62,347 nt of DNA, from the NCBI RefSeq assembly GCF_030695525.1, contig NZ_JAUYSS010000015.1, positions 1 through 62,347 on the forward strand, read 5' to 3'. The stretch comes from Daejeonella sp. Its GTDB lineage: Bacteria > Bacteroidota > Bacteroidia > Sphingobacteriales > Sphingobacteriaceae. Shown here one piece after another: positions 1-62,347 of this stretch. Both the position numbers and the translations under genes were made by a program. A model generated the notes under the pieces. The model was not told the origin of the DNA. It was given only the letters and a program-made list of their open reading frames with translations, and made no database searches. How positions within the stretch are numbered: the stretch's first letter is position 1; each line of letters starts with the position of its first letter.

Positions 1-53
1 ATACCGCACACAGAATAGAACTTATGGGTGAAAGTCTAAGAAAAAAAAGGTAA
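1..53 (+). CDS. istB: IS21-family helper ATPase IstB, C-terminal end only
   Basis: The window opens inside a reading frame whose last 16 codons (from base 3) read TAHRIELMGESLRKKR and then stop. IstB-type ATPases of IS21 elements characteristically end with an AHRIEL-x-GES-x-RKKR tail, so this is taken as the 3' end of istB. IstB is the AAA+ helper that works with the IstA transposase. The rest of the gene lies outside the window, so it cannot be said whether the element is intact. The match is from recognition of the family tail; no alignment was run. Confidence 0.72.
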   Translation, partial: TAHRIELMGESLRKKR

Positions 54-141
54 AATTGTCAGGCCTTCAGATCATAAGGCCAAAGTCATATTAAAGGGGG
101 TCAGTATCCCCGGTACGGGGTCAGCATCTCCGGAATCTCCA
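54..141. mobile_element. Probable right end of an IS21-family element
   Basis: Immediately downstream of the istB tail are two near-identical 17-base direct repeats, GGGGTCAGTATCCCCGG at 97-113 and GGGGTCAGCATCTCCGG at 117-133, with a 20-base period. Short multiple repeats inside the termini are typical of IS21 elements, where they bind transposase. IS21 ends usually finish in CA; a CA lies at 140-141, which is proposed as the boundary. The exact edge and any target duplication cannot be set without the left end. Confidence 0.55.
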
Positions 142-450
142 CTGCGGGTGGCTAATTGCTTACCGATATGTGAAAATATGATGTGCATGACGAAAGTTTG
201 TTTTACAAAAAAAAAGGAATTACTATAATTCATTGTCATCACCAAAGTACTTTGCCTTTATTGCTGACACTACCATTAGATGATGCAGGTTTAGATTGGC
301 TTTTATTGGGGCAGAAGATGTAATAGGCCTAATATCGCGAACAGTAATATATTAGGCTTGTTATTAAATTAACATTTAAGGGCAAGAAATTTTTCGGGCA
401 TAAAAAAAGTCCCGGATTAAATCAGGGGCTGATATTTTAGCTAAAGCTAA
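142..450. other. Gene-free stretch between IS21 end and STAS-like gene
   Basis: No convincing gene is present. An inverted repeat, GCCTAATAT at about 328 with ATATTAGGC at about 348, could form a hairpin. A short open frame at about 231-323 ends without recognisable homology and may be a gene remnant cut by the insertion element; this is a guess. Confidence 0.4.
402..432 (-). terminator. Rho-independent terminator of the STAS-like gene
   Basis: Read on the minus strand, a GC-containing hairpin (AGCCCCTGATT / AATCCGGGACT, imperfect) is followed directly by seven T residues. It lies about 20 bases beyond the stop codon of the 451-804 gene, where a terminator for the two-gene operon is expected. 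Confidence 0.6.
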
Positions 451-804
451 TTACCATGCAAACGAATAATCGCTTAGCATATCTAAATTATTAAATGAAA
501 GCACCTGGTAAGATTTTTTAACCGGCTTTCTTTTATTTTGAGTTTGAGACACTGCCTTGAGCATCTCAATAATGCCTAAATCGGCATTCTTTATTACTAT
601 ATCCACCGAATCACCTGCCATAATATCTTTGTGGAACTGATCCGCAAAAGATCTTGACATAAATATGATGTCTTTGAAATCTACATCCACTCTGGTATTA
701 TCAGCTAATTGTTCTCTGATGAGTTGAGCGAGTTGAGTTGCACCCTCTCTGGTGTCAAGTGTAGATGGAAAAATAGTGTTTACTCTTATTTCTGATGTAA
801 TCAT
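451..804 (-). CDS. STAS-like domain (DUF4325) protein
   Basis: A 117-residue protein whose core has the alternating pattern of the STAS-like DUF4325 fold: a hydrophobic strand VDVDFKDIIFMSRSFADQF, then a helix, then VDIVIKNADLGIIEML. The SRSFADQF segment sits where STAS-like proteins carry the Ser/Thr-centred switch loop. The start is set at ATG 804 because a GGGAGATGTT ribosome-binding site lies just before it; the frame also opens further upstream, but that part has no protein-like character. It follows the ATPase gene after 52 bases on the same strand, so the two are probably co-transcribed and act as a partner pair, as anti-sigma-like kinases and STAS antagonists do. The output target is unknown. 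Confidence 0.75.
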   Translation of the reverse strand: MITSEIRVNTIFPSTLDTREGATQLAQLIREQLADNTRVDVDFKDIIFMSRSFADQFHKDIMAGDSVDIVIKNADLGIIEMLKAVSQTQNKRKPVKKSYQVLSFNNLDMLSDYSFAW

Positions 805-856
805 AACATCTCCCTTCTTAAATGCAAAGGTAATAAATATAAATATCTTTTGACAA

Positions 857-1783
857 TTAGCTAATGTAATCGTAAGGATTAAATCCTGGTTTTGAAACAA
901 CCGGGATTCTCAAACATAAATACACTCCCTGCCAGTTAATTGTTTCAGAAAGGTCAACTACTTCATTTCTTTCTGAGGTATGAATATTAATAACGTTGCC
1001 AGACCACAAAAAGTACTTCCCGTTTAGCCCTTTTGTAAGCATATCCTTTGAAGTACTTATTCCAAACCCCCTGTCAACATTCCCACTCTTGGTAGATTTA
1101 CCAGCCAGGGCAGCCTCCATTGCATCTTTGTTACTAAGAATCATCTGATATCTTTCTAAACTTTGATAAGATTCTAAAAGTGTTCGTCCTATATCCGCAA
1201 TAACGATATCAATGTATCCTTTTGACTGATAAAATTGTGCCAGAAGATAGCCTTTATCATCGTGAGCATGATGTAATACATTATTGACGGCCTCATCAAT
1301 TAAGTACATTAATGCGGTTGTCATATGTGACTTTAAACCACAAATTTCCATCAGTAATTGATTAATAGCACTAAGAAAATGATCACGAACCTGGGTTATC
1401 TCATAGCCATCGCCTGTTGGAAAATTTATTATTGGCAGATAAGTTTTTGCTCTAAAAGCAGCTAAATACTCAGGAAATCGACCCTGGGGTAAAATACCGG
1501 GATCAATTCCCTTTGGGAAATTTATATGCTTCATATACTCTTTCGTAAGTTGTCGGGAAAAATTATGCTGTAACTCAACTGCCCTTCCAATTCGTTCATT
1601 TTGTTTAATGATCAAGGGTATTGCCATCGAAAAAAATGGATGGGTAAAACGGGCATTATCGTAATTCAGGATAATTGGTTCATCTGAAGATATACTGTTT
1701 ATATCGTTTACGAGATTGAAAACCTTTTGTATTGGGTCTCCAAAATTATCTGAAAAACTATTAGGCAAGTACAGAACTGACAT
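857..1783 (-). CDS. Histidine-kinase-like ATPase (HATPase_c) signalling protein
   Basis: A 308-residue soluble protein with a GHKL-type ATP-binding region in its second half: N box DEAVNNVLHHA at about residues 163-173, a DIG motif at 197-199 (G1-like) and RGFGIS at 238-243 (lid/G2-like). No phospho-accepting His domain, transmembrane helix or receiver is visible. It therefore resembles stand-alone anti-sigma-factor-type ATPases more than a sensor kinase. The first 120 residues are not recognised and may sense a ligand or bind a partner. It is the first gene of a two-gene unit with the STAS-like protein, which suggests a partner-switching module. No sigma factor is nearby, so the downstream target cannot be named. 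Confidence 0.72.
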   Translation of the reverse strand: MSVLYLPNSFSDNFGDPIQKVFNLVNDINSISSDEPIILNYDNARFTHPFFSMAIPLIIKQNERIGRAVELQHNFSRQLTKEYMKHINFPKGIDPGILPQGRFPEYLAAFRAKTYLPIINFPTGDGYEITQVRDHFLSAINQLLMEICGLKSHMTTALMYLIDEAVNNVLHHAHDDKGYLLAQFYQSKGYIDIVIADIGRTLLESYQSLERYQMILSNKDAMEAALAGKSTKSGNVDRGFGISTSKDMLTKGLNGKYFLWSGNVINIHTSERNEVVDLSETINWQGVYLCLRIPVVSKPGFNPYDYIS

Positions 1784-2017
1784 TTATAAATTATGATTTG
1801 ACAAATCAATTTTTTTAAGTTTATATCTCTGTATCCAAAGAACTTACTCAGCTAAGATAATAAAAGGGTTTCTCTCGTAGAACGATTCTCACGATGATTT
1901 CCTGGCACAAAAGTATAGCAGTTCCAAATTACCAGAACCAGATTCCAACCCCCCTTCTTCAAATTAATCCCCCCATTAACAAATACTTTATGCAAATTTG
2001 AATCAAAATCAATTCTT

Positions 2018-2797
2018 ATGAAACAGGGCCTTTTAATAGATATGGACGGAGTAATTTACAGTGGTGAATTACTAATAGAAGGAGCCGACAAATTTATAAA
2101 TAATTTAATAAAGAACGATATCCCGTTTACATTTATGACCAATAACAGCCAGCGTACCAGGCTTGAGGTTGTACGTAAGCTAAAACATCTAGGAATTGAT
2201 GTAACTGTAGATCATGTTTATACCAGTGCAATGGCGACCGGTAAATTCCTTGGTGATCAGGGTTCCCATGGAACAGCCTATGTATTGGGCGAAGGAGGAC
2301 TACTGGCAAGTTTACATGAAAACGGAATTACCCTGGTAAACACTGATCCGGAATTTGTGGTATTGGGTGAAGGCCGGAATTTTACATTAGAAATGGTCCA
2401 GCGTGCCGTAGATATGATTCTGGCAGGTGCTAAATTTATTACGACTAACCGCGATCCTTCACCCAAAAAACCGGGATGGAATAATTTGGGCATCGCAGCT
2501 ACCACAGCAATGATTGAAGAGGCAACGGGCAGGAAAGCTTTCGTTACCGGAAAACCGAGTCCGGTGATGATGCGATCAGCCCGAAAATATTTAGGCCTGG
2601 AAACCGGTGGCACAACGGTGATAGGTGATACCATGGAAACCGATATACAGGGAGGTGTTCAAATGGGATACAAAACAATTCTGGTGCTCTCAGGTATCGC
2701 CCAAAAGGAGGATTTATCCAACTATGCCTTCAAACCTGATTTAATAAGCAGTTCTATTGATAAGATTGAGCTGCCATTGAGGTGGTGGGAAGGGTGA
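2018..2797 (+). CDS. HAD-IIA family sugar-phosphatase (NagD-like)
   Basis: A 259-residue cytoplasmic HAD hydrolase. Motif I is DMDGVIY with the nucleophile Asp8 and acid/base Asp10; motif II is in FMTNNSQRT near residue 45; the Lys of motif III lies in GKPSPVMMRSARKYLGL; motif IV is GDTMETDI. The C2-type cap between motifs II and III and the overall length match the NagD/pNPPase (HAD-IIA) subfamily, which dephosphorylates small sugar or nucleotide phosphates. The natural substrate cannot be read from the sequence. The gene stands alone. A heptanucleotide repeat array overlaps its last codons and stop codon. Confidence 0.88.
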   Translation: MKQGLLIDMDGVIYSGELLIEGADKFINNLIKNDIPFTFMTNNSQRTRLEVVRKLKHLGIDVTVDHVYTSAMATGKFLGDQGSHGTAYVLGEGGLLASLHENGITLVNTDPEFVVLGEGRNFTLEMVQRAVDMILAGAKFITTNRDPSPKKPGWNNLGIAATTAMIEEATGRKAFVTGKPSPVMMRSARKYLGLETGGTTVIGDTMETDIQGGVQMGYKTILVLSGIAQKEDLSNYAFKPDLISSSIDKIELPLRWWEG

Positions 2798-2856
2798 GGT
2801 AGAAGTATGAGGTAAGAGGTATGAAGTATGAGGTGTTAGGTATCAGGTATGAGAAG
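2778..2856. repeat. Degenerate heptanucleotide array (GAGGTAT type)
   Basis: The sequence divides cleanly into 7-base units such as GAGGTAG, AAGTATG, AGGTAAG, AGGTATG, AAGTATG, AGGTGTT, AGGTATC and AGGTATG. The period appears to start inside the last HAD codons (GAGGTGGTGGGAAGGGTGA), so the stop codon lies within the array. The array is about eleven units long. Confidence 0.75.
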
Positions 2857-3027
2857 GCGTGTTTTCTGCCAAAATCAATTAAACCGGCTTCATAAATTGA
2901 TTTGCCCTTTTAGAAATCGGGAATTTTCTTTCTCCAATTAAAATTATAAAGTCTTTTTACCAGATGCTGATTCGCCCGTCAATTTATTTTTCGACAGCAG
3001 ATATCCACCGGGTTTATACCTCAGGCA

Positions 3028-3255
3028 TTAAATCGTATTCTCCATAGTTCTGAAGGATTCAGCGAAAGCTTCCCTTTGTTCCTGCAAATTCTTATAACGC
3101 TCCCTGGAAGATTCCATATTGAGATAAGTCTGGCTTGTAAGCTGATGCAGCTGAGCACGCACAATTCTGAGAAAGGCTAGTTCTCCTGCCTGATTGATAT
3201 AATGGTAATTCTGCCTAAAATAATCTATAGCCGAACTCAGTGCCGCGGGCATCAT
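3028..3255 (-). CDS. Small hypothetical protein, possibly coiled-coil
   Basis: A 75-residue open frame, rich in Glu, Gln and Arg, whose second half (from about residue 45, SRERYKNLQEQREAFAESF) has helical, coiled-coil-like character. Two Met codons begin the frame (MMPAAL) and there is no clear ribosome-binding site, which is normal for this group of bacteria. No family was recognised. The amino-acid composition looks protein-like and the frame overlaps no other gene, but the case for a real gene is only moderate. Confidence 0.4.
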   Translation of the reverse strand: MMPAALSSAIDYFRQNYHYINQAGELAFLRIVRAQLHQLTSQTYLNMESSRERYKNLQEQREAFAESFRTMENTI

Positions 3256-3490
3256 TAATTTTTTTGTGGCCTTAACAGAGATATCTTAAAACTGCACATT
3301 AAGAACCAGATGTTCCATAAAGTCCCCTCCCGGATCACTGGCCTCAATAACTATCACATTTACTATCTAAACTGCAGCTCATTAAAATAAATTATTAAAT
3401 TAAATATATAAAGTCTATGGATTTAGTAGAATTTAATTATCATTGCACTTTGAATTCAAAATAATAACCAAAGCTTTTACAAAAAGTGAA

Positions 3491-3577
3491 ATGAAAAAAA
3501 CAGTAATCATTAACCGAATTGCCCATTCAATCTTTCCTTCCTTATCAAACATCCAGGTGAACCGATGTTGCTGCTGA
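3491..3577 (+). CDS. Putative cysteine-rich leader peptide upstream of TonB receptor
   Basis: A 28-codon frame begins MKKTVIINRIAHS and ends VNRCCC followed at once by TGA; the last three codons are TGT TGC TGC. It lies 60 bases before the ATG of the TonB-dependent receptor gene on the same strand. Terminal Cys runs in short upstream ORFs are a hallmark of regulatory leader peptides: cysteine-responsive attenuators in actinobacteria, and the copper-responsive upstream ORF CruR before a Bordetella TonB receptor. The sequence shows only the ORF, its Cys run and its position. A regulatory role, and a sulfur or metal signal, is inference. Confidence 0.5.
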   Translation: MKKTVIINRIAHSIFPSLSNIQVNRCCC

Positions 3578-3637
3578 TAAAAACATCTCCACTATTCTCT
3601 ATTTAACCCTTTATCAAATCCTATAAATTATCATAAA

Positions 3638-3756
3638 ATGAAACATTTTTCGTATAAATTAAATTTTTTTTTTTAACAATTTTTCTGATTCAAAGCCTAT
3701 CTACATATGCCCAGCATGTAGTTGTAGGTTTAGTAAAAGACACTCAAGGCCAGCCT
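3638..3756 (+). pseudogene. Out-of-frame signal-peptide segment of the TonB receptor gene (T11 tract)
   Basis: An ATG at 3638 starts MKHFSYKLNFFF and runs into an 11-T tract (3664-3674) that ends in TAA in this frame. Directly after the tract, the receptor's own frame reads LTIFLIQSLSTYAQ followed by the carboxypeptidase-regulatory-like strand VVVGLVKDTQGQPLAGA. Adding one T (or losing two) would join the two into a normal signal peptide with an A-Q cleavage site. As it stands the receptor lacks a canonical start with a signal sequence. A sequencing error, phase variation by slippage, or slippery decoding are all possible. Confidence 0.7.
3664..3674. repeat. Poly-T homopolymer (11 T) at the frameshift
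   Basis: A run of eleven T residues falls inside the predicted hydrophobic core of the receptor's signal peptide. It lies exactly where the start codon's frame and the mature protein's frame diverge. Tracts of this length are prone to slippage in replication and transcription, and to base-calling errors. Confidence 0.9.
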
Positions 3757-6207
3757 TTGGCTGGAGCAACTATAGCAATTAGAGGAACCAGCATTTTGAC
3801 TAAAGCAGATTCTATTGGTCAGTTCAGGCTGAGTGTAAACCAGGAGCCACCATTTTTTATCAGAGCTTCTTTCGTTGGTTTTAAGCCACAAGATTTTCAG
3901 ATTTTGAAATTTGAAAGCACACCACTGCAGCTAACTCTTGTAGATGATGCGCTTCTGGAAGAAATAGTAGTTACTTCCAGACGCCGTTCAGAGGTTTTGC
4001 AGGATGTCCCAATTCCGATTTCGGTAGTAGGCAGGGCCCAGATTGAAGAATCGGGTTCATTCAACGTAGGCAGAGTAAAAGAACTAATTCCGTCCGTTCA
4101 GATGTATACTTCCAATCCAAGAAATACAGGAGTGAACATTCGGGGGATTGGTTCACCCTTTGGTCTTACAAATGATGGCCTCGACCCTGGTGTGGGGTAT
4201 TATGTTGACGGGGTATATTATGCACGTCCGGCAGCAGCCACCCTTGATTTTATAGATATTGATCGTATCGAAGTATTACGCGGTCCTCAAGGAACTTTAT
4301 TCGGCAAGAATACCAGTGCTGGTGCCTTTAATATCGTGACCCGTAAACCTAGCTTTACCCCAGATTATAGCTTTGAAACCAGCTTCGGAAATTATGGATT
4401 TATCCAGGCCAAGGCTTCTGTTACAGGACCTTTAAGTAAGAAACTTGCAGCACGTCTCTCCTTTTCAGGCACTCAGCGTAATGGGGTTATTGAGAACGTA
4501 CGTACAGGTAAATTCACTAATGATATCAACAACCTTGGCTTTCGGGGACAATTGTTGTTTAAACCGAATGACAACACCTTCATCACCCTTGCAGCGGACG
4601 CATCCGATCAGCAGCCCGATGGTTATGCTCAGGTAATTGCCGGAGTAGTGACAACAAAACGTCCGGCTTATCGACAGTTCGATGCAATCATTTCTGATCT
4701 TAATTATACACTTCCAAGCAGGAAGGCATTCGACCGTAAGATTGATCATGATACTCCATGGAATTCCGGCAATGAATTGGGTGGTGTTTCATTAAATGCC
4801 GAGACAAAACTAGGTCCCGGAACACTAACTTCTACTACTGCATGGCGGTATTGGAACTGGGATCCGTCAAATGACAGGGATTTTACCGGATTGCAGGCAT
4901 TGGCAAAATCTCAAAATCCAGCAGAACATAGTAACTGGTCGCAGGAAGTTCGTTATGCGGGTCAGCTGACTGAAAAACTAAGCGGCGTGGTAGGCCTATT
5001 TTACATAGATCAGGAAGTAAAAATCAATGGAACAGAAGAGTCAGGAACGGCTCAATGGCGTTTTTCCCAAAGCTCAACCAGTGCCTTATGGAGAACACCT
5101 GGACTTTTGGAAGGTTATGGAATCTATACTAATGCTTCTATTAAATCCCAAAGTGCTGCAGCATTTGCAAGTATCGACTGGGAGATTGCAAATGGCTTCC
5201 ATATATTACCGGGGATTCGTTTTAATTACGACAATAAAGATGTAGACTACAAACGGGTTGCCAGAGGTGGATTACAAACTACGGATGCCGCATTATTAGC
5301 GATTAAAACCGGAGTTTATAGTGATCAGTCATACCTTGCCAGCGCAGATGAACGGAATTTTACCTATTCACTTACCGCATCATACAGACCAAACAGACGT
5401 CTTAATGCTTTTGCTACTTATTCAACAAGCTTTAAACCGGTTGGGGTTAACGTAGCCGGTCTGCCTACTGTTAATGGGGCAGCCGCAACTGATCTTGCTG
5501 TAATTAAACCGGAAGACACAAAACATTATGAACTTGGCTTAAAAAGCACACCGGCAGACAATTTAACCTTGAATCTAACTTTCCATAATTCAGATATCAA
5601 AGATTACCAGACGAATGTTCAATCACCTCAATTAGGTGTAAACCGTGGCTATATCGCCAATGCCGAGAAAGTGAATGTAAAAGGTGCAGAACTGGACCTC
5701 AGTTTAAAAGCCAGCAATTATTTCTCCTTTTATGGCGCAGCTGCCTATACTGAGGCAACTTATGTTAAGTTCACAAATGCACCACTTCCACTAGAAGAAA
5801 CAGGTTTAACTTTGAATGGAGTTCAGGTCGCATTTAAGGATATTTCAGGAGGCGATCTTCCGGGAATTTCAAAATGGGCAGGATCATTAGGTGGCGAGTA
5901 CGCGACACCTGCAAAGTTTTTTAATAAAGAATCGAAATTCTTTACCGCATTGGATGGGTATTTCCGGTCCTCCTTCTCTTCAAGTCCATCACCTTCTGCA
6001 TTTCTGAATATTGATGGCTATGCACTTATCAATGGGAGAATTGGATATAAAGCCACCAAGGGCTTCTCTGCCTATGTATGGGGACGAAACTTGTTGAATA
6101 AGGACTATTTCGAACAATTGCTGCCTGCTGGTGGTAACGCTGGTCATTATGCAGGTGTACTGGGTGATCCCAGAACCTATGGACTAACGCTAAGATTTGC
6201 ATTATAA
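3757..6207 (+). CDS. TonB-dependent outer-membrane receptor
   Basis: An 816-residue frame from its first ATG; the full protein probably starts at 3638 after correction of the T-tract frameshift. Residues 1-65 finish a carboxypeptidase-regulatory-like (CarboxypepD_reg) domain (MAGATIAIRGTSILT). A linker EEIVVTSRRRSEVLQDVP leads into the plug domain (about 80-195, with VNIRGIGSP and IEVLRGPQGTLFGKNTSAG). The rest is the 22-strand barrel, ending in GLTLRFAL. The plug resembles the large group of receptors without a SusD partner, and none is present here. The ligand is unknown; the Cys-ending leader ORF just upstream hints at a sulfur or metal signal. It is followed by a strong terminator, so it is monocistronic. 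Confidence 0.9.
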   Translation: MAGATIAIRGTSILTKADSIGQFRLSVNQEPPFFIRASFVGFKPQDFQILKFESTPLQLTLVDDALLEEIVVTSRRRSEVLQDVPIPISVVGRAQIEESGSFNVGRVKELIPSVQMYTSNPRNTGVNIRGIGSPFGLTNDGLDPGVGYYVDGVYYARPAAATLDFIDIDRIEVLRGPQGTLFGKNTSAGAFNIVTRKPSFTPDYSFETSFGNYGFIQAKASVTGPLSKKLAARLSFSGTQRNGVIENVRTGKFTNDINNLGFRGQLLFKPNDNTFITLAADASDQQPDGYAQVIAGVVTTKRPAYRQFDAIISDLNYTLPSRKAFDRKIDHDTPWNSGNELGGVSLNAETKLGPGTLTSTTAWRYWNWDPSNDRDFTGLQALAKSQNPAEHSNWSQEVRYAGQLTEKLSGVVGLFYIDQEVKINGTEESGTAQWRFSQSSTSALWRTPGLLEGYGIYTNASIKSQSAAAFASIDWEIANGFHILPGIRFNYDNKDVDYKRVARGGLQTTDAALLAIKTGVYSDQSYLASADERNFTYSLTASYRPNRRLNAFATYSTSFKPVGVNVAGLPTVNGAAATDLAVIKPEDTKHYELGLKSTPADNLTLNLTFHNSDIKDYQTNVQSPQLGVNRGYIANAEKVNVKGAELDLSLKASNYFSFYGAAAYTEATYVKFTNAPLPLEETGLTLNGVQVAFKDISGGDLPGISKWAGSLGGEYATPAKFFNKESKFFTALDGYFRSSFSSSPSPSAFLNIDGYALINGRIGYKATKGFSAYVWGRNLLNKDYFEQLLPAGGNAGHYAGVLGDPRTYGLTLRFAL

Positions 6208-6224
6208 ATACAATTGAATATTTT

Positions 6225-6257
6225 AAAAGCCCCACAATTTGTTTGTGGGGCTTTTTT
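6225..6257 (+). terminator. Rho-independent terminator of the TonB receptor gene
   Basis: A perfect stem, AAAAGCCCCACAA with TTGTGGGGCTTTT, a five-base loop (6238-6242) and a closing T run, 18 bases after the receptor stop codon. The A-rich foot on the left would also allow weaker termination on the minus strand. Confidence 0.9.
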
Positions 6258-6389
6258 ATGGAATATCAATTCATTCTTAACTAATAAGGAAACTAATTCA
6301 GAATGTATAAATCAAGGCCTTTACAATTCAAATCAAGATAAGGCGAGTTTGATATAAAATCTTATTAGTGTCTTGTCATAAATACTTTA

Positions 6390-6786
6390 CCGTATAACTG
6401 AATAGCCCGGTGCTTTAGCTCCGGATATTGATCCGGTTTTCGGGACGGGCTTCAGCCCAAAACCTAAGCGAACAGAACGGAACAAATCCTGGTGCTTCAG
6501 CGCCAAAATGTCAATAAATACGCCTTATCTACTATTCCATAATCCGAATTTTATGGTAAGAGAATATATTAAAAATCAGGAATGGCATCATCAGAAAAAA
6601 TCATTTGAAGAAGAATACAAGGCTTTTATTAAAAAACCGGGGTTCAATCAAATCAGAGGAGCTTAATGTTCTATCAATCGGGCTGAAGCCCAATCTAATT
6701 TTCCTCACCTATTGCTGAATTTTGGGCTGAAGCCCGAAAACGAACAAACTTATTAGCTCCAGCTAAAGCTGGAGCCTATTGAGCGA
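6390..6786. mobile_element. Decayed RAYT/REP element
   Basis: A stretch of REP-like palindromes surrounds a transposase remnant. GGGCTTCAGCCC lies at 6447-6458, GGTGCTTCAGCGCC at 6491-6504, and GGGCTGAAGCCC at 6680-6691 and 6724-6735. A hairpin AGCTCCAGCTAAAGCTGGAGC at about 6753-6773 abuts the end motif CCTATTGAGCGA (6775-6786). The same GGTGCTTCAGCGCC and CCTATTGAGCGA modules recur in the element at 62159-62343. The left boundary, near a degenerate ACTGAATAGC at about 6398, is approximate. Confidence 0.65.
6508..6666 (+). pseudogene. C-terminal remnant of a REP-associated tyrosine transposase
   Basis: A 52-codon frame contains REYIKNQEWHHQKKSFEEEY and then KAFIKK. This matches the tail of Y1 (IS200-like) REP-associated transposases of Bacteroidota, which end with an YIxNQExHHxKxxFxEEY-type helix. 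The HUH and catalytic Tyr motifs are absent, so only the last part of the gene survives, opened by a chance ATG. REP-like palindromes lie on both sides, as expected for this family. Confidence 0.65.
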
Positions 6787-7065
6787 CCGTGCTATCGTAA
6801 TTTCATAATACTTTGACTAACGCATTGAAATACTAAAAAGGCTAAAATAAAATGGCGGTTTACCTGTGACGATAAGAGTGTGAAATTATCGAAACTTTAT
6901 CCGTCAATTAATAAGTGGAACTCAAGAGAACGTTTAAGTTGAATAATTTTCTCTTGCTTTAAAAAGCAAGGTCATTGCCTCTTCGGTCGTCGCAGTTCCA
7001 TGTTCTGCCGTAGTTTTTCCATTAGATTCCAACCGCATTATTTCGACCTGCTTTATATAGTTTAA
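6787..7065. other. Gap with no recognised feature
   Basis: Between the REP element and the end of the tagaturonate reductase gene I see no gene, clear hairpin terminator or repeat. Confidence 0.4.
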
Positions 7066-8580
7066 TTATGCAGGGTTCGTCTCCGTATAATCCCTATTCA
7101 TCATTTCAATTGTTTTCCTGGTTCCGACCTCCATAATATTCCGAAGACTGTCTTGTACTGTCTCAACAAATGCAGGCAATTGGGATAAATCAACATCCCA
7201 TAGTTCAGTATTTGAGAGTGCACGTAGTACCATTTCATTGACATCGTATTCTTTCCATAGACCGGAGTAGTATGAAGCCCATTCATCATCTACCTGGTAG
7301 CGCATATTATTAGAGCTTCCGTAATATGCCCCATTCAATTCTTCTGTCTGCATAAAACGCAGGTAGGCTGCGAAACCAACAGCGATAAATTTAGGAACAC
7401 TCTGATAATTCTTATAATAGTTTAGTAGCACAGGGATTACACGCATTTTTAACTTCATTGAATAATTTACGCTGATGCTAAGCCACTGATGCCTGATGTG
7501 CGGATTACGAAATCTATCGAGAACCTTAGCCGAAAACTGCAGCGCCTGTTCTCTTGCAACAGGATATGGTATGGCCCGTGCCAACTCATCCTGCATAAGG
7601 GAAGAGATAAATCCCGACATCACTGAATCTTCCATAGCATCACATACTGTCCCAAGTCCGGAAAGAAATGCAGCAGCACAGCTCAATGTATGTGTCCCGT
7701 TAAGCAGCCTCAGCTTCAATTCCTTATACATAGTTATGTCCGAAGCAATAATTACCCCTTCATCAGCCTGTTCAAAAGACAGGATCTTCCTGATACGCTC
7801 ATCACCTTCGATTGCCCATAAGGAGTATACCTCAGAAAAAACAAACAACTCATCCCGATATCCAAGCTCCTGCTCCAACCTTTTCAGGGTATTTTCATCC
7901 GGCTTTCCGGGAACAATCCTGTCGACCAGCGTATTGCAAAAAGTATTAAATCCCAGCCATTTTATAAATTCCGGTTCCAGCTTATTGTGCTCTGCCAGTT
8001 CGAACAGGATGTTCCTGAGTTTTATGCCATTATCTGTGATTAATTCAGTAGGAAGAATGATCAAGCCCTTATTCTCGTCAGCATTAAATACTTTGTACCT
8101 GTGATACAAAATAGCCAGAAGTTTTCCGGGATAAGATACCGGCGTGCCCTTTTGAATATCCTCCCGGATAAGTTCAATACCTAGTTCAGTTGTATTTGAA
8201 ATAATTATTTCCAATGTTTCTGAAGCAGCCACATCAAGTATTTTCTGCCATTCAGTTTTAGCACTTAGTACCCTGCTAATCGCAGAATTAATAATATTCA
8301 GTTCTACTTTATTATCTCCATCTACTCCACGGATTCCGATGGTGTAAAGGGAATCCTGTTCATTAAAATCATTGGTATCACCCCTGTCAGTTGATTTAAT
8401 TAGAACCACCCGGCCATTAAATATCCCCCTTCGATTAGCTTTATCTATAAAGTAGTCTGGCAATGCGCGCAGCAATACACCGGTTCCAAACTGAAGGACT
8501 TTTTCGGGAAGCTGAATACGGTTTATCTCTGTATTTAGAGAAGCATCTATCTTCCCCAGATTCTCTTTATTTAATTTCAT
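7066..8580 (-). CDS. uxaB: Tagaturonate reductase (altronate oxidoreductase)
   Basis: A 504-residue member of the mannitol dehydrogenase family. It reduces D-tagaturonate to D-altronate with NADH in galacturonate catabolism, in the cytoplasm. The N-terminal Rossmann region opens with the family's VLQFGTGVLLRALPDYFIDKAN signature, a variant of the QFGxGxFxRA motif. The C-terminal catalytic domain has the K-x-R-L-L-N-G-x-H motif (KLRLLNGTHTLSC near residues 287-299), carrying the catalytic Lys and substrate-binding Asn/His. Length fits UxaB (about 480-510). It is the last gene of the minus-strand sugar locus; UxaA and UxaC are not in the window. Fructuronate reductase (UxuB) is the closest alternative, but the opening sequence favours UxaB. 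Confidence 0.85.
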   Translation of the reverse strand: MKLNKENLGKIDASLNTEINRIQLPEKVLQFGTGVLLRALPDYFIDKANRRGIFNGRVVLIKSTDRGDTNDFNEQDSLYTIGIRGVDGDNKVELNIINSAISRVLSAKTEWQKILDVAASETLEIIISNTTELGIELIREDIQKGTPVSYPGKLLAILYHRYKVFNADENKGLIILPTELITDNGIKLRNILFELAEHNKLEPEFIKWLGFNTFCNTLVDRIVPGKPDENTLKRLEQELGYRDELFVFSEVYSLWAIEGDERIRKILSFEQADEGVIIASDITMYKELKLRLLNGTHTLSCAAAFLSGLGTVCDAMEDSVMSGFISSLMQDELARAIPYPVAREQALQFSAKVLDRFRNPHIRHQWLSISVNYSMKLKMRVIPVLLNYYKNYQSVPKFIAVGFAAYLRFMQTEELNGAYYGSSNNMRYQVDDEWASYYSGLWKEYDVNEMVLRALSNTELWDVDLSQLPAFVETVQDSLRNIMEVGTRKTIEMMNRDYTETNPA

Positions 8581-8640
8581 AGTATTTTATATTTCTCACA
8601 CAATTAACTGTTAAGTCAAACATCAGATAGCATTAATCTA

Positions 8641-8680
8641 GACAGGAGATATGGGATGTGAGATATGAGACATGTGATCA
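8641..8680. repeat. Heptanucleotide array (GAGATAT type)
   Basis: Seven-base units GACAGGA, GATATGG, GATGTGA, GATATGA and GACATGT follow one another in the 141-base gap between nagA and uxaB. It is a short copy of the repeat type seen elsewhere in the window. Confidence 0.65.
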
Positions 8681-8721
8681 AATTATTGATTTTATTCAGA
8701 ATTTCGCCTATGGCCGATAGC

Positions 8722-9909
8722 TCACGGCCCGTATACTACCCTACCTTGTATAATGGTGGTCTGAACATTAATATCTTTGTCAAAGATGACGATATCTGCA
8801 TCTTTCCCTTTTACAAGTGAGCCTTTTTTATCAGCTACATTCATAATTCTTGCGGGTGTACTGCTCATCATTCTGACTGCCTCAAGAAGCGGAACATCCG
8901 CCATATTGATCATATTTCTTACCAGACGATCGGTAGTGGCAACGCTCCCGGCGAAACAAGTACGATCAGGTAATTTAGCTACTCCATCCTCTATGATGAC
9001 CTTTAAACCCGTGTACAAATTACCTATTATACTGTCACCTTCGGGCATACTTGCCCCGCGAATTGCATCGGTGATCAGCGCAATTCTATCCGGGCCCTTG
9101 ATCTTATAAATAAGTTTCAGCAGCGGTGCAGGGAGATGGATTCCATCCGCAATAATTTCTACATCCATTTCATCAATCAAAAATGCACTCTCTATTGCAC
9201 CTGCATAACGGAAAGCATTTCTTCTGCTCACCCCCGACATCCCCGAATAAAGATGGGTTGCCAGAGTATAACCGTTTTCGAATCCTTCAAGTACTTCCTC
9301 ATAAATCGCGTCAGTATGTGCTAATGCGGGAAGGATACCTTTTGAAATGAGGTACCTGGCAAATGGTATAGCCCCTTTAAGTTCGGGTGCTGCGCTCCAG
9401 CGTTTGATCGAATTTGAACTTGCTATCACGTCCATATATTCCTCAGGATCAGGATCACGAATATATCGGGGATCCTGAGCTCCGCGTTGATTCATAGCAA
9501 AATAAGGCCCCTCCAAATGCATTCCCAGGAATTGTGAACCATTGATATTCTTTTTATTTGCCTTGTCGTATAACTCAAGGGTATGAAGCAGATCTTTTTT
9601 CTCACTCGTCAATGTAGTTGGCGACATGGCTGTGGTTCCATATCTGGCATGTGTTTCTGCTGCCTTGAGAAAGGCTGTTTCGCTTCCATCCATGAAATCA
9701 TGCCCTCCACCCCCATGCACATGAATATCAATAAAACCCGGAGAAATATAATTTCCGTTTGCATTGATTTCAATTGCATCACTTACTTCAATATCTCCTT
9801 CTTTTACCTCCGTGATAATACCATCAGTTATCAGTACTGTTCCCTGAGGGATCATTCGGTAAGGAGTAAGGATTTTACCATTGAAGATTTTTAATTTCTG
9901 TAAATTCAT
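8722..9909 (-). CDS. nagA: N-acetylglucosamine-6-phosphate deacetylase
   Basis: A 395-residue amidohydrolase-superfamily enzyme that converts GlcNAc-6-phosphate to glucosamine-6-phosphate and acetate in the cytoplasm. The metal-binding HxH is in GFIDIHVHGGGGHDFMDG (about residues 57-74), the metal-ligand Glu in HLEGPYF, a His in ALAHTDA, a second His in THLYSGMSG, and the catalytic Asp in ALITDAIRG. The family usually has HLFNAM where this protein has HLYSGM, a small departure. Length is normal. It stands between tagaturonate reductase and the GH109-type enzyme. This fits an amino-sugar branch that could receive GlcNAc or GalNAc released by exported hydrolases such as GH20 at 48882. NagB and a GlcNAc kinase are not in the window. 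Confidence 0.9.
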   Translation of the reverse strand: MNLQKLKIFNGKILTPYRMIPQGTVLITDGIITEVKEGDIEVSDAIEINANGNYISPGFIDIHVHGGGGHDFMDGSETAFLKAAETHARYGTTAMSPTTLTSEKKDLLHTLELYDKANKKNINGSQFLGMHLEGPYFAMNQRGAQDPRYIRDPDPEEYMDVIASSNSIKRWSAAPELKGAIPFARYLISKGILPALAHTDAIYEEVLEGFENGYTLATHLYSGMSGVSRRNAFRYAGAIESAFLIDEMDVEIIADGIHLPAPLLKLIYKIKGPDRIALITDAIRGASMPEGDSIIGNLYTGLKVIIEDGVAKLPDRTCFAGSVATTDRLVRNMINMADVPLLEAVRMMSSTPARIMNVADKKGSLVKGKDADIVIFDKDINVQTTIIQGRVVYGP

Positions 9910-9960
9910 ATCAGAAAATTCGATATTTAAAACTATTGTTACGTGACTGAGCTAATACGG

Positions 9961-11364
9961 TTAAATTTTAACCTTAGTATTTCCTCCCTTTAATAGTGAT
10001 ATGTCAATTGGCTTATTATTTTTCCAGGCCCCGGAAGTAAAATCAGGCACATCAATTGAATTTGAACGGTTGTTGACAGAGAGTTCACTCAAGGGGAAAA
10101 TGGAGCTCCAGAGTGCTGCATCATACACATCCTGATCGAGCGGCAAACCATTCCGAAGGCAGTCTATGGTACGCCAATCCATTAAGAAGTCCATACCACC
10201 ATGCCCCCCAACCCGCTTAGCCAGCTCTCCTATTTTCCGGACAATTGCGGGTTTGTATTTCTCTTCCAGTGATTTAAACTCCTGCTCAGAAAGCCATCCT
10301 TCATGACTGGTAGAGATCCGGCCGGGTTCAGGATATTTTAGTGCTGTACCTTTAGTTCCGCTTACCAGGTGAATTCGCGAATATGGACGGGGAGAGGTTA
10401 CATCATGCTGAATCATGATTGTCCGGCCCTGATTGGTACGGATAGTGGTCGTATTCATATTACCCCGGAATGGTTTATCAACAAAGGGTTTAAAAAAATC
10501 GTCTTTTGACGCCAGTTTTTTAGCCATATCACCCATCATGAAATCCTTCCCTGATACCGATACCAGGTAATCCATTTTATCACCCCTGTTGATGTTCATT
10601 ACCTGACAGACAGGGCCTAAACCATGCGTTGGATAAAGAGAGCCATTCCTGCTAGCATTCTGTTTGAGACGCCACATATCCCAGTATGCATTTTTGTTAA
10701 AATTAGAAGCCAGCAGATCATGAATATATGCCCCTTCAGCATGAATAATTTCTCCAAAGAATCCCTGGCGAGCCATATTCAGTGTCAACATCTCAAAAAA
10801 ATCATAACATGTGTTTTCCAGCATCATGCAATGCTTGCGGGTTCTTTCTGAGGTTTCTACTAATTGCCAGCATTCTTCAACTGTAGTGGCTGCGGGCACC
10901 TCTACACATACATGTTTTCCATGATCCATTGCATAAACCGCCATTGGGGTATGCAGGTGCCATGGAGTGGTGACGTATATCAGATCAATATCATCCCGTT
11001 CGCATATTTTCTTCCACTCCTCTGAATTACCAACGTAAACAGCCGGATTCTGGCCAGTACCCTCGAGTCGTTTTTTAGCAGCATTGACTTTTTCGGGCCT
11101 TATATCGCATAGGGCCTTGATTTCTACATTACCGATCTTACTGATCCTTACTACAGCTCCTGTTCCCCGGTTACCTGTACCAATAATACCAATACGAACG
11201 GTATCTATTTTAGGTGCTGCATAGCCCGACATGTTGAATTTCTGAACCGGATTCTGAACAGGCCCTTCCCTTTTATCGGCATAGGCAGGCAGAATGCCTG
11301 CACCAGTTAAACCTATGCCCGCCATACCTGCGAGTTTTATAAAATTTCTGCGATTGTTTTTCAT
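9961..11364 (-). CDS. Tat-exported Gfo/Idh/MocA enzyme, GH109-like
   Basis: A 467-residue protein with a twin-arginine signal (NRRNFIKLAG, then a hydrophobic stretch ending about residue 30). A Rossmann domain follows (IGIIGTGNRGTGAVV, then VCVEVPAATTVEE with the usual E-x-P variant). The C-terminal half has the features of GH109 alpha-N-acetylgalactosaminidases: HGGMDFLMDWRTIDCL, and ASLW-like DAALWSSIFPLSE near the end. GH109 enzymes keep a tightly bound NAD and cleave GalNAc linkages by transient oxidation at C3; Tat export lets the folded, cofactor-loaded enzyme reach the periplasm. Its place next to nagA suits release of N-acetylated sugar. Substrate is inferred from family only. Confidence 0.8.
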   Translation of the reverse strand: MKNNRRNFIKLAGMAGIGLTGAGILPAYADKREGPVQNPVQKFNMSGYAAPKIDTVRIGIIGTGNRGTGAVVRISKIGNVEIKALCDIRPEKVNAAKKRLEGTGQNPAVYVGNSEEWKKICERDDIDLIYVTTPWHLHTPMAVYAMDHGKHVCVEVPAATTVEECWQLVETSERTRKHCMMLENTCYDFFEMLTLNMARQGFFGEIIHAEGAYIHDLLASNFNKNAYWDMWRLKQNASRNGSLYPTHGLGPVCQVMNINRGDKMDYLVSVSGKDFMMGDMAKKLASKDDFFKPFVDKPFRGNMNTTTIRTNQGRTIMIQHDVTSPRPYSRIHLVSGTKGTALKYPEPGRISTSHEGWLSEQEFKSLEEKYKPAIVRKIGELAKRVGGHGGMDFLMDWRTIDCLRNGLPLDQDVYDAALWSSIFPLSELSVNNRSNSIDVPDFTSGAWKNNKPIDISLLKGGNTKVKI

Positions 11365-11481
11365 GGTTTGTTCTGTTGTCTGTTGTCAGGGATATTCTGC
11401 TAAATGTTAAATCAATTGGTAATAGCCATTATTCTCTGCTATTTATTCTATAACATTAGTTCTCAATGAAACGCGATTTAG

Positions 11482-11553
11482 TCTTGGTTCCTGGCTCTTG
11501 GCTCTTGATTCTTGATTCTTGATTCTGTTGTCTGTTGTCAGTTGTCTGTGATA
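11482..11553. repeat. Heptanucleotide array (CTTGATT/CTGTTGT type)
   Basis: About ten 7-base units: CTTGGTT, CCTGGCT, CTTGGCT, three CTTGATT, two CTGTTGT, CAGTTGT, CTGTGAT. A shorter run of CTGTTGT units lies at 11372-11388, and TTCCTTG-like units at about 11590-11616. They fill most of the 255-base gap between the esterase and the GH109-like gene. Confidence 0.75.
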
Positions 11554-11619
11554 TACTAAAGATGTCAAATGAACTGTAAATAGGCTTTTTTCCTTGTTCG
11601 TTGCTCCTTGATCCAGTTG

Positions 11620-12816
11620 CTATTTCCAAACAACATCATTATTATTTCTGATACCAGAGGCAGGGAAAGGATGTTTATCAGTAAAGGGATACAGAGCTTT
11701 CTGATCTTCAATCACAATCATCTTTTCATTCAGCGTTCCATCCGGATTCATAGCCTTAGTCAGATCAAGTCCGAGATGTTTTGCAAGGAAAGGATAAACT
11801 GCAGCGCGTTTATTTTCATCATAACCATGAAATTCTTTTGGAAGATGCACATTTTCTACCAAACCGGGTTTATCCAGCAAATTATAAATATATTTTGTGT
11901 GCGGATATTCCACTTCCGGATTATTCTTTGTCCAATCGCCACCAACAGAAACCAATAACATTGGCCTTGGAGCTGCTAGAGCGGCAATTTCTACATTATT
12001 GGTTTGAAAATTCCGGCCTTTATGAATGGGCATACCACTTTCACAAACACATCCGCCAAAGAAATGAGCCGACACCATCACGACCGGCGCAGAAACAGCT
12101 ATACGATCATCAACTGCTGCGAGCAGAAAAGTCTGAGTACCTCCGCCTGATGCACCGGTCATACCAATTTTTTCAGGGTCTGCACCCATCATAAGAAGGA
12201 AATCAATGCCACGTATACTATTCCATAATTGCAGCTTTAATGCTTCGGGATGCTGATGTATCCACCCTAATTCCTCCATTTGCCCATATCCAACCGCATC
12301 ATAAGCCCATACCATTGCACCCATTCTTGCCTGAGATGCAAAACGTTTTTGTGCATCGGGGCGATACCGACCCACATCACCAGGTTCTGTCCAATGTCCA
12401 TGCGCATTTAATATTCCCGGAAGCTTTCCATTTGAATTCGTCGGAGTATATAAACTACCGGTGACATATACTCCCGGCAGACTTTCAAAAGCGACATTTT
12501 GCACCTGATAACCATCGAAAACTCGCTTTTCGCCGAAAACAGGATTAAGAGGCCCCTTTTTAGGATATTTCTCTAAACCAGCTCCTTTTAAAATATGCTC
12601 CCGGATCTGTTTTGCACGATTTTTCCAGGCTGCAGATGTAGTATATGACTGTTCCATCCTGTTGAGAAAAGATTTACCTTCTTCAGGAGTCCAATGATTC
12701 CCTACACATAACATTGACTCAGAGGTCCTTTGAGAAATTTTATCCTGCGAGACAGAAGATTCGATAGAAAAAAGCAGTCCGCATACAATTAGAAAAGTAT
12801 TTGTTATAATCTTCAT
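11620..12816 (-). CDS. Exported alpha/beta hydrolase, acetyl-xylan-esterase-like
   Basis: A 398-residue secreted serine hydrolase. A signal peptide covers about residues 1-23 (hydrophobic core LIVCGLLF, cleavage after SVS-Q). The nucleophile elbow is GASGGGTQT near residue 210. The acid is probably Asp in VSVGGDWTKN, and the catalytic His is in PKEFHGYDEN near residue 345. A conserved N-terminal part (KLPGILNAHGHW) supplies the oxyanion region. The G-x-SGGGTQ elbow and order of motifs are like Bacteroidota acetyl-xylan esterase or glucuronoyl-esterase-like proteins of sugar loci. Substrate is not certain; removal of ester groups from a plant or microbial glycan is the likely role in this operon. 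Confidence 0.75.
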   Translation of the reverse strand: MKIITNTFLIVCGLLFSIESSVSQDKISQRTSESMLCVGNHWTPEEGKSFLNRMEQSYTTSAAWKNRAKQIREHILKGAGLEKYPKKGPLNPVFGEKRVFDGYQVQNVAFESLPGVYVTGSLYTPTNSNGKLPGILNAHGHWTEPGDVGRYRPDAQKRFASQARMGAMVWAYDAVGYGQMEELGWIHQHPEALKLQLWNSIRGIDFLLMMGADPEKIGMTGASGGGTQTFLLAAVDDRIAVSAPVVMVSAHFFGGCVCESGMPIHKGRNFQTNNVEIAALAAPRPMLLVSVGGDWTKNNPEVEYPHTKYIYNLLDKPGLVENVHLPKEFHGYDENKRAAVYPFLAKHLGLDLTKAMNPDGTLNEKMIVIEDQKALYPFTDKHPFPASGIRNNNDVVWK

Positions 12817-12860
12817 AAGAATTGTGTGAATTAATTAGAATAATTTCAATCTGCAATATT

Positions 12861-13904
12861 TTAATCATGCTTTAAATGAATTTGTTTCCCTTCTTTAGCT
12901 GATTCATAAATAGCCAATATAATCTCAACGGCTTTGCGGGCTTCATCTCCGCTGATTTCAAAAGGTCGGCCTGACTCAACAGATGCAATAAAAGCCTCAA
13001 TATTTTTTTGATGTGATTGATACGAAATTGCCGCCGGGTCAGACACTCCGCCGCCGCCTTCAATTTCCTTAAAGCTTTTTAAAATTCTAATATCTTCTTC
13101 TGTTTGATCAGCAAATTGCCAAACAGCAAAAGCATTTTCAACCATGATTGCAGTCCCCCGGGTACCGGTAATTTCTATACGACGAAACTGCCCCGGGAAA
13201 GAGGCTGTAGAACCATAAATTCCGCCCAAAGCCTGATTCCTGAATTTCACAATGGCTGTTGCTGTGTCCTCAACTTCTATATCATGGCCTCTTGTTGCTA
13301 TATAAGCATGTAAAGAATCTACAGGCCCCATCAAGTACTGAAGGAGATCGATCATATGAATACTCTGGTTCATTAAGGCCCCGCCGCCATCAAGCTTCCA
13401 GGTTCCACGCCAGCTACTCTTGTAATATTCATCAGTTCTCCACCAGGGTACATGCACAGATGCATAGCTTATTTTACCAAAGCGACCCTGATCAATTGCG
13501 TTCTTTAAATGTGCAACCGCATCATTAAACCGATAATTGAAAATCCCTCCTAAAGAAGTCCCGGCTTTTTTGTGGGCTTCAATCATTTTCTCAATTCGTT
13601 CCAAAGAAATTTCAAGGGGTTTTTCGCAAATTACATGCTTGCCACAGCGTGCGGCTTCTATGGCAGGCTCCATGTGGCGTCCACTGGGTGTTGCAACTGT
13701 TACAATATCAATATCTTCAGAATGAAGCATTTCTTCATAATTTGCAAATGCCTTTAATTTATATTTTTCAGCAAACTTCCTGGCTTTAAGCGGATCAGAG
13801 CTACAAACGCCTACCAGAGTAGCATTTTCTATATTCTGAATTGCTTTTACATGAATATCTGCAATCATTCCGGTTCCAATTATTCCAAAATTCCAGTTTC
13901 TCAT
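12861..13904 (-). CDS. Cytoplasmic Gfo/Idh/MocA family oxidoreductase
   Basis: A 347-residue NAD(P)-dependent sugar dehydrogenase-type protein without a signal peptide. The N-terminal Rossmann fold begins FGIIGTGMIADIHVKAI and includes the family E-K-P motif (VICEKPLEISLE, about residue 95). The C-terminal half is the alpha/beta substrate domain, with DGGGALMNQSIHMIDLL containing the conserved catalytic-region G-G-x-x-x-x-x-x-x-H. It differs from the two Gfo/Idh enzymes on either side, which are Tat-exported. It probably handles the imported, oxidised or epimerised sugar. The exact substrate cannot be assigned. A heptamer array lies directly upstream of its start codon. Confidence 0.85.
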   Translation of the reverse strand: MRNWNFGIIGTGMIADIHVKAIQNIENATLVGVCSSDPLKARKFAEKYKLKAFANYEEMLHSEDIDIVTVATPSGRHMEPAIEAARCGKHVICEKPLEISLERIEKMIEAHKKAGTSLGGIFNYRFNDAVAHLKNAIDQGRFGKISYASVHVPWWRTDEYYKSSWRGTWKLDGGGALMNQSIHMIDLLQYLMGPVDSLHAYIATRGHDIEVEDTATAIVKFRNQALGGIYGSTASFPGQFRRIEITGTRGTAIMVENAFAVWQFADQTEEDIRILKSFKEIEGGGGVSDPAAISYQSHQKNIEAFIASVESGRPFEISGDEARKAVEIILAIYESAKEGKQIHLKHD

Positions 13905-13910
13905 TGATTT

Positions 13911-14045
13911 GGTTGTCAGTTATCTGTTGTCAGTGATATACTACTAAATGTCAAATGAACTGTTAATAGTCTTTATTCTTTGTTCCTTATTCTTTGTTCC
14001 TTGTTCCTTATTCTTTGTTCCTTGTTCTTTATTCCTTGTTCTTTT
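13911..14045. repeat. Heptanucleotide arrays between two sugar-locus genes
   Basis: Two arrays fill this gap. At 13911-13937 the units are of the GGTTGTC/AGTTATC/TGTTGTC type. At 13974-14045 there are about ten clean units alternating ATTCTTT, GTTCCTT, ATTCTTT, GTTCCTT, GTTCCTT, ATTCTTT, GTTCCTT, GTTCTTT, ATTCCTT, GTTCTTT. The non-repeat core between them (about 13933-13975, TGATATACTACTAAATGTCA and following) closely resembles 11550-11590, so the two gaps share a composite structure. Confidence 0.82.
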
Positions 14046-14051
14046 TACAAC

Positions 14052-15116
14052 TTAATATTTAGACGCGAAATTATCTGCAAAAGCATTGATCTCAGCATCA
14101 CTTAGATGAGATCCCGAACTAATAACAATCCGGTATTTTAGTGTAAGGGATCCTCCAGCAGGGATAGTATAGTTTAATTCCTCTTTACCATTGGTAAAAT
14201 CCTTTACTCCAAATGGATTTGCCGCAAATAATCCATAACCACGGGCGTGCCAGTATGTTGGATAAGTCAGATTTTCAGGATGGTCACAAATGACCATAGA
14301 TATTTTTTCTTCACCGATATTTCCATACAAATCCATCCATTTTGCGCGTTTACCCCAGACTGCCTCACCGGTTACGCCCTCGCTGCTTCTGTAGTTCCCT
14401 GTTACACCCTCATTTGACATTTTCTTTAAAGTGGTTGGTTGGCCATTAGCATCAGTCAGAGTAACAACTTCTTTTGATGGTAATTCCAACTGTCGTGCGA
14501 CACGAATGCCAAAACTACCCTCTTTAGTGTCTTTCATAATGACTGGTAAAGCACCGGCAGTCAGGGTAGTGATCCGGTCGATAATACGCGTTGAGCCTTT
14601 TGCAATAAAATGTAACTCAGTCCGCTCTGCAATAAGTTGATTACCATCCGGAGCTATCCAGCCAGCAGTAGTAAGCATGGTCCCTTCACCAATACCGCCC
14701 GAAAGCTTCTCAATACTGATATGTTTTATTTGCCCGCCTTTTACATTTCTTTTCCCTTCAGAGCCATTCCCCCAGAAATCAATCCCATTGACATTCCCAT
14801 AATTTAACCAGTTACCTACCTGATGTATATGATCACGACGTTCACCCTCTCTGGCTTTTATTGGGAAACCACGGGTTACCGGGGTTCCGGCAGCACTGAG
14901 CAATGGATAAAGTATAGGCTTATATACTGTATCGGGCCACCAATATGAGGAAAATAGTTTTCCATCAATTAGTACATCAACCTTCTTCTTAGCTTCATTT
15001 TTAACGAATTTAATGACCGGTGATTTGTTATTCTGAATCCGGTTTTGAGCTGTGGAACTATCCGATAAGGCTATTATGAGGGTGAATATTATAATTGAAG
15101 CTAACTTTACTTTCAT
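14052..15116 (-). CDS. Exported PmoA-like (DUF6807) protein
   Basis: A 354-residue secreted protein with a signal peptide (about residues 1-23, cleavage after STA-Q). The mature part matches the PmoA-like/DUF6807 family: VDVLIDGKLFSSYWWPD, KPILYPLLSAAGTPVTRGFP and the conserved RDHIHQVGNW block. The family name comes from an old link to a methane-oxidation protein and does not describe function. In Bacteroidota these proteins are beta-sandwich proteins found with Gfo/Idh/MocA enzymes and sugar isomerases, as here. A sugar-binding or lyase-like role is plausible but unproven. The gene is 41 bases from the upstream Gfo/Idh gene, so co-transcription is likely. Confidence 0.78.
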   Translation of the reverse strand: MKVKLASIIIFTLIIALSDSSTAQNRIQNNKSPVIKFVKNEAKKKVDVLIDGKLFSSYWWPDTVYKPILYPLLSAAGTPVTRGFPIKAREGERRDHIHQVGNWLNYGNVNGIDFWGNGSEGKRNVKGGQIKHISIEKLSGGIGEGTMLTTAGWIAPDGNQLIAERTELHFIAKGSTRIIDRITTLTAGALPVIMKDTKEGSFGIRVARQLELPSKEVVTLTDANGQPTTLKKMSNEGVTGNYRSSEGVTGEAVWGKRAKWMDLYGNIGEEKISMVICDHPENLTYPTYWHARGYGLFAANPFGVKDFTNGKEELNYTIPAGGSLTLKYRIVISSGSHLSDAEINAFADNFASKY

Positions 15117-15157
15117 TATACTATTTTTTAATAAATACTATAAAAATTTTGTTTGAA

Positions 15158-16522
15158 TTAAACCTTAGACGGGACTACATAAGGACTACGGTATACTCTG
15201 GTCAGCATCTTATCAGCTTCCCGATCATTTTCAAACCTTTCAGAATCACCAATAAACTTCAATTCACGTCCACCCAGCCGATATGAAATATTGGCTAAAA
15301 AGGGTACTGCGGATGAGTAATGGCCATCGAGAATATCGCAGTGAAGAGTCTCGTCTTTACCCGATTTGATCGCATCGAGAAAATTTATATAATGCTCTGT
15401 ATCACTTGAGCCAGTGAGAGAAGCGACCTCAGCAGTTGCTACTTTTGAGCCTGCAAATGGTTCCTTATCCTGTTTCCTGAAAGCTTTCCAGGTACCCCCA
15501 TTAATTTCAAGATATCCCTCGCTACCATAAAATACATTACCGATCTTGATACCCAAACTTGATTCAGCATTTGAATGTCTGCCCCTGGTTTCAAACTCCA
15601 GGATTTTTCCGTCCTTGTATTTCGCTACAGAAATTTGTGTATTCGGAGTTTCCTGAGCACATTCTGCCGGATTAATACCGTAAATACCACCGGTAGAAAA
15701 AATCGATACAGGATGTTCATTTTTATTAAGACCCCAGCGAGCCACATCAAATTGATGAGGACCCTGATTTCCGGTATCACCATTACCGGTATCCCAGAAC
15801 CAATGCCAATTATAATGTCCTCGTTTTTCGTTATAAGGACGGGAAGGAGCCGGACCTAACCAACGATCATAATGGAGGCTTGCCGGCGGAGTACTGTCTG
15901 GTGATATACCAAATGAATCCCTGGGTTTGATGCAAAGCCCACGCGCCATGTAAACTTCCCCGATCCCTCCTTCATGCAGGAATTTCATTGCCTCTATCAC
16001 ATTGGGTATTGAGCGATTCTGAAAGCCAACCTGAATACGCTTATTATATTTACGGGAAGCTTCAATCATTTTTCTACCTTCCCAGATATTATGGGAAGAT
16101 GGCTTCTCAACATAAACGTGTTTACCTGCCTGACAAGCCCAGATGGTGCCGAGTGCATGCCAATGGTTCGGAGTTGCAAATGATACAGCATCAATTTCTT
16201 TATCATCCAATACTCTACGCATGTCCCATTCGGTTAAAGGTGTGGCCCCGGTCCTATCGAAAACGGTTTTAGAACGTGGGTCAAAAAACTGCTCATCAGT
16301 ATCACACAGCGTTTTGATGCGTACATTATGGCTGTCTTTAAGATTACACCATGCATCGATATGGGAAACACCCCTGCCCCGAATACCAATAACTGCTACA
16401 TTAATCCGATCGTTAGCACCAATGATTGATCCATAGGATTTTGCACTGAGACCTATGCCAGTAACTGCTATGCCTGCACTTCCTATCAGGGTTTTCTTAA
16501 TAAAATCTCTTCTTTGAGTCAT
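15158..16522 (-). CDS. Tat-exported Gfo/Idh/MocA family oxidoreductase
   Basis: A 454-residue protein with a twin-arginine signal (QRRDFIKKTLIGSAG). The Rossmann core has VAVIGIRGRGVSHIDAW, SFATPNHWHALGTI and the E-K-P motif (VYVEKPSSHNIWEG). The substrate domain contains HYNWHWFWDTGNGDTGNQGP followed by HQFDVARWGLN, a block seen in exported Bacteroidota/Planctomycetota dehydrogenases of glycan loci. Such enzymes need a cofactor loaded before export, which explains the Tat route. Likely role: oxidation or keto-sugar chemistry on a glycoside in the periplasm. Neighbours are a sugar isomerase and a PmoA-like protein, all on one strand. Confidence 0.85.
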   Translation of the reverse strand: MTQRRDFIKKTLIGSAGIAVTGIGLSAKSYGSIIGANDRINVAVIGIRGRGVSHIDAWCNLKDSHNVRIKTLCDTDEQFFDPRSKTVFDRTGATPLTEWDMRRVLDDKEIDAVSFATPNHWHALGTIWACQAGKHVYVEKPSSHNIWEGRKMIEASRKYNKRIQVGFQNRSIPNVIEAMKFLHEGGIGEVYMARGLCIKPRDSFGISPDSTPPASLHYDRWLGPAPSRPYNEKRGHYNWHWFWDTGNGDTGNQGPHQFDVARWGLNKNEHPVSIFSTGGIYGINPAECAQETPNTQISVAKYKDGKILEFETRGRHSNAESSLGIKIGNVFYGSEGYLEINGGTWKAFRKQDKEPFAGSKVATAEVASLTGSSDTEHYINFLDAIKSGKDETLHCDILDGHYSSAVPFLANISYRLGGRELKFIGDSERFENDREADKMLTRVYRSPYVVPSKV

Positions 16523-16572
16523 TTTTATAAATTTTTAAATTGATTTATGTTTAAATGAATGATGTTAATGGC

Positions 16573-16604
16573 TATCTCATGTCTCATATCTCATATCTCA
16601 TATT
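16573..16604. repeat. Heptanucleotide array (TATCTCA type) overlapping a stop codon
   Basis: Four to five units, TATCTCA, TGTCTCA, TATCTCA, TATCTCA and then TATTTTG, lie in the 75-base gap between two genes. The array reaches into the end of the sugar isomerase gene, so its TGA stop codon is part of the last repeat unit. Confidence 0.7.
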
Positions 16605-17515
16605 TTGGCAACCAAATCTTTGAAAGCAGTCAATTGTTCTTTCATAGCGCTTAGCCTGTCGGTCGGTGTAGAACTTGCTTCGAGTAGTATCCATCCTTTA
16701 TAGTTTATCCCTGCAAAAAGGTTAAAAAGTTTCTGATAGGGGTAATCATTCGCATTTAATTCACGAACATGTACCGTATCACCGATCCATTGTTTTACCA
16801 TATTAAAGTTGCCCTCAATGCCGGGAGGATTCAGGTCGACAGGATTACTGTTCCAGCAGATTTTAACATTGGGCTGAATTACCTGATCAAAAATTGCTTT
16901 CATATTGGGTAATTCCTGTGTAATTAGTCCATGCGCTTCAACTCTAACTATTAAACCATAATCTCCGGCAAATTTTCCAACCTCATTCAATGAATCAGCA
17001 ATCTGGGCAATGGTCCTTTCTCTTGGCACCCCGGCAGGGAGGTTATTAGGCTTCACTTTAATCCCGCTTGCCCCGATGTCTTTACAAAGCTTAATATATT
17101 CCTTAGTCTGTTCAATATTCTGACGGAGTATGGTCTGATCAGGGTTATGGTATTCAAAATTCGATCCGTATCCAACACAAGTCACCGGACTATCAGCAAA
17201 TCTTTTTTTCACCTCGATTCGCTGTGTAGCGTTAAGACTGGCCTCAACACCATGTGCATGCTGGGTACGAAGCTCTACCCCCAGAAAACCTGTCTTCTCG
17301 CAGTTGGAAATAACAGTGGGCAAATCCCAATCCTTACCCCACTGATAGGTAACCAGACCAAATTTCATTGCTGATTCTTTTATATTTAAGCCTGAATCAG
17401 AATCGATGTGGCTGTTGGCATCAAGTTTTGATGCATAAGATGCGGCACCACCTATTACGAGTCCGGCTCCTACAGTCAGGCTCTCCTTAATAAAATTTCT
17501 ACGATTATTATTCAT
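16598..17515 (-). CDS. Tat-exported sugar phosphate isomerase/epimerase-like protein
   Basis: A 305-residue TIM-barrel protein of the xylose-isomerase-like/AP-endonuclease-2 superfamily. It begins with a twin-arginine signal (NNRRNFIKESLTVGAG, hydrophobic to about residue 28). Barrel strands include MKFGLVTYQWG, FLGVELRTQHAHGVE, GLIVRVEAHG, VKICWNSNPVDLNPPG and GWILLEASS. The Glu, Asp, His and Glu positions typical of divalent-metal ligands are partly visible (VELR, EAHG, LEAS). The usual Asp of the W-D motif is replaced by Asn (CWNSNPVD). Exported relatives act as keto-sugar epimerases or lyases with Gfo/Idh/MocA partners. This is the promoter-proximal gene of the sugar locus. Exact reaction unknown. 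Confidence 0.8.
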   Translation of the reverse strand: MNNNRRNFIKESLTVGAGLVIGGAASYASKLDANSHIDSDSGLNIKESAMKFGLVTYQWGKDWDLPTVISNCEKTGFLGVELRTQHAHGVEASLNATQRIEVKKRFADSPVTCVGYGSNFEYHNPDQTILRQNIEQTKEYIKLCKDIGASGIKVKPNNLPAGVPRERTIAQIADSLNEVGKFAGDYGLIVRVEAHGLITQELPNMKAIFDQVIQPNVKICWNSNPVDLNPPGIEGNFNMVKQWIGDTVHVRELNANDYPYQKLFNLFAGINYKGWILLEASSTPTDRLSAMKEQLTAFKDLVAKI

Positions 17516-17662
17516 TTCTAAAAGCTTGTATCGTTAAGGTATACATAAGTTAAAATATTTTAATCGATTTCAAATAAAGAAATGAAACTAAAATTTTCGT
17601 ATCAAAGACAATATTTAATAATTAGGTAAAGTCGTCTTAACTATAAATAGATATTAAACAAA

Positions 17663-17670
17663 TAGCTTTG
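17663..17670 (+). promoter_or_regulatory. Possible Bacteroidota -7 promoter element (TAnnTTTG)
   Basis: TAGCTTTG matches the Bacteroidota -7 consensus TAnnTTTG. It lies only seven bases ahead of the ATG at 17678, which would give a nearly leaderless transcript. No clear TTG -33 partner was fixed, so this is a weak call. Confidence 0.3.
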
Positions 17671-17677
17671 TCTTGCT

Positions 17678-19264
17678 ATGAAAAAATTTATAACCCAGAT
17701 TAAACACGCAATCCTTCTGCTTCTTCCAGCGGTTAATGCCTCTCGCCCCTTCGTTTTCACAAATTATATTTTCCTGATAATGGCCCTGCAAATACCGGTC
17801 ATTTCAAATGGGCAGACCAAAACAACTGATCTCAGAACACTAATTGTATTCTTTGATGGCTTGCGACCTGATTACATTACGGCTGAAAATATGCCCAATC
17901 TTTATGCATTTAAACAGAAGGCAGTTTATGGCAAAAACCACCATAGTGTTTTCCCTACAGTTACCCGGGTCAATGCATCTTCTTATGCTACAGGAAGTTA
18001 CCCGGGCACACATGGTTTGATGGGAAATAGTGTTTACATCCCGCAGGCAGACAAAACAAAGGCCCTGAATACGGGAAATGCATCAGAAATTGATGAAATA
18101 AGCAAAGCAACCAATGATCAGGTCTTAACTGCAGTTTCATTGGGAGAACTGATGCAGCAGAGCGGATCCAGTATGATGGTCTTTAGTTCTGGCACAAGCG
18201 GACAGGCACTCATGCAAAATCATAAAATCAGTGGGGGCGCTGTAATAAACCCATCAATGATCAGACCTGAATCAATGAAAGAAAAGGTCATGACTGAAAT
18301 TGGTACTGTTGAGTCTCTGGGTGGAAAACATGTGTGGATCGCTAATGCCTTAATGAAATATGGCTTACGATTAGATGGGCCGAAAGTGAGTGCGATATGG
18401 TTTGGTGATCCGGATGGAACCGCACACCGTGATGGTATCGGGGCAGCAACTTCCATGGCTGCAATTAAGACTGTAGATGAGCAATTCGGAAGAATCCTTA
18501 AAGATCTGGAAAGCAAAGGCCTTGATAAGAATTTCAATATTCTAATTTCCTCAGACCATGGCTTTGTTACAGATATTGGCAAGATAGGACTGGCTGATTT
18601 TTTAATTGAAAAAGGATTAAAGAAAGATGAAACTTCGGATGATGTTATACTTGCCGGGGGAGCTGTATATGTAAAGGATCATGATGAGGAATTGATCAAA
18701 AAAATTGTAGCAGCATTGCAGCAAGAGGAATGGGTTGGCGGAATTTTTACCCGTTCTAAAAAAACCGGGGATACACAAGGATGGGTTCCAGGAACTTTAT
18801 CATTCGATGCTATTCATTGGGCCCACCCGGAGCGATCCGGTGATATCCTGGTGGATGTAAACTGGAATGATGATAAAAATGCTGCGGGTTACGCCGGATC
18901 AAGCTTTGCAAGGGGTGTGGCGGGTCACGGTGGATTCAGTCCTTATGAAGTACATATCGCCCTAATGGCTTATGGTCCAAGCTTCAAAAAAGCAATTGAA
19001 ACTGATTTACCTAGTTCAAATGTCGATCTGGTGCCAACTATCCTGCATCTGCACAACATCGATATTCCCAAACAAATGGATGGAAGGGTAATGTATGAAC
19101 TTTTAAACGAAAAAACTCCGGCTTCAGCTCCTGAACGAGCCAAAATCAACACAATTGAAGCCCGTACAGATATTCCTGGAGGTAAATACAGGTTAATTCT
19201 TGAGCAATCAATCCTGGGAAAATATATTTATTTGAACAGTGCAAAAGTGATTAGGGAAAAATAA
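17678..19264 (+). CDS. Exported alkaline-phosphatase-superfamily phosphodiesterase
   Basis: A 528-residue ectonucleotide pyrophosphatase/phosphodiesterase-like protein. The first 45 residues contain one or two hydrophobic segments (HAILLLLPAV and FLIMALQIPVISNGQ) that act as signal or anchor. Metal-binding and catalytic positions are visible: Asp in LIVFFDGLRPDYI, the nucleophile Thr in FPTVTRVNASSYATG, Asp in WFGDPDGTAHRDG, SDHG in ISSDHGFVTDIG and His in RGVAGHGGFSPYE. The nucleophile context fits the nucleotide pyrophosphatase/phosphodiesterase group better than true alkaline phosphatase. It is transcribed divergently from the sugar locus. It could release phosphate or process sugar nucleotides in the periplasm. 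Substrate not known. Confidence 0.85.
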   Translation: MKKFITQIKHAILLLLPAVNASRPFVFTNYIFLIMALQIPVISNGQTKTTDLRTLIVFFDGLRPDYITAENMPNLYAFKQKAVYGKNHHSVFPTVTRVNASSYATGSYPGTHGLMGNSVYIPQADKTKALNTGNASEIDEISKATNDQVLTAVSLGELMQQSGSSMMVFSSGTSGQALMQNHKISGGAVINPSMIRPESMKEKVMTEIGTVESLGGKHVWIANALMKYGLRLDGPKVSAIWFGDPDGTAHRDGIGAATSMAAIKTVDEQFGRILKDLESKGLDKNFNILISSDHGFVTDIGKIGLADFLIEKGLKKDETSDDVILAGGAVYVKDHDEELIKKIVAALQQEEWVGGIFTRSKKTGDTQGWVPGTLSFDAIHWAHPERSGDILVDVNWNDDKNAAGYAGSSFARGVAGHGGFSPYEVHIALMAYGPSFKKAIETDLPSSNVDLVPTILHLHNIDIPKQMDGRVMYELLNEKTPASAPERAKINTIEARTDIPGGKYRLILEQSILGKYIYLNSAKVIREK

Positions 19265-19477
19265 TATTAAGCAGTTTTTATAATCTGGAAAATCCTGACT
19301 CAATGGGTCTGATATAACTTATAACCTTCAAATTTCATTAATTGAATTATAGGACTTCACGATTAATAGACCTTTCTTATTGTTTGATATCGCATTGCAA
19401 CATTTATTTTTCAAGTTTTAGTTGCATTATATTATCAAAAAAAAATATTAAATTAGAGTATAACAAAAAATAAGCTT

Positions 19478-19789
19478 ATGAAAAAGTACCTCATGTTTCT
19501 TGGAGTTGTTTTATGTTTGACAGCTGCTGCCAATGTAATTGACAAAGGTAAATGGACTGGCTTTATCAGTGATGAACACTGTGGAATTAAGGGAAATAAT
19601 AAAGGTCATGCTTCCTGTGCCAAAAGCTGTGTAAGTGGTGGATCTAAAGCCGTATTTGTAGTTGGCGACAAAGTTTATGCAATCAGTAATCCTAAAAAAG
19701 TTGAAAATTTTATCGGCGACGAGGTAAGCATTACTGGCAGCATGACTAAAAATGTTCTGGAAATAGAAACAATCAAAATCAAGAAATAA
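19478..19789 (+). CDS. Small exported cysteine-containing protein
   Basis: A 103-residue protein with a signal peptide (MKKYLMFLGVVLCLTAAANV) and a short mature domain. It opens with WTGFISDEHCGIKG, then HASCAKSCVSGGSKAVFVV, and ends with a small beta-rich part (VSITGSMTKNVLEIETIKIK). Three Cys with His and Asp in the pattern D-x-H-C...H-x-x-C-x-x-x-C could bind a metal or form disulfides; a related arrangement is seen in small periplasmic DUF5818-like proteins. Function is not known. A hairpin terminator follows, so it is probably expressed alone. Confidence 0.7.
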   Translation: MKKYLMFLGVVLCLTAAANVIDKGKWTGFISDEHCGIKGNNKGHASCAKSCVSGGSKAVFVVGDKVYAISNPKKVENFIGDEVSITGSMTKNVLEIETIKIKK

Positions 19790-19832
19790 CTATATCCATA
19801 AGGATATTGGGTATTGATTCTGATTGATAGCC

Positions 19833-19870
19833 ACACTCATAAATTACCTGTAATTTATGAGGTGTTTTTG
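19833..19870 (+). terminator. Hairpin terminator after the small exported protein gene
   Basis: Inverted arms CACTCATAAATTAC and GTAATTTATGAGGTG (one mismatch) flank a two-base loop and are followed by TTTTT. It starts 44 bases after the stop at 19789. The stem is long but AT-rich. Confidence 0.7.
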
Positions 19871-20212
19871 TGCATTAATTAATAATCCTAAATTTTAATA
19901 TTCCCGCAGTCTGGTTCTACATCAAAGCATCATTTCTTTTGCCTTCGAATCCCAATTTCGTTGCTCATCAGTTGTATGAGAGTCAGGCGACCTATTTTTA
20001 ATCCTTATAATCTAAAGCAAATCATGATGAATGATAGCAATACTGCTATGAATCATAGTCTTATATGACATTGGTCATTTCTTTTAACTATAAAAAGTTA
20101 CATTTTGCTGATTGTGTGTTAAAGGTAAGTTCATCCGAAATTTTCATTTAACATGGATAAAAGCATTTTAATAGGTTCCAGTTACAAACAAAAGTAAAAA
20201 AACCCTAAAAAT
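19871..20212. other. Upstream region of the stress block
   Basis: No gene is seen. The region contains two inverted repeats (ATAGCA-ATAC-TGCTAT at 20034-20049 and ATGAC-ATTG-GTCAT at 20065-20078), both plausible operator-like sites ahead of the universal stress protein gene. Confidence 0.5.
20065..20078. promoter_or_regulatory. Palindrome ATGAC-N4-GTCAT upstream of the stress block
   Basis: A perfect inverted repeat, ATGACATTGGTCAT, 135 bases before the universal stress protein start. Its size suits a dimeric regulator of CRP/FNR type, but the half-site is not the classical TTGAT or TGTGA, so the binding protein cannot be named. Confidence 0.4.
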
Positions 20213-21061
20213 ATGATAAAGCTACTCATCCCAACCGATTTCTCTGACAACGCCCTGAAGGCGGTAGAGTATGTTATGGAGATTGCAAAAATTTCTGAGA
20301 CAACTATTTATTTATTGAATGTTATTGAACCCATCCCTAACAGCATCAGGCAACCTTATGCAGGGCTTGAAAAACTGGAAAAAGAAATTGTTAACAACAG
20401 GCTTAGTGAACTCAATGCATTGCAGAAATCCATTGTCCAACAATACCCGGATATAAAAATAGAATCTGAAGTAGTTAGAGGGACAATCATCACTTCTGTT
20501 CTTGATTTTGCAGAGAGCAAGCAGGTTGATTTGATTGTAATGGGAACCAAAGGTGCCACGGGGTTGCAGGAAATTTTTATGGGCAGTGTTTCTGCAGGCA
20601 CTATTGGCCAAAGCAAAATACCGGTATTGACTATACCGCATGACTATATTTTTGAAGTGCCCGATGGCATATTATTTGCCACCAATCGCTTTGAAGAAAA
20701 CACTGAGTTGCTGAATAAGATTGTTGAAATAGCAAACCTTTTTTCTGCAAGCATTCATGTAGTTGTATTTGTAGATACCGATACTGCAGAAGCCGCTGAT
20801 TATATCCAAAACACAAGGCAATTAACTAATTACCTGGTTTTTTTAAAGACGGCCTTTCCGGGCATTACCTTTAAAGCTGAACTCCTGGAAGGAAGTGTAT
20901 TTGAGGAGATTATAGAAAATTACAATACAAAAAACGAAGTGGATATTATTGCAATGATAACCTATCCCAAGAGTTTTTGGGAAAGGCTAGTGAAAAAAAG
21001 TATGACAAAGAAAATGGCTTTTCATTCAAAGATTCCTGTACTGGCAATTCCGGCAAAATAA
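20213..21061 (+). CDS. Tandem-domain universal stress protein
   Basis: A 282-residue protein made of two UspA domains. The first (about 1-145) begins KLLIPTDFSDNALKAVEYV and contains an ATP-binding signature G-TK-G-ATGLQEIFM-GS followed by SAGTIGQSKIPVLTIP. The second (about 150-282) keeps the fold (SIHVVVFVDTD, VDIIAMITYPKSF, HSKIPVLAIPAK) but lacks the G-x2-G-x9-GS motif, so only one half seems able to bind ATP. Such proteins help survival under energy or oxygen limitation. It is the first gene of a plus-strand run with PEP synthase and SPFH proteins. Confidence 0.88.
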   Translation: MIKLLIPTDFSDNALKAVEYVMEIAKISETTIYLLNVIEPIPNSIRQPYAGLEKLEKEIVNNRLSELNALQKSIVQQYPDIKIESEVVRGTIITSVLDFAESKQVDLIVMGTKGATGLQEIFMGSVSAGTIGQSKIPVLTIPHDYIFEVPDGILFATNRFEENTELLNKIVEIANLFSASIHVVVFVDTDTAEAADYIQNTRQLTNYLVFLKTAFPGITFKAELLEGSVFEEIIENYNTKNEVDIIAMITYPKSFWERLVKKSMTKKMAFHSKIPVLAIPAK

Positions 21062-21516
21062 AACAGTTGCCTGAAAAAGAAATTACCTTTCATGCACCTA
21101 TTATGCCGCTTTATGAAAAAAAATAATAAAATCACAGTATAAAAAAGAAGAGACACGAAGGCCAAGACAGCATTAGGGAAAAGAGTTGGAATAACCTATG
21201 CATAAATACCCCCATTAAATTAACTGTATATTTATAAAAGGGATAGAAGTACCGGCCAAATTTCATACACTCCTGAAATAGCATTACACTTTTGGCTTGA
21301 TTTTGCAACAAAGGGCTATCCTTTTTCATGTTTTTACAAGGATGGAAAGCAACCCTTTGGCAAAAGGAATGGTCTGGGAAGTATAAAACCTTGTTTAATT
21401 ATACCGAAAGAGGTAAAATCAAAGAGTTGTAAAATGGTAAGGATTAATAATAAACAAAGAATCCAAAAGCCACTCCTTCGGAGTTGGGATTGCGGAGGCT
21501 TCTAAAAGACAAAAGA
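21062..21516. other. Gap before PEP synthase, no clear gene
   Basis: No intact gene is recognised. A frame ending ATLWQKEWSGKYKTL...KIKEL at about 21432 looks protein-like but has no start or recognised family, and may be the tail of a degraded gene. The stretch from 21484 to 21516 is in frame with PEP synthase but reads MGLRRLLKDKR, which does not belong to that family. Confidence 0.35.
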
Positions 21517-23907
21517 ATGAGCGCATATATCATTCCCTTTAATAAAATCAATCTCACCCACCTGCCCGAAGTAGGTGGCAAGAATGCGTCACTTGGTGAA
21601 ATGTTCAATAAACTTCATCCATTGGGGATTGAAGTGCCGGATGGCTTTGCTGTTACAGTTGAAAGCTACCGTCATTTCCTTTCGCATAATAAGATTGAAT
21701 CTACACTCAGTCAGTTATTAAAGTTGATTGATAGTAAGTCACTGTCCAATCTTCCTCAGATTGCTTTGCAGTGCAGAACCCTTGTAATTAAAGCAGTGAT
21801 TCCTGATGAAGTGAAGAAAGAAATTCTGAATGCCTACCGTCAATTATCGGGCAATCAACACAATTTATCAGTTGCAGTACGCAGCAGTGCAACGGCAGAA
21901 GATTTACCAACTGCCAGCTTTGCCGGGCAACATGATTCTTTTCTCAATATTCGTGGCGAAGAAAATTTATTAAGTGCAGTACATAAGTGTTATGTATCTC
22001 TGTTTAACGACCGTGCAATAAAGTACCGGATTGATAATGGCTTTGAACATATGCAGGTAGGTTTATCTGTAGGTGTGCAGTACATGGTGCGTTCAGATGA
22101 AGGTTGTGCCGGTGTAATTTTTACTATTGACCCAGAGAGCGGATTTGAAAATGCCATTTATTTAACAGGAGCCTGGGGCCTTGGTGAAAATGTGGTGCAG
22201 GGAGCTGTAACACCTGATGAATACTGGGTGTTCAAGCCAACACTTGCAGAAGGAAAGAACGCCATCATCAGCCGAAAAAAAGGAGAAAAGGAGCACACAA
22301 TGGTATATGATGAAACAGGTGAAACAGGTAGACCGGTTAAAAATATTGATACGCCTTTACATAAACGCAGCTCCTGGATTTTGTCGGACAGTGAGGTATT
22401 GCAGTTGGCTCTTTGGAGTTATGAAATAGAAAAACATTATGCTCTGGCAATGGATATTGAATGGGGCAAAGATGGCATCACCAATAAAATATACATACTT
22501 CAGGCAAGACCAGAAACCGTTCATTCGCAAAGGGAACATGGTAAAGTTTATACCTATAAATTGAAGGAAAAAGGCAAGCTTATTTGTAAAGGAAAAGCAG
22601 TAGGTAAAAAAATAATCAGTGGTCGTGCTTGTATCATTCATTCCCTCAGTGAAGCACATAAATTGCAACAGGGAGATATTTTAATTGCTGACATTACCAA
22701 CCCCGACTGGAATTCACTTTTACGAAAAGCGGTTAGCATTGTAACCAATAAGGGTGGCCGTACAAGTCATTCAGCAATTGTAGCACGTGAATTAGGCATA
22801 GCAGCAATTGTTGGTACGGGCAATGCAACACAATTAATCAATGACGGACAGATAATCACAGTAGCCAATATTGAAGGCGACGAAGGAAATGTATTTGAGG
22901 GTATGGTGCCGTTTGAAGTCATGACAGATGATTTATCAAAAGTTCCAAAAACAGATACTACACCGTTATTTATACTGGCTGATCCAGACAGGGCCTTTGA
23001 ACTCTCACACTATCCTGCGAAAGGTGTTGGCTTATTAAGAATGGAATTTATTATTAACAACAGTATCCTTATTCACCCGATGGCATTGGTACAGTTCGAT
23101 CAGCTTCCGGAAAGCCCGGTAAAAAGTACCATAGCACAAATTACAAGTGGATATAAAAGCAAAACGGAATATTTTGTTCATCAATTGGCCGAGTCAATTG
23201 CAAAAGTTGCCGCAGCATTTTATCCAAACCAGGTTATTCTTCGGATGAGTGATTTTAAAACCAATGAATATGCATCACTTATCGGCGGGCAATTTTATGA
23301 GCCGAAAGAAGAAAACCCCATGATAGGTTTCCGTGGTGCATCACGTTACTACGACCAACGGTATTTGCCTGGCTTTGGATTGGAATGTGAGGCGGTATTA
23401 AGAGTAAGAAATGAAATGGGACTCAGTAATGTAAAAGTGATGATTCCTTTTTGCCGTACTGTAAAAGAAGCAGAGAAAGTTTTACAAACAATGGAAACAT
23501 TCGGATTAAAACGAGGTGAAAACGGACTGGAAATATTTGTAATGATTGAGATACCCAGCAATGTGATACTGGCTGATAAGTTTGCAAAATTGTTTGATGG
23601 CTTTTCCATTGGCTCTAACGACCTGACACAGTTAACCCTGGGGCTCGACAGGGATTCAGAAATAGTAAGTCATCTATTTAATGAGAATGATGAAGCAGTA
23701 ACTACCATGATTGCACAGGCCATTGCAGCAGCTAAAAATGCAGGCATCAAAATTGGTTTGTGTGGCCAGGCACCGAGCGATTTTCCTGAGTTTTCACAAT
23801 TTCTGGTAGAGCAGGGTATTGATTCCATTTCCTTTACTCCAGATGCACTATTAAAGGGAATAGAAAATATTTCAAAAGCTGAATTGAAAATGAATTTAAT
23901 AAAATAA
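21517..23907 (+). CDS. ppsA: Phosphoenolpyruvate synthase
   Basis: A 796-residue enzyme that makes PEP from pyruvate, ATP and water, the first step of gluconeogenesis from pyruvate. The start is set at the ATG giving MSAYIIPFNKINLTHL, which is the family's usual opening (F-x-x-L-x-x-x-D/H-LPEVGGKNASLGEM); the frame opens 33 bases earlier. Domains: ATP-grasp N-terminal (AVRSSATAEDLPTASFAGQ near residues 115-133), phosphohistidine domain with the catalytic His in GGRTSHSAIVARELG (about residue 425), and the C-terminal PEP/pyruvate TIM barrel ending GLCGQAPSDFPEFSQFLVEQG. All key motifs are present. Confidence 0.92.
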   Translation: MSAYIIPFNKINLTHLPEVGGKNASLGEMFNKLHPLGIEVPDGFAVTVESYRHFLSHNKIESTLSQLLKLIDSKSLSNLPQIALQCRTLVIKAVIPDEVKKEILNAYRQLSGNQHNLSVAVRSSATAEDLPTASFAGQHDSFLNIRGEENLLSAVHKCYVSLFNDRAIKYRIDNGFEHMQVGLSVGVQYMVRSDEGCAGVIFTIDPESGFENAIYLTGAWGLGENVVQGAVTPDEYWVFKPTLAEGKNAIISRKKGEKEHTMVYDETGETGRPVKNIDTPLHKRSSWILSDSEVLQLALWSYEIEKHYALAMDIEWGKDGITNKIYILQARPETVHSQREHGKVYTYKLKEKGKLICKGKAVGKKIISGRACIIHSLSEAHKLQQGDILIADITNPDWNSLLRKAVSIVTNKGGRTSHSAIVARELGIAAIVGTGNATQLINDGQIITVANIEGDEGNVFEGMVPFEVMTDDLSKVPKTDTTPLFILADPDRAFELSHYPAKGVGLLRMEFIINNSILIHPMALVQFDQLPESPVKSTIAQITSGYKSKTEYFVHQLAESIAKVAAAFYPNQVILRMSDFKTNEYASLIGGQFYEPKEENPMIGFRGASRYYDQRYLPGFGLECEAVLRVRNEMGLSNVKVMIPFCRTVKEAEKVLQTMETFGLKRGENGLEIFVMIEIPSNVILADKFAKLFDGFSIGSNDLTQLTLGLDRDSEIVSHLFNENDEAVTTMIAQAIAAAKNAGIKIGLCGQAPSDFPEFSQFLVEQGIDSISFTPDALLKGIENISKAELKMNLIK

Positions 23908-23938
23908 TTTTTATACAGTTTAAAAAAAGGAGGCACAA

Positions 23939-24811
23939 ATGGACACCCCAACTGAAATGAACAACATTATCTTATACATCGCAGGCGCTGTATTATTGAT
24001 TTTTTTTAGCGGTATTAAAATAGTAAGACCCACACAAAGGGGGCTGATAGAACGCCTTGGGAAATACCGAAAGTTTGCACTCCCCGGGTTTCACTGGATT
24101 ATACCGGTAATTGACAGGATGTTTTTGGTAAATGTTACCGAGCAGATGGTCGATGCCGAGCCACAGGAAATCATCACCAACGATAACCTGAATGCCAGCG
24201 TAGATGCTGTGGTTTATTTTAAAGTACTGGAAGAAGAAGAGAACGTAAAAAACTCCCAATATTATGTTAACGATTATAAATCGCAGATAATAAACCTTTC
24301 CCGTACTACACTCAGGAATATTATTGGAACGCTCACTTTAAAGTCTGCCAACAGCGAAAGGAATAAAATTAATTCTGAGTTTCACAAAACACTATCTGAT
24401 GAAACAAAGAACTGGGGAATTACCATTGTACGGACTGAACTGAAACAGATTGACCCACCAAAAGATGTGCAGGAAACCATGAACAAGGTAGTAAAAGCAG
24501 AAAATGAAAAAATAGCGGCCGTTGATTACGCCACTGCTGCTGAAACAGTTGCTGATGGTGTAAAACGGGCAAAAATAAAAGAAGCGGAAGGCACAAAACA
24601 ATCAAAAATTTTGAATGCCGAAGGCGAGGCTGAAGCCATTAAACTGGTAAATGAAGCTGCGGATAAATATTTTACAGGCAATGCACAATTATTAAAAAAA
24701 CTGGAAACCGTTGAGGCATCACTTAAATCCAATGCAAAAATTGTTGTGCCAACAGGAACAGAATTAGTGAATGTTATAGGAGAAATGGCCGGTGTGATGC
24801 CATTAAAGTAA
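23939..24811 (+). CDS. SPFH/band-7 membrane scaffold protein, copy 1
   Basis: A 290-residue stomatin-like protein. A single N-terminal hydrophobic segment (about 8-24, IILYIAGAVLLIFFSG) anchors it. The SPFH domain follows (VRPTQRGLIERLGKYRKF, PGFHWIIPVIDRMFLVN, QEIITNDNLNASVDAVVYFKV). A long charged coiled coil (about 185-250, AENEKIAAVDYATAAETVADG and EAEAIKLVNEAADKYF) comes next, then GTELVNVIGEMAGVMP. Such proteins form oligomeric rafts and often work with membrane proteases. A strong Shine-Dalgarno sequence (AAGGAGG) lies just before the ATG, unlike most genes here. It is adjacent to a near-identical paralogue. Confidence 0.9.
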   Translation: MDTPTEMNNIILYIAGAVLLIFFSGIKIVRPTQRGLIERLGKYRKFALPGFHWIIPVIDRMFLVNVTEQMVDAEPQEIITNDNLNASVDAVVYFKVLEEEENVKNSQYYVNDYKSQIINLSRTTLRNIIGTLTLKSANSERNKINSEFHKTLSDETKNWGITIVRTELKQIDPPKDVQETMNKVVKAENEKIAAVDYATAAETVADGVKRAKIKEAEGTKQSKILNAEGEAEAIKLVNEAADKYFTGNAQLLKKLETVEASLKSNAKIVVPTGTELVNVIGEMAGVMPLK

Positions 24812-24832
24812 AATCTAAGAAAGGAGATACAA

Positions 24833-25705
24833 ATGGAAACTTCAATACAAATGAACATATGGATCTTATTTATAATCTCTTCTTTACTTTTTATATTCTT
24901 CAGCGGAGTAAGAATAGTAAGGCCAACCCAAAGAGGCTTGATAGAACGGTTGGGAAGATACCGCAAATTTGCACAGCCGGGCTTTCACTGGATTATACCT
25001 CTGATTGACAGATTATTCCTGGTAAACATCACCGAACAGATGGTCGATGCAGAACCGCAGGAAATCATCACCAATGACAATCTGAATGCCAGCGTAGATG
25101 CTGTGGTATATTTTAAGGTAAAAGAGGAAGAAAAAAACGTAAAACTATCCCAATACTATGTAAACGATTACAAATCGCAGATTGTAAATCTTTCCCGTAC
25201 CACACTCAGAAACATTATAGGAACACTTACTTTAAAATCTGCCAATAGCGAAAGAAAAAAAATTAATATGGAGTTCCATAGGATACTTTCCGAAGAAACA
25301 AAAAACTGGGGCATTACCATTGCGCGTACAGAACTGGAACAAATAGACCCTCCTAAAGACGTACAGGAAACTATGAATAAGGTGGTAAAAGCAGAGAATG
25401 AAAAAATTGCAGCCGTTGATTTTGCCACAGCTGCCGAAACGGTTGCCGATGGGGTAAAACGGGGCAAAATAAAAGAAGCTGAAGGAATTAAACAATCAAA
25501 AATTTTGAATGCCGAAGGCGAAGCCGAAGCCATTAAACTGGTAAATGAAGCTGCTGATAAATATTTTACAGGCAATGCACAATTATTAAAAAAACTGGAA
25601 ACTGTTGAGGCATCTCTTAAATCCAATGCAAAAATTGTTGTGCCATCAGGAACAGAATTAGTGAATGTTATAGGTGAAATGGCTGGTGTGATGCCATTAA
25701 AATAA
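24833..25705 (+). CDS. SPFH/band-7 membrane scaffold protein, copy 2
   Basis: A 290-residue paralogue of the gene 21 bases upstream, of identical length and with most residues the same from residue 30 to the end. Differences concentrate in the membrane anchor (IWILFIISSLLFIFFSG) and scattered charged positions. The domain order is the same: anchor, SPFH domain, coiled coil, short hydrophobic tail GEMAGVMPLK. It also has its own strong Shine-Dalgarno (AAGGAGAT). The pair arose by tandem duplication and may form mixed oligomers. The site-2 protease gene further along the run is a possible functional partner. Confidence 0.9.
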   Translation: METSIQMNIWILFIISSLLFIFFSGVRIVRPTQRGLIERLGRYRKFAQPGFHWIIPLIDRLFLVNITEQMVDAEPQEIITNDNLNASVDAVVYFKVKEEEKNVKLSQYYVNDYKSQIVNLSRTTLRNIIGTLTLKSANSERKKINMEFHRILSEETKNWGITIARTELEQIDPPKDVQETMNKVVKAENEKIAAVDFATAAETVADGVKRGKIKEAEGIKQSKILNAEGEAEAIKLVNEAADKYFTGNAQLLKKLETVEASLKSNAKIVVPSGTELVNVIGEMAGVMPLK

Positions 25706-25755
25706 AATTTATTCGGGCATTTATACAGAAGTCTATGGTAGATATTAATTAATTT

Positions 25756-26511
25756 ATGGAAACACAATTTAAAAACAAAGTTGCCCTTGTAACAGGCGGC
25801 TCCTTTGGTATCGGAAGGGCTACTGCCATTGCCTATGCAAAAAAAGGGGCAAGGGTTGCCATTGCTGACTGGGTGGAGGACAATGAAACATTAAATGAAA
25901 TTAAAGCATCAGGAGGTGAAGCTATTTTTGTAAAATGTGATGTGTCACAATCTGATGATGTAAAGGCGATGGTTGACAAAACCATTTCCACTTTTGGGCG
26001 ATTGGATTATGCCTTCAACAATGCAGGTATTGAAGGGATATCGGCTTCAACACAAGATTGTACGGAAGAAAATTGGGACAAAACCATTGGAGTTAACATG
26101 AAAGGTGTCTGGCTCTGCATGAAATATGAGATTCCTGAGATACTCAAACAAGGAAAAGGTGTTATCATCAATTGCGCTTCTATTGCGGGATTGGTGGGTT
26201 TTCCTGGTTTGCCTGCTTACGTGGCATCCAAACACGGCATAATAGGATTAACTAAAACAACCGCATTGGAATGTGCTAAACTAGGGATCAGGGTAAATGC
26301 TGTCTGCCCCGGAGCAATAAAAACGCCAATGATTGACAGGCTCACCGGAAACAAAAAAGAAGCAGAGGAGCAGTTTGCAGGAATGGAGCCTATTGGACGA
26401 CTTGGTATACCTGATGAAGTTGCTAATGCAGTGATATGGCTTTCCTCTGATGAAGCATCCTTTGTAACAGGACATGCGATGGCAGTAGATGGAGGATGGG
26501 TAGCGCAATAG
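25756..26511 (+). CDS. Short-chain dehydrogenase/reductase (SDR)
   Basis: A 251-residue classical SDR. The cofactor motif TGGSFGIGRA is at about residues 14-23, NNAG at 88-91, the catalytic Ser in NCASIAGLVG, and YVASKHG supplies Tyr and Lys. The Asp in AIADWVED after beta-2 favours NAD(H) over NADP(H). The C-terminal end FVTGHAMAVDGGWVAQ is standard. It lies 50 bases after the second SPFH gene. The substrate is unknown; many SDRs of this shape are annotated as glucose dehydrogenase or 3-oxoacyl reductase without proof. Confidence 0.88.
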   Translation: METQFKNKVALVTGGSFGIGRATAIAYAKKGARVAIADWVEDNETLNEIKASGGEAIFVKCDVSQSDDVKAMVDKTISTFGRLDYAFNNAGIEGISASTQDCTEENWDKTIGVNMKGVWLCMKYEIPEILKQGKGVIINCASIAGLVGFPGLPAYVASKHGIIGLTKTTALECAKLGIRVNAVCPGAIKTPMIDRLTGNKKEAEEQFAGMEPIGRLGIPDEVANAVIWLSSDEASFVTGHAMAVDGGWVAQ

Positions 26512-26633
26512 TATCCTTAAATTATAAATTGAAAAGGAAATTATATCTTTAAATTAAACAGATAGAGCATTCTGGACAAATGACAACATTCTGAAAATGA
26601 ATTAAAACAATTATCAAAATAAAAAAATATATT

Positions 26634-27020
26634 ATGTTTTACGAAGAATTATATAATGAACTTGGCAAGTTATTTTACCACATTGCAGCAATCGATGGTC
26701 AAGTAAAACCTTCCGAAAAGGAATCGCTGCAGCAACTTATTCACAATAAATGGAAGCCATTAGAAGATTCTACTGATAGTTTTGGTACTGACCAGGCCAA
26801 CCTGATTGATTTTGCTTTTGATTATGAAGAAGCAGAAGGTAAAGAAGAGAACGGCATTGAATCATTTGAGAGTTTTTATCTTGAAAATAAAACCAAGTTC
26901 AACCCTGTTATTATCAATAATATTTTACAAACCTGTGAAGCCATTGCATCTGCTTACCATGGTAAAAATAAGACCGAACAGAAAGTGCTGGATAGGATAA
27001 AAAAAGTATTGAAAAACTAA
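26634..27020 (+). CDS. TerB-like domain protein
   Basis: A 128-residue all-helical, acidic protein. The first part, LGKLFYHIAAIDGQVKPSEKESLQQLI, has the TerB-type helix with the acidic D-G-x-V-x-x-x-E turn. The last helix has KTEQKVLDRIKKVL. The middle part (AFDYEEAEGKEENGIESFESF) is unusually acidic. TerB-like proteins are associated with tellurite or general stress responses and with membranes, but the role here is unknown. It belongs to the stress block by strand and position. Confidence 0.6.
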   Translation: MFYEELYNELGKLFYHIAAIDGQVKPSEKESLQQLIHNKWKPLEDSTDSFGTDQANLIDFAFDYEEAEGKEENGIESFESFYLENKTKFNPVIINNILQTCEAIASAYHGKNKTEQKVLDRIKKVLKN

Positions 27021-27093
27021 TTACCTTCCATGAAATGAATTACTTCACTTCATGCTATTCTTAAACGGAGTTTAAAAAACAATTTGTATCGTA

Positions 27094-28182
27094 ATGAAGA
27101 ATTCTCTCTTTATTGGTAAAATAGCAGGAATAAAAATATTTATACACTGGACTTTCCCCATCATCATCTTCTGGATTATCTTTTCTAATTTAAGAATGGG
27201 TTTAAATGCAGAGCAAATAACATGGTCTGTTGTATTTATTTTGGCCTTATTTGTATGCGTAACCTTGCATGAACTTGGTCATGCCCTTGCAGCAAAGCGG
27301 TACAATATAAAAACCCAGGACATTACACTGTTGCCCATTGGTGGACTGGCAAGGTTAGAAAAAATGCCGGAAAAACCGATGCAGGAATTAGTGGTTGCCC
27401 TCGCCGGGCCGGCTGTTAATTTTGTTATTGTGATTATCCTCTTTATTTTTTTACGATTAACAAAATTACCCACCGATTTTTCTGTCATAACTCATGTTTC
27501 AGCAGACAATTTTTTACTAAGTCTTGCAATAATCAATTTATGGCTGGCTGTATTTAATCTTATTCCCGCTTTTCCAATGGATGGTGGCAGGGTACTCAGG
27601 GCATTACTGTCATTACGCTTAAACAGGATATTAGCAACAAAAATTGCCGCAAACATTGGCCAGGCATTAGCTGTTGTTTTTGTATTTATCGGTTTTTTCA
27701 ACAATCCCTTCCTCCTTTTTATCGGAATATTTATTTTTTTTGGGGCTACGATAGAATACGAACAGGTGAAAACAGGGTCTATTTTGAAAGGCCATACCGT
27801 AGCAGAAATTACAATGACGGATATACCGGTATTAAAAAGAAAGGATACAGTTGGAATAGCTGTAGAAAGGTTATTGAACGGACAGGCTAAAAATTTCCTT
27901 GTGATGGATGAAGATACCCCTTATGGTACCTTAAGCAGGGAAGGAATTATCAAAGCATTGCAGAACCATTCAAAAGATGCTCTTGTAGAGGATGTTATTG
28001 AAAGAGACATTATAAGTATTGATGTCGCAAAGCCCATAGAGGATGCCTTTGTACTGATGCAGGGCAATAAGTACCCTTTGCTGGTAGTGTCAAAAAACAA
28101 TTTGCTTTATGGAGTAATTGACATGGAAAACATTCTTGAGTATATCATGATAAAAAATGCAGTAGCTGGTTCGCCTGTATAG
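27094..28182 (+). CDS. Site-2-type intramembrane metalloprotease (M50) with CBS domains
   Basis: A 362-residue polytopic membrane protein. The zinc motif HELGHALAAKR is near residue 60, and the second motif NLIPAFPMDGGRVLRALL is near residue 155 (its Asp is the third ligand). Four to six transmembrane segments cover residues 13-225. The C-terminal 130 residues form a CBS pair (VAEITMTDIPVLKRKDTVGIAVERLL and VEDVIERDIISIDVAKPIEDAFVLM) that probably senses an adenosyl ligand. This is the M50B (SpoIVFB-like) CBS-containing layout. Nearby SPFH scaffolds suggest a membrane quality-control or regulated-proteolysis role; the substrate is unknown. Confidence 0.88.
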   Translation: MKNSLFIGKIAGIKIFIHWTFPIIIFWIIFSNLRMGLNAEQITWSVVFILALFVCVTLHELGHALAAKRYNIKTQDITLLPIGGLARLEKMPEKPMQELVVALAGPAVNFVIVIILFIFLRLTKLPTDFSVITHVSADNFLLSLAIINLWLAVFNLIPAFPMDGGRVLRALLSLRLNRILATKIAANIGQALAVVFVFIGFFNNPFLLFIGIFIFFGATIEYEQVKTGSILKGHTVAEITMTDIPVLKRKDTVGIAVERLLNGQAKNFLVMDEDTPYGTLSREGIIKALQNHSKDALVEDVIERDIISIDVAKPIEDAFVLMQGNKYPLLVVSKNNLLYGVIDMENILEYIMIKNAVAGSPV

Positions 28183-28230
28183 CTATTTCAGGACGGAACA
28201 TTTTTACAGAAAATCAGAGTCTCAAAAACT

Positions 28231-31134
28231 TCAGATCTCAAACTCAATTTTAAATGATGTTCCTTTGTTAACTTCACTCTGGACTCTTATTTTTCCGCCT
28301 AGTTTCTCAACTTGTGTCTTTACCATAAATAAGCCCAAGCCTTTACCCTCTACATGAGAATGAAATCTTTTATATAATCCGAACACCTGCTCTCCCTTCT
28401 TCTCAAGGTCAATTCCTAAGCCGTTGTCTGAAAAGATCAACTCGAGCTTGTTGCCAGTAAGATGGCTTTCAATCTTAATTAAACAAGGAACCCCATTTTG
28501 GCGATATTTTATGCTATTACTAATCAGATTATAGAATATACTATACATATAGCTTTTAAGGCTCGAAAAGATATTGATTTCAGAAAAATCATATTTTATG
28601 TCTACACCATCCGAATCAATTAAATTTTTGATACTGATTTTTATATCTTCAACTAAACCAGAAAATTGGATTTGTTCATTATATTCAATTATTGCACCCC
28701 TTATCTGTAAAATCTGGTTAAGATCCTTTACTATGGTGTCAAGATTATGAACTGATTCAAGTAGTGCCCTATTCAATTCTCCATTCTCTGTTTTGGTTAA
28801 TCGAGGCTCATCCCAGAGACTTGCAAGGCCAAGAATATTGGCAACAGGCGCACGCAGATTATGAGAAATAATATATGTGAATTGTTCCAGGTCTTTATTT
28901 CTTGAAGTCAGATCGGCTGCCAGCTTGGTAAGTTTGAATTCTGCGGACTTAAGTTCGCTTATATCCTGATGTGAAAGTACAAGTAATGATTGATTACCCT
29001 CGAACTTCTTTACCCGCATACCAAACCATCTATTCTCCTGAGAAGAGTGGCAAGGATATTCCATGTAAAAAACTTTCCTTTTGTCTTCGAGTACATCATT
29101 TATACCCTTATAGGCTTCATCAGCATATCCAAGTCCGTGCTTTTGGGCTTTCCCACAAACCTCAAAATAATTACTTCCAATGCCTGTTTTCTGCAAGCTC
29201 TGCGCTCCATTGTCAAGGGCAAATGCATCCCATGACTCATTCACTGCAATGATATTCCCTGAAAAATCAATTACAGCAATATTTGAGGCCAGTGAATTAA
29301 GTACTCCCCTGCTAAATGCCTCACTGTCTTCCAACTGGCGTTCTGCCTCTTTCCTCTCAGTAACGTCTTGTAAAATTCCGGAGATAAATATAGGATTTCC
29401 GGATTCATCAAATTTGAACTTCCATTCATTATAACAATGTTTGATCGATCCGTCTTTTCTTATAATTCTGAAATAGAACGACATATTTTCATTTGTTTCA
29501 AAGCCTTTATTGAGAAGGTAATCACCATACTCCAAATCTTCCGGATGAACAAAAGCCTTAAAAGATTCCTCTCCGGGAGTAAGGTCCCCGGGACAAATAC
29601 CCAGGATCTTATATACCTCATCTGACCAGAAATGGACATTATGCTCTAAATCAATCTCCCAATTGCCCATAAGAGCAATTGCCTGAGCCTCCTTTAACCT
29701 CAATTCACTTGTTTCTATCCTTTTACGGGACAAAACCTGCTCTGTCACATCTACTGCAAAGAAGAAAATACCATCAATTTCTAAATTAGTATTTCTATGC
29801 GCCTGGTAACTAAAATTTAAATACTTTTCTGAGACGTTCCCATCTTCTTCAAGCCTGATCAGCATTTCGTTGGCCGAAAACGACTCACCTGTTTTGTAAA
29901 CAGAATCTAAAATATCTAAAAACCCCTGATCAACCACCTCTGGTAGTACCTCTTGTACAGTTTTTCCAATTATATCTGTTTTTTGGATCAATTCAAGATA
30001 TAAAGGGTTTGCAACTTCGTAGACATGATTCGCCCCCCTTAAAACTCCCATACTGACCGGTGACTGCAGAAATAAATCGTATAAATGCTTTTTCTGAGTC
30101 TCAATGTCTTTTTCAAGCTTCTTTATCTCACTGATATCCCTTGCAACCCCATAGCGTACCCGATCAATTGGATCCCAGCGTACTGACCAGGATATAGGGA
30201 CAATTGAACCATCTTTATGAATGTACCTGTTCTCGAAATTGGTTAAATTAATTCCGGCCATTACTATTTCTGCAGATTTTATAGTTTTTACCCGATCCTC
30301 TTCATAAACCATATCAAAAATTTTCTTCCCGACAAGTTCTTCCGGAGCGTAGCCCCAAACCCTTTTTGAGGCAGCACTCACCTTTACAAACCGGCCTTCA
30401 ACATCTACCGCACAAATCACATCCCGGGATGAGTCCATTAGCTTATTGGTATCATTCAGAGAGTCGCGCAAAGCATTTGAAGTATCGTATAGAATATGCG
30501 ATTGGGTTTCCAGTTCATTTTTTAATTGTACAGCTTTGCTGATCGTTCGCTGCAGACCATGAAATAGCCTTGGTATCAATGCCGAACACAAAAAACTTAA
30601 AAAGATCAGATTGGTAGAAACAGCTATCCATTCAGCAATATTATGGCTGCGATCATCTTCCACAGGCATGAGACCTAAGCCGATTAGCAAAGCTAAAAAG
30701 GCGCACAGAAAAGTATTCATCCAGGCAGACCAGAAAATATTGGTGGTAGAAAAAATAAGGATACTGAAAAGACTGGAAGTATAAAGATAAATAAGTCCGG
30801 GACCGTTTAAGTCCACATAATATAAAAATGCAAAACTGAAGATGTAAGCACAGGAAATGAATATTATCTTACGATTTATAAGACTGATTCCTGGCACAAA
30901 GCCAACTACAACAATGCCGCAAACAGCCAGAAGATCTACTACCCCAATAGCGTACCGATTAATTTTATAAATCCAGTAAAATCCGGGCAAGATGGCAATC
31001 AGACTTAAAGGAAGGAGGTAAATAATAGTTGTTGCGAACAACTTATTACGCCAAAACACTAAATCATGCTCTTTATCACCCGGATTCGTACAATTACGCT
31101 TCACCAAGCTAATATATCTTCCTGGAATATTCAT
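28231..31134 (-). CDS. Membrane hybrid-free sensor histidine kinase with four PAS domains
   Basis: A 967-residue sensor kinase. Five to six N-terminal membrane helices occupy about residues 30-190. Four PAS or PAC-type domains follow: about 225-345 (DVICAVDVEGRFVKVSAAS), 350-470 (LFLQSPVSMGVLRG), 480-605 (MGNWEIDLEHNVHFWSDEV) and 610-725. The HisKA dimerisation helix has the phospho-acceptor His in FTYIISHNLRAPVANILGL. The catalytic domain has NLISNSIKYRQ (N box), FSDNGLGIDL (G1) and EGKGLGLFMVK (G2). There is no receiver domain, so the partner is separate; the single-domain regulators at 31529 and 34576 are the nearest candidates. The signal is unknown. Confidence 0.9.
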   Translation of the reverse strand: MNIPGRYISLVKRNCTNPGDKEHDLVFWRNKLFATTIIYLLPLSLIAILPGFYWIYKINRYAIGVVDLLAVCGIVVVGFVPGISLINRKIIFISCAYIFSFAFLYYVDLNGPGLIYLYTSSLFSILIFSTTNIFWSAWMNTFLCAFLALLIGLGLMPVEDDRSHNIAEWIAVSTNLIFLSFLCSALIPRLFHGLQRTISKAVQLKNELETQSHILYDTSNALRDSLNDTNKLMDSSRDVICAVDVEGRFVKVSAASKRVWGYAPEELVGKKIFDMVYEEDRVKTIKSAEIVMAGINLTNFENRYIHKDGSIVPISWSVRWDPIDRVRYGVARDISEIKKLEKDIETQKKHLYDLFLQSPVSMGVLRGANHVYEVANPLYLELIQKTDIIGKTVQEVLPEVVDQGFLDILDSVYKTGESFSANEMLIRLEEDGNVSEKYLNFSYQAHRNTNLEIDGIFFFAVDVTEQVLSRKRIETSELRLKEAQAIALMGNWEIDLEHNVHFWSDEVYKILGICPGDLTPGEESFKAFVHPEDLEYGDYLLNKGFETNENMSFYFRIIRKDGSIKHCYNEWKFKFDESGNPIFISGILQDVTERKEAERQLEDSEAFSRGVLNSLASNIAVIDFSGNIIAVNESWDAFALDNGAQSLQKTGIGSNYFEVCGKAQKHGLGYADEAYKGINDVLEDKRKVFYMEYPCHSSQENRWFGMRVKKFEGNQSLLVLSHQDISELKSAEFKLTKLAADLTSRNKDLEQFTYIISHNLRAPVANILGLASLWDEPRLTKTENGELNRALLESVHNLDTIVKDLNQILQIRGAIIEYNEQIQFSGLVEDIKISIKNLIDSDGVDIKYDFSEINIFSSLKSYMYSIFYNLISNSIKYRQNGVPCLIKIESHLTGNKLELIFSDNGLGIDLEKKGEQVFGLYKRFHSHVEGKGLGLFMVKTQVEKLGGKIRVQSEVNKGTSFKIEFEI

Positions 31135-31528
31135 TTGCTGTTAGATTAAAATAGGACCTTTAAACCTATTATCTAATTTTTAGGTAGTTAGTAGAGAGTA
31201 TTCAAATAAACTGTTAAGCATATAAGCAACAACAAATAAGTTTAAACACTTTATACGGAACGTTTTTGTCAGGGTTATATTTTATTCACGATTACTTCGC
31301 CATTTAGAATTGACATTTTAAAAAACCTAAAGCAAACCTTTAAATTGCCTTAATATTTTAAATTCTTTACAGGCTGATTAATAAGCTTCAAAATCGGTAT
31401 TAAAATCCTGGTATTAGTTAGATAGCTAATGCTAAACTATTCCCATATTTGGAGATGCAAGATTTTAACGAAGATCAGGCACATTAATTTTTATTCTATG
31501 GATTTGAATAAAAAAACTAATTTATCTT
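31135..31528. other. Divergent intergenic region between kinase and regulator
   Basis: An AT-rich stretch of 394 bases. It probably holds the divergent promoters of the histidine kinase and the first response regulator. I see no gene, strong hairpin or repeat. Confidence 0.4.
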
Positions 31529-31891
31529 ATGAGGAAAAAAATGATGATTATTGAGCGGAATGATGATATTCTCAGTATTCTGACTCAAATTTTTGAAGAG
31601 GAAGGATACTTTGTCACTCCTTTTTCCTCAGACAAGGATATGCTTGAAAAAGTCATTTCTGATAAGCCCGATGTTATCCTTATTGATATTTTGGAGACTT
31701 CGGAAGAAAGTACAGGTTTATGTTGTGAAATCCGAACTGTAGAAGAAATTAAGGATATTCCAATCATTGCCCTTTCAACTCATGTCAAAGCTGAAAGAAT
31801 TCAGTCCATTTGTGCCGATAAACTTATTGGAAAGCCCATAGACCTGTATGAACTAATTGATGTAGTTGAGAGCCAAATGCCGCCTCAATAG
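31529..31891 (+). CDS. Single-domain response regulator, copy 1
   Basis: A 120-residue receiver domain with no output domain. The phospho-acceptor is Asp53 (VILIDILETSEES), the Ser/Thr switch is in IIALSTH (83-84) and the conserved Lys is Lys102 (KLIGKPIDL). The usual Asp-Asp acidic pair after beta-1 is Glu9-Arg10 here (MMIIERND), so one metal-ligand position is basic, which may alter phosphorylation kinetics. The helix/loop after the acceptor (TSEESTGLCCEIR) is unusual. A close paralogue lies at 34576. It probably receives phosphate from the kinase just upstream on the other strand. Confidence 0.85.
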   Translation: MRKKMMIIERNDDILSILTQIFEEEGYFVTPFSSDKDMLEKVISDKPDVILIDILETSEESTGLCCEIRTVEEIKDIPIIALSTHVKAERIQSICADKLIGKPIDLYELIDVVESQMPPQ

Positions 31892-31905
31892 AACTAATTC
31901 AAAGC

Positions 31906-32549
31906 TCAGCTTAAGGATTTAATTATGTGACTCGTATTTGCAAGTATCTTATTCTTAAGCAAATAATCAAAAACAAGAGAGGCAAGATATTGATATCCAT
32001 CACGATTGGGATGAACGCCATCACTTTCAGTCATTAAATTAGCTTTGCCATCGAAAGGTTTGGTCAGATCCAGAAATGAAACCTGCTCAGACCTCGCAAT
32101 TCTTTTAATTCTCTTACGCAATTCCCAAATCCTTGGTCGCCTGCCGCTAAGGTCTGCTATCCTTTCAGAACTCAATCCATCAGTTTGAATTACCATATCT
32201 AAAGGACTGCAAATAACAATTCTGCAATCGGGATTTATCTTTCTGATCAGGGAAATATAATCGGAATAGTCTTTTTCGAATTCATTGATATGTTCCCAGT
32301 TAAGCCGTGGGCTGCCGACAGTTTCATTAGTCCCGGCTTTAATGATCACGATATCGGGTCTAAAAATCTGCAAAGAATCTATGATTGGCCAAAGATTCGG
32401 CTTTCCGAATCTAAGCATGGTTGCCCCCAACACCAAAATTTTTAACTTCATAATTGAGGTATTCTCCCTGTTTCAACATGGACGATAACACTGCCGGATA
32501 GGATTCAGTTTTAGGCTGTTTGAGCCTCGCTCCTGCTGTAATGCTGTTT
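31906..32549 (-). pseudogene. Broken SGNH hydrolase, copy 1
   Basis: This is a near-copy of the intact SGNH hydrolase at 35078-35818, with two defects. First, near 32420 the intact gene's GIGGATILRF region reads GVGG and then shifts frame because two bases are missing, leaving separate frames (31906-32451 and the part upstream of about 32411). Second, sequence identity ends abruptly near 32549, inside the block-I segment NSITAG; the signal peptide and the residues before the catalytic Ser are replaced by unrelated sequence. The C-terminal catalytic block DGVHPNRDGY remains. The gene cannot make a normal enzyme. Confidence 0.8.
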
Positions 32550-32624
32550 TTAAAATCGGACAAATTTTGAATATCAGAACCAGACGCTAACTCTACAGTA
32601 TTGTCTGTTGCTCCTGCATTTTTA

Positions 32625-32846
32625 TCAATTATTATATTTAGACAGGTCAATCTTAAAATCTATTGTTTTTGCATCCTTATACTCCATGTTACAAGATGCA
32701 TTTAAGTCAAAACCCAAAAAAGAATTAATGAATAAAATTCGCCTTTGGGTTTTATATGTTTTTAGATTAACGATTTGATATCCCATTGCCGTTTCAGGCA
32801 TAGACAAAAGAACACTCATTAAGGAATCGAAAGACTCATAAATCAT
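32625..32846 (-). CDS. Small hypothetical protein or fragment next to the broken hydrolase
   Basis: A 73-residue frame (MIYESFDSLMSVLLSMPETA and on) runs toward the broken SGNH hydrolase and ends just before it in another frame. The sequence between (32550-32650, with TVELASGSDIQNLSDF) is also coding-like, in the frame that continues into the hydrolase fragment. It may be the remains of a second gene fused to the hydrolase by the rearrangement, or an intact small gene. No family is recognised. Confidence 0.35.
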   Translation of the reverse strand: MIYESFDSLMSVLLSMPETAMGYQIVNLKTYKTQRRILFINSFLGFDLNASCNMEYKDAKTIDFKIDLSKYNN

Positions 32847-33007
32847 GTATAAAGTCTATAAAATCCAGAGTTTATCCTTTCTGAGTTAGATATATAATAC
32901 CCTGATTAGTAATATTTTACAGATTGTAAAATTAACTCAAATATAGAGTATAAAATTTAGCTCCCAATACAAATAGTTTTCTAATTTTATAAATAAGAAT
33001 ATAACAA

Positions 33008-34330
33008 ATGAAAAGACACTCATTAATTTTTATTGCACTTTTAATATTGGGCAATAGTACTAGGGCTCAACAATCCCAGGCGGTACAATCAACAAAACCC
33101 TACAGCATTATCATCAAAGGAGGTCATGTAATTGACCCAAAAAATAATATCGATGAGATAATGGATATTGCGATAACCTCGCCTCAGGGAAATCAAACAT
33201 CCAGAACAAGCATGCCTGTAATAGAAGGTAAAATTGCTCTGGTAGCCAGGAATATTGATGCAAATCTGGGTTTAAAAGTAATTAATGCTAAAGGCATGTA
33301 TGTAACTCCGGGCCTTATTGACCTTCACGTGCATGTATTTTCCGGTACTAATTTAAAGCAGGATTACATGAATGGCCCAAGTTCAGTTTGGCCTGATGGC
33401 TTCACATTCCGCACTGGTGTTACAACAGTAGGCGATGCTGGCAGTTCGGGATGGCGCAGTTTTCCTGAATTCAAGAAGAATATTATTGACAGATCGCAAA
33501 CAAGGGTTCTTGTATTTCTGAATATTGTTGGTGATGGAATGGGGCAGTATCAGCAGAATGTTGATGATATGGATCCAAATAAGGCCGCAGAAGTTGCAAT
33601 AGCAAATAAAAAGGATGTTGTCGGTTTTAAATCTGCTCATTTTAGCGGTAATCCATTCATAGCTTTGGATAGTGCAGTAAAAGCTGGAAATATTGCTAAT
33701 ATGCCAGTGATGCTGGATTTAACTTATCCTTCCAGGCCGCCTGTCAGTTCCGTCGAAGATCTGTTTATGAAACATCTTCGTCCCGGAGATATTTTTACAC
33801 ATATGTATCGCCTGACATTTCCGTTTTTCTATAATAATGATAAAATTACACCTCTTGCAATTGCAGCACAAGAAAGAGGAATACTTTTCGATATAGGACA
33901 TGGAGGAAATGGTTTTACATTTGCCCGTGCAATACCATCGGTACAACAAGGATTTTTACCTTATTCGATAAGTACCGACCTGCATATTGCAAGTATGAAT
34001 GCCGGAATGAAGGACATGCCTAATATTATGTCCAAATTTTTAAATATGGGAATGCCCCTCAAAGATGTTATTTTAAGATCGACCTGGAATCCTGCTAAAG
34101 AAATTAAAAGAGAAGAACTTGGAAATCTGTCTGAAGGATCAGTTGCAGATATTGCAATATTTACCTTGAGAAAAGGGAAATTCGGATTTATTGACTCACA
34201 TAATTATCTGCTGAAAGGAACAAAAAAACTGGAAGCTGAATTAACTATTCGTTCCGGAAAAATAGTTTATGACCTGAATGGCCTCGCAGGGAGAACTGAC
34301 AAAGAAAGTACAGTGTTAACTATCAAGTGA
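33008..34330 (+). CDS. Exported amidohydrolase/deacetylase-family metallohydrolase
   Basis: A 440-residue amidohydrolase-superfamily enzyme with a signal peptide (MKRHSLIFIALLILGNSTRAQ). Metal-binding HxH is in PGLIDLHVHVFSG (about residue 105). Other metal sites are Lys in VGFKSAHFSG, His in FTHMYR, His in DIGHGGNGF and Asp in STDLHI. The order fits the carboxylated-Lys binuclear group of dihydroorotase/D-aminoacylase/EF0837-type deacetylases. N-terminal GGHVIDPKNNIDEIMDIAI is the usual beta-sandwich start. It would act in the periplasm on an amide or cyclic imide; the substrate is not known. It lies between the two copies of the duplicated regulator/hydrolase module. Confidence 0.85.
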   Translation: MKRHSLIFIALLILGNSTRAQQSQAVQSTKPYSIIIKGGHVIDPKNNIDEIMDIAITSPQGNQTSRTSMPVIEGKIALVARNIDANLGLKVINAKGMYVTPGLIDLHVHVFSGTNLKQDYMNGPSSVWPDGFTFRTGVTTVGDAGSSGWRSFPEFKKNIIDRSQTRVLVFLNIVGDGMGQYQQNVDDMDPNKAAEVAIANKKDVVGFKSAHFSGNPFIALDSAVKAGNIANMPVMLDLTYPSRPPVSSVEDLFMKHLRPGDIFTHMYRLTFPFFYNNDKITPLAIAAQERGILFDIGHGGNGFTFARAIPSVQQGFLPYSISTDLHIASMNAGMKDMPNIMSKFLNMGMPLKDVILRSTWNPAKEIKREELGNLSEGSVADIAIFTLRKGKFGFIDSHNYLLKGTKKLEAELTIRSGKIVYDLNGLAGRTDKESTVLTIK

Positions 34331-34575
34331 GGGAGAATGTTCTTTACTGATACAGGATTGAGTACATGAATTGATAATTATATAAATTCCTATCAATCAA
34401 TTTCTCAGCAAGAACCTTTGCCCCTTGCCATAACAACCACTGAGCGAATTGCATTTAAAGAAGCTCGCTCCCGATTAACTATAATATTTTAGAAAATCGG
34501 TTTGATTTATAAAGCTCATGTATAATTAATTTTATTTATTTTTTGCAAACTGAATAAATAATTTACTTTTATCAG

Positions 34576-34938
34576 ATGAGGAAAAATATGATGATTATTG
34601 AGAGGAATAATGAAATCCTTAAAATTTTAACGCAGATTTTTGTGGATGAAGGATACTGTGTAATTCCAATTTCCTCAGAGAAGAATGCGCTTGAAAAAGT
34701 TGTCGCTGAAAAACCAGATGTTCTTGTTATAGACATTTTGGAAACTTCAGAAGAAAGCACCGGTTTATGCTGCGAAATAAGATCTGTAGAGGAAATTAAA
34801 GATATCCCAATTATTGCACTTTCAACTCATGTTAAGGCTGAAAGAATTCAGTCCATTTGTGCCGATAAACTTATTGGAAAACCATTAGACCTGTATGAAC
34901 TTATTGATGCAGTGGAAAGTGAATTGCCGCCGGAATAG
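34576..34938 (+). CDS. Single-domain response regulator, copy 2
   Basis: A 120-residue receiver domain, paralogous to the gene at 31529. From Asp53 onward it is almost the same (ETSEESTGLCCEIR, then DIPIIALSTHVKAERIQSIC and ADKLIGKP), while the first 50 residues differ more (EKNALEKVVAEKPDVLVID). It has the same atypical Glu9-Arg10 in place of the acidic pair, Asp53, Ser83/Thr84 and Lys102. No output domain. As in copy 1, an SGNH hydrolase gene lies convergently downstream, here intact. Confidence 0.85.
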   Translation: MRKNMMIIERNNEILKILTQIFVDEGYCVIPISSEKNALEKVVAEKPDVLVIDILETSEESTGLCCEIRSVEEIKDIPIIALSTHVKAERIQSICADKLIGKPLDLYELIDAVESELPPE

Positions 34939-35077
34939 AACTTATCCTAATCTCTTTTAAGGAATTAATTACGCAACGCGTACTTCGAAATCAGCATAAA
35001 TTAACCACATAGGACACATAGAAGCACAAGGCTATTTTGCCTGTTGATGAATGTGAAATTGCGATATCTTAAAAAAT

Positions 35078-35818
35078 CTACTTTACAACTATTTTACTTT
35101 TAACTAAATAGTCATAAACCAGGGAAGCAAGGTAGTGGTAGCCTTCCAGATTGGGATGAACCCCATCACTTTTCGTCATTAACTTAGCTTTCCCAACAAA
35201 GGGCCTGGTCAGATCGAGAAATGATACCTGCTCAGATCTGGCAATTTTTTTTATTCTTTTACGTAATTCCCATATCCTTGGTCTCCTGCCATTGAGGTCT
35301 GCAATCCTTTCGGAGCTTAGCCCTTCAGTCTGAATTACCATATCTAAAGGACTGCAAATAACGATTCTGCATTCAGGATTTATCTTTCTGATCAGGGAAA
35401 TATAACCGGAATAGTCATTTTCGAATTCATTTATATGTTCCCAGTTAAGTCGTGGGCTACCAACAGTTTCATTAGTCCCGGCTTTAATGATCACGATATC
35501 AGGTCTGAGATTCTGCAAAGAATCGATGATTGGCCAAAGATTTGGTGTGCCAAATCTAAGTATGGTAGCACCTCCAATACCAAAATTTTTAACTTCATAA
35601 TTAAGGTATTCTCCCTGTTTTAACATGGAAGATAATACTGCAGGATAGGATTCAGTTTTAGGCTGAGTGAGCCTCGCTCCTGCTGTGATGCTGTTACCTA
35701 TGCAGGCAATGCTTAATTGCTGAGCATTGGCGGTAAAGTGAGAAAAAAGGCAAAACAGAATGAAGGCTACACTGGAGAATATTGATAATAATTTAGGTGT
35801 ACTGATTCTTTTATACAT
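35078..35818 (-). CDS. Exported SGNH/GDSL hydrolase, intact copy
   Basis: A 246-residue secreted esterase or acyl hydrolase. The signal peptide is hydrophobic to about residue 32 (cleavage near ANA-Q). SGNH blocks are visible: block I IACIGNSITAG with the nucleophile Ser; the oxyanion Gly in GGATILRFG; block III IIKAGTNETVGSP with Asn; and block V SDGVHPNLEGY with Asp and His. Family members remove acetyl or other acyl groups from glycans or act as sialate O-acetylesterase or lipase-like enzymes. The substrate is unknown. A second, broken copy lies at 31906-32549. Confidence 0.87.
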   Translation of the reverse strand: MYKRISTPKLLSIFSSVAFILFCLFSHFTANAQQLSIACIGNSITAGARLTQPKTESYPAVLSSMLKQGEYLNYEVKNFGIGGATILRFGTPNLWPIIDSLQNLRPDIVIIKAGTNETVGSPRLNWEHINEFENDYSGYISLIRKINPECRIVICSPLDMVIQTEGLSSERIADLNGRRPRIWELRKRIKKIARSEQVSFLDLTRPFVGKAKLMTKSDGVHPNLEGYHYLASLVYDYLVKSKIVVK

Positions 35819-35875
35819 CCTGATATTTTAAAATTCAGATCAAAAATATAATATTTACTATTATCTCAATAAAGG

Positions 35876-36271
35876 TTACTCATTGTTCGACCTTACAGAC
35901 ATGATATATCCCGGCTTCCGGGAACTAACAAATTTTGCATAGGCGAGTTTCTGATTAGTATCAAGAACAGAGCTTATCTTTTTATCTGTTTCAAGCTCTT
36001 TTGCTTGAAACATTGGTGTCAGTTTAGAATTAATGACCTCTGGATTTGGTCCCCGTTTCACAATGATTTTTTTAAGACTATCTCTGGAATTATAATGATT
36101 CATATAAATCTGCCTTACTTTTTCAGTTTGCTGATTCGTTAAATTCAGAATCGATTTTAAGGCATTGACCTTTCCTTTTGCATGATGCTCCGGAGATTGA
36201 CCCTTTGGATACCGGGCCATTAAGCCAAAGCTGCTTAAAACAATAAAAAAGATTAAGACTGAGGTTTTCAT
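35876..36271 (-). CDS. Small exported Spy/CpxP-like protein
   Basis: A 131-residue protein with a signal peptide (MKTSVLIFFIVLSSFGLMA). The mature part is helical and charged, with an LTNQQTEKVRQIY motif at about residues 43-55 (LTxxQ) and a second, weaker copy (DTNQKLAYAKF) near the end. This is the layout of LTxxQ periplasmic proteins of the Spy/CpxP/heavy-metal-resistance group, which act as chaperones or stress sensors. It lies 57 bases downstream of the SGNH gene's start region on the same strand. Function not proven. Confidence 0.65.
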   Translation of the reverse strand: MKTSVLIFFIVLSSFGLMARYPKGQSPEHHAKGKVNALKSILNLTNQQTEKVRQIYMNHYNSRDSLKKIIVKRGPNPEVINSKLTPMFQAKELETDKKISSVLDTNQKLAYAKFVSSRKPGYIMSVRSNNE

Positions 36272-36408
36272 GATACTATTTTTAAAGATAATAATTTATG
36301 AGTCAGAAAAAATAAACCATGCTGCTGAGTCAAAAGAAGAAGTACAGTTATGACAAATTAGCTGCAATAATGGGGTAAACTACTATCATAGACTAAGAAG
36401 TAAAAAAG

Positions 36409-38019
36409 CTATTTACCGATACAAAACTTACTAAATATCGTCTCCAGCAAATCATCAGTAGTTACCTGCCCGGTGATCTCACCAAGGTAATATAGCGCCT
36501 GCTTGATATCGCTTGCAAGAAAATCTGAGGTGATTGGCTGATCGATATTTTGCAAAACCCTGTTCAGGGATTCTTCAGTTTTTTTAAGGGCCTCAAGATG
36601 GCGGATGTTGGAAATCAGAACGTCGTCTGTATTGATGGAATGAAGATTTACTTTGCGGAGGATTTCTTGCTTTAGTAAGTCAATTCCTTCTTTATTACGA
36701 GCGGAGATGAAAATGAGGTCTGGGGACTGAGGTCGGAGGTATGAGGTATGAGGTATGAGGTCTGAGGTCTGGGGTATGAGGTATGAGGTCTGAGGTCTGA
36801 GGTCTGAGGTCTGATTATCTGAGTTCTGACTTCCTGCATCAGACTTCGGACTTCCTATTTCAGACTTCTGACTTCCGCCTTCAGACTTCTGACTTCTGAC
36901 ATCAGAATTCCGACTTCCAACCTCAGACTTCCGACCTCCGACATCAGACTTCCTGCCAATACCCTCCAGTTGTTCCAGAAAATCATCGTTAGCCAGATCT
37001 TTCTTATTAACCACTGTCAGAAATGGGATACTAAGCTGCTCCAAATAATTAATCTGCGACTTTATTTCCTCCACCTCCTGCTCAGGATCAACAAGATAAA
37101 TAATAAGTTTCGCCTGTTTGATCTTCTCATGTGTACGCTCCACTCCTTTTGCCTCAATGATATCTTCGGTATCCCGGATTCCGGCTGTATCAATGAAACG
37201 GAAATTGAAACCGCCAATGATCATGTGATCTTCGACTGTATCACGTGTAGTACCGGCTATCTCCGAAACAATCGCACGTTCCTCATTCAACAATGCATTC
37301 AAAAGGGTTGATTTACCCACATTGGGCTTGCCGGCAATAACCACCGGAACTCCGTTCTTCATCACATTCCCCTGTTCAAAGGATTGAATCAGACGGTGCA
37401 AGATGCGTTGAATCTGATAAATCAGTCCCTTGAGATCATCCCGGTTCGCAAATTCTACATCTTCCTCCCCGAAATCAAGCTCAAGCTCAATCATGGATGC
37501 AAAATGAATCAGCTGATCACGGAGGTGCTGCAATTCGGAAGAAAAACCACCCCGCATCTGTTGCATGGCCACCTGATGCGATGCCTGAGAATTGGAGGCA
37601 ATCAGATCGGCTACGGCTTCGGCCTGTGAAAGATCAAGCTGGCCATTTAAAAATGCCCTAAGGGTAAATTCACCCGGATTGGCCGGCCTTGCACCCTTTC
37701 GGATTAATAACTTGATGATACTTTCAATGATAAAGGCAGAACCATGTGTGGAAATCTCTACTACGTTTTCGCGGGTATATGATCTGGGGCCGATAAAAAT
37801 TGAAACCAGCACTTCATCCAATACCTGTTTCCCATCTTTTATCGTCCCAAAATGAATAGTATGACTATGCTGAATACTCAGATCTTTTCCTCCAAAGACT
37901 TCATTCACCAGACTGATTGCATCCGGCCCGGAAAGCCGGATTACCCCTATCGCCCCTATTCCAGAAGGGGTTGCGAGGGCAATTATTGTATCGGATTTGT
38001 ATTGTGGATGTTCAGACAT
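36409..38019 (-). CDS. mnmE: tRNA modification GTPase MnmE with repeat-derived insertion
   Basis: A 536-residue enzyme. With MnmG it installs the 5-carboxymethylaminomethyl group at U34 of certain tRNAs. Start is at MSEHPQYKSD (38019); the frame opens slightly upstream. N-terminal TrmE domain: TIIALATPSGIGAIGVIRLSG, folate-binding region near RAFLNGQLDLSQAEAV. G domain: G1 GKPNVGKST (230-238), G2 AGTTRDTVED, G3 DTAG (277-280), G4 NKKD (338-341) and G5 SAR (439-441). The family C-terminal CIGK is present. Usual length is about 455. The extra 80 or so residues are a run of seven-residue repeats (about 356-434) between G4 and G5, encoded by a heptanucleotide array. All catalytic motifs survive, so the protein may well work. 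Confidence 0.93.
   Translation of the reverse strand: MSEHPQYKSDTIIALATPSGIGAIGVIRLSGPDAISLVNEVFGGKDLSIQHSHTIHFGTIKDGKQVLDEVLVSIFIGPRSYTRENVVEISTHGSAFIIESIIKLLIRKGARPANPGEFTLRAFLNGQLDLSQAEAVADLIASNSQASHQVAMQQMRGGFSSELQHLRDQLIHFASMIELELDFGEEDVEFANRDDLKGLIYQIQRILHRLIQSFEQGNVMKNGVPVVIAGKPNVGKSTLLNALLNEERAIVSEIAGTTRDTVEDHMIIGGFNFRFIDTAGIRDTEDIIEAKGVERTHEKIKQAKLIIYLVDPEQEVEEIKSQINYLEQLSIPFLTVVNKKDLANDDFLEQLEGIGRKSDVGGRKSEVGSRNSDVRSQKSEGGSQKSEIGSPKSDAGSQNSDNQTSDLRPQTSYLIPQTSDLIPHTSYLRPQSPDLIFISARNKEGIDLLKQEILRKVNLHSINTDDVLISNIRHLEALKKTEESLNRVLQNIDQPITSDFLASDIKQALYYLGEITGQVTTDDLLETIFSKFCIGK
36716..36955. repeat. Heptanucleotide array inside mnmE coding sequence
   Basis: About 34 seven-base units. 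On the plus strand the first half is of GAGGTAT/GAGGTCT type (36716-36820), then the array inverts into CAGACTT/CTGACTT/CCGACTT units (about 36835-36955). Three units equal 21 bases, so the reading frame is preserved and the protein gains seven-residue repeats: RKSEVGS-type in one half, TSDLIPQ-type in the other. The two halves are near complementary, so the RNA could fold into a long hairpin. Confidence 0.9.
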
Positions 38020-39078
38020 GAGGAATTGGTATTTGTGCAAATATCGTGATTCTTGGTTAAATTTTCCTCGAGCAAGTTTTGAATGAATTTATTCTCATCA
38101 ATCACAGGTATCCGCCTAAAAAAAATATATTGTCTCAAAATAAAATTAGTCCGCCTTTGCGGCGGAAGGGCACTTAATTTCCCTGCAGCTGGAAAAGTAA
38201 GCAAAAGAGCCGCGGCTTCCCGGTATTTGTTGTAAATCCACACTTTTTCCCATCGGTGCAATCCAAGCCGTGTTTTTGGCAGTCTAAAAGGTGAATGAAT
38301 CTGCAACACTTCTCCGGATTGCTTAACTGCAGTGATTTATGACTGTCAATGCTGGGAAAAAGTGCGCCTTTCCTGCCAAATCCCGAAATGCCGGTCCCTG
38401 CAATCGGCAACACCTGTAATTAATGAACGGTTGTAAACCCGGAGCACAGTCCCAAAACCGTTCATATCAGAAAAGCCTTTGCGAAGGACGATTCTCCCGG
38501 TTTAAAACCGGGACCTGTGCCAGCAAAATCAAAAAAATGAAGTAGATTCTTTCGAATAGCACTTCCGAGCATTAGATTTTGGGATCATACCCGGAATGCT
38601 TTCATAATCAGATATCCCCCAAAAGCAGTCCCGCACTTGCGGGATGGCCAAGGCACCTAGGGATTGAAGTCCCGATTGCCATCGGGATTGGCCTTCAAAC
38701 CTGAGCCGCCCTTCAGCGGTGAAAGCATAAACACCTTTATAAACATCAAAAACTGGTGAATAACGAATTCGCCCCCCGGCAATGGAGGGACATATGTTTA
38801 ATAGGGACTTCTTACTTTGAAATTAGTTACAATTTCAATTTGAAAAGCCAAAATAGAGCTATTCTCAATATTCCTAATTTAATCGGACAGTAATGACCAT
38901 CATTTGACACTGTAAGATCAAATATTCTGAATCATACGTTAATATTAATGCGACTAGCATTCTAAAACAAAAATTATCCCCCATTCTTTCCATATTCATA
39001 AATTCAGTAATTTAACCTTTCCATACGCATAAAATAATCGTCCCGCAGATGCAGGATTAAAAAACAATTTATACATAG
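38020..39078. other. Kilobase intergenic region rich in short palindromes
   Basis: No gene is supported. Palindromes include CCGCCTTTGCGGCGG near 38150, CCCGGTTTAAAACCGGG near 38498, TCCCGCACTTGCGGGA at 38629-38644 and CCCGATTGCCATCGGG at 38671-38686. A long minus-strand open frame through 37983-38309 has repeat-like rather than protein-like character. The final 250 bases before 39079 are AT-rich and probably hold the peptidase promoter. Confidence 0.5.
38671..38686. repeat. REP-like palindrome CCCGATTGCCATCGGG
   Basis: A 16-base palindrome with one central mismatch pair (CCCGATtgccATCGGG). The same core, with small changes, occurs twice as an inverted pair at 41336-41413. Confidence 0.65.
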
Positions 39079-41271
39079 ATGAAAAAGTACTTTCTTCCTA
39101 TTGCTGCAGTTCTGATTTCTATAGGATCTGCGTCTGCACAAGATCAAAAACAATTAGAAATAAGTTTCGATAGTTATATCAGCAGCGAAAATATCGGTAA
39201 AACTATTAAAGAACTTACTGTGAAACCACATTATCTGGGTTCTCCCGCCAGTAAGGAAGTCGCAGAAAATCTGCTTGCAAAATTCAAAAGCTATGGCTGG
39301 GATGCTGAACTTGAAGTCTATAAAGTTCTTTTTCCAACGCCTAAAGTGCGGATTTTGGAGATGACTGCTCCGACAAAATTCAAGGCTTTACTGAAAGAGC
39401 CGGCTCTGAAAGAAGATGCAACCTCAGGTCACCCGGATCAGCTTCCATCCTATAATGCCTGGAGTGCCGATGGGGATGTAAGTGCTGAACTTGTCTTTGT
39501 AAACTTTGGTTTACCTGAAGATTATGAAACGCTGGATAAGCTCGGAATTGATGTCAAAGGAAAAATAGTGATTGCAAGGTATGGAAGATCCTGGCGCGGA
39601 ATTAAACCAAAAGTAGCACAGGAGCATGGGGCAATTGGATGTATCATTTATTCCGATCCAATGGAGGATGGTTATTTCCAGGGGGATGTTTATCCTAAAG
39701 GAAGTTTTAAAAACGAACATGGTGTACAGCGTGGCTCGATCATGGATATGGTTATTTATCCCGGCGATCCTTTAACTCCTTTTATCGGGGCGACTGAAAA
39801 TGCAAAACGCTTAAAAAAGGAAGATGCTGAAAATCTTTTGAAGATTCCGGTTTTACCAATCTCTTATCATGATGCACAGCCATTGCTGCAAGCATTGGGC
39901 GGACCTGTAGCACCACCCGACTGGCGCGGGGCATTACCTTTTACCTATCATATCGGCCCGGGAAAAACCTCGGTAAGGTTGAAAGTAGAATTCGACTGGA
40001 AAATGGTGCCTGCATATAATGTAATTGCTAAGATCAAAGGATCAGAATATCCCGACCAATGGGTCATTCGCGGTAACCACCACGATGGCTGGAATACCGG
40101 CGCTAACGATCCGATAAGTGGTATCGCAGCGATGATGGAGGAAGCAAAGGCTATAGGTGAATTAGTTAAAAATGGTTTTAAACCTAAACGCACCCTGGTT
40201 TATTGTGCATGGGATGCAGAAGAACCCGGACTAATCGGTTCTACTGAATGGGTGGAAGATCATGCGGCTGAACTAAAGCAAAAAGCGGTAGTTTATATCA
40301 ATTCTGATGGAAATGGCCGCGGTTTTCTGTCGGCAGCCGGTTCTCATGGACTGGAAGCTATGATTGACGGAATAGCAAAGGATGTAATTGATCCTCAAAC
40401 CAATGTGAGTGTTTTTGAGCGTTTAAAAGCCAGGAATATCGTTAATTCCGGATCTGATAAAGCCAGAAAGGATAATATGGCAAAAACATCAATGAGTATC
40501 GGCGCCTTAGGCTCTGGTTCCGATTATTCTGCATTCCTGCAGCATGCCGGTATACCTTCACTGAACATTTATTATGGTGGTGAGAATGCAGGAGGTGAAT
40601 ACCATACCGCTTATGACTCTTACGATTATTACAGCAGATTTGGTGATCCGGGATTCAGTTATGGTCGCACACTTTCTCAAACAATCGGACGTGCGGTACT
40701 GAGAATGGCAAATGCAGACACCCTTCCTTTTGAATTTAAAAACCTTCATAAAACAATTTCAACTTATGCTGAAGAGATGATCAGCATGACTGATCAAATG
40801 AGGGAATCAACACTGGTTTTTAACCAGATGCTGGAAGGTAATAACCATAAGCTGGCTGATGATCCGACCAAGCCTACTAAAGCGCCTGAAGCAAAAGCAG
40901 AAGTTCCTTTTATTGATTTTTCTTCACTTCAGAATTCTTTGGTTCATCTGGACCAGTCGGCAAATGCATTATCTGAAAGTCTGAGCAAGGGAACAATTTC
41001 AAAATCAGCACTTGAAGATATCAATAAGGCGCTTTACCGTGCTGAACAAAGCTTGCTGACAGAGCAGGGACTGCCACGTCGCCCATGGTATAAGCACACC
41101 CTCTATGCTCCGGGATTTTACACCGGATATGGAGTCAAGACCATGCCCGGCGTGCGTGAAGCCATTGAACAGCGCGACTGGAAAGAGGCGCAAGCGCAAA
41201 TAAATATTGCAGCGAATGCGGTTGGAAGATTGGCGGAGCATTTGAAGGCAACTTCGATGCGGGCTAAGTAG
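39079..41271 (+). CDS. Exported M28 peptidase, glutamate carboxypeptidase II-like
   Basis: A 730-residue secreted zinc peptidase. Signal peptide MKKYFLPIAAVLISIGSASAQ. A protease-associated domain lies at about residues 120-290 (KIVIARYGRSWRGIKPKVA). The M28 catalytic domain has GNHHDGWNTGANDPISG (His and bridging Asp), DAEEPGLIGSTEW (catalytic Glu and metal Glu), NSDGNGRG (Asp) and EYHTAYDSYDYY (second His). A C-terminal transferrin-receptor-like dimerisation domain follows (about 590-730). All metal ligands are present. This layout matches N-acetylated-alpha-linked acidic dipeptidase homologues, which trim peptides from the carboxy end. The gene stands alone. Confidence 0.9.
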   Translation: MKKYFLPIAAVLISIGSASAQDQKQLEISFDSYISSENIGKTIKELTVKPHYLGSPASKEVAENLLAKFKSYGWDAELEVYKVLFPTPKVRILEMTAPTKFKALLKEPALKEDATSGHPDQLPSYNAWSADGDVSAELVFVNFGLPEDYETLDKLGIDVKGKIVIARYGRSWRGIKPKVAQEHGAIGCIIYSDPMEDGYFQGDVYPKGSFKNEHGVQRGSIMDMVIYPGDPLTPFIGATENAKRLKKEDAENLLKIPVLPISYHDAQPLLQALGGPVAPPDWRGALPFTYHIGPGKTSVRLKVEFDWKMVPAYNVIAKIKGSEYPDQWVIRGNHHDGWNTGANDPISGIAAMMEEAKAIGELVKNGFKPKRTLVYCAWDAEEPGLIGSTEWVEDHAAELKQKAVVYINSDGNGRGFLSAAGSHGLEAMIDGIAKDVIDPQTNVSVFERLKARNIVNSGSDKARKDNMAKTSMSIGALGSGSDYSAFLQHAGIPSLNIYYGGENAGGEYHTAYDSYDYYSRFGDPGFSYGRTLSQTIGRAVLRMANADTLPFEFKNLHKTISTYAEEMISMTDQMRESTLVFNQMLEGNNHKLADDPTKPTKAPEAKAEVPFIDFSSLQNSLVHLDQSANALSESLSKGTISKSALEDINKALYRAEQSLLTEQGLPRRPWYKHTLYAPGFYTGYGVKTMPGVREAIEQRDWKEAQAQINIAANAVGRLAEHLKATSMRAK

Positions 41272-41335
41272 GTTGACTTAGGAATTTACCCAGGCAATAT
41301 GAAAGTTAAATTTGTCAGTCGCCATTTATTACTCG

Positions 41336-41413
41336 CGACCCGATAGCCATCGGGTGACGAAATCGACTTTCTAAACGCTTAGGTGATTTCGCAACCCGAT
41401 GGCAATCGGGTCG
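41336..41413. repeat. BIME-like inverted pair of REP palindromes
   Basis: The arm 41336-41364 (CGACCCGATAGCCATCGGGT and nine more bases) is matched by an inverted copy at 41385-41413 with about four mismatches and a 20-base spacer. Each arm itself contains the palindrome CCCGATxGCxATCGGG. It lies between the convergent stops of the M28 peptidase and RND pump genes and could terminate both transcripts. Confidence 0.75.
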
Positions 41414-41435
41414 GAAAACGGGGATTTCATAAGAC

Positions 41436-44400
41436 TTATTTCGCCATTTTCTCCCTAAGCCTGTCAGCCAGATAATAAATCACCGGCACCAGAAAAACAG
41501 TCAGAATAAGGGAGGATAAGAGTCCGCCGATAATTACCCAGGCCAGACCATTCTTCCATTCTGATGCGGTACCCGATGCCAGAGCGATTGGTAACATCCC
41601 GATGACCATGGATAAGGTTGTCATCAGAATCGGCCGCATCCTTCCTTTTCCGGCAGTAATCAATGCTTGCCTGAAGTGCATTCCTTCTGCTTTTAACTGA
41701 TTTGTAAAATCGACAATCAGAATTGCATTTTTAACCACCAGACCCATCAGCATAATCAAACCGAGTAAAGCAAACAAGCTCAGATTATTCAATGAAAGAT
41801 TCAGGGCAAAAAATGCTCCGATTAAGGCTACCGGTATAGAGAACAAGACCACGAAAGGATAAATAAAACTGTCATAAAGTGCAACCATAATCAGGTAGAT
41901 GAGCAGGAAGGAAATGAGTAAAACCGATCCTAAGGCACCAAAACTATCATTTTGTCTTTTAATATCACTCCCCCAGGTCATTTGTATATCTCCGGCTAAG
42001 GGGTTTGCCTTTAGGTAAGCCAGCACATCGTCAGCAACTGTACCTGAGGGACGTCCCAATGCATCCGCAGTAATCGTAACAGCAGGTTGTCTGTCTTTCC
42101 GTTCAAGTAGCGATGATGAACTGCTTTGCTCAATACTTGCAAACTGAGAAACCTCTACTGGTATACCCATCGGATTGATTACCGTTAAACGCTTTACATC
42201 ATCATAATTTTGACGGCTAAACTGGTCAAGCCAGATTCTGACCGGGTATTCATTGCCATTTTCGGTTAAAGTGGCATCGTCATTTCCGGTAAAGGCAGTC
42301 CTCAATGCCATGCCCACGTAGGCAGTACTTAAACCCAAACGCTGCATCCTGTCTTTATCAGGCACAACCATATATTCGGGACTACCAGCCTCAACCGAGA
42401 GACGTACATTATCAGCGCCGGGAATTTGCCCGATAGCCGATTGCATTTGGGCTCCGGCATTCATCACCATTTCCTTATTACTGCCGCTTAAAGTAAGCTC
42501 AATTGGAGCTGAACGGGGAATCAAACCCAATGAGGCCATTGAATAGTTGAGTCCGGGGAATTTCACCTGCAACTCTTCCCGAAGCTTTTTCATAAACTCC
42601 TCAGTAGACTGCCTGGCCCTGTCGGATTCAGGTTTCAACTGAATAGTAAGCTCAGTTTTATTGGCAGATCCCTGCCCTAAACTTCCAATTCCTGTGCTCG
42701 GTCCTCCCACATTACTAAACACCGTTGCTACGGCAGGGTTTTTCAAAATGTAAGACTCTATTTTGTAGGAAACCTCATTATTTTGTTCAAGAGATGTTGA
42801 TTTATCAAATTCCAGATTCATTCTGAATTTTCCCTGATCACCTGTAGAAATCAATTCCTTACCAATAATTCCCTGCTTCATGACTCCCAAAGTCATTGCA
42901 AATAACAGAAGTACAATCCCGGCAAAAATTAGTTTGTGATTTAATACCCATTCAAGTGCTCTTCCGTACCAATTGGTAAAGCCCTCCAGTTGGTGCTCGA
43001 ACCAGAGTAAAAACCGATTAAAAAAATTGCTTGGTTTAAGATCCTCCTTAACACCAATTCGTGAGGCCAGCCATGGTGTCAGTGTGAATCCTACCAGCAA
43101 ACTTGTGAGTGTTGAAGTGATTACAACTACTGAAAACTGTTTAAGCATATCGGCTACAAAAACCTGCAAAAAAAGGATAGGTAAAAACACCACCACGTCG
43201 ACAAGTGTTATTGACAATGCAGAAAAACCGATCTCCATCCTGCCATCCATCGATGCCTTGCGTTTTTCTTTGCCCATATCCAAATGCCTCTGAATATTTT
43301 CCAATACCACCGTAGCATCATCGACCAGAATACCGATGATCAATGACATGGCCAGTAAAGTCATCAGATTAAGGGTATATCCCAATAACCACATCACAGC
43401 AAATGCAGTGATCAGAGAGGTTGGAATCGCCACCAGGACAATCAGTGCATTCCTGAAACTGCGAAGGAATAAAAGCATCACGACCGAAACCAAAATTACT
43501 GCAAGGATCAGGTCAAAAATTACTGAATCAACTGCTGCAATGGTATTGTCTGTGCTATCAGAAGCAATGATAAAGTTAATGCCCTGAGCTTCATCCTGTT
43601 TCTCAATAAACTTAAATTTCTCCCGAACCAGTTTTGAAACCTCTACCGCGTTGGCATCTCCCTGTTTTTTTAACAGAAGCCCGATTCCATTTTGTCCATT
43701 ATAGCGATTAATGGAAACCGCCTCCTTAAGGCCATCTGTTACTTCGGCAACATCCCTTACATAAACCGGGCTACCGGGCAGAGGCATCGCAACCTGAACG
43801 TTTTTAATATCATCCGGAAAATTAAACTTTCCGCTTAATCTTACTGAGCTTGATTCCTTATTGGTTTGTACCTTTCCTGAAGGCAAGTCAATTCCTGATC
43901 GATTGATGGATTCTACAACCTGAGCTAATGAAATTTTATAAAACTTGAGCTTATCGACATCAACTTTCACCTGAATCTCCCGTTCTTCACCACCGAGTAT
44001 CGTGATCTCTGCAACACCTTTTATCTGCTGAATTTGAGGCAGATACTCATCCTTCATTTTCTGATAGAACTCCGTGTCAGGCATCTTACTGCTGGCACTA
44101 ATTGACATAATTGGAAGATCGTTTGGCGAAACCTTGCTCATTACCGGACTTAAAATATCTTCCGGGAGATCCTTTCTAATATTATCAATATAGCGTTGCG
44201 CATCCTGCATCGTCTTATCCAGATCGGTTCCATATTTCAGGTTTGCAATGATCACAGATGCATTAGGGAGCGATTTGGTTACCAGATAATCCACGCCTTC
44301 AACATTAGAAAGTGCATCTTCAATTTTTCTGGAAACCGATGTCTCAACCTCCTCAGGCTCAGCACCGGGATAGCCTGTTTTTATAACTACAACCGGCTGA

Positions 44401-44522
44401 TTAAAATCAGGCATGAGTTCATAGCTGAGATTCTTATATCCAATGAAGCCTAACAGAGCAAATACACTGAATAGAACAATGATGAGTGAAGGTCGTTTGA
44501 TTGAAATTTCTGTAATATTCAT
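41436..44522 (-). CDS. RND efflux pump inner-membrane transporter
   Basis: A 1028-residue resistance-nodulation-division pump of the hydrophobe/amphiphile (AcrB/MexB-like) type. It begins MNITEISIKRPSLIIVLFSV and has 12 predicted membrane helices in two sets of six. The large periplasmic loops start with LPDF-like LMPDFNQPVVVIKTGYPGAEPEEVE. The proton-relay Asp pair lies in TM4 (GILVDDATVVLENIQRH), and the matching Lys/Thr region in TM10 (LMLMGLVVKNAILIVDF). It is the last gene of a TolC-adaptor-RND operon. The substrate range is unknown; the sequence is closer to drug or lipid exporters than to CusA metal pumps because the Met-rich sites are absent. Confidence 0.92.
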   Translation of the reverse strand: MNITEISIKRPSLIIVLFSVFALLGFIGYKNLSYELMPDFNQPVVVIKTGYPGAEPEEVETSVSRKIEDALSNVEGVDYLVTKSLPNASVIIANLKYGTDLDKTMQDAQRYIDNIRKDLPEDILSPVMSKVSPNDLPIMSISASSKMPDTEFYQKMKDEYLPQIQQIKGVAEITILGGEEREIQVKVDVDKLKFYKISLAQVVESINRSGIDLPSGKVQTNKESSSVRLSGKFNFPDDIKNVQVAMPLPGSPVYVRDVAEVTDGLKEAVSINRYNGQNGIGLLLKKQGDANAVEVSKLVREKFKFIEKQDEAQGINFIIASDSTDNTIAAVDSVIFDLILAVILVSVVMLLFLRSFRNALIVLVAIPTSLITAFAVMWLLGYTLNLMTLLAMSLIIGILVDDATVVLENIQRHLDMGKEKRKASMDGRMEIGFSALSITLVDVVVFLPILFLQVFVADMLKQFSVVVITSTLTSLLVGFTLTPWLASRIGVKEDLKPSNFFNRFLLWFEHQLEGFTNWYGRALEWVLNHKLIFAGIVLLLFAMTLGVMKQGIIGKELISTGDQGKFRMNLEFDKSTSLEQNNEVSYKIESYILKNPAVATVFSNVGGPSTGIGSLGQGSANKTELTIQLKPESDRARQSTEEFMKKLREELQVKFPGLNYSMASLGLIPRSAPIELTLSGSNKEMVMNAGAQMQSAIGQIPGADNVRLSVEAGSPEYMVVPDKDRMQRLGLSTAYVGMALRTAFTGNDDATLTENGNEYPVRIWLDQFSRQNYDDVKRLTVINPMGIPVEVSQFASIEQSSSSSLLERKDRQPAVTITADALGRPSGTVADDVLAYLKANPLAGDIQMTWGSDIKRQNDSFGALGSVLLISFLLIYLIMVALYDSFIYPFVVLFSIPVALIGAFFALNLSLNNLSLFALLGLIMLMGLVVKNAILIVDFTNQLKAEGMHFRQALITAGKGRMRPILMTTLSMVIGMLPIALASGTASEWKNGLAWVIIGGLLSSLILTVFLVPVIYYLADRLREKMAK

Positions 44523-44534
44523 AATTCAGCGATT

Positions 44535-45596
44535 TTATCGTACCTGTACATTAGCCCCATCAAACAGATTGATCATACCCCCGGTAATAATGACATCACC
44601 CGGTTTTAAACCTGAAGAGACCTTACTGGTATTCTTCACTTTAGCCCCGATCATGATTTTTTGCAAAACCGCCTTTCCTTTCCTGATCAAATATATTTGA
44701 GGCTGCTCTGAAGTACCAAGCAATGCAGATGAAGGAACAAAAATTCCCTGCTCAGCTTCAGGGTTTTTTAGAATTACTTTACCAAACATGCCTGATTTTA
44801 TCTTTAAATCTGATGTATTATTGACTATCAACTGCACCGGAAAGCTATTTCCTGTATTGGCTTTACTTCCAATCATGGCAACTTTAGCTGAAAAATCAAG
44901 ATCAGGGTATGCCTCTGAGCTAACAGAATAGGTCTGATTCAAACGAAATCGATTTAAATCCGCTTCAGGAACATTGACAATAAACTTCAGGGTAGATATA
45001 TCTGAGATCTGCATTAATGGGATACCCGGTGAAGCAAATGCCCCCACTTCACTTAATTTGGCCGTTACGATACCAGAAAAAGGCGCCCTAATAGTAGATT
45101 TATTAATTTGCTCCTGGAGTGATGCGACCTGAACCTTTGCAGATCTTAAGCCCAATTCTGCTTTTTCAAGCTGTACTCCCTGAATGGCCTCTGCTTTAAC
45201 GAGGATTCCAAAACGCTTTACATCCACTTCAAGGCCATCCTTTTGTACAAGAACAGACTGTAAAGACAGCTTTAACAGAGAATTATCCAATTGAATAATA
45301 GCCTGGCCTTTTTTTACAAAATTTCCTTCAGCAACCATTATCTGGTTAATTTTGCCCTGTAATTCAGAACTAATCCGACTCTCTTTGATTGGTTCAAATG
45401 AACCCGTATAATTAATAGTTGAATTGATATTCTCAAACTTTACAGTATCCGCCTGAACATAAATTACCTGTTCCTTATCATATTGATAAACTCCCTTCTG
45501 AGTCTTTTCTTTATTGCTTTTGAGCCTGATAACTGCAAGCATTACAAGAACTATTGGGATAAAAACAATCAGAGCTTTTTTAATGGTGATTTTCAT
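44535..45596 (-). CDS. RND periplasmic adaptor (membrane fusion protein)
   Basis: A 353-residue adaptor. A single N-terminal membrane anchor (about 7-23, ALIVFIPIVLVMLAVI) replaces a lipobox. The lipoyl/biotinyl half-motifs are split by a helical hairpin (SSELQGKINQIMVAEGNFVKKGQ and APFSGIVTAKLSEVGAFASPG). Beta-barrel and membrane-proximal domains follow, ending VIITGGMINLFDGANVQVR. It links the inner-membrane pump to the TolC channel. It lies 12 bases before the RND gene and eight bases after the TolC gene. Confidence 0.9.
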   Translation of the reverse strand: MKITIKKALIVFIPIVLVMLAVIRLKSNKEKTQKGVYQYDKEQVIYVQADTVKFENINSTINYTGSFEPIKESRISSELQGKINQIMVAEGNFVKKGQAIIQLDNSLLKLSLQSVLVQKDGLEVDVKRFGILVKAEAIQGVQLEKAELGLRSAKVQVASLQEQINKSTIRAPFSGIVTAKLSEVGAFASPGIPLMQISDISTLKFIVNVPEADLNRFRLNQTYSVSSEAYPDLDFSAKVAMIGSKANTGNSFPVQLIVNNTSDLKIKSGMFGKVILKNPEAEQGIFVPSSALLGTSEQPQIYLIRKGKAVLQKIMIGAKVKNTSKVSSGLKPGDVIITGGMINLFDGANVQVR

Positions 45597-45604
45597 TGCT
45601 GGTA

Positions 45605-46930
45605 TTATTTAATGACAGAAATATTTCCGGTTAACTTTTTATAATCGAGGTCAGCTTTCAAATAATCGACCACCGCATTTAAATACGACTGTTGCGATTC
45701 CCGCAAGGCAGTATCTGCTAACAGAACATCTGTTAAGCTTGCGGTTCCCTCCTTTTGTTGTATGATATTTTGATTATAAATTGATTGTGCAAGTCTCATT
45801 TGAAGCAGAATAGTTTCTGTTGATTTCTGAGCGACCTGACGCAGCATTTTAGCATTATCAACTTGCATTATATTCTGCTCGCTTAACAGACTTATCTGAA
45901 GCTCATTGTTCTTGAGCTCATACTTTTTCTGATTGATCTTGTGTTTCGTTACTGTTCCCTGAAATAATGGATAAGACAATTGTATGCCTGCAAAGCCAAC
46001 AGGGAAAAATTTCAAAAACTGATCAGGACTTTTATCATAACCCAAACCTGTGGTACCCTGAGAACCAAACAATGAGAGTGTAGGCAGCCTTGAATATTTG
46101 ATTGTGTTAAGCTCAGCGTTGATCAAACGGTTTTGAATCCTTGCCTGACGAATATCAAGGCTGGTTAAACTTGCATATTCCTGCTTAACCTGATACTTTA
46201 TTGCAGGATCAATACTTATTGAACTTTCCTGGGGAAGTCCCATTAAAAATTTTAGCGTACTTAATACCTGCACATATCTGCTTCTCACAATTTCCTTTTG
46301 AGTATTCAATTGCTCAAGCTGTAAATCCACTTTGCTGACATCAGAACTTTTAGCCATTAACTGCTCATTCAGAAGACTTATATTCTTTTGTAATTTCTTT
46401 GTGTTAACGAGGTTGCTGTCAATAAAATTAAGCTGATGATGAAGTATCTGAGCATTATAGTACAAATTAGAAATATCATAAATAACCTGCTCTGCGGTGC
46501 GTTCATATTGTAACTCACTCAACTCAGAAGCAATTTTGCTGTTATCAACAGCACTATGCAATTGAGCATTGTACAAAGGCATGGAGAGTTGAATATTCGC
46601 ATTGATATTATGTGGTACGCCGAAACGGGTTTCTTTAAACTGCCCGGCTGGTCCGCCAAAAACCGACTGAGGTAATAACTGGGTAGGCTGATCTGTATAA
46701 TACCGGTAATCAGCGTTAAGTGCAAGCTTGGGCAGCAAATTCGCCCTTGCTTCCTTCTCCTTTTGCTCAAGGATTAACATACTGTTCCGGCTCATCTGCA
46801 GGTTCTTATTGTGCACCTGAGCGGTATCAATGCATTGCTCTAATGACCATTGCTGAGCATTTACGCTCCAGGATGCAAAGGCCAGCAAAATCAGCAGAAG
46901 GGAATGTTTGTAAATACTTACTAACTTCAT
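45605..46930 (-). CDS. TolC-family outer-membrane efflux channel
   Basis: A 441-residue outer-membrane factor. Signal peptide to about residue 25 (cleavage after VNA-Q). The mature protein shows the TolC internal repeat: two sets of long amphipathic helices (QCIDTAQVHNKNLQMSRNSML and DIRQARIQNRLINAELNTIKY) and short beta hairpins such as LALNADYRYYT. It is the promoter-proximal gene of the RND operon, so the order is channel, adaptor, pump. The TetR regulator gene lies just upstream on the same strand, 46 bases away. Confidence 0.9.
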   Translation of the reverse strand: MKLVSIYKHSLLLILLAFASWSVNAQQWSLEQCIDTAQVHNKNLQMSRNSMLILEQKEKEARANLLPKLALNADYRYYTDQPTQLLPQSVFGGPAGQFKETRFGVPHNINANIQLSMPLYNAQLHSAVDNSKIASELSELQYERTAEQVIYDISNLYYNAQILHHQLNFIDSNLVNTKKLQKNISLLNEQLMAKSSDVSKVDLQLEQLNTQKEIVRSRYVQVLSTLKFLMGLPQESSISIDPAIKYQVKQEYASLTSLDIRQARIQNRLINAELNTIKYSRLPTLSLFGSQGTTGLGYDKSPDQFLKFFPVGFAGIQLSYPLFQGTVTKHKINQKKYELKNNELQISLLSEQNIMQVDNAKMLRQVAQKSTETILLQMRLAQSIYNQNIIQQKEGTASLTDVLLADTALRESQQSYLNAVVDYLKADLDYKKLTGNISVIK

Positions 46931-46976
46931 GGCTTATATTTATTTAAGAATGATATAAACAGAATCATACGATAAT

Positions 46977-47579
46977 TTACTTTGCAATCATTTTCAAAAT
47001 TCCGGATAGAACTGTAGTACCATCATGAATGAGATTTGATTTATGTCCGGATAATTTCCATTTCAAGACGGTCAAACGCATGCTTCCCATAATGATTGTA
47101 GTGATGGTAGAAGGATCGGCAATTCCTCTGATCTGTCCTGCTTCAATACCTTTTGCAATCACTGATTGAATATTGATCTGCATTAGCTTCATCATTTCCA
47201 TCACCCTATTGTTCAAATCCTTATTAAATTGAAAAATCCCTTCAGAGAAGATCACACTCACAATTGCTGGATTTTTCACGAAGCTTCCAAGCTGTGAATC
47301 AAAAACTTCCTTCAAAAGGCCTTCTGCTTCTATTTCTTCCTGGTTGATGATTGCAGAGAGTCTGTTCTCCATTTCCAGAATGAAATAATTTAGCAATCCC
47401 ATTAAAATGTCATTCTTACTTTTAAAGTGGCGATAAAGTGCTGCCTCAGACAGTTCCAGATCTGCGGCCAGATTCTTAATGGTAAGATCCTGAATTCCAT
47501 GTTTATCAATCCGCTGAGTAGCAGCCTGCATGATCTCAATCTGTCTTTCGGTAAAAATGTTAGTATCAGGTATTTTCAT
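46977..47579 (-). CDS. TetR/AcrR-family repressor of the efflux operon
   Basis: A 200-residue regulator. The DNA-binding N-terminal helix-turn-helix reads QDLTIKNLAADLELSEAALYRHFKSKNDIL (given in two parts: QDLTIKNLAADLELS and EAALYRHFKSKNDIL) at about residues 30-60. The C-terminal ligand-binding half contains VIFSEGIFQFNKDLNNRVMEM. The start is placed at MKIPDTNIF because an in-frame extension to 47636 would run through a palindromic operator. It precedes tolC on the same strand and most likely represses itself and the efflux genes. Confidence 0.88.
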   Translation of the reverse strand: MKIPDTNIFTERQIEIMQAATQRIDKHGIQDLTIKNLAADLELSEAALYRHFKSKNDILMGLLNYFILEMENRLSAIINQEEIEAEGLLKEVFDSQLGSFVKNPAIVSVIFSEGIFQFNKDLNNRVMEMMKLMQINIQSVIAKGIEAGQIRGIADPSTITTIIMGSMRLTVLKWKLSGHKSNLIHDGTTVLSGILKMIAK

Positions 47580-47593
47580 TGATGAATAAAATA

Positions 47594-47609
47594 GTAAGCG
47601 TTCACTTAC
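47594..47609. promoter_or_regulatory. TetR-type operator GTAAGCGTTCACTTAC
   Basis: An inverted repeat with five-base arms GTAAG and CTTAC and a six-base centre lies 15 bases before the TetR start codon. Its size and sequence resemble known TetR/AcrR operators of the AGTNAGT...ACTNACT style. It is the natural site for autoregulation of the efflux operon. Confidence 0.65.
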
Positions 47610-47797
47610 AAAGGTAAATAAAAAATACATATCCAAATAAAAAAAGAGAAAAAGTGATGAGAATCAATTTTTGGGTATAAGGGATTCAAAAAAAATCAAT
47701 TGATAAAATAAACTAAAAGGTATAATTTCAAATAAATTAAAAAATCCTGTTATCTTAGATAAAGAAGCATCATTCTTTTCACCTAAATTTTAAGATC

Positions 47798-48199
47798 ATG
47801 AAATCACCATTTATGTCAAGCGGTCCATTAGCTAACGATTTGGGCTTATTAATTCTTCGAATTGTTGCGGGCGCTGTAATGCTTACCCATGGTTACCCTA
47901 AATTTCAGAAAATTCTTGACGGGGACCTTAAATTTGGCGATCCTGTCGGGCTAGGCGAGATACCATCGCTCTACCTTTCAACTTTTGCGGAGTTTTTATG
48001 TGCAATTCTCGTGATTATGGGGCTTTACACCCGCTTATCTTTAATTCCGCTCATTATCAATATGTCGGTTGCATTTTTTATTGTGCATGCCGCCGATGAT
48101 TTCGGAACTAAAGAAAAATCGCTCCTTTTTCTGGGTATGTTCATTGTGATATTCCTTTGCGGACCGGGACGTTTTTCTGTTGATAATAGGCTCAAATAA
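47798..48199 (+). CDS. DoxX-family membrane protein
   Basis: A 133-residue protein with four membrane helices: about 13-35 (LGLLILRIVAGAVMLTHGYPK), 62-80, 85-104 and 107-122. The G-x-x-x-L-x-HG start with the HGYPKFQKI segment is the family signature. DoxX proteins are linked to membrane thiol or redox balance in some bacteria, but most members are uncharacterised. The gene is alone and divergent from the TetR gene. Confidence 0.85.
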   Translation: MKSPFMSSGPLANDLGLLILRIVAGAVMLTHGYPKFQKILDGDLKFGDPVGLGEIPSLYLSTFAEFLCAILVIMGLYTRLSLIPLIINMSVAFFIVHAADDFGTKEKSLLFLGMFIVIFLCGPGRFSVDNRLK

Positions 48200-48881
48200 A
48201 TAAATACTATTAATAGGATTAAAGGAGTTTCAGGACTTTTGTCTAAAGGAAAGGTAAAATAATACGGTTATAATTCGTCCTATACGGCTCTGGAGCCATA
48301 TTAATTGATTTTTGAAACCAATACCTGTGTGTTATAGGCTAGTTCAGCCCTTTCCTCCGGAGTAGTTCCGGCAAGAAATCGCGTTCTATTTCAAATTACG
48401 AATAGCCGGAAGCTACCTCCTCCGGCAAGGTTTATTTTACCCGGAGCTGTTTTTCATTGGGACGGGCTGCCCGGTGCTGCTGTGCGCGCGTTCCAGGAAT
48501 TAATAAAGAAGCACACGCGACACGCATGCGCTCAATGTCATTATTTAAGAAGAAAAGGGGGTCGTGGCCTCCGCCACGATGACAGTTCAATATTTAATAG
48601 TAGGTGAGATCCTGTATTCGTCAGGATCGGAGTGAGTACCGAAAAAAGGCCTTTTCGATGTATAAATCAGCTATCGATAAGACTCTAATTCCGGCCTTGA
48701 GCCGTATTCCTCTCGACACACAAAGAGTTGTCATTCTGGCGAAAGCGAGAACCTCCTTTGTAATTAACGCGTAATTTATCCTTAAATAATGACACTGCGC
48801 GCGCACCAGCAAGGCAGGACCGAATAAAAACTAAAAAAATCAGTCAATCTAAACTTCCCCCAACAAGATTTTATATCGAAA
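48200..48881. other. Gap with dispersed repeats, no gene
   Basis: A 680-base gap. It contains a hairpin GGCTCTGGAGCC at 48286-48297, CG-rich patches and a 22-base segment GCGCTCAATGTCATTATTTA (from 48528) that recurs near 51585. A phrase CGTGGCCTCCGCCACG near 48563 is a second palindrome. I see no coding sequence. Confidence 0.5.
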
Positions 48882-51461
48882 TCATTTATTCTCTACCGTC
48901 ACAACCCTTCCTCTCCTACCGGATACATCAAAAGCGGCAAAACGAAATTTCCCTTTTTCAGTTAAGGGGCTTGTATAAATCATACTTCCGGCTACCGGAT
49001 CTGAACCATCCCTGGTGTATCTGATCTCCAGTCCGGGAAGCTGAATATTAGCATATACTTTCCCATCCCTGAGCTTCAATCCCGGTTCAGGAATGCGATA
49101 GGAAAAACCTCCGTTATAATAAGTCAGGCGCGGCAATTCACGCTTTCCAACCCGATTGGCAAATTGAGACCAGGAATTTTTATAGTAAAGATCATTCAGA
49201 ATTGAATACTCCCCAATTGCCCATTCTGGCTCCACTGCCCATGCCCGCTCAGCAAGTCCGAGCAATTTTGGAAGCATCATGTATTCCAGTCTTTCTTTCG
49301 TTATATTATTTTCTGACCATAACAATCCTTGTAGTCCGACGATATTGGATTTACCATAATCGGTCAGTCTGATCATTTTAGTCTGATCCAGATCTTTGAT
49401 CGGCCTGCCTTGTCCGTCTTCTTTCACATTCTTCAAAAAATCATAAGGAATGAAATAAAAGGGCTTGTCAATATCGACCATACCACCCCATTTATAGCCG
49501 GGCTCATAATAAGAGCTATTATAAGCCAGGTCAAAATATTGATTCGAAACAGGTGAAAGAACTACTTTATAGCCTCCGTTTGCCAGTTTGTAAGCCAGAT
49601 CTTCAGCTCCCCAGCCAATCACATTATTCCATACATGTAATTGGAAATGATCATCTGCGAAATCAGGATTGGCGATATAATGAGGTTTGCCATCGAGGGT
49701 AGTTTTGCGCATTCCTGCTTCTTCCCAGCCTGAAACAAACAGGCCACGCTTTTTAGCCATCGCGTTTAATTTCCCGAAATAGTAATACCAAAGATCATCT
49801 GTGGATTTTATATCAGGATTCGTGCTTTTAAGTTTCAGGTAGGCAGGAGATTTCTCCCATACCTTGGCGGGTACTTCATCTCCACCATAATGGATCGTTT
49901 TTAAAGGTGCTCCGGCTTCTTTATACATCAGAATCAAATCATCAGTTACTTTTTCAATGAAATTGTAAACTGAAGGTAAGGCTACATCCATCACATTATC
50001 ATTCCAGCCCTGCACAGAACGGTACTGGGATTTATCCTGAGGATCGATCAAACGGTATCTGCCAGCTTCAGCCGCTTTCCCTGCTTTCATCAGCTTCTCA
50101 TACCGGCTTTCCATCGCTTTAATTGCCGCACGTGCATGTCCCGGAGATTCAATTTCAGGAATTACCTGAATATGCCTTACAGTTGCATATTTAAGAACTT
50201 CAATAAAATCCTTCCGGCTTAAATATCCGCTGCCAGGCAATTGATTTGGAACTCCTCCTGATGCAAATGCAGGTTGGATATTATTTTTATGATCAATAGT
50301 ATGTGCTCGAACACTTCCAACCCGGGTCAATTCAGGAAGCGAGGGGATTTCAACCCGCCAGCCTTCATCTTCAGAAAAGTGGAAATGAAATACATTCAGC
50401 TTGTACAAACTCATCAGATCCAGTACTTTAAGGATTTGTTCTTTGGTTTGAAAATTCCTTGCTACATCCAGCATAAAACTACGATAGCCGAAACGGGGCT
50501 CATCCTTCACTTCTACAGTCTGAATAACTATGGAATTCTGCTTTTCGCGCCAGCTTAATGGCGGCAACAGACTCTTGAGCGACTGAATGCCGTAAAAGGC
50601 TCCGGCTGGTGTGGAAGCAGAGATAAGTACTCCTTTTTCTGAAACACTTAATTCATAGCCTTCCGCTGCAATTTTAGGATCTTTTCTAAATACAATACCA
50701 TTTGTACTATTCTGTCTGATTGCAGGTTTGGCATTAAGCACTTTAGCAAGTTCTTCACTCAGATACCCGGCCTCTCTGATAAATATAGTTTCTGCAGAAA
50801 TGCTTGTATTTCCATTAATTATATATTCAGCATTCATTGATTTATACTCTTGCGGACTTGGGAAGATCAGCGGCATTTTCGATGCATCTATATCCTGAAC
50901 ATCCTGATTCTTTGAATATACATATGAAGGATCCATCCAGGTTTTTGATGCCGGAAGGGAATTCAAAAATTCGGCAGATGGATCCGGATAAGTACATTTT
51001 ACAGGAATTACCTTTTCAGGTGTGCCTGAAAGAACGAGATAAAATCCCTGAGGAGATTGGGTTACATTTTCAATATTCCCAGATCTGACCATCTGGAAAT
51101 CTAGCCTTGTTCCTGCAGATATGCCATCAGATGCTGCATTTGGCTCAATTTTATAAAGATCTCCATTGACAAATGAAATTGTTAAGCCCCTGCTATCAGG
51201 TTTTGGAAAATCACCTGAATAATTAAAATATAAAGTCCATCCATTTGAAGGTAAATCTTCAGCCGATTCATTTCTCAGACTCAGAACTGAAAGTGATTGA
51301 CTTTTACCTTCAGAATTATTCTGAATCGGCTGCCATTGCACACTGATCTTAAAATCTTTGGTTTTACTTTGTGCCTGAATCTGAGTGAAAGAAAATAGCA
51401 GAATTAAGCTTAGGATAAGATTAGAAAACCTGCTGCTCAGGGATCGATTAAGAATTATCAT
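48882..51461 (-). CDS. Exported beta-N-acetylhexosaminidase (GH20)
   Basis: An 859-residue glycoside hydrolase. Signal peptide to about residue 30 (cleavage after IQA-Q). The N-terminal carbohydrate-binding domain (about 35-170, WTLYFNYSGDFPKP) is the chitobiase/CHB_HEX type. A GH20 domain 2 (about 190-315) comes next, and then the catalytic TIM barrel (about 320-760). The catalytic Asp-Glu pair lies in IHYGGDEVPAKVW; other family landmarks are FHFSEDEGWRVEI and VIPEIESPGHARA. A C-terminal CHB_HEX_C/chitobiase-type domain (RYTRDGSDP) ends the protein. It removes terminal GlcNAc or GalNAc from chitin or glycoprotein fragments, feeding NagA. The gene has no close operon partner. Confidence 0.93.
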   Translation of the reverse strand: MIILNRSLSSRFSNLILSLILLFSFTQIQAQSKTKDFKISVQWQPIQNNSEGKSQSLSVLSLRNESAEDLPSNGWTLYFNYSGDFPKPDSRGLTISFVNGDLYKIEPNAASDGISAGTRLDFQMVRSGNIENVTQSPQGFYLVLSGTPEKVIPVKCTYPDPSAEFLNSLPASKTWMDPSYVYSKNQDVQDIDASKMPLIFPSPQEYKSMNAEYIINGNTSISAETIFIREAGYLSEELAKVLNAKPAIRQNSTNGIVFRKDPKIAAEGYELSVSEKGVLISASTPAGAFYGIQSLKSLLPPLSWREKQNSIVIQTVEVKDEPRFGYRSFMLDVARNFQTKEQILKVLDLMSLYKLNVFHFHFSEDEGWRVEIPSLPELTRVGSVRAHTIDHKNNIQPAFASGGVPNQLPGSGYLSRKDFIEVLKYATVRHIQVIPEIESPGHARAAIKAMESRYEKLMKAGKAAEAGRYRLIDPQDKSQYRSVQGWNDNVMDVALPSVYNFIEKVTDDLILMYKEAGAPLKTIHYGGDEVPAKVWEKSPAYLKLKSTNPDIKSTDDLWYYYFGKLNAMAKKRGLFVSGWEEAGMRKTTLDGKPHYIANPDFADDHFQLHVWNNVIGWGAEDLAYKLANGGYKVVLSPVSNQYFDLAYNSSYYEPGYKWGGMVDIDKPFYFIPYDFLKNVKEDGQGRPIKDLDQTKMIRLTDYGKSNIVGLQGLLWSENNITKERLEYMMLPKLLGLAERAWAVEPEWAIGEYSILNDLYYKNSWSQFANRVGKRELPRLTYYNGGFSYRIPEPGLKLRDGKVYANIQLPGLEIRYTRDGSDPVAGSMIYTSPLTEKGKFRFAAFDVSGRRGRVVTVENK

Positions 51462-51812
51462 ATTAAGGTTTATAATTGCAAAGACAAATTACAAAAACAT
51501 TAGTGTCTGCTGAAAATTAAGTTATCAATAAAAAAAATGCTGCATATTCAGAGGTCCCGACAGAGGAATCGCGTGCCACAGGAGTGCGCTCAATGTCATT
51601 ATTTAAACTTGTATTTCCGATGGTGCCTGTCATGCTGAGGAGTGAAGTTCCTATTTAGAAGTCTACATTAGATTCTTCGCTACGCTCTGAATGACAAAGT
51701 TCCTTAACTTAATGACATTGCCCTTCAGGGTCGGGAAACAGACTTTTTATTACGTTTCTATAAACATTCGACCACCTCCGGGGTCGCTGTTCATTTAGTA
51801 AATGTTGTCAAC
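51462..51812. other. Gap with dispersed intergenic repeats
   Basis: Contains TGCGCTCAATGTCATTATTT (from 51585), shared with 48528, and a segment near 51625-51695 with GTCATGCTGAGGAGTGAAG and TTCTTCGCTACGCTCTGAATGACA, a kind of inverted repeat common in Bacteroidota intergenic DNA. No gene is seen. Confidence 0.5.
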
Positions 51813-54230
51813 CTATTTCTTAACCTGTATAGTCAAACTCGCAGAACCAGCTTTTCCCGAAGAACTAATTCCCTGAAACATAATTGTGTAATTATTCTCC
51901 TGATCGGAAGTATAGAAACTGATGGTCTTTTTGCCGTCTGAATTGATCTTAATATCCGGTGACCAATACAATACATTTCGGAAATCCGGTAGCCGGCTTT
52001 CAGTCTGAATGGCAGAATCATAAACCGGTGAATAAAATTCCCGTTTTAGTTGTAAACCCTCATAATCCGTAATGGTAGCTCTGGTATCAAACTGAAAATC
52101 AGGCAAATCGCCTTTATAGGTCGTAAAATTCAAGATACCTTCAAAACTCATGGGTCCGAGAAAATATTTTTGGGCAACCACATCCAGAGAACGGACTTTT
52201 TTAGGATCGTATTTTATAATCTTATTACCGGCGTCAAAAATTGGAACCCCGTCTAAAATGATCAGGGGTTTAACACTTTTAGGGATATCTGTAAGATGAG
52301 GTCTTACTGTAACCCATACTGAAAAGTTATCCTTCTGCCGCGTAACCGGCACCTCCACAACATATTCCCTTAACACTTCTTCCATTGTAGTGAACCGCAC
52401 AAAATTATCCAATAGGTAGGTCTTATCGGGCTTTAGATAAAATGCACTGCTATCAACCAAAGCAGGATAAAAGGTTCTTAGTTTAGTTGATGAATACACA
52501 TTCTGAACCTGACTGCTCAGGCTTTGGGTAGACAACTGATTTCGGAGATCTTCATCGAGAATAAATCCTGAAGGTTTTGTACTTGAATATTCTTTTGAAA
52601 ACGGACTCAGAATTTCAATTTTATATGTGGAATCCTGTTGGGTATCGGTTTGAGCCACAAGTTCTGACGGTCCATAAATATCACGGGTATAAAAATTAAC
52701 AAGTCCGGAGCTATTACTCCTTGCACCATAGAGATGCAGTTTTTTGCCGGGCAATGATAAATAGGCAAGAATATTATTTGCAGGGCCCTGAGTCCTGGTA
52801 TCAATAATCTTTCCCTCAATAATATGTCCGTCGATTTCAGGTATGAATCCAAATACTGAAATATTTTTAGAAATCACATTTTCCCAAACAAACCTTCTCC
52901 AACCATGAGTCAGCATCAGGTTATCCAACGCTTCATCAGCTACCGCATCCTTATTTTTCAGATAATAGCCGGGCGATTCTACATTTCCTTTTAAATCTGA
53001 TTTCAGCCATAAATAATCGAAAATATCAGCTTCATTGGAAATGCCTGCACTTGAAGCAAATACCGAAACAGAGGCATCCGCATCAATATCAAGACCCTTT
53101 TCATCTTTTGAAAGCAATTCCAGACTTACTTTATTTCGGGTTGCATAAGTAGACTTGTCCGCTTTGACACCCAGATTTAATTGACTGGCAGGACGGGTAA
53201 AGTATAGTCGTTCAGCAAGAGCTCTACCCGAATTATTGAATAGGGTAAGATGTGATATTCCTTCAGACAGCTTATCCCTATCAATCAAAAACTCTGCTTT
53301 ACCCCCGTTTAAAGTAACACTTTCACTGATTTTTTTGTCCTGCCTGGTATGTACAAACAAGATAAGTTGCTGATTTGAGGAGCCTTCATTGGCATGTATT
53401 TTAACCTTAATTTGTTCTGCACTTGTATTTTCAAGCTGCAAAACATAACCGGTTTTAGCAGATGGCAATTCCTTAATTATTGTTTTCGATCCTGGAATTT
53501 CTATGACTGCTCTGTAGGTTTTACCATTTTCAGGAGTAAAAACAAAAGAGCCGATACCAAATTTCAAGGGTTTAAAGTTCAGGAGTATATTATTGTTTTC
53601 ATCTACAAGAGTGCCCCGAAAATCTATGCCCTTACCCTGACTATCAATTGCACGAAAAGCAAGCTTTGCTGGCAAAGATTCGACCATATTTCCGCCTTCA
53701 GGGAAGAACTGAATATCATGATCTACTTCATTCAGTGCCGGTTTCTTCTCAGGTTTTGTCAGGGTATTAACAAGTGTGATATTCTTTTCAAAATAATAAT
53801 CCGGACTGAAATTTTTCATCCAGTTTGTATAGGCTCTTAACTGATAATTCCCGCTGGATAATGAAACCGGCAAATATAAAGATCCACTACCTGACCCTTT
53901 ATCAATTGCAATTTTGGCTTGTAAAACAGGTTTTAGATTTTTATCAATAATCTCAACATATGCAACTTTACTGAAGTCAATCGATGTATTGGAAGCTGTA
54001 TTTACATTGTACAATTTAAACCAAAGTATTTCACCAGCCAGATAAAGCTCCCGATCCGTATGAACATAAATTTTTTCCTGAAGGTTCTTCCCCGAGTACT
54101 GGCCAAACCGATTAGTTATTGAATCCTGATTAAAATCCTGTGAAAATGCATCAGAAAAACATGCAACCAGTAAAAGCATCCCCAATATTTTGAAGAAGTG
54201 TTGCTTAACTGTTTCTACTGATTTTTGCAT
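51813..54230 (-). CDS. Exported MG2-domain (macroglobulin-like) protein of a TonB receptor operon
   Basis: An 805-residue protein. A signal peptide (to about residue 30, FSDAFSQ) follows MQKSVETVKQ. The mature N-terminus has the MG2-type motif KIYVHTDRELYLAGEILWFKLY, typical of large Bacteroidota proteins related to alpha-2-macroglobulin but without the thioester. Several beta-sandwich repeats follow; a plug-like DGVPIFDAGNKII sits near residue 640. The start at ATG 54230 is preferred to an upstream TTG that would overlap the previous gene. It is the last gene of a four-gene unit with a TonB receptor and DUF4249 lipoprotein. It probably sits at the outer membrane and may act with the receptor in binding or secretion. 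Function unproven. Confidence 0.75.
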   Translation of the reverse strand: MQKSVETVKQHFFKILGMLLLVACFSDAFSQDFNQDSITNRFGQYSGKNLQEKIYVHTDRELYLAGEILWFKLYNVNTASNTSIDFSKVAYVEIIDKNLKPVLQAKIAIDKGSGSGSLYLPVSLSSGNYQLRAYTNWMKNFSPDYYFEKNITLVNTLTKPEKKPALNEVDHDIQFFPEGGNMVESLPAKLAFRAIDSQGKGIDFRGTLVDENNNILLNFKPLKFGIGSFVFTPENGKTYRAVIEIPGSKTIIKELPSAKTGYVLQLENTSAEQIKVKIHANEGSSNQQLILFVHTRQDKKISESVTLNGGKAEFLIDRDKLSEGISHLTLFNNSGRALAERLYFTRPASQLNLGVKADKSTYATRNKVSLELLSKDEKGLDIDADASVSVFASSAGISNEADIFDYLWLKSDLKGNVESPGYYLKNKDAVADEALDNLMLTHGWRRFVWENVISKNISVFGFIPEIDGHIIEGKIIDTRTQGPANNILAYLSLPGKKLHLYGARSNSSGLVNFYTRDIYGPSELVAQTDTQQDSTYKIEILSPFSKEYSSTKPSGFILDEDLRNQLSTQSLSSQVQNVYSSTKLRTFYPALVDSSAFYLKPDKTYLLDNFVRFTTMEEVLREYVVEVPVTRQKDNFSVWVTVRPHLTDIPKSVKPLIILDGVPIFDAGNKIIKYDPKKVRSLDVVAQKYFLGPMSFEGILNFTTYKGDLPDFQFDTRATITDYEGLQLKREFYSPVYDSAIQTESRLPDFRNVLYWSPDIKINSDGKKTISFYTSDQENNYTIMFQGISSSGKAGSASLTIQVKK

Positions 54231-54256
54231 AGTTAAAAGCTGTTTATTTGTTGGGA

Positions 54257-55402
54257 TTACCAAAATGCAGGCTTAACATTACTTCCACCTCTTGTGCGGC
54301 AATCAAGGCATATTGAAGTATTACCATTATATGATTCTATAGTACCGGCTGCACTTAAATTATAGGTTGTAATCAGGTTCATACCGGTGACAAAAGCCGC
54401 ATACAAACTGTCTTTATGATTGCGAACCACAATAGGCTCACATGCGAGATTAAAATTCCATGCAGGTACCTGATTATTGTTAATAAATATTCTCTTTTCA
54501 ACAATCTGAGAAATATTTATAAATCCGATTACCCGTTCATTCGGATTACTGACACATTGAATATTACCTACAAGGTCTGAGGGTTGATTGTCAAAAATTG
54601 AACCCATCTGTTCAGAATTTCTTTTCATTAAGGTCAGGTATTCATAAGCCTCCCTGCCAATAGCATATTGTCTGACCAGGATACTATATCTAACCCCCAA
54701 CCTTTCTGAACGGTTTGGAATCAAAGCCAGTTGATAATCATCCACAACATCAGAACTTAATTTGGCAGTTGAGCTGATTAGAATATTAGTTGATGCCTCG
54801 TTCTTCCAGCAGGTAAAAATTTTAAGAGATTCAAGATAGTCCCTGTTTTGAACGATGTTATTTTTATAAACGTAATCCGAATATCCAACGGAGTGCTGCT
54901 CCCAGGTCTCCAGATAATCCCATTGATAATATTTTGTATTGTTATTGCTATCATGAGCATCTATATAAAGTCCCACTCCATCCCGCTCTCTTCTCCAGTT
55001 CAGACTATCAATTGCCGGTGTAGAACGCACAGACATCAGGTCAGATAGGTATTCTTTACCGGCAATTGTCTTGATTCTGAGACGATATTGCAGATTCGTA
55101 TTGAATGTGGTACTTGGCAGAGTATAAATACCTGCAGAACTTTCAGTCAGGGCTAAAATGGTATTATTGGAACCTTCTACCTGAACTTTTGCCCCCTTCT
55201 CCATTTGCACAACACTCTTATCTGAAAGTTTCAGCGTTCGGCTTATAAGTATGTTTGTTTGACCACCCTGATTGATTATGCCCTCAACAACCAGTAAGGT
55301 CGGTGAGTCACTTATTGCATCATGCTCAAACGGCTTTTTACATGAAAATGAAAACAGCAGAACTGAAATGCATAATATTAATTTAAATATCCTTGTCTTC
55401 AT
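54257..55402 (-). CDS. DUF4249 lipoprotein
   Basis: A 381-residue lipoprotein with the lipobox SFSC at residues 18-21 (LLFSFSCKK). After a short linker the DUF4249 fold begins TLLVVEGIINQGGQTNILISRTLKL, and the rest is beta-rich (YRLRIKTIAGKEYLSDLMSV). The C-terminus ICLDCRTRGG holds a Cys pair with C-x2-C spacing. DUF4249 proteins are almost always encoded beside a TonB-dependent receptor in Bacteroidota and are thought to be surface partners, analogous to SusD but unrelated in fold. Here the receptor stop is one base upstream of this start. No ligand is known. Confidence 0.85.
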   Translation of the reverse strand: MKTRIFKLILCISVLLFSFSCKKPFEHDAISDSPTLLVVEGIINQGGQTNILISRTLKLSDKSVVQMEKGAKVQVEGSNNTILALTESSAGIYTLPSTTFNTNLQYRLRIKTIAGKEYLSDLMSVRSTPAIDSLNWRRERDGVGLYIDAHDSNNNTKYYQWDYLETWEQHSVGYSDYVYKNNIVQNRDYLESLKIFTCWKNEASTNILISSTAKLSSDVVDDYQLALIPNRSERLGVRYSILVRQYAIGREAYEYLTLMKRNSEQMGSIFDNQPSDLVGNIQCVSNPNERVIGFINISQIVEKRIFINNNQVPAWNFNLACEPIVVRNHKDSLYAAFVTGMNLITTYNLSAAGTIESYNGNTSICLDCRTRGGSNVKPAFW

Positions 55403-55403
55403 A

Positions 55404-58187
55404 TTAAAACCTGATATTATAGTTTACAAATGGAATAGCAGAACCAAAAATGGAAAGCTGGTACCCTTTGATTAGTCCCTTTTCAGACACAAAATAAGTT
55501 GAATAAGCATTGTCCCTGCCCGTCAAATTATAAATCCCAATAGTCCATGAATTATGAGTAAGCTGATTTACTTTATGGTTGCCATCAATATTTATTGAAA
55601 AGTCAGTCCTGAAATAATCAGGGGCACGAAGCGCATTCCTGTCCGAATAATTCGCCCGCAATGAACCCGCATAAAAATATTTACCGATAGGAACTGTAAT
55701 TGGCCTTCCGGTGCTGTAAGCGGTATTAAACGATGCACTAAAACGATGAGAGAAACGATAATTTGCCACCAGACTAAAATCATGTGGCTTATCATGATTA
55801 GCAGGATAAAAATTTCCACCATTGATGATTTGACCGGCATTAGCGTCATCCATTTTCAATAAGGTTCGTGAATAGGTATATCCCATCCAGCCATTTAACT
55901 TTCCGCTTAGTTTCTTAACCAGAAATTCCACACCATAAGCCTTACCCTTCGTGTTAATTACATCAGTCTCAATATGATGGTTTAATATCAGGTTGGCACC
56001 ACTTTTATAATCCAGATAGTCCTTTAAGTTCTTGAAATAACCTTCAATGGAAGTTTCAATAGTATTTTCTTTAAAGTTCTTGTAAAAGCCCAGGGAGGTC
56101 TGATCGCCAAACTGAGGCCTGATATTCGGATCACTGAGTTTCCATATATCGGTTGGAGAAATAGCGGTAGTATTGGTCAAAAGATGAATATATTGCCTTA
56201 AGGTATTATAACCAGCTTTTACTGAGAAGTCTTCGCTAAGCTGATACCTGGCTGACAGACGAAGTTCAGGCCCGTGGTAAGTTTTGGCTAGTTCCCCCTT
56301 TTTATAGGATGCTGTACCGATGGCATTACTTTCTGATTTTGGCAGATTTGGAGCATATAAATTAACACTTTGAGGGCCCATGTAATTAAACATGGAATAG
56401 CGAATACCTAAATCCAATGATAAATTTGAACTCAGGTCAAAACGATCACCGATATAAATAGCACTTTCAAAGGCCTGCTCAGGGGCTAATACATCTAATT
56501 TTACGAGTGATTGAGTACCCATAGGCTGGAACGTTCCGGGATTGAGGTCATAACGAATCGTACTGATCCCGAAATCAATTGTATGTTTTGAATTGAGATA
56601 ATAATTAAAGTCTGACTTAAAATTAGCTTGTTGAATATCAAATGCCATTTTATAGGCATTTGTAGGATTAGCAATACTATTATTATTGTATTGATACCTG
56701 CTTAAGCCTCCAACAAAAATCCCGGTTAATTTATTGCTGAAAAGATGCTTCCATTTCAAAGATAAATTCTGATTGCCATAGGCAAAGCTGGTATCACTAC
56801 CAAGATTTGAATCATCATCACTCAGATATCCTGATAAGTATAAATTGTTCTTATTGTTGATTTCATGGCTGATTCTCAAATTTAAATCCGAGAATGAAGC
56901 CTTAGCATCTTTATATCCCGATTCTTCAGGCAGCATTTTGAGTAACCAGTTGGAGTATGTTGTTCTTCCACCAAGAATAAAGGAAGTTTTGTCCTTAATA
57001 ATTGGCCCCTCAATATTCAAGCGTCCCGTTAAAAGCCCTATTCCGGCAGTTCCACTTAGCTTTTTGGTGTTACCATCCCTGCTGTTTACATCAAGTACAG
57101 AGGATAATCGGCCGCCATAGCGGGATGGAATACTGCTTTTATACAATTCCACATCCTTGATCACATCCGGGTTAAATGCAGAAAAGAATCCAAAAAAATG
57201 AGAAGGATTGTAAATAGTCAAATCATCGAACAGAATCAGGTTCTGGTCTACTGCCCCTCCCCTGACATTAAATCCATTACTCGCCTCCCCGACCGATTTT
57301 ACACCCGGAAGAGTCAGCATTACTTTGACAATATCTGCTTCCCCAAAGGCCACAGGTACCTGTTTAATGGAACTTATACTCAGCTTTTCAACCCCCATCT
57401 GCACATTCCTTACATTGGCAGATTTTTCCGCAGAAATAACAACTTCCCTCAATGAAAGAACCTGTGTTTGGATCTCAACATCCAGCTTTCCGTCTGAATA
57501 GATCATTAAACTACGCCTGGTATCCTGAATGCCGAGGGCTTTAATATTAAGAATATGAGGTCCGCGCGGTAAAACCAGGGTATAATATCCAAATTGATTG
57601 GTATAAGTACTGATTCGGGGGTTCTCAACGTATACAGCGGCTCCAATTTCAGGGACACCTGTCTTTCCATCTCGTACATAGCCCACCAATGTAACATTAC
57701 CGGGTCTGATCTGGGCAGTCTTATTCCCTATTTGAATCTGCTTATTTTCCAGATTGGAAGACAAATTTCCCTCTTCAGCAGTACTGCTAAGTTCTGCAAT
57801 AAGTTCCGGTTCCTTTTGTATCTGCCAGCTTAATGAGTCCTTTTCATTCTCAAATAATCCATAGGGAAGGCCGGCCAGAATCTCGACTCCTCTACTTAGA
57901 AAGATATTGTTTTGCTGATCTATAGTATATCTGAAATCAGTATTTCTGAAAGCCATTCTTAGAATAGAAGGAATGGATTCATTTTTGGCACTTAGTGTAA
58001 CTCTTACACTATCAAACTCTGCGGAATTATAATAAAAATGATAATCAGCTTTTGATTCAATCTCTTTTACAAAGTCCTGAATACTTACATCTTTCAAGTC
58101 AACGCTAATTGGAACCGGCTTAACCTGTGCGGCAACATGCCATACAGCAATCAATAAACAGATCAAAAGAATACTTCTTTTCTTCAT
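55404..58187 (-). CDS. TonB-dependent receptor with STN and carboxypeptidase-regulatory domains
   Basis: A 927-residue outer-membrane receptor. Signal peptide to about residue 20. An STN domain (about 25-100, PISVDLKDVSIQDFVKEIES) is typical of receptors that signal or contact other proteins, as in FecA. A CarboxypepD_reg domain is at about 165-245 (NVTLVGYVRDGKTGVPEIG), and the plug at about 255-345 (VPVAFGEADIVKVMLTLPGVKSV). The barrel reaches the end at IPFVNYNIRF, with a C-terminal Phe. No sigma/anti-sigma pair is nearby, so the STN partner is unknown. It overlaps the preceding gene by four bases and is followed by DUF4249 and MG2 genes. Confidence 0.92.
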   Translation of the reverse strand: MKKRSILLICLLIAVWHVAAQVKPVPISVDLKDVSIQDFVKEIESKADYHFYYNSAEFDSVRVTLSAKNESIPSILRMAFRNTDFRYTIDQQNNIFLSRGVEILAGLPYGLFENEKDSLSWQIQKEPELIAELSSTAEEGNLSSNLENKQIQIGNKTAQIRPGNVTLVGYVRDGKTGVPEIGAAVYVENPRISTYTNQFGYYTLVLPRGPHILNIKALGIQDTRRSLMIYSDGKLDVEIQTQVLSLREVVISAEKSANVRNVQMGVEKLSISSIKQVPVAFGEADIVKVMLTLPGVKSVGEASNGFNVRGGAVDQNLILFDDLTIYNPSHFFGFFSAFNPDVIKDVELYKSSIPSRYGGRLSSVLDVNSRDGNTKKLSGTAGIGLLTGRLNIEGPIIKDKTSFILGGRTTYSNWLLKMLPEESGYKDAKASFSDLNLRISHEINNKNNLYLSGYLSDDDSNLGSDTSFAYGNQNLSLKWKHLFSNKLTGIFVGGLSRYQYNNNSIANPTNAYKMAFDIQQANFKSDFNYYLNSKHTIDFGISTIRYDLNPGTFQPMGTQSLVKLDVLAPEQAFESAIYIGDRFDLSSNLSLDLGIRYSMFNYMGPQSVNLYAPNLPKSESNAIGTASYKKGELAKTYHGPELRLSARYQLSEDFSVKAGYNTLRQYIHLLTNTTAISPTDIWKLSDPNIRPQFGDQTSLGFYKNFKENTIETSIEGYFKNLKDYLDYKSGANLILNHHIETDVINTKGKAYGVEFLVKKLSGKLNGWMGYTYSRTLLKMDDANAGQIINGGNFYPANHDKPHDFSLVANYRFSHRFSASFNTAYSTGRPITVPIGKYFYAGSLRANYSDRNALRAPDYFRTDFSINIDGNHKVNQLTHNSWTIGIYNLTGRDNAYSTYFVSEKGLIKGYQLSIFGSAIPFVNYNIRF

Positions 58188-58945
58188 TTTGATTCTGTTA
58201 AAATATCATAATATCGCACCATTCGAACAATTGCATTCTCAGGATCTTTCCTGAATTTAACATTGCTCTTTTTCAGAAATTCCTGAATCTCTTTCTGCTT
58301 GTTACCCAGCGCATTTAAAACTGAAGACTGATTCTTTACAGGTAAATAAACACCTTCCTTTATCAAGTAAAACTCATTCTTCTGTTTCAGGATAGTTATA
58401 GCAAAACCTGCACTCACCTCTTTTAAGGTACCTTTTGATCGTTTCACAAGAACTTGAGTTCTGCCAAGATAAACCAAATCATAAAAACCTTCTGACAGAG
58501 TATTATTACCTGTTTTATCTCTTCCAAGATGAACAAAATGATGATCATGTATTGAAAAATAATCTATCAGTTCGTTATGAAGTTTGATCTCAGAAAACCC
58601 ATCTATATATTGTACAATTACCTGATTTTTAACCAAATCATACCACATTGGAATATCTTTATAAAGTATTCCGTCATAATAAACAGATCCTTGTACAGGG
58701 AATTGAGTTTCAAAATACTGATGGCCGTTGTTTAATCTGTAAGGGAACCCGGTATATTCAACACCTCTATAAATTCCGGATTGCTCAGCTAATGATTTAA
58801 AATACACTGATGCTGCATTTCGAACAATCAATTGTTCCGGACTAATCTCATTTTTTACCTGAGCCAGGGAAAAATTTATACACAGGAATTGGAATGCCAG
58901 CAATAAGGTCAATCCCATGCCTCTGAGCATAATCAAAAGATACAT
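58184..58945 (-). CDS. Exported protein of unknown function, first gene of TonB/DUF4249 operon
   Basis: A 253-residue protein with a signal peptide (about residues 1-29, FQFLCINFSLAQ). The mature part is beta-rich with a repeated Y/V pattern (VYYDGILYKDIPMWYDLVKN, HDHHFVHLGRDK) and no recognised family. Its stop codon overlaps the receptor's start (ATGA overlap), so translation is probably coupled. It could be a periplasmic partner that docks with the receptor STN domain, but this is inferred from position only. It has many Tyr and Lys and no Cys in the mature part. Confidence 0.7.
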   Translation of the reverse strand: MYLLIMLRGMGLTLLLAFQFLCINFSLAQVKNEISPEQLIVRNAASVYFKSLAEQSGIYRGVEYTGFPYRLNNGHQYFETQFPVQGSVYYDGILYKDIPMWYDLVKNQVIVQYIDGFSEIKLHNELIDYFSIHDHHFVHLGRDKTGNNTLSEGFYDLVYLGRTQVLVKRSKGTLKEVSAGFAITILKQKNEFYLIKEGVYLPVKNQSSVLNALGNKQKEIQEFLKKSNVKFRKDPENAIVRMVRYYDILTESK

Positions 58946-59061
58946 TTGTTAAAAATATTTTTCAACTGGCTATAGGAAATGAGGTAGAATTGAATTATCG
59001 AATATAGAATAATTATTCAATTCAAACCCATCCTAAGGAAACAAATAATTTAAGCTCTAAA

Positions 59062-59763
59062 TCATTTATCAGAATGAGTTTTGCCCACTACCTTACGCTC
59101 GATAGTGCCTATTGTAATCATGTACTGAGCGATCATATAGGTCGACATAATAAGTATTCCCGCAAAAGAATAAGGTTGCACAAACTTATTAAAGGCCAGT
59201 GCAGAATCAGAAATCACAAAGAATACCGCTCCGAAACAAACTAGTCTGAAGCTCAGCAGATTCACCCTTCTATAACGGTATCCTGCAAGAATTGCCATGA
59301 TGGATATGACAAAAATATAAGCCAGCACAGGGATTCTGAAGTCATTCAAATAATCCCTGATCCAGGAATAATAACTCATTGAGAACACACCCATAAAAAA
59401 GAGCATCAAATGGCCATAGTATTTTGATTCCTGAGGATTGTTCTTAAAATCACGAAAAAATGCCGATGAATACAGGATGTGTGCAATTAAAAATGAGACC
59501 AAACCGTATAGAAAGAAATAAACATCGGAAGCGGCATAGAGGAGCAGTATATCACCCATCAATGAAAATAGAAGCCCTGCAAAAACCAGCCGGTTAAATC
59601 CGGCCTTCATATTGCTTTCCTTGTAAAGATAGAAAGCAAGGGATATACATATCAATGGTTTGATTAAGATTGCATATCCCTCAAAAAACGTAGACTGAAC
59701 CAATAAATTCAGAATCAGGATCATGAAAAAGATTAGCGAGAAAATTGTATGACGTTTAAACAT
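59062..59763 (-). CDS. Lysoplasmalogenase (YhhN/TMEM86 family)
   Basis: A 233-residue membrane protein with seven to eight helices. It begins MFKRHTIFSLIFFMILILNL and includes the family landmarks LFSLMGDILLLY (conserved G-D) and FVISDSALAFNKF. TMEM86/YhhN enzymes hydrolyse the vinyl-ether bond of lysoplasmalogens. The start is the ATG at 59763, inside the last codons of the neighbouring hydroxylase gene (eight-base overlap); an upstream in-frame extension does not look like protein. The overlap shows the two genes are translated together. Confidence 0.85.
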   Translation of the reverse strand: MFKRHTIFSLIFFMILILNLLVQSTFFEGYAILIKPLICISLAFYLYKESNMKAGFNRLVFAGLLFSLMGDILLLYAASDVYFFLYGLVSFLIAHILYSSAFFRDFKNNPQESKYYGHLMLFFMGVFSMSYYSWIRDYLNDFRIPVLAYIFVISIMAILAGYRYRRVNLLSFRLVCFGAVFFVISDSALAFNKFVQPYSFAGILIMSTYMIAQYMITIGTIERKVVGKTHSDK

Positions 59764-60970
59764 GTTTTTTCCGTTTAAGGCGATTGAACCAGGCGAATGA
59801 AAGTAATGCAGCAATGGAATTAAAAATGATGAGGTTTGCAAAAAAATCGCTTCCGTAGAAAGTCAATGGAACCAAAATCCAATAGCCTATCCGAACATAT
59901 TCAAATCGGCCGGACCAGTTCTGCTTCTCCATCAATACCCCACAGGATGTAAGACTTAAAAGTGAAAACAGGCTACAGGCTATCAGTTGTAAAGTACTCA
60001 ATTCTGCATAAATAAAAATAAGCAGACTCGAGAAGCTAAGGGTGTACAGAAATGTAATGAGAATATAGGTTTTGAAGCGCTTATCGTATTCCGGGCTGTA
60101 TTTAACATAGGTATGGATGTCTATTTCTTTGGGGTATTGCATTCCACCCAGGTAATCCGGAAACCAACCGGGTGCCTTGATGAAAATCTTAATCTTGTCG
60201 GTATAAGTGCGGGCATTTTTTGAGCTGGAATATAAATCGGCCCAATAATGAAAATTTGCCCAAAACGGATTCCAGCTTGCCAGAGGCTTGGTAATTCCAT
60301 AAACTACTTCCTCTTCTTCATTTTGAAATGTTCCAAACATTCTATCCCAGATTATCAGGGTACCAGCATGATTTTTGTCAATATATTTTGGATTTGAACC
60401 GTGATGAACCCTGTGATGGGAAGGAGTATTTAAAAACCATTCCAGCGGCCCCATCCTGCCAATTGCCTTTGTATGTATCCAGAACTGATAAATAGTATTA
60501 AATGCACTAACTGTCAGAAACATAATTGGTTCAAAGCCGGCAAAGGCAAGCGGTAAATAGAATACCCATGCAAAACCCGACTGAAACCAGGATTGCCGGA
60601 GAGCCACTGTTAAATTATACTCTTCAGACTGGTGATGAACAATATGGGCAGCCCACAATGCGTTAATCTGATGACTTTTTCGATGAAACCAGTAATAAAA
60701 AAAATCCACCCCTAAAAAAAGCAATAACCATGTCCATAAAGTATTGGGAAATGTATAAAATCTCCAATGCTCAAAGATGAATAAATAGCCAAAAAAGGTG
60801 ATGGTTTTCAGAAATATTCCTACCAGTTGAGAACCAATACCCTGACTCAAGTTTGAAAGGGAATCATTTAGCCGGTAGTAATCGAGCTTTTTATACAAGG
60901 CATAGCCAAGCTCAACTGCGATCAGGATAAAAAATACGGGAATAGAAAGGGCGATATAGTCAACTTTCAT
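59756..60970 (-). CDS. Fatty-acid-hydroxylase-superfamily enzyme similar to alkylglycerol monooxygenase
   Basis: A 404-residue membrane di-iron enzyme. The histidine boxes are HRKSH (96-100), HIVHH (109-113) and SHHRVHHGSN (185-192). Around them the order QSEEYNLTVALRQSWFQ, YQFWIHTKAI, GPLEWFLNTPSHHRVHHGSN and AGTLIIWDRMFGTF closely recalls the vertebrate ether-lipid-cleaving enzyme AGMO (TMEM195), including the segment VVYGITKPL. Three further helices at the C-terminus also match the AGMO layout. Alternatives are sterol desaturase or carotenoid hydroxylase, but the AGMO-like middle blocks argue against them. It overlaps the lysoplasmalogenase gene, which fits ether-lipid breakdown. Confidence 0.83.
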   Translation of the reverse strand: MKVDYIALSIPVFFILIAVELGYALYKKLDYYRLNDSLSNLSQGIGSQLVGIFLKTITFFGYLFIFEHWRFYTFPNTLWTWLLLFLGVDFFYYWFHRKSHQINALWAAHIVHHQSEEYNLTVALRQSWFQSGFAWVFYLPLAFAGFEPIMFLTVSAFNTIYQFWIHTKAIGRMGPLEWFLNTPSHHRVHHGSNPKYIDKNHAGTLIIWDRMFGTFQNEEEEVVYGITKPLASWNPFWANFHYWADLYSSSKNARTYTDKIKIFIKAPGWFPDYLGGMQYPKEIDIHTYVKYSPEYDKRFKTYILITFLYTLSFSSLLIFIYAELSTLQLIACSLFSLLSLTSCGVLMEKQNWSGRFEYVRIGYWILVPLTFYGSDFFANLIIFNSIAALLSFAWFNRLKRKKHV

Positions 60971-61095
60971 CCATACAATTTAGTATTTTATGATGAAACA
61001 AAAAATTAGAGAGAATATTGTTTATTTATCATCAGGCTGTCTATATTAGCGCCCGGTCCGGAAATTGGATTCAACATTTAAAAATCAGGAATAAC

Positions 61096-61779
61096 ATGAA
61101 GAAATACCTAATATTGTTTGCCGCCGTAACTATATCAACCTATAGTACAGCGCAAACCAAACCTGCTGCTACCCCCCTATTTAAAACACAACTGGATTCA
61201 GCGAGCTATGCTTTTGGTGCAAGCATTGCTAGTGATCTGAAGAACAGAGGGGTAACTAATTTAAACTATACGCTGGTATCTAAAGCAATGAGTGATGTAT
61301 TTTCAGGAGGAAATGTCATCTTTAGTCCTGAAAAATCTCAGGAAGTAATCTATGGCCTTTTAAATGCTCTTGAAAAAAGGAAATTTGAAGGATCCATTGC
61401 TGAAGCGGATAAATTTTTAAATGAAAATAAGCAGAAAGCCGGAATCATAAGCCTTCCGAGCGGATTACAATATGAAGTCCTCACACCTGGAGCAGGTGCT
61501 AAGCCGGTCGCGACTGATGAAGTAACCGTCCACTATAAAGGAACCCTGACCAACGGGAAACAATTTGACAGTTCCTATGATCGCGGTGAACCTACCTCCT
61601 TCACATTAAACCAGGTAATTCCCGGCTGGACGGAAGGACTACAACAAATGCCTGTCGGCTCAAAATATCGCTTTTATATTCCTTATGCCCTTGCTTACGG
61701 TGAGCGCGGCGCAGGAAACGATATTCCACCTTACAGTACACTGATTTTTGAAGTAGAGTTGATTAAGATTGGGAAGTAG
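61096..61779 (+). CDS. Periplasmic FKBP-type peptidyl-prolyl isomerase
   Basis: A 227-residue folding enzyme. Signal peptide MKKYLILFAAVTISTYSTAQ. An FKBP-N dimerisation domain follows (about 35-115, DSASYAFGASIASDLKNRGV), and the catalytic FKBP domain (about 125-227) has VTVHYKGTLTNGKQFDSSYDRGEP, VIPGWTEGLQQMPVGSKYRFYIP and Y-x-x-L-I-F-E-V-E-L-I at the end. This is the FkpA/Mip-type order. The start at 61096 is chosen because the signal peptide begins there; the frame continues upstream without one. Confidence 0.9.
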   Translation: MKKYLILFAAVTISTYSTAQTKPAATPLFKTQLDSASYAFGASIASDLKNRGVTNLNYTLVSKAMSDVFSGGNVIFSPEKSQEVIYGLLNALEKRKFEGSIAEADKFLNENKQKAGIISLPSGLQYEVLTPGAGAKPVATDEVTVHYKGTLTNGKQFDSSYDRGEPTSFTLNQVIPGWTEGLQQMPVGSKYRFYIPYALAYGERGAGNDIPPYSTLIFEVELIKIGK

Positions 61780-61790
61780 GATTTTCAATT

Positions 61791-61922
61791 GATAATTGAC
61801 AGTTGACAGTTGACCGTTGAAAAAAAATAGTTATTAAATGTCTTGATTCTTGGCTCTTGACTCTTGGTTCAATTATCGGTTGTCAGTTATCCGTTATCTG
61901 TTGTCTGTTATCAGTTATCTGG
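61791..61922. repeat. Heptanucleotide arrays after the FKBP gene
   Basis: First array (61791-61825): TTGATAA, TTGACAG, TTGACAG, TTGACCG, TTGAAAA. Second array (61843-61922): about eleven units, TTGATTC, TTGGCTC, TTGACTC, TTGGTTC, AATTATC, GGTTGTC, AGTTATC, CGTTATC, TGTTGTC, TGTTATC, AGTTATC. Both begin 10-60 bases after the FKBP stop. Confidence 0.85.
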
Positions 61923-62008
61923 AGGAACATAAACGTTAAAAGATCAACCCATTTGCTATTAGATTATTTTTGCATTAATCAATACATTTCAAGTGGACCA
62001 GAATCATA

Positions 62009-62058
62009 TCTCAATACTCAATACCCACTACTCACTACTCAATACTCAATACTCATTG
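62009..62058. repeat. Heptanucleotide array (ACTCAAT type)
   Basis: Seven or so units: ACTCAAT, ACCCACT, ACTCACT, ACTCAAT, ACTCAAT, ACTCATT, with the phase kept throughout. Confidence 0.78.
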
Positions 62059-62158
62059 TTGTCCGGTAAAAATAAAATGTTTAAAAATATCCTTTTAAAA
62101 AGTATCGTGAACGATTTTATTTCCTGATTTCAAAAAGCAAGCCCCGTTGTTAGCGCAC

Positions 62159-62343
62159 TCGCTCAATAGGCACCGCTATTAAGCGGTGTATACAAGGGGG
62201 ATATTCCGGGCTTCAGCCCGATTAAATGTTGTCGGCGCTGAAGCACCGGTTTACGTTATTTTCTAACCTGCTATATGTGGGGCTGAAGCCCAAATTGAAT
62301 CACGCCGGTTACAACCCGCCTAAAGGCGGGCCCTATTGAGCGA
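62159..62343. mobile_element. MITE-like REP element with 12-bp terminal inverted repeats
   Basis: TCGCTCAATAGG (62159-62170) and its exact reverse complement CCTATTGAGCGA (62332-62343) bound a 185-base unit. Each end motif is followed inward by a hairpin: CACCGCTATTAAGCGGTG at the left and CCCGCCTAAAGGCGGG at the right. The interior has GGGCTTCAGCCC (62208-62219), GGCGCTGAAGCACC (62234-62247) and GGGCTGAAGCCC (62280-62291), all shared with the decayed transposase element at 6390-6786. It encodes no protein and is probably mobilised in trans by a REP-associated transposase. Confidence 0.75.
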
Positions 62344-62347
62344 TACT

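Follow-up and report, generated by a model that had tools for sequence, protein, structure and literature searches.

The stretch of DNA analysed here, which we call the window, is 62,347 nucleotides long and forms one contig (C71) of a Daejeonella genome available as a 4.2-Mb draft assembly in 73 contigs. We label this source genome G000; other G-numbers denote further genomes of the genus, and L-numbers denote individual loci. On the minus strand of the window, a coding sequence of 536 codons beginning at an ATG (36412..38019, with its stop codon at 36409-36411) encodes the tRNA-modification GTPase MnmE, as identified by family models and alignment. The protein passes the equivalog test for MnmE, scoring 398.3 bits against TIGR00450 (cut-off 252.6) and 391.1 against NF003661 (cut-off 380), and also matches the Pfam MnmE domains. 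Translation and alignment place GKPNVGKS, DTAG, NKKD, SAR and the C-terminal CIGK all in this protein, so that, as originally predicted, no G motif has been lost; the roles of the G1-G5 motifs and of CIGK are those that we presume for the family. The G4 motif NKKD (residues 338-341; 36997..37008, minus strand) and the G5 motif SAR (residues 439-441; 36697..36705, minus strand), both located by sequence and alignment, are separated by 101 residues, against a commonest value of 22 among 87 parsed loops. The insert thus adds about 79 residues, in agreement with the 80 or so first estimated. From the loop spacing and an AlphaFold2 model it occupies about residues 357-434 (36718..36951, minus strand), between helix alpha4 and strand beta6, and the domains that follow it are intact by Pfam and alignment.

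At the DNA level, the insert consists of two opposed runs of heptanucleotides separated by a short centre, and the midway inversion described in the original prediction is therefore real. On the plus strand, Tandem Repeats Finder reports a TGAGGTC-type run of 14.4 copies at 36714..36814 (here called F) and a GACTTC-type run at 36824..36953 (R), the latter with 18.6 copies and a score of 99 at period 7. The unit is thus of TGAGGTC type and not TAACTGA/TCAGTTA. In the mRNA, the R run forms the 5' purine-rich arm, of GAAGTCTGA type with a 21-base superperiod, and the F run forms the 3' pyrimidine-rich arm, of GACCTCA type. Both runs lie within the minus-strand ORF and contain no stop; across the G4-G5 segment the coding frame has no stops and the third forward frame has 10. 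The frame arithmetic proposed earlier, by which three heptamers equal seven codons, is correct. In the first arm the mRNA-sense unit GAAGTCT would place an in-frame TGA every 21 bases, and the printed codon blocks have GGA or AGA at these positions instead. It is this replacement that makes the R run score higher as a 21-base period (36817-36953, score 148) than as a 7-base one. The array is thus real, shares the reading frame of the G domain on either side of it, and avoids stops. Among the ORFs of the window none lies between the two arms, where an S23 element would have its gene, and Rfam returned nothing at gathering scores in 36000-38400.

When the G domain was modelled with its insert (AlphaFold2, 42 sequences, mean pLDDT 74.5, pTM 0.53), residues 360-431 had pLDDT below 50 and no secondary structure, and the flanking helix (345-356) and strand (435-437) were kept. 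As the pTM is modest, we use the model for the disorder and the local flanks.

The array is neither an artefact nor unique. We collected 20 genomes of the genus, in 13 of which the MnmE loop could be read; of the other seven, G008 yielded the N-terminal part of the protein and six had no match beyond other GTPases. An insert is present at this site in nine of the 13 (G000, G001, G002, G003, G004, G007, G009, G018 and G019), that is, in eight congeners besides the source genome, and absent from four (G005, G012, G013 and G015), which have 22 residues between G4 and G5. The refuting condition attached to the original prediction, orthologues that all lack the array, is thus contradicted. As the original prediction anticipated, insert length varies among relatives, the eight insert-bearing loops that were measured spanning 42 to 101 residues. 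The heptamer sequences, which we call dialects, also differ: the insert is of TGAGGTC type in G000, G009 and G019, of TCAGTTA type in G001, G002, G004 and G007, of TCAGGTA plus TTTCAAC in G003, and of TCAAGTA plus GACCTCC in G018. From one relative to another, the whole sequence of the insert is replaced. In a tree of three proteins, built after removal of poorly filled columns, the nine insert-bearing genomes all fall inside one clade of 14 rows (SH-aLRT 100), where the insert is kept in 9 of 9 readable genomes, and the four insert-free genomes fall outside it. Because the nine share one clade, a single gain followed by replacement of the dialect would be the simplest history of the insert.

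Similar loops occur beyond the genus. Among 110 MnmE loci of Bacteroidota, 87 loops could be parsed and about 23 could not. A lag-7 score of at least 10 was found in 14 of the 87, two of them second copies from the G001 and G002 records, compared with 0 to 2 loops at every other lag tested. Four of these loops come from outside Daejeonella (L071, L083, L106 and L128), and an ATCGTAA-type run was seen by eye in an unparsed fifth (L091). The G4-G5 loop is thus a repeated site for heptamer arrays. MnmE of Dokdonia (L099) and Robertkochia (L100) carries before G4 a repeat insert of another kind (SLPEKPSLPSASLPDRQAG-like; PDGRQAQPDSQQAQ). In Lewinella cohaerens (L138) MnmE has several hundred additional bases, and its G4 motif is followed by an unusual segment rich in Ser, Gly and Glu.

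Heptamer arrays are not confined to mnmE. In 408 kb of G000 (the window and 20 further stretches) we found 19 arrays of period 7, whereas every other period between 4 and 12 gave one or two; a first-order Markov control gave one at each period. Tandem 7-base units are thus dispersed over many loci of this genome, as in the class of dispersed heptanucleotide repeats known as LSSR or STRR. The MnmE array had the top score among 16 arrays of the sample and was the sole one internal to an ORF, and a dialect-specific search of G000 found about 20 further places, so that arrays within genes are a minority. Several of the intergenic arrays in the sampled stretches have a neighbouring stop codon within about 15 nt. 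The window itself holds six further arrays with differing units, mostly intergenic (2795-2853, 11485-11546, 13970-14041, 16573-16603, 61787-61919 and 62010-62055), the last of which is in the same dialect as an S23 element on contig C70 of G000. The insert-free genomes G013 and G015 contain no match to the TGAGGTC, TCAGTTA or TCAGGTA patterns; in G015, TTTCAAC matches once and 60 kb of sequence yielded a single period-7 array.

Two other enzyme genes hold in-frame arrays of the same type, with differing dialects. An ORF on contig C32 of G000 (L239), which from its motifs we take to be MqnD, and its counterparts L240-L253 carry a heptamer array between GFGVGP and IPGKYTTA. The loop measures 35 to 114 residues in 18 genomes of the genus, with sizes (41, 48-49, 56, 63, 77 and 84 among others) that rise in steps of roughly seven residues. 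In G008 and G016 arrays also lie within an IspG-like ORF, which has shorter ones in other genomes, including G000; those at L299, L300, L306 and L311 are in frame and opposed, reading QLSV.SYQLS and then TDNRQQ. We also considered whether dialects are homogenised genome-wide. This holds for six of the seven inserts in a main dialect (G000, G009, G019, G001, G002 and G004, some of them non-independent kin) but not G007, whose MnmE dialect differs from its commoner one. The idea is rejected because the MqnD and IspG loci break it: in G002 the MqnD dialect is the other one than that of MnmE, and IspG of G000 retains TCAGTTA.

The arrays of the genus are not only numerous and specific to period 7 but also polar, the purine-rich arm coming first and the complement-type arm second. 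Adjoining opposed runs were ordered F then R in 13 of 13 cases for TGAGGTC and 14 of 14 for TCAGTTA. With four dialects taken together there were 60 F-to-R junctions, 23 of which join different dialects, and one R-to-F junction. When loci were merged by the similarity of their flanks, 39 of 41 loci with gaps below 120 nt in six dialects were F-R only, two held both orders and none was R-F only; with two dialects alone, 19 of 20 were F-R and one was exclusively R-F. The order R-F does occur where the gap is 300-700 nt (raw counts 31 F-R and 12 R-F). Many of these loci were picked for the array of a given dialect and none for arm order, and related loci among them are not independent. The F label was our choice in four of the six dialects, made by purine content or by which arm stands on the left at the S23 site; the order across dialects leans on this choice, and the order within a dialect does not. 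Since F-R is its own reverse complement, the polarity belongs to the loci and not to the strand that is read.

The same arms are found around four-helix-bundle genes of the S23/IVP family (PF05635). PF05635 matches occur in 18 of the 20 genomes, the exceptions being G013 and G015, noted above as lacking the three heptamer patterns, and they are far outnumbered by the arrays (in G001, three matches against 219 of TCAGTTA). A search of the genus returned 30 S23 loci, in 26 of which an ORF was found by motif. Of these 26 genes, several being orthologues, 16 lie no more than 110 nt from a period-7 array, six of them with arrays on both sides (one, L385, has R-type arms at both), and ten have none; among control ORFs from nine array-bearing genomes the figures are 45 of 606 and, for both sides, 0 of 606. 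At one intergenic site 14 genomes have a spacer of 402-600 nt, most of them showing heptamer arms at its ends, and from the position of the PF05635 match an S23 ORF lies there between inverted arms in 13, the exception being G010. The same spacer is 43 nt long in G015, 71 nt in G018, which has an apparently lone R arm, and 132 nt in G013, which has R-type repeats. Arms at this site resemble each other in dialect more within a genome than between genomes (24.2 vs 14.3, permutation p 5e-5, uncorrected for relatedness). No intermediate between the MnmE array and an S23 element was seen.

Plasmids show a similar association. A search with one S23 protein returned 30 plasmid records, mostly of cyanobacteria with four of Riemerella, and we analysed 18 loci (17 cyanobacterial and one Riemerella), some of which are near relatives (L427-L430). 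A period-7 array lies within 150 nt of 14 of the 18 S23 genes, on both sides of five, and four have none. These loci hold 19 arrays in the 5.4 kb near S23 genes against 10 in the 36.8 kb elsewhere, one array in 11 other intergenic gaps, and no array at periods 5, 6, 8, 9, 10 or 11. In 11 of 18 the pairing between upstream and downstream flanks exceeds that of each of 60 shuffles, and arrays are mostly purine-rich upstream and mostly pyrimidine-rich downstream, with exceptions at L418 and L422.

Several known systems resemble parts of this picture. Rickettsia palindromic elements are palindromes of conserved sequence that lie in frame at tolerant sites of conserved protein genes; the MnmE array is likewise a palindromic repeat within a conserved gene, but is built of heptamers that vary. 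REPINs are short inverted repeat pairs, dispersed and fixed in orientation, with a RAYT transposase as the linked gene; they share the dispersed, oriented pairs, but the gene is RAYT and not S23, and REPINs are not known to have heptamer arrays. Heptanucleotide repeats were described by MacGregor 2015 (PMC4679880), among them TAACTGA repeats in Beggiatoaceae, in Cyanobacteria and in five Bacteroidetes. Those too are dispersed tandem heptamers; the TCAGTTA of congeners is TAACTGA read on the opposite strand, and the reading LSVISYQ predicted there is seen in the TCAGTTA-type MnmE inserts. They are, however, mostly direct intergenic repeats near start codons, a single indirect one being noted in the main genome, whereas the Daejeonella arrays have opposed arms in fixed order, occur within core genes and flanking S23 genes, and in mnmE of the window are of TGAGGTC type. 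In cyanobacteria the P6b stem of the trnL intron, described by Kaasalainen 2015 (PMC4476775), also has opposed heptamer arms at a fixed site, with classes repeatedly replaced, but forms a structural RNA stem and not a translated protein loop as in MnmE. The intervening sequence (IVS) of Coxiella 23S rRNA resembles the intergenic elements of the genus in that inverted repeats enclose an ORF for an S23 four-helix bundle. It differs in its location in 23S rRNA, from which RNase III excises such sequences, in its 28-bp stem and, in the passages of PMC4990558 consulted, in the lack of any mention of heptamer arms; the array in mnmE has the F-R arm order of the S23 elements but a different location and no ORF. 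According to PMC4990558, S23p has no known function. We recognised no prior report linking heptamers to S23/IVP or to MnmE in literature whose coverage left out most subscription papers.

On these grounds we consider it probable that the mnmE insert is a polar F-R array without a gene, a relative of the arms of S23 elements, which sits in a permissive loop and is kept free of stops by selection. The kinship is suggested by the shared unit length, dialects and arm order. Under this proposal, an F-R array would have entered, or grown in, the alpha4-beta6 loop in the ancestor of the 14-genome clade and would have been inherited since with changing length and dialect; its product would be a disordered loop tolerated by the G domain, with selection keeping the frame open. 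Co-location points to descent from S23-type elements, and the loop itself may be neutral. S23 elements may instead insert into pre-existing arrays, and slippage may shape both arrays and S23 loci. Counting against the proposal are the S23 genes with no array (10 of 26 in the genus and 4 of 18 on plasmids), the excess of arrays over S23 genes, the lack of an S23 gene in the MnmE array and of any intermediate seen, the R-type arms on both sides of L385, the MnmE arms that do not co-vary significantly within genomes, and dialects that are not uniform across a genome.

Slippage could also be the whole explanation: a chance heptamer in the loop would have expanded by a polymerase that favours period 7, and arrays, S23 genes and MnmE would share a mutational bias only. 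A slippage view of heptamers is relayed second-hand in PMC4679880. The dominance of period 7 in the 408-kb sample and the seven-residue growth of MqnD loops agree with it, as does a short seed-like TCAG in the ancestral loop, at the corresponding place in G015 and G010-type relatives (CTG/CTT TCA GAT at L009 and L010). We nevertheless hold it unlikely, at roughly one chance in four, as slippage alone does not account for opposed arms in fixed order (39 of 41 loci, two mixed), for arms of mixed dialect that keep that order (23 F-to-R junctions, one R-to-F) or for the association with S23 genes (16 of 26 vs 45 of 606, and 14 of 18 on plasmids). A reverse transcriptase, telomerase-like or DRT10-like, that extends the two 3' ends of a break with heptamers before they are joined would yield F-R only, as head-to-head joining of same-strand additions should give this order, and DRT10 does make tandem-repeat DNA, as reported in PMC12632851. 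Its repeat unit, however, is 9 nt, and RVT_1 was found in three of the 20 genomes and in none of the array-rich G001, G002, G008, G009, G016 and G019. A resident reverse transcriptase is thus not the source of the arrays in most of these genomes, and we give this origin very little credence.

The original prediction raised tuning of loop length and an mRNA hairpin, and either could be a selected function that regulates MnmE, the hairpin by way of mRNA stability. That all nine genomes of the clade with a readable loop retain the insert favours such a function, as does the long hairpin predicted for the window copy, in which 72 of 98 pairs span the midpoint. The folding z-scores of eight Daejeonella loops are, however, inconsistent (-2.2, -1.5, +0.2, -2.7, -2.8, -0.9, +1.2 and +0.8), three being at or below -2.2 relative to shuffles and five not, and the arms of the MnmE inserts match no better within genomes than between them (p 0.14), which leaves a functional hairpin unsupported. 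Tuning of loop length fares no better, judging from the predicted disorder of the insert and the replacement of its whole sequence between relatives, and MqnD and IspG hold the same kind of insert. A selected role in regulating MnmE is therefore very improbable. Least probable of all is an assembly artefact or a frameshifted pseudogene, to which a 73-contig draft and the difficulty of assembling repeats might point, since separate assemblies hold in-frame inserts at the same site and the domains after the insert are intact.

More broadly, and with confidence that falls somewhat short of even, we propose that the opposed heptamer arrays of Bacteroidota and cyanobacteria, the cyanobacterial heptamer repeats included, are the arms and gene-less relics of one widespread class of small element whose sole gene is S23/IVP. 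Such elements would settle in the intergenic gaps of operons and, in gene-less form, in permissive loops of core enzymes (such as MnmE, MqnD and IspG), where they would be translated while their dialects change. The heptamer repeats of cyanobacteria and a few other bacteria have so far had no accepted origin and S23/IVP genes no known function; since the two occur together in two phyla and their arms keep one order, both questions can now be tested. MnmE, MqnD and IspG further indicate that such DNA can last for the lifetime of a clade within core enzymes, in the form of loops that are translated but disordered, and their inserts are natural experiments on the tolerance of loops to insertion.

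In the cyanobacterial plasmid loci L418, L419, L417 and L425, four-helix-bundle genes are framed by heptamers or inverted flanks, and the genes between which they lie include cas6/cas4, ribonucleotide reductase subunit genes and Cmr genes.
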